7,986 bases of DNA from a bacterium (GTDB lineage Bacteria > Patescibacteriota > Minisyncoccia > Phycocordibacterales > 1-14-0-10-42-12), in contig JAUIHD010000018.1 of NCBI GenBank assembly GCA_030432135.1, positions 1 to 7,986 of the forward strand. Direction: 5' to 3'. The notes under the pieces were generated by a model. The model made no database searches. It had not been told where the DNA came from and was given only the letters and a program-made list of their open reading frames with translations. Shown one piece after another: positions 1 through 7,986 of this stretch (position 1 is its first letter; every line of letters begins with the position of its first letter). Position numbers and translations under genes: made by a program.

Positions 1-2
1 TA

Positions 3-911
3 CCACTTGCTGCGCTCCAAGCATTTAGCTTCATTGCGCTTCTTCAGAGTCAGGCAATTCTTGCACCTCTTGGAGCCTTTGACCTTATTACAAATATCAT
101 CATTATTACTGCTGGCTCAGTGCTTCTTATGTGGATTGGTGAGCTTATATCTGAGTTCGGTGTCGGTAACGGTGTATCGTTCATCATTTTTGCGGGTATA
201 GTGGCGGCTCTTCCGGGAGCAATAACACAACTGGTTGCGCTGTATGATCCAAGCCAAATTCCTACATATATTGGGCTTCTTGTAGTTACTATTGCGGTGG
301 TATACGGAATTGTTTTTGTAAACGAAGCAGAGCGACCAGTACCAATTGCATACGCAAAACAGAACCAAGGAGGGCAATCAAAGAGTGGTGTTGCAACATA
401 TATTCCACTCCGTGTGGCACAGGCTGGTGTGATGCCAATCATCTTTGCTATCTCAATCCTTCTTATTCCTCAGATGGTTGTGAACTTTATTGCGGGTATT
501 TCAACAGGTGTGTTTGTGACAACGTTGGTTGAGTGGGTAACATACTTCCTTGCAACACAGTGGCTCTACATGCTCGTATACTTTGTGCTTGTATTTGGGT
601 TCACATACTTCTATACAGCGATTACGTTTGATCCAGAAAAGATGGCAGAAAACCTACAGAAGAGCGGTGCGTTTGTGCCGGGTGTACGACCAGGCGAAGC
701 AACAGAAAAGTATCTTGGGTCTATTGTGACACGATTGACACTAATCGCTGCTATATTCCTTGGAGCAGTAGCGATCTTGCCTCTTCTTCTACAGCAAGCA
801 AGCGGTATCACAGCGCTTTCTATCGGAGGAACTGCGCTCTTGATTGTCGTCGCTGTGATTATCGACGTTGTAAAACGTATTGATGCACAAGCAGCAATGC
901 GCCAATACTAA
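3..911 (+). CDS. secY: Protein translocase subunit SecY, C-terminal 302 residues (5' end outside window)
   Basis: SecY forms the protein-conducting channel of the Sec translocon in the cytoplasmic membrane, with SecE and SecG. The reading frame is open from base 3, so the gene begins before the window; compared with the usual 430-440 residues, about 110-130 N-terminal residues (TM1, the plug and TM2) are missing. Visible hallmarks are the LMWIGELISEFGVGNG segment (TM4 region), the cytosolic loop with YAKQNQGGQSKSG followed by IPLRVAQAGVMPIIFA, the FDPEKMAENLQKSGAFVPG segment, the RPGEATEKYL loop used for ribosome and SecA docking, and the C-terminal GGTALLIVVAVIIDVVKRID. It ends with TAA and is followed after 12 bases by a guanylate kinase gene. 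In the standard spc operon secY is followed directly by adk. Identification is secure. Confidence 0.97.
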   Translation, partial: PLAALQAFSFIALLQSQAILAPLGAFDLITNIIIITAGSVLLMWIGELISEFGVGNGVSFIIFAGIVAALPGAITQLVALYDPSQIPTYIGLLVVTIAVVYGIVFVNEAERPVPIAYAKQNQGGQSKSGVATYIPLRVAQAGVMPIIFAISILLIPQMVVNFIAGISTGVFVTTLVEWVTYFLATQWLYMLVYFVLVFGFTYFYTAITFDPEKMAENLQKSGAFVPGVRPGEATEKYLGSIVTRLTLIAAIFLGAVAILPLLLQQASGITALSIGGTALLIVVAVIIDVVKRIDAQAAMRQY

Positions 912-923
912 AATAAAATCAAT

Positions 924-1499
924 ATGGCTTCTCGAGGTAAACTTGTTATTGTTTTTGCACCGTCGGGAAGTGGGAAAGGTACGCTTATTGAACACGTGAA
1001 AAACCACTTTAAGGATAAGGTGGTTTTTCCTGTTTCTTATACAACTCGACAGATACGACCGGGAGAGAAGGAAGGTGATGTATATCACTTTGTCTCTGCG
1101 GAAGATTTTAAAGAAAAAATAAATGAGGAATTTTTTCTCGAATGGGCAGAGTATAGCGGGAACCTCTATGGAACCCCACGTGATGAAATTACTAAACATA
1201 TAGAAGCGGGGGATTTGGTGCTTCGAGAGGTTGAAATACAGGGGGCGAACTCTATAAGTCGGCTTATGCCCAAGGAAGATCTGATTTCTATTTACATTGA
1301 TGCCGGTTCATGGGAAGATTTACGCCGGCGTATTGAGGCACGGGCACCACTTTCTGGAGAAGAGCTCGAACTTAGGCGGCGTCGCTTTGAAAAAGAAATT
1401 TTATTTAAAGATGAGGCAGACTTTGTAATTTCTAATAAAGATGGAGAGCTTGAGTCTGCACAGAAGCACATTATAGAGATAATCGAAAACTTACAATAA
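924..1499 (+). CDS. gmk: Guanylate kinase (GMP + ATP to GDP + ADP)
   Basis: This cytosolic enzyme of guanine nucleotide supply has 191 residues, close to the family norm of about 200. The P-loop APSGSGKGT lies at residues 12-20. The GMP-binding segment follows with S38, R42, R45 and Y54 in SYTTRQIRPG...GDVYHF, then FLEWAEYSGNLYGTPRDE (E73, Y82, T84), which matches the guanylate kinase core closely. The LID arginines sit in DLRRRIEAR and ELRRRRFEKEI. One oddity is E104 in EIQGA, where most family members have Asp (D-x-Q-G). The start ATG lies 12 bases after secY with only an A-rich spacer and no Shine-Dalgarno sequence. It is the first of three P-loop NMP kinase genes in a row between secY and map and is probably cotranscribed with them. 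GMP as substrate is inferred from these residues; a different NMP preference is possible but less likely. Confidence 0.9.
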   Translation: MASRGKLVIVFAPSGSGKGTLIEHVKNHFKDKVVFPVSYTTRQIRPGEKEGDVYHFVSAEDFKEKINEEFFLEWAEYSGNLYGTPRDEITKHIEAGDLVLREVEIQGANSISRLMPKEDLISIYIDAGSWEDLRRRIEARAPLSGEELELRRRRFEKEILFKDEADFVISNKDGELESAQKHIIEIIENLQ

Positions 1500-1506
1500 T
1501 TACGTT

Positions 1507-2100
1507 ATGGAACCGTTAACAATAATTCTTTTAGGATCACAGGGGAGTGGAAAAGGAACACAGGCAGAATTATTAACAAAAGCTCTTTTGGCGAAAGCAG
1601 AAAACCAGTCAGTTTTTGACTTCGAGTCGGGGGCAAGTTTCAGGGAACTTATGAATGGAACTGGCTACACCGCAGATTTGATACGAAAAAAACTAAATAA
1701 CGGAGAAATGTTGCCAGAATTTTTCCCCGTATGGATGTGGACCGATGCATTTATGAAAAATCTTGATCACGGGGAGCACATTATTCTCGATGGATTTCCA
1801 CGTACCGTTCTGCAGGCGTCATTGCTTAATGAGACATTTGATTTTTACGAACGAAAAGATATATATGTTATAAATCTCAATATTTCTCGAGATGAAGCGG
1901 TAAAGCGTTTGCGAGCTCGAGGACGAGCAGATGATACGGAAGAAGGAATCACAAAACGGCTTGCCTGGTACGAAAAAGAAGTGAAGCCAGTAATTGAGTT
2001 CTATAGAGAGTATGAAAAGTGTACGTTTCTCGATATAAACGGCGAACAATCGATTGAATCGGTTCATGCAGATATTGTTGAAGCACTTAATCTAAAATAA
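1507..2100 (+). CDS. adk: Adenylate kinase family protein, paralogue A (short LID)
   Basis: Adenylate kinase interconverts AMP + ATP and 2 ADP. The 197-residue protein has P-loop GSQGSGKGTQ (10-19), the NMP-bind arginine R46 in GASFRELM, the DGFPRT signature (95-100, R99), and LID/core arginines R134, R138, R140 and R151. The LID is the short form: RGRADD leads directly into the ITKRLAWY helix, with no zinc-finger or long LID insertion, as in short-type adenylate and UMP/CMP kinases. It occupies the place of adk in the standard secY-adk-map order. It starts 7 bases after gmk, without a Shine-Dalgarno sequence, and stops 2 bases before a clear paralogue; key residues keep the same numbering in both up to about residue 138. 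Family assignment is secure. Whether AMP is the true substrate, rather than CMP or UMP, cannot be settled by reading. Confidence 0.88.
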   Translation: MEPLTIILLGSQGSGKGTQAELLTKALLAKAENQSVFDFESGASFRELMNGTGYTADLIRKKLNNGEMLPEFFPVWMWTDAFMKNLDHGEHIILDGFPRTVLQASLLNETFDFYERKDIYVINLNISRDEAVKRLRARGRADDTEEGITKRLAWYEKEVKPVIEFYREYEKCTFLDINGEQSIESVHADIVEALNLK

Positions 2101-2102
2101 AA

Positions 2103-2714
2103 ATGGATGAGCAGACACTTATATTTCTAGGACCATCAGGATGTGGCAAGGGCACTCAGGTAGAGAAGACGAAAGAATATATAAGTGGTCATGATAGTGA
2201 GAGAAAAATTATCGAACTTGTGATGGGAGACCTCTTTCGTGATTTTTGGAAAGGTGAAGGGTATGTTGAAGATCTTTCACGAGACGTAATGCTTAAGGGC
2301 GACTTGCAACCAAGCTTTCTCCAGATAAATCTCTGGTCAAACTTTTTGCTTAAAAACATAAAAGGTAATGAACACCTTATTATCGATGGATCACCTCGTC
2401 GCATTACCGATCTTCGTGCCATGGAATCTGCTTTTGGTTTCTTTAAAAGAAAAAGACCAACACTTGTCTTCTTAAATATTTCTCGAGAGGAAAGTATTGC
2501 ACGTCTTACTAAACGTGCAGAGCTTGCAGAGAATCCGCGGCCGGAGGACAGTGATACTGAGCTCATTAGTAAGCGATACGACTGGTTTTTGGAGAGCGTG
2601 ATGCCAGTCATTGAAGAAATAAAAAATAATGATATGTTTACCGTTATTGAGGTAAACGGGGAGCAAGGTGTAGAAGAAGTGACACAGGACATTCTTTCCG
2701 GTCTTACTTCGTAA
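2103..2714 (+). CDS. Adenylate-kinase-like NMP kinase, divergent paralogue B
   Basis: This 203-residue P-loop kinase is a tandem paralogue of the preceding gene. Shared positions include the P-loop at 10-19 (GPSGCGKGTQ), R46, the GxGY motif at 51-54, G66 and P70, W78, EH at 90-91, NISR at 125-128, and R134 and R138. It departs from the family in the substrate signature: DGSPRR replaces DGFPRT at 95-100, so the conserved Phe and Thr are lost while Arg99 is kept. Its LID is several residues longer than in paralogue A (ENPRPEDSDTELISKR around 143-158), with an R-P-E-D pattern instead of R-x-D-D. Only 2 bases separate it from its neighbour and 5 from map, so cotranscription is very likely. The intact P-loop and arginines argue for an active kinase or nucleotide-binding protein. 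Substrate is unknown; a changed NMP preference or a regulatory role are both possible. Confidence 0.8.
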   Translation: MDEQTLIFLGPSGCGKGTQVEKTKEYISGHDSERKIIELVMGDLFRDFWKGEGYVEDLSRDVMLKGDLQPSFLQINLWSNFLLKNIKGNEHLIIDGSPRRITDLRAMESAFGFFKRKRPTLVFLNISREESIARLTKRAELAENPRPEDSDTELISKRYDWFLESVMPVIEEIKNNDMFTVIEVNGEQGVEEVTQDILSGLTS

Positions 2715-2719
2715 GAGAT

Positions 2720-3493
2720 ATGATCGAATTAAAATCAAAAGAAGAAATCGAAATCATGCGCGAAGGCGGACGACGGCACGCGCGTATTTTGCGTGCGCTT
2801 AAAGACATGGTTGAACCAGGCGTATCTTCTTTTGTTCTTGAAGAAAAAGCAAGGGAACTTATTGAAAAGGAGGAAGGAGAGGCATCATTTCTCGGCTATA
2901 GCCCCGAAGGAGCGAACCGGCCATTTCCGGCAGCACTTTGTTTTTCCGTAAATGATGAGGTGGTGCACGGTATTCCAAATGAAAAGGAATATATTATCAA
3001 GGAAGGAGACCTTATTACGCTTGATATCGGATTTACTTATAAAGGCTTCATAACTGACTCTGCGATCACTGTCGTTTCTGGGAATGGAACAGACGAAACA
3101 AAGGCACTAATCAAAGCAACACGAGAAGCACTCGAAGCTGGTATCAAAGCAGTAAAACCAGGGAGATTTGTGGGAGATATAGGTGCTGCTGTAGCCTCTG
3201 TAGCCAAGGATGCGGGCTTTTCTATAGCAAAAGGTCTTTCCGGTCATGGAGTGGGTTATGCGGTCCATGAGGACCCATTTGTGCCCAATGAAGGGGCCCG
3301 TGGCACCGGAGAAGAGCTCCGTCCTGGTATGGTGATTGCTATTGAGCCCATGCTCACTCTCGGAGGAGGGAAAGTTGTTTTTGATAATGAAGACGGTTAC
3401 ACCTATCGCACCAAAGATGGCTCTCTTGCAGCCCACTTTGAACATACGGTAGCGGTGACTGAAGACGGACATATTGTCCTCACTAGGGAATAG
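2720..3493 (+). CDS. map: Methionine aminopeptidase, type I
   Basis: This metalloprotease removes the initiator methionine from nascent proteins at the ribosome. The 257-residue length fits the bacterial type I enzyme without an N-terminal extension. All five metal ligands are visible: D102 (LDIGF), D113 (TDSA), H176 (GHGVG), E209 (IEPML) and E241 (FEHTV). The catalytic histidines H83 (VVHGIPN) and H183 (AVHEDP) are also present, and the N-terminus begins with the usual KSKEEIEIMREGG. It starts 5 bases after the second adk-like gene; the upstream AAGAGA is at best a weak ribosome-binding site. In many bacteria map is followed by infA and rpmJ; here the spc order stops and ndk follows on its own -10 element. 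Identification is secure. Confidence 0.97.
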   Translation: MIELKSKEEIEIMREGGRRHARILRALKDMVEPGVSSFVLEEKARELIEKEEGEASFLGYSPEGANRPFPAALCFSVNDEVVHGIPNEKEYIIKEGDLITLDIGFTYKGFITDSAITVVSGNGTDETKALIKATREALEAGIKAVKPGRFVGDIGAAVASVAKDAGFSIAKGLSGHGVGYAVHEDPFVPNEGARGTGEELRPGMVIAIEPMLTLGGGKVVFDNEDGYTYRTKDGSLAAHFEHTVAVTEDGHIVLTRE

Positions 3494-3540
3494 AATTTTT
3501 CTTAGTTTTCATGTAATGTGTAGGGCATCTTATTTATATT

Positions 3541-3546
3541 TATAAT
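3541..3546 (+). promoter_or_regulatory. Probable -10 element of ndk, placed for a leaderless mRNA
   Basis: A perfect TATAAT ends 8 bases before the ATG at 3555, so transcription should begin at or within about two bases of the start codon. There is no Shine-Dalgarno sequence in the AT-rich map-ndk gap and no convincing -35 hexamer at 16-18 bases. An overlapping TATATT at 3535-3540 is an alternative -10 that would give a leader of about 8 bases. No terminator is visible after map, so read-through from map is also possible. Confidence 0.55.
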
Positions 3547-3554
3547 TGTATTTT

Positions 3555-4157
3555 ATGCACCCAAAGAAAGAACGAACACTTATTATTATCAAACCAGATG
3601 GTATCCAGCGATCTCTTATTGGAGAAATTATCCAGCGATACGAACGAGCAGGGCTCAAGCTCTGTGCAACAAAATTTTTCGTACCAACTGCAGAGCATGT
3701 AGAAAAACATTATCTACTTGATCCAAACTGGCTCCAGAATGTTGGAGAGAAATCTATTGAAGGTTACAAGAAAAAAGGGGAAGTTCCACCATCTGAAGAT
3801 CCGATCGAAGTAGGAAAGACTGTGGTAGAAGTTTTGAAGAAATATATTACGAGTGGCCCAGTACTCGCTATGGTGTGGGAAGGAGCACATGTGGTTGAAA
3901 TCGTACGAAAGATTACTGGAGGAACAGAACCACGATCAACTGATGTCGGAACAATCCGTGGAGACTTTGTGATCGACTCATACAAAATGGCAGACGGCGA
4001 CAAACGTGCAATCCGAAATCTTATTCACGCATCTGGTTCAGTGGAAGAGGCAAACAATGAGATCGCACTTTGGTTCAAGCCAGAAGAAATTATGGATTAC
4101 CGATTGGTGCAAGAGCAGATCATCTACGACGTAAATCTCGACGGTATTCTTGAGTAA
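3555..4157 (+). CDS. ndk: Nucleoside diphosphate kinase, enlarged form
   Basis: This enzyme transfers the gamma-phosphate of ATP to NDPs through a phosphohistidine. The N-terminus ERTLIIIKPDG, the segment TSGPVLAMVWEG, the phosphate-binding GTEPRSTDVGTIRGDF and the catalytic RNLIHASGS (H158) leave no doubt about the family. At 200 residues it is well above the usual 130-155. The extra length sits in three places: a charged insertion at about residues 55-95 before the TSGP strand, about nine residues (SYKMADGDKRA region, 142-152) just before the catalytic histidine, and a C-terminal tail of about 26 residues after LWF. I chose ATG 3555 because the next upstream option, TTG 3546, overlaps the -10 element and adds only three residues. 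It is preceded by its own promoter and followed by the small RNA promoter. Confidence 0.93.
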   Translation: MHPKKERTLIIIKPDGIQRSLIGEIIQRYERAGLKLCATKFFVPTAEHVEKHYLLDPNWLQNVGEKSIEGYKKKGEVPPSEDPIEVGKTVVEVLKKYITSGPVLAMVWEGAHVVEIVRKITGGTEPRSTDVGTIRGDFVIDSYKMADGDKRAIRNLIHASGSVEEANNEIALWFKPEEIMDYRLVQEQIIYDVNLDGILE

Positions 4158-4161
4158 GATC

Positions 4162-4175
4162 GAACAGAAATGTTC
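4162..4175. promoter_or_regulatory. Small inverted repeat upstream of the small RNA promoter
   Basis: GAACA-GAAA-TGTTC forms a 5-bp dyad with a GNRA-type loop, beginning five bases after the ndk stop codon and running into the -35 region of the small RNA promoter (-10 at 4194-4199). It could be a weak 3'-end hairpin for ndk (a short T-run follows at 4182-4186) or an operator. The half-sites recall GAAC/GTTC LexA boxes, but the spacing of six bases instead of four does not fit. Confidence 0.35.
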
Positions 4176-4190
4176 CACACATTTTTAAGA

Positions 4191-4199
4191 TGGTATAAT
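4191..4199 (+). promoter_or_regulatory. Extended -10 promoter of the small RNA
   Basis: TGGTATAAT is a perfect TGn extended -10 followed by a perfect TATAAT. No strong -35 is needed with this element; TGTTCC at 4171-4176 has the right 17-base spacing but a poor sequence. The predicted start, about seven bases downstream at 4206, coincides with the first base of the RNA's basal helix. That agreement supports both calls. Confidence 0.7.
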
Positions 4200-4205
4200 T
4201 GTAGT

Positions 4206-4376
4206 ATGGGTCCTCGGGATATATTCTGATCAAAGGTATACTCAGGGAGCTTTACATCGGTAGTGCGCGATGAGCCTCACCGGTTCTGACCAAACTGCTT
4301 GCGAGCACCCACGTGGATTTTAGTCCGAGTATATCTCCCGGCCCATGTAAAAAACAGCCCTTCGGGGCTGTTTTTT
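4206..4376 (+). ncRNA. Free-standing structured small RNA of unassigned family
   Basis: The gap between ndk and the membrane protein gene contains a complete RNA transcription unit: extended -10, a predicted start at about 4206, and a strong intrinsic terminator at 4349-4376. By hand folding the ends pair: 4206-4210 with 4342-4346, CC 4212-4213 with GG 4340-4341, GGGA 4216-4219 with UCCC 4336-4339, then GGUAUACUC 4235-4243 with GAGUAUAUC 4327-4335. This leaves a 15-base bulge at 4220-4234. Inside lie an irregular hairpin of about 11 bp (4245-4259 with 4268-4278, loop 4260-4267) and small hairpins at 4282-4291 and 4296-4307. No reading frame with a credible start fills it. I see no SRP RNA GGAAGGAAGCAGC-type loop, no tmRNA tRNA-like end and no RNase P core motif. 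The long end-to-end duplex with a one-sided bulge is loosely 6S-like, but I cannot assign it. Confidence 0.65.
4349..4376 (+). terminator. Intrinsic terminator of the small RNA
   Basis: AACAGCCC-TTCG-GGGCTGTT forms a stem of eight GC-rich and A-T pairs capped by a stable C(UUCG)G tetraloop, flanked by an A-run and followed by six T. It separates the small RNA from the membrane protein gene, whose own -10 begins 16 bases downstream. The A/T-symmetric flanks would also allow termination in reverse, but there is no nearby minus-strand gene to serve. Confidence 0.92.
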
Positions 4377-4391
4377 ATTGAGGTAGGCTTC

Positions 4392-4400
4392 TGATACAAT
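4392..4400 (+). promoter_or_regulatory. Extended -10 promoter of the membrane protein gene, leaderless spacing
   Basis: TGATACAAT is a TGn extended -10 with one mismatch to TATAAT. Only six bases separate it from the ATG at 4407, so the transcript should begin at or next to the start codon. There is no room for a ribosome-binding site in the mRNA. It lies just after the small RNA terminator. Confidence 0.6.
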
Positions 4401-4406
4401 TGCTCT

Positions 4407-4817
4407 ATGACTTCAAAAGGAATTATCTGGCTGCTTGCCGTATCGGCGCTATTACTCGGTGTATTGCAGACATTGGCTCTTGAGTATTACTTGTACTGGA
4501 CTGTATGGTGGTTCGATATTCTTATGCATTTTTTGGGAGGATTTTGGATCGGCTTGATCGTACTGTGGTTTTATAAAGCATTTCTCGGGGAAAGGGCGCG
4601 AAGTGATCACGGATATCTTGTATCGTTGCTTGGGGTTATTCTTGTTGGTGTAGCATGGGAAGTGATGGAGTTACTCGGAGGACTGACAGGAGGAGAGGAA
4701 GGGTATGCTTTTGATACAATACTTGATCTTATTATGGATATTGTTGGAGCAATTGTGGCAACGTACGTTGTATTTCGAAAAAGTTTAAAACCAGTAAATG
4801 AAGAACATAATGGCTAA
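4407..4817 (+). CDS. Small four-helix membrane protein resembling the DUF2238 / E. coli YjdF type
   Basis: The 136-residue protein has four predicted membrane segments at about 5-25, 36-56, 70-90 and 103-123, with no cleavable signal peptide evident. Polar residues lie inside or at the edge of the helices in a pattern I associate with DUF2238/YjdF-like inner-membrane proteins: D37 and H41 in FDILMHFLGGFWIG, W84-E85 and E88 in AWEVMELLGG, and D103, D107 and D111 in DTILDLIMDIVGA. Such buried acids and a His could coordinate a metal or ion, but the family's function is unknown to me. The C-terminus overlaps the start of the beta-CASP gene by 8 bases (or 20 if the upstream ATG is used), implying translational coupling. 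Family assignment is by motif memory and should be checked by profile search. Confidence 0.75.
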   Translation: MTSKGIIWLLAVSALLLGVLQTLALEYYLYWTVWWFDILMHFLGGFWIGLIVLWFYKAFLGERARSDHGYLVSLLGVILVGVAWEVMELLGGLTGGEEGYAFDTILDLIMDIVGAIVATYVVFRKSLKPVNEEHNG

Positions 4818-6180
4818 AGCAACTATTTCATTTCATGGAGGCGTAGGGAGTGTAACAGGTGCAAATTTTTTGTTTGAAGTAGATAACAAAAAATTTCTTA
4901 TCGACTGTGGGCTAATACAAGGGAGTCGTGAAGCGGATGAACTCAATCGTGAATCGTTTCCCTATGATCCAAAAGAGATTGATACACTCTTTATTACTCA
5001 TGCACACATGGACCACATTGGTCGTGTACCTAAACTTGTCCGAGATGGATTTAATGGAGAAATTTACTCAACTCCTGTAACGAAAGAAATCGCAAGTATT
5101 ATGTTCCGGGACGCACTTTCTATTATGGGCATGGAATCTAAACAAAAAAATCTTGAGCCGCTATATGACAGCAGTGATGTAGATAAGGCACTTAGCCTCT
5201 GGAAAGATATTCCATATCATGAATCAAAGCAGGTTGGACCAGTTTCTGTATACCTCAAAGATGCAGGGCACATCCTTGGGTCTGCCATGATTGAGTTTAC
5301 ATACGAAAGTGATGAGGGAAAAAGAAAGGTCGTATTTACGGGAGATTTAGGAAACTCACCATCATTATTACTTCGTGACACAGAGACAATAGAAGACGCT
5401 GATTACTTAGTGATGGAATCTGTATATGGAAATAGAAATCATGAAAACAAAGAGGAAAGGGAAAATTTGTTTAGAGATATTATAAAAGAAACAGTAGAAC
5501 GTGGTGGTACTGTCGTTATTCCAGCATTTTCTCTCGAGCGTACGCAGATGATGCTTTACATGCTAAATAATTTGATAGAAGACAATGTTATACCAAAAGT
5601 TCCTGTATTTCTTGACTCACCGCTTGCTATAAAAGTTACTGATATCTACAGTAAAGTGCAGAAACATTTTAAAGATGAGGTTAAACAGGAGATAAAAGAC
5701 GGTGATGATATTTTTGATTTTCCAGGACTACGGGCAACTATGCGTCGGGAAGAGTCGGCAACTATACGGAAAGTAGAGGGCCCAAAGATTGTGATTGCAG
5801 GCTCAGGAATGAGTGAGGGAGGGCGTATTGCGCATCATGAAGTTGATTACCTTCCTGATGCCAAGAACACGCTACTTCTTGTGGGTTATCAGGGTGTGGG
5901 GACACTCGGAAGGAAGCTCCTTGATGGGTTGAAGAAGCTCACTATTCATAGAAAAGATATAAAGGTACGCGCTCAGGTGGAGCAGATACTCGGGTTTTCT
6001 TCACATAAGGACATGGATAATTTGATCGCATTTGTAGAAGATACAAAAAAGACACTCAAGAAAGTTTTTGTGGTTATGGGTGAACAAAAGGCATCACTTT
6101 TTCTTGCGCAAAGACTGCGTGACTATGTCGAGGTAGATGCCCGTGTTCCAGAAAGAGAGGAAAGAGTAGAACTTTCATAA
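4810..6180 (+). CDS. Beta-CASP metallo-beta-lactamase RNase-like protein (CPSF73/TTHA0252 type)
   Basis: Members of this family are zinc-dependent endo- and/or 5'-exoribonucleases acting on mRNA in the cytoplasm. In the 456-residue form the metal-binding set is complete: HAHMDH (64-69), H154 in GHILGSA, D179 in FTGDLG, and the beta-CASP motifs A (E203 in ESVYGNR), B (H342/H343 in GSGMSEGGRIAHH) and C (H399 in FSSHKD). PAFSLERTQ at the start of the beta-CASP insert is also typical. It lacks the long C-terminal domain of RNase J and has no recognisable KH domain, so it is closer to the TTHA0252/CPSF-like branch than to RNase J. I prefer ATG 4810 (MAKATISFHGG) because the strand starts at once; in-frame ATG 4798 would add four residues. 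It overlaps the upstream membrane gene and ends at a strong bidirectional terminator. Confidence 0.9.
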   Translation: MAKATISFHGGVGSVTGANFLFEVDNKKFLIDCGLIQGSREADELNRESFPYDPKEIDTLFITHAHMDHIGRVPKLVRDGFNGEIYSTPVTKEIASIMFRDALSIMGMESKQKNLEPLYDSSDVDKALSLWKDIPYHESKQVGPVSVYLKDAGHILGSAMIEFTYESDEGKRKVVFTGDLGNSPSLLLRDTETIEDADYLVMESVYGNRNHENKEERENLFRDIIKETVERGGTVVIPAFSLERTQMMLYMLNNLIEDNVIPKVPVFLDSPLAIKVTDIYSKVQKHFKDEVKQEIKDGDDIFDFPGLRATMRREESATIRKVEGPKIVIAGSGMSEGGRIAHHEVDYLPDAKNTLLLVGYQGVGTLGRKLLDGLKKLTIHRKDIKVRAQVEQILGFSSHKDMDNLIAFVEDTKKTLKKVFVVMGEQKASLFLAQRLRDYVEVDARVPEREERVELS

Positions 6181-6222
6181 CATAACAAAAACTCCCTGGA
6201 TATCCAGGGGGTTTTTGTTATG
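6181..6222. terminator. Bidirectional terminator, 42-base near-perfect palindrome
   Basis: The two 21-base arms meet between 6201 and 6202 (CCCTGGATATCCAGGG core) and match except for one T/G pair at 6193/6210. Each arm carries five A or T next to the GC core, so the RNA from either strand makes a hairpin of about 19 bp with U-rich 3' flank. It lies between converging genes: the beta-CASP stop codon ends at 6180, and the rplT stop codon (6218-6220) lies inside the right arm. Confidence 0.92.
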
Positions 6223-6562
6223 AGACTTTCTCTACAACTTTCTTAAATGTCTCAGGATTGTTTTTCGCAAGTTCTGAAAGCATCTTTCGATTGAGTTCAA
6301 CATTTGCTTTCTTTAGGTTTCCGATAAGTTTACTATAGCTTGTGCCAAGTGACTTTGCGGCGCTTCCCAGAGAGACGTTCCATAGTTTTCGGAAGTCGTT
6401 CTTCTTGTCTCGTCTGTGTGCAAATGAGTATGTACCAGCATGTACCAATGCTTCATTTGCCATACGTTCTTTTGATTTTCGTCCGAAGCGGAATCCTTTT
6501 ACTCGTTTGAGGATATTGCGTCGTGATTTGAGAGCATTAACTCCTTTCTTTACTCGTACCAT
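6218..6562 (-). CDS. rplT: 50S ribosomal protein L20
   Basis: L20 binds 23S rRNA early in large-subunit assembly. The 114-residue length and sequence fit the family: a basic N-terminal extension (MVRVKKGVNALKSRRNILKR), the AGTYSFAHRRDKKNDFRKLW core and the helical C-terminus with NRKMLSELAKNNPETF. It starts 10 bases after the rpmI stop codon without a Shine-Dalgarno sequence. In E. coli and Bacillus L20 represses its own operon through a structured leader; here there is no room for such a leader between infC and rpmI, and the predicted leader before infC is only about 27 bases. The stop codon lies within the terminator palindrome. Confidence 0.97.
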   Translation of the reverse strand: MVRVKKGVNALKSRRNILKRVKGFRFGRKSKERMANEALVHAGTYSFAHRRDKKNDFRKLWNVSLGSAAKSLGTSYSKLIGNLKKANVELNRKMLSELAKNNPETFKKVVEKVS

Positions 6563-6572
6563 AATACTTTAA

Positions 6573-6767
6573 TTATTTAGTCTTAACTCCTGGAAGAAAT
6601 CTTCGGAGTGCTCGATTACTCATATTTACCGTCTTTGTTCGTCGCTTACTTGATTTCTCTGAAGCAGATTCTTTTGCATTAAAATGATTCTGACCAGACT
6701 TGCGGGCTTTCAGCTTCCCATTCTTTGTAACTTTTATTCTTTTGGTGAATGATTTGTTTGTTTTCAT
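6573..6767 (-). CDS. rpmI: 50S ribosomal protein L35
   Basis: L35 is a small, highly basic large-subunit protein; 64 residues is the usual length. MKTNKSFTKRIKVTKNGK at the N-terminus and RALRRFLPG near the C-terminus match the family, with the central K/R-rich stretch. I chose ATG 6767; an upstream in-frame TTG at 6782 would lie inside infC and add five residues. Only one base separates the infC stop codon from this ATG, so translation is probably coupled by re-initiation. Confidence 0.96.
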   Translation of the reverse strand: MKTNKSFTKRIKVTKNGKLKARKSGQNHFNAKESASEKSSKRRTKTVNMSNRALRRFLPGVKTK

Positions 6768-6768
6768 G

Positions 6769-7278
6769 TTATTTTTTCTCAATTATGAGAGAGAGACCCT
6801 TAGGACTCTTCTTTGCTGGGTCGGCTACTTTGTAGTCAACTGAAATGAGCCGCAAGATACGCTCAAGTCTTTCCTTAAGAAATCCTTGATCCATATACTT
6901 AATTCGTCCACGGAGGAAGAGATCTATTTTAACTCGATTACCCTCCGAGAGCCATTCAGAAGCCTTTTTGGCCTTTAATGATAGGTCATTTTCGCTTGTT
7001 CCTACCTTGATCTGAACATTCTTTACTTCGACGGAATGGGCCTTGGTTTTAGCCTCCTTAGCCTTCTTCTTCTGCTCGTACAGAAATTTACCATAATCGG
7101 CTATTTTTGCAACGGGCGGCTTAGCTGAGGGAGATATCTCGATAAGATCAAGTCCTGCCTCGGCTGCCTTCTCAAGAGCCTCTTCGCGGCTAATAACTCC
7201 TAGATTTCCTCCTTGTGCATCAATAACACGCAACTCGGGCGCTTTTATTCTCTGGTTTGTGCGTATATCGTCTTTCAA
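6769..7278 (-). CDS. infC: Translation initiation factor IF-3, probable TTG start
   Basis: IF-3 binds the 30S subunit, prevents premature 50S joining and checks the start codon. Visible are the N-domain IKAPELRVID and DLIEISPSAKPPVAKIADYG, the Lys-rich linker helix (KKKAKEAKTKA) and the C-domain with VKNVQIKVGTSENDL and VKIDLFLRGR. The start is uncertain. The frame is open back to GTG 7395, but that lies inside the divergent CBS gene and upstream of the promoter I find (-10 at 7312-7317, start near 7305). Downstream of that promoter there is no in-frame ATG or GTG before the conserved core; TTG 7278 gives 169 residues beginning (M)KDDIRTNQRIK, close to the usual N-terminus. ATC 7293 or ATA 7287 are rarer options. 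E. coli infC also uses a non-canonical start (AUU) for self-regulation. It is followed by rpmI and rplT. Confidence 0.9.
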   Translation of the reverse strand: MKDDIRTNQRIKAPELRVIDAQGGNLGVISREEALEKAAEAGLDLIEISPSAKPPVAKIADYGKFLYEQKKKAKEAKTKAHSVEVKNVQIKVGTSENDLSLKAKKASEWLSEGNRVKIDLFLRGRIKYMDQGFLKERLERILRLISVDYKVADPAKKSPKGLSLIIEKK

Positions 7279-7311
7279 ATCAAATATTGAGATTAGGTTG
7301 TAACGGGCAAC

Positions 7312-7340
7312 ATTATACAAAATAATATGCTTAAAGACAA
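7312..7340 (-). promoter_or_regulatory. Promoter of the infC-rpmI-rplT operon
   Basis: On the minus strand TTGTCT (7340-7335) and a perfect TATAAT (7317-7312) are separated by 17 bases. Transcription should begin near 7305, about 27 bases before the proposed TTG start. The element overlaps the promoter region of the divergent CBS gene. Confidence 0.65.
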
Positions 7341-7350
7341 GGGTTTTGCA

Positions 7351-7359
7351 TGATATAAT
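7351..7359 (+). promoter_or_regulatory. Extended -10 promoter of the CBS-domain gene, leaderless spacing
   Basis: TGATATAAT is a perfect TGn extended -10. Eight bases separate it from the ATG at 7368, so the mRNA should begin within a base or two of the start codon. The -35 region (about 7331-7336) coincides with the infC -35 hexamer on the other strand, so RNA polymerase probably cannot occupy both at once. Confidence 0.7.
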
Positions 7360-7367
7360 GGCTTTAT

Positions 7368-7817
7368 ATGAAGGTGAGGGACGTGATGCAGACACGTGTC
7401 ATATCGGTACCCCACACCGCCACGTACGAAGAGGCGGCTCGACTTCTCCATGTCTACAATATTAGTGGGTTACCTGTTGTGAACGACGAAGGGATTATTA
7501 TCGGTATTATTTCTGAAAAAGATCTGTTTCGTATCCTGTACCCAAACTATAGTGAATTTTATACAAATCCTGGGGCGTACTTGGACCTAGAGATTAGGGA
7601 ATCAGAGATTAAATCTGTTAAGTGGAAACCAGTAACTGATTTTATGGTGAACGATGTGATTACAGTAAAGCCAGATGATTTAATAATGAAAGCTGGGTCA
7701 CTCATGCTCTCTAAAGGTGTAAACAGGCTTGTTGTTATGGAAGATGGGGAGCTCAAAGGTATTTTGTCGCGAAGAGATATTTTCAAAAATATTTTGCAAA
7801 AACATTTGCTCTCATAA
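7368..7817 (+). CDS. Two-CBS-domain protein, probable adenine-nucleotide sensor
   Basis: The 149-residue protein consists of two CBS motifs (about 1-57 and 90-145) joined by a linker of about 30 residues; no other domain is present. Each CBS starts with the typical V-x-D/F-V/M-M-x-x-x-V-I-[ST]-V pattern. Each ends with the ribose-binding signature: GIISEKD (S49, D52) and GILSRRD (S134, D137). The Ser-x-x-Asp pair is the usual contact for AMP, ATP or related ligands in CBS modules, so nucleotide binding is a reasonable inference. The target is unknown; stand-alone CBS pairs usually act by binding a partner protein. It has its own leaderless-type promoter, diverges from infC, and is followed after 88 bases by a P-loop NTPase gene with its own promoter. 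The linker is longer and more acidic (YLDLEIRESEIK) than in the tightest CBS pairs. Confidence 0.9.
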   Translation: MKVRDVMQTRVISVPHTATYEEAARLLHVYNISGLPVVNDEGIIIGIISEKDLFRILYPNYSEFYTNPGAYLDLEIRESEIKSVKWKPVTDFMVNDVITVKPDDLIMKAGSLMLSKGVNRLVVMEDGELKGILSRRDIFKNILQKHLLS

Positions 7818-7839
7818 TATATTGGTCAAATCTATTTGT

Positions 7840-7868
7840 ATGACATGCATATAGCTTGTCCTTATTAT
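7840..7868 (+). promoter_or_regulatory. Promoter of the last gene, with a dyad in the spacer
   Basis: ATGACA (7840-7845) and TATTAT (7863-7868) each differ from consensus by one base and are separated by exactly 17 bases; transcription should begin near 7875. The interval 7842-7860 is an imperfect dyad, GACA-T-GC...GC-T-TGTC, lying between the two hexamers, where an operator would act. Confidence 0.55.
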
Positions 7869-7892
7869 TTATATGGAAATAAGATCTATAAA

Positions 7893-7898
7893 AGGAGG
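7893..7898 (+). promoter_or_regulatory. Strong Shine-Dalgarno sequence that sets the start at 7906
   Basis: AGGAGG lies seven bases before ATG 7906. It decides between this start and the in-frame ATG at 7873, which has no ribosome-binding site and would itself sit at the predicted transcription start. It is the only clear Shine-Dalgarno sequence in front of any gene in the window. Confidence 0.8.
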
Positions 7899-7905
7899 AA
7901 ACAGT

Positions 7906-7986
7906 ATGGTGCCGGTAATCGCTATAACAGGCGGGCCCTGTGGAGGAAAGACTACGGTGCTCAATCGGTTTGTCTCTGAGTTTAGT
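7906..7986 (+). CDS. P-loop NTPase, N-terminal 27 residues only (3' end outside window)
   Basis: Only the first 27 residues are visible, reading VIAITGGPCGGKTTVLNRF after the start. GGPCGGKTT is a Walker A motif at about residues 9-17, directly after the first beta strand, so the P-loop is at the extreme N-terminus, as in kinase-like folds. The ITGGPCxGKTT form resembles AAA_28/NadR-like ATP-binding proteins, some of which carry a C-terminal CYTH (triphosphate tunnel) domain. That is a guess from the first strand and loop; a thymidylate-kinase-like or other small-molecule kinase is also possible. The start is fixed by the Shine-Dalgarno sequence; an in-frame ATG at 7873 would add 11 residues. 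Confidence 0.75.
   Translation, partial: MVPVIAITGGPCGGKTTVLNRFVSEFS

What the first reader, a model, noticed from the sequence alone, without database searches (positions are those of the whole stretch)
4191..4376. Unassigned structured small RNA with its own promoter and terminator
The ndk-to-membrane-protein gap holds a perfect extended -10, a predicted start exactly at the first base of a helix joining the RNA's 5' and 3' ends, a 15-base one-sided bulge, several internal hairpins and a UUCG terminator. It lacks the signatures I know for SRP RNA, tmRNA and RNase P RNA. The architecture is loosely 6S-like; it may be a divergent 6S RNA or a new family.
Basis: partly seen in the sequence, partly recalled or inferred. 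Interest (0 to 1): 0.75.

Follow-up and report, generated by a model that had tools for sequence, protein, structure and literature searches.

The report
6S RNA of ultra-small Patescibacteria
This stretch encodes a conserved, base-paired small RNA that is very likely a 6S RNA, predicted to hold the cell's main RNA polymerase in check and then let go through a refolding switch; relatives occur in most sampled genomes of its order, where the standard Rfam 6S model never passed its cut-off.

Summary
Window 4206-4376 folds far better than shuffles (0 of 200 as good) and has a perfect extended -10 and a UUCG terminator. Rfam 15 does not recognise it. A covariance model from ten relatives, not including the window or its genus, finds it (E 1e-5) and matches 50 of 60 genomes of its order. 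In 48 of 50 genomes hit by the enlarged model the RNA lies near ndk and/or one membrane-protein gene. 37 of 40 pairs show changes on both sides (32 of 40 in a sequence-only alignment). It is very likely a divergent 6S RNA: all three weak Rfam 6S hits in those genomes fall here; in a phylum sample all 15 genomes hit by both models are hit at one place; the four RNAs above Rfam's cut-off are matched locally. In the window's own free fold the bubble is mostly closed; polymerase binding, pRNA and expression are untested. As far as my searches reach, an unrecorded Patescibacteria branch of a known family.

The parts
4191..4199 (+). extended -10 promoter element TGGTATAAT
   Evidence: sequence; a -10-like hexamer (5 of 6 or better) before the RNA in 41 of 47 related loci
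4206..4346 (+). predicted 6S RNA without terminator, about 141 nt
   Evidence: R1 match 4206-4345, 37.1 bits, E 1e-5 in its genome; R2 match 55.1 bits, E 7.6e-9 (the window is one of R2's 47 sequences)
4206..4212 (+). closing stem, 5' arm (pairs with 4340-4346)
   Evidence: the outer helix of the family has both-side changes in 11 of 11 pairs in A4
4340..4346 (+). closing stem, 3' arm
4216..4226 (+). inner stem, 5' arm (pairs with 4327-4337 in the free RNA)
   Evidence: mean pair probability 0.91; 7 of 7 pairs of the family's inner stem have both-side changes in A4
4227..4244 (+). 5' strand of the central bubble by the family consensus; predicted pRNA start opposite C4231, next to A4232
   Evidence: A in 93% of 45 rows at the homologous column; start site is a prediction by analogy with PMC8414754; in the window's own free fold this strand is partly paired
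4235..4243 (+). distal 5' bubble, 5' arm of the alternative (bubble-collapse) helix with 4327-4335
   Evidence: 9 pairs form when 4218-4231 or 4223-4231 is blocked; own-versus-swapped complementarity in three sequence sets
4245..4310 (+). apical arm, closed by GGGAGC / GAGCACCC (4245-4250 with 4305-4310, one A-A mismatch)
   Evidence: the GGGAG..CACCCAC core of relatives aligns to the RF00013 consensus; two closing G-C pairs invariant in 47 of 47
4315..4326 (+). small hairpin in the 3' strand of the bubble (4315-4318 with 4323-4326)
   Evidence: family hairpin paired in 92.3% of cells, 4 of 5 pairs with both-side changes; in the window it forms in the blocked folds, not in the free minimum-energy fold
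4327..4337 (+). 3' strand shared by the inner stem and the alternative helix
4349..4376 (+). intrinsic terminator with UUCG loop and U-run
   Evidence: fold
3555..4157 (+). ndk (nucleoside diphosphate kinase), upstream neighbour
   Evidence: PF00334 E 4.5e-39; upstream of the RNA within 1.5 kb, same strand, in 44 of 50 genomes
4407..4817 (+). small membrane-protein gene, downstream neighbour
   Evidence: no Pfam family above its cut-off; downstream of the RNA within 1.5 kb, same strand, in 42 of 50 genomes

Best explanation
The RNA at 4206-4346 is very likely the 6S RNA of this Patescibacteria lineage, predicted to mimic an open promoter, hold the housekeeping RNA polymerase, and be released when the enzyme copies it. 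Shown: promoter sequence, structure and covariation; homology to Rfam 6S RNAs through intermediates; conserved gene context; two competing, conserved complementarities of the 3' strand 4327-4337. Inferred: the polymerase holoenzyme binds the rod and opens or keeps open the bubble 4227-4244; when NTPs are plentiful it starts a short pRNA opposite about C4231 and copies towards the 5' end; the hybrid takes away the inner stem's 5' arm (4216-4226); the freed 3' strand pairs with 4235-4243; the bubble collapses and the enzyme lets go.
For: R1, built without the window or its genus, finds it at E 1e-5 and matches 50 of 60 genomes at E <= 0.1, that is 40 of the 50 that gave no seed; R2 matches 50 of 60 at E <= 0.01. 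RF00013 gives 3 hits at E <= 1 in those 60 genomes, all 3 at the R1/R2 locus. In 286 phylum genomes RF00013 hits 24 at E <= 0.01; the 15 of these that R2 also hits are hit at the same place. The four RNAs over Rfam's cut-off are matched by R2 when their loci are searched, E 4e-7 to 8e-5. Of 20 R2 loci from the phylum sample scanned with Rfam, 9 get RF00013 matches of 25-42.5 bits, E 3e-5 to 0.43, all below the 46.4-bit cut-off. Both-side changes: 37 of 40 pairs in A4, 32 of 40 in the sequence-only A1, 35 of 40 in A6, whose sequences did not build R2. Competing helix: own better than swapped in three sets, 0 of 5000 permutations each; 0, 4 and 0 of 5000 after thinning at 80% similarity. A sigma-70 region 2 match in 21 of 21 genomes.
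Against: The window itself gets no RF00013 match even at E <= 10 on a 211-base stretch. R2 does not match E. coli ssrS. 10 of 60 and 212 of 286 genomes have no R2 hit, the latter with only 10 candidates scored per genome; 3 of the 4 RNAs above Rfam's cut-off were missed by R2 in that genome-wide search. In the window's free minimum-energy fold the bubble is crossed by three short helices and the 3' hairpin is not formed. The predicted pRNA lacks the GG at positions 4/5 or 5/6 reported for other 6S RNAs. The alternative helix forms in the constrained minimum-energy fold of only 15 of 45 relatives (shuffled mean 2.4), and the reversed-sequence control is itself mildly significant in A4, 51 of 5000, so composition explains part of the signal. 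No expression or binding data.
Confidence: 0.9

Rival explanations
1. A new RNA family that only resembles 6S RNA and does something else, for example regulation of the neighbouring ndk or membrane-protein gene.
For: The window has no Rfam match above cut-off, is shorter than classical 6S RNA, and has a conserved neighbourhood.
Against: Hits of R2 and RF00013 at the same places. In 7 of 20 phylum loci a tRNA gene lies within 200 nt of the RNA, so the neighbourhood is not the same everywhere. It has its own promoter and terminator.
Confidence: 0.06
2. A highly divergent SRP RNA, since no SRP RNA is found by Rfam in these genomes.
For: RF00169 0 of 21 relatives and 0 of 97 phylum genomes at E <= 0.01; RF01854 0 of 21 at E <= 0.1.
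Against: The conserved core and the rod of relatives align to RF00013, and no SRP family matches the window.
Confidence: 0.02
3. An Ms1-like RNA that binds core polymerase.
For: Ms1 is also a rod with a central bubble (PMC9130861, passages seen).
Against: Ms1 is about 300 nt, has extra end hairpins and is known from Actinobacteria (same passages); this RNA is about 141 nt and its relatives match RF00013.
Confidence: 0.02

Closest known systems
6S / SsrS RNA, Rfam RF00013
   Same: Family consensus with closing stem, central bubble and apical arm; GGGAG...CACCCACCU core; relatives in the same phylum pass the Rfam cut-off and are matched by R2 in the same register.
   Different: About 141 nt without terminator against about 180-200 nt (PMC9130861, passage); no same-order genome of 60 passes the Rfam cut-off and the window has no RF00013 match.
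B. subtilis 6S-1 RNA (and A. aeolicus 6S RNA)
   Same: A small 3' bubble hairpin in the family consensus, and complementarity between the distal 5' bubble and the 3' strand of the inner stem, as in the 'central bubble collapse helix' (PMC8876501, abstract and passages).
   Different: No experimental data here; in the window the 3' hairpin shows only in the blocked folds, whereas it is reported in free 6S-1; the predicted pRNA lacks the conserved GG. The A. aeolicus rearrangement is itself called not yet proven in PMC4227106 (passages).
E. coli 6S RNA (ssrS)
   Same: Overall rod and presumed function.
   Different: PMC8876501 (passages) says E. coli forms a 9-bp 3' bubble hairpin on release, not a collapse helix; R2 does not match ssrS.

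Membership tests
6S RNA | rod with helical arms on both sides of a central bubble | tested here: met
   met by the covarying family consensus; in the window alone the arms are predicted but the bubble is partly closed in the free fold
6S RNA | sequence-structure homology to established members | tested here: met
   through intermediates: 3 of 3 RF00013 hits in 60 same-order genomes at this locus; 15 of 15 genomes hit by both models at the same place; 4 of 4 above-cut-off 6S loci matched by R2 when searched locally
6S RNA | (detection threshold, not a defining trait) direct score above the RF00013 cut-off of 46.4 bits | tested here: not met
   no RF00013 match to the window; 0 of 60 relatives and 4 of 286 phylum genomes above it
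6S RNA | conserved adenine beside the pRNA start in the 5' bubble (hallmark in PMC8414754) | tested here: inconclusive
   an A in 93% of 45 rows, A4232 in the window, but the start site was chosen by this analogy and is not mapped
6S RNA | GG at pRNA position 4/5 or 5/6 (hallmark in PMC8414754) | tested here: inconclusive
   absent from the window's predicted pRNA; the start site is unmapped
6S RNA | binds sigma-70/A RNA polymerase holoenzyme and serves as template for pRNA | not testable with these tools
   needs biochemistry or RNA-seq
B. subtilis-type 6S release | complementarity of the distal 5' bubble to the 3' strand of the inner stem (central bubble collapse helix) | tested here: met
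   own versus swapped -2.89 v -1.04 (n 45), -1.75 v -0.93 (n 51), -3.08 v -1.36 kcal/mol (n 28), 0 of 5000 each; after thinning 0, 4, 0 of 5000; 9 pairs in the window. Formation on pRNA synthesis was not testable
SRP RNA | match to RF00169 or RF01854 | tested here: not met
tmRNA | ARAGORN tmRNA call | tested here: not met
Ms1 RNA | about 300 nt with extra hairpins at both ends | tested here: not met
   141 nt rod; definition from PMC9130861 passages

The most novel reading that the evidence does not exclude
Patescibacteria, reduced and mostly host-dependent cells, carry a phylum-wide, so far unrecorded 6S RNA branch that parks and frees the polymerase through a conserved two-state switch. The bubble-collapse release described for Bacillus and proposed for Aquifex would then be an ancient mechanism shared across deep bacterial lineages, now backed by paired evolution of both states.
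Probability: 0.45. Interest if true: 0.7.

Novelty: new member of a known kind. Interest (0 to 1): 0.55.

Why it matters
It gives a concrete candidate for a global transcription regulator to a large bacterial group whose regulation is little known (recalled), and a covariance model that finds it where Rfam's own model stays below its cut-off. It also offers comparative evidence, from sequences not selected for it, that the alternative 'collapse' pairing of 6S RNA is under selection; in the papers I saw that pairing rests on B. subtilis experiments and on models for Aquificales.

Tried and rejected
DNA similarity search of 60 genomes found, besides the window itself, only terminator-like matches of 24-39 bases. 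RF00013 by itself has too little power here. Rfam evalue-mode matches on the RNA (RNAI, sbrA and others) lie mostly on the terminator, all below cut-off, and are taken as chance. New-family, SRP, Ms1 and cis-regulatory readings were rejected as set out under rivals.

Rows chosen and dropped: a motif scan found 29 of 56 gap sequences, of which at least one (G035, one mismatch) was spurious and not used; 28 went into a draft alignment, 26 of these into A1 (G053 and G057 left out as most divergent) and 10 into A2. A4 kept the 47 matches at E <= 2.5e-4 of 60 sources; the E <= 1 list (66 matches) also held weaker forward matches and matches on the reverse strand of the same loci. A5 as counted still holds one reverse-strand row (L188); one search used 51 of its 53 rows (that row and one A4 duplicate removed; one search confirms no other A5 row repeats an A4 sequence). 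Tests drop rows with a segment under 5 nt; n is given. A6 holds 28 loci: 24 of the 74 phylum hits (loci were kept for 30, six of which were from genomes already used) and the 4 above the Rfam cut-off. One search used one R2 hit per genome and joined split ndk matches in two genomes. Permutations do not correct for relatedness beyond the thinning, where the A5 proximal control also falls to 227 of 5000.

Full report
WHAT IS THERE. The gap between ndk (3555-4157) and a small membrane-protein gene (4407-4817) holds TGGTATAAT at 4191-4199, a rod-shaped RNA at 4206-4346 and a UUCG terminator at 4349-4376. The RNA with terminator folds at z -4.7, 0 of 200 shuffles as good. Rfam lists only matches far below cut-off and there is no tRNA or tmRNA.

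RELATIVES. A search of 60 genomes (the window's own, one of the same genus, 58 of the same order) with the DNA itself gave, besides the window, only terminator-like matches. Ndk and the membrane protein were located in 55 and 47 of the 60. Many of their gaps held a shared core GGGAG(C/T)...CACCCAC. Named relatives of the ndk protein are Candidatus Kaiserbacteria, Zambryskibacteria, Taylorbacteria, Nomurabacteria and other Parcubacteria/Paceibacterota, so the host is inferred to be a Patescibacterium.

MODEL AND SPECIFICITY. Model R1 came from ten sequences that include neither the window nor its genus. Over whole genomes it matched 50 of 60 at E <= 0.1 (48 of them once, two twice), and the window at 37.1 bits, E 1e-5. 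R2, from 47 sequences including the window, matched 50 of 60 at E <= 0.01. Of those 50, 38 lie between ndk and the membrane gene on the same strand, 6 beside ndk only, 4 beside the membrane gene only and 2 beside neither, within 1.5 kb. Of 80 named ndk loci, 50 carry at least one forward R2 match at E <= 0.01.

COVARIATION. A2: 19 of 40 pairs with both-side changes, 88.4% of cells paired against 78.0% shuffled. A4: 37 of 40, 91.4% against 70.0% shuffled and at most 47.7% when slid. A5: 37 of 40, 90.5% against 63.2%. A6, from sequences that did not build R2: 35 of 40, 90.5% against 59.2%. Since A4-A6 are fitted to the model, A1, aligned by sequence alone, is the fairer test: 32 of 40, 80.0% against 67.1% shuffled and at most 48.5% slid.

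WHY 6S. In the 60 genomes RF00013 gives three hits at E <= 1, none above cut-off; all three are at this locus. The cmscan alignments of two of them put the core on the 6S consensus 'GGGagc...gcaCCCACCU'. In 286 phylum genomes R2 hits 74 and RF00013 hits 24 at E <= 0.01, four of the latter above cut-off. The 15 genomes hit by both are hit at the same place. The other nine RF00013 genomes, three of the four above cut-off among them, had no R2 hit in that genome-wide search, which scored ten candidates per genome. When their loci were searched directly, all four above-cut-off RNAs were matched by R2, E 4e-7 to 8e-5. Among 20 R2 loci scanned with all of Rfam, 9 get RF00013 matches of 25.1-42.5 bits, all below cut-off. 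R2 does not match E. coli ssrS. Membership of the window is thus inferred through intermediates, not by a direct Rfam score.

PROMOTER. 25 of 47 loci have TATAAT and 41 of 47 at least 5 of 6, 3-9 nt before the RNA; shuffles give 1.2% and 13.7%. The TG extension is in 8 of 47. 44 of 47 have a run of four or more T downstream, a weak criterion in AT-rich DNA.

THE SWITCH. In the window's free minimum-energy fold 4216-4226 pairs with 4327-4337 (mean probability 0.91). Three short helices (4228-4230/4323-4325, 4232-4235/4318-4321, 4239-4241/4313-4315) close much of the remaining bubble, and the 3' hairpin is not formed; an open bubble is therefore taken from the family consensus, not from this fold. 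4327-4335 can instead pair with 4235-4243 (mean probability 0.04 in the free RNA). If 4218-4231 or 4223-4231 is blocked, as by a pRNA, all nine of these pairs and the 3' hairpin 4315-4318/4323-4326 form. Across relatives the distal 14 nt of the 5' bubble pair better with their own 3' strand than with that of other genomes: -2.89 v -1.04 (A4, n 45), -1.75 v -0.93 (A5, n 51), -3.08 v -1.36 kcal/mol (A6, n 28), 0 of 5000 permutations each. Controls: proximal 12 nt 501, 1344 and 4954 of 5000; reversed distal strand 51, 283 and 477 of 5000. Thinned to under 80% similarity the counts are 0 (n 45), 4 (n 35) and 0 (n 25) of 5000. In constrained folds the helix (4 or more pairs) forms in 15 of 45, against a mean of 2.4 (0-6) in 20 shuffles of the distal bubble. 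Ganapathy et al. 2022 (PMC8876501; abstract and passages seen) describe for B. subtilis 6S-1 and A. aeolicus a 'central bubble collapse helix' between the distal 5' bubble and the 3' strand of the inner stem, supporting release in B. subtilis, and a small 3' bubble hairpin in free 6S-1. The test was run before I read this paper; that 6S RNAs rearrange on release was recalled.

pRNA. An adenine present in 93% of 45 rows follows mostly a pyrimidine in the 5' bubble, as reported next to mapped pRNA starts (PMC8414754, passages seen). By this analogy the window's pRNA would start opposite C4231. It lacks the GG reported there.

LITERATURE. '6S RNA' with 'Candidate Phyla Radiation', 'Parcubacteria' or 'Saccharibacteria' gave 0 papers, and with 'Patescibacteria' 1, which uses the name for SRP RNA. 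Wehner et al. 2014 on the distribution of 6S RNA is not held, so a listing there cannot be excluded. The library covers open-licence papers only.

VERDICT. A divergent 6S RNA, predicted to work by the Bacillus-type cycle. Shown: sequence signals, structure, covariation, homology through intermediates, two-state complementarity. Inferred: expression, polymerase binding, open bubble, pRNA start, release.

Noticed in passing
phylum sample, relatives: No SRP RNA is found by Rfam: RF00169 0 of 21 relatives and 0 of 97 phylum genomes (E <= 0.01), RF01854 0 of 21 (E <= 0.1), while the same searches ring in 11 and 9 of 14 control genomes. SRP RNA is either very divergent or absent in these genomes; Ffh was not searched.
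   Followed up: partly
G048:C2:10171-10293 (-), G037:C47:2877-2948 (+, partial), L134:3302-3431 (+), L183:3332-3460 (+): A weaker second R2 match lies near the first, which may be tandem 6S paralogues like 6S-1/6S-2.
   Followed up: partly
L210, L212, L216, L225, L226; tRNAs in L209, L211, L212, L213, L225, L227, L231: In 5 of 20 R2 loci scanned from the phylum sample an RNase P RNA gene lies about 0.9-1.0 kb from the 6S RNA, and in 7 of 20 a tRNA gene lies within 200 nt: a cluster of stable RNAs.
   Followed up: no
4392-4409 and 7351-7370: TGATACAAT and TGATATAAT end 6 and 8 nt before the start codons of the membrane-protein gene and of the gene at 7368, which suggests leaderless mRNAs.
   Followed up: no
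924-2714: Three P-loop kinase-like genes in a row: a guanylate-kinase-like one and two adenylate-kinase-like ones (labels from reading the translations, not searched).
   Followed up: no
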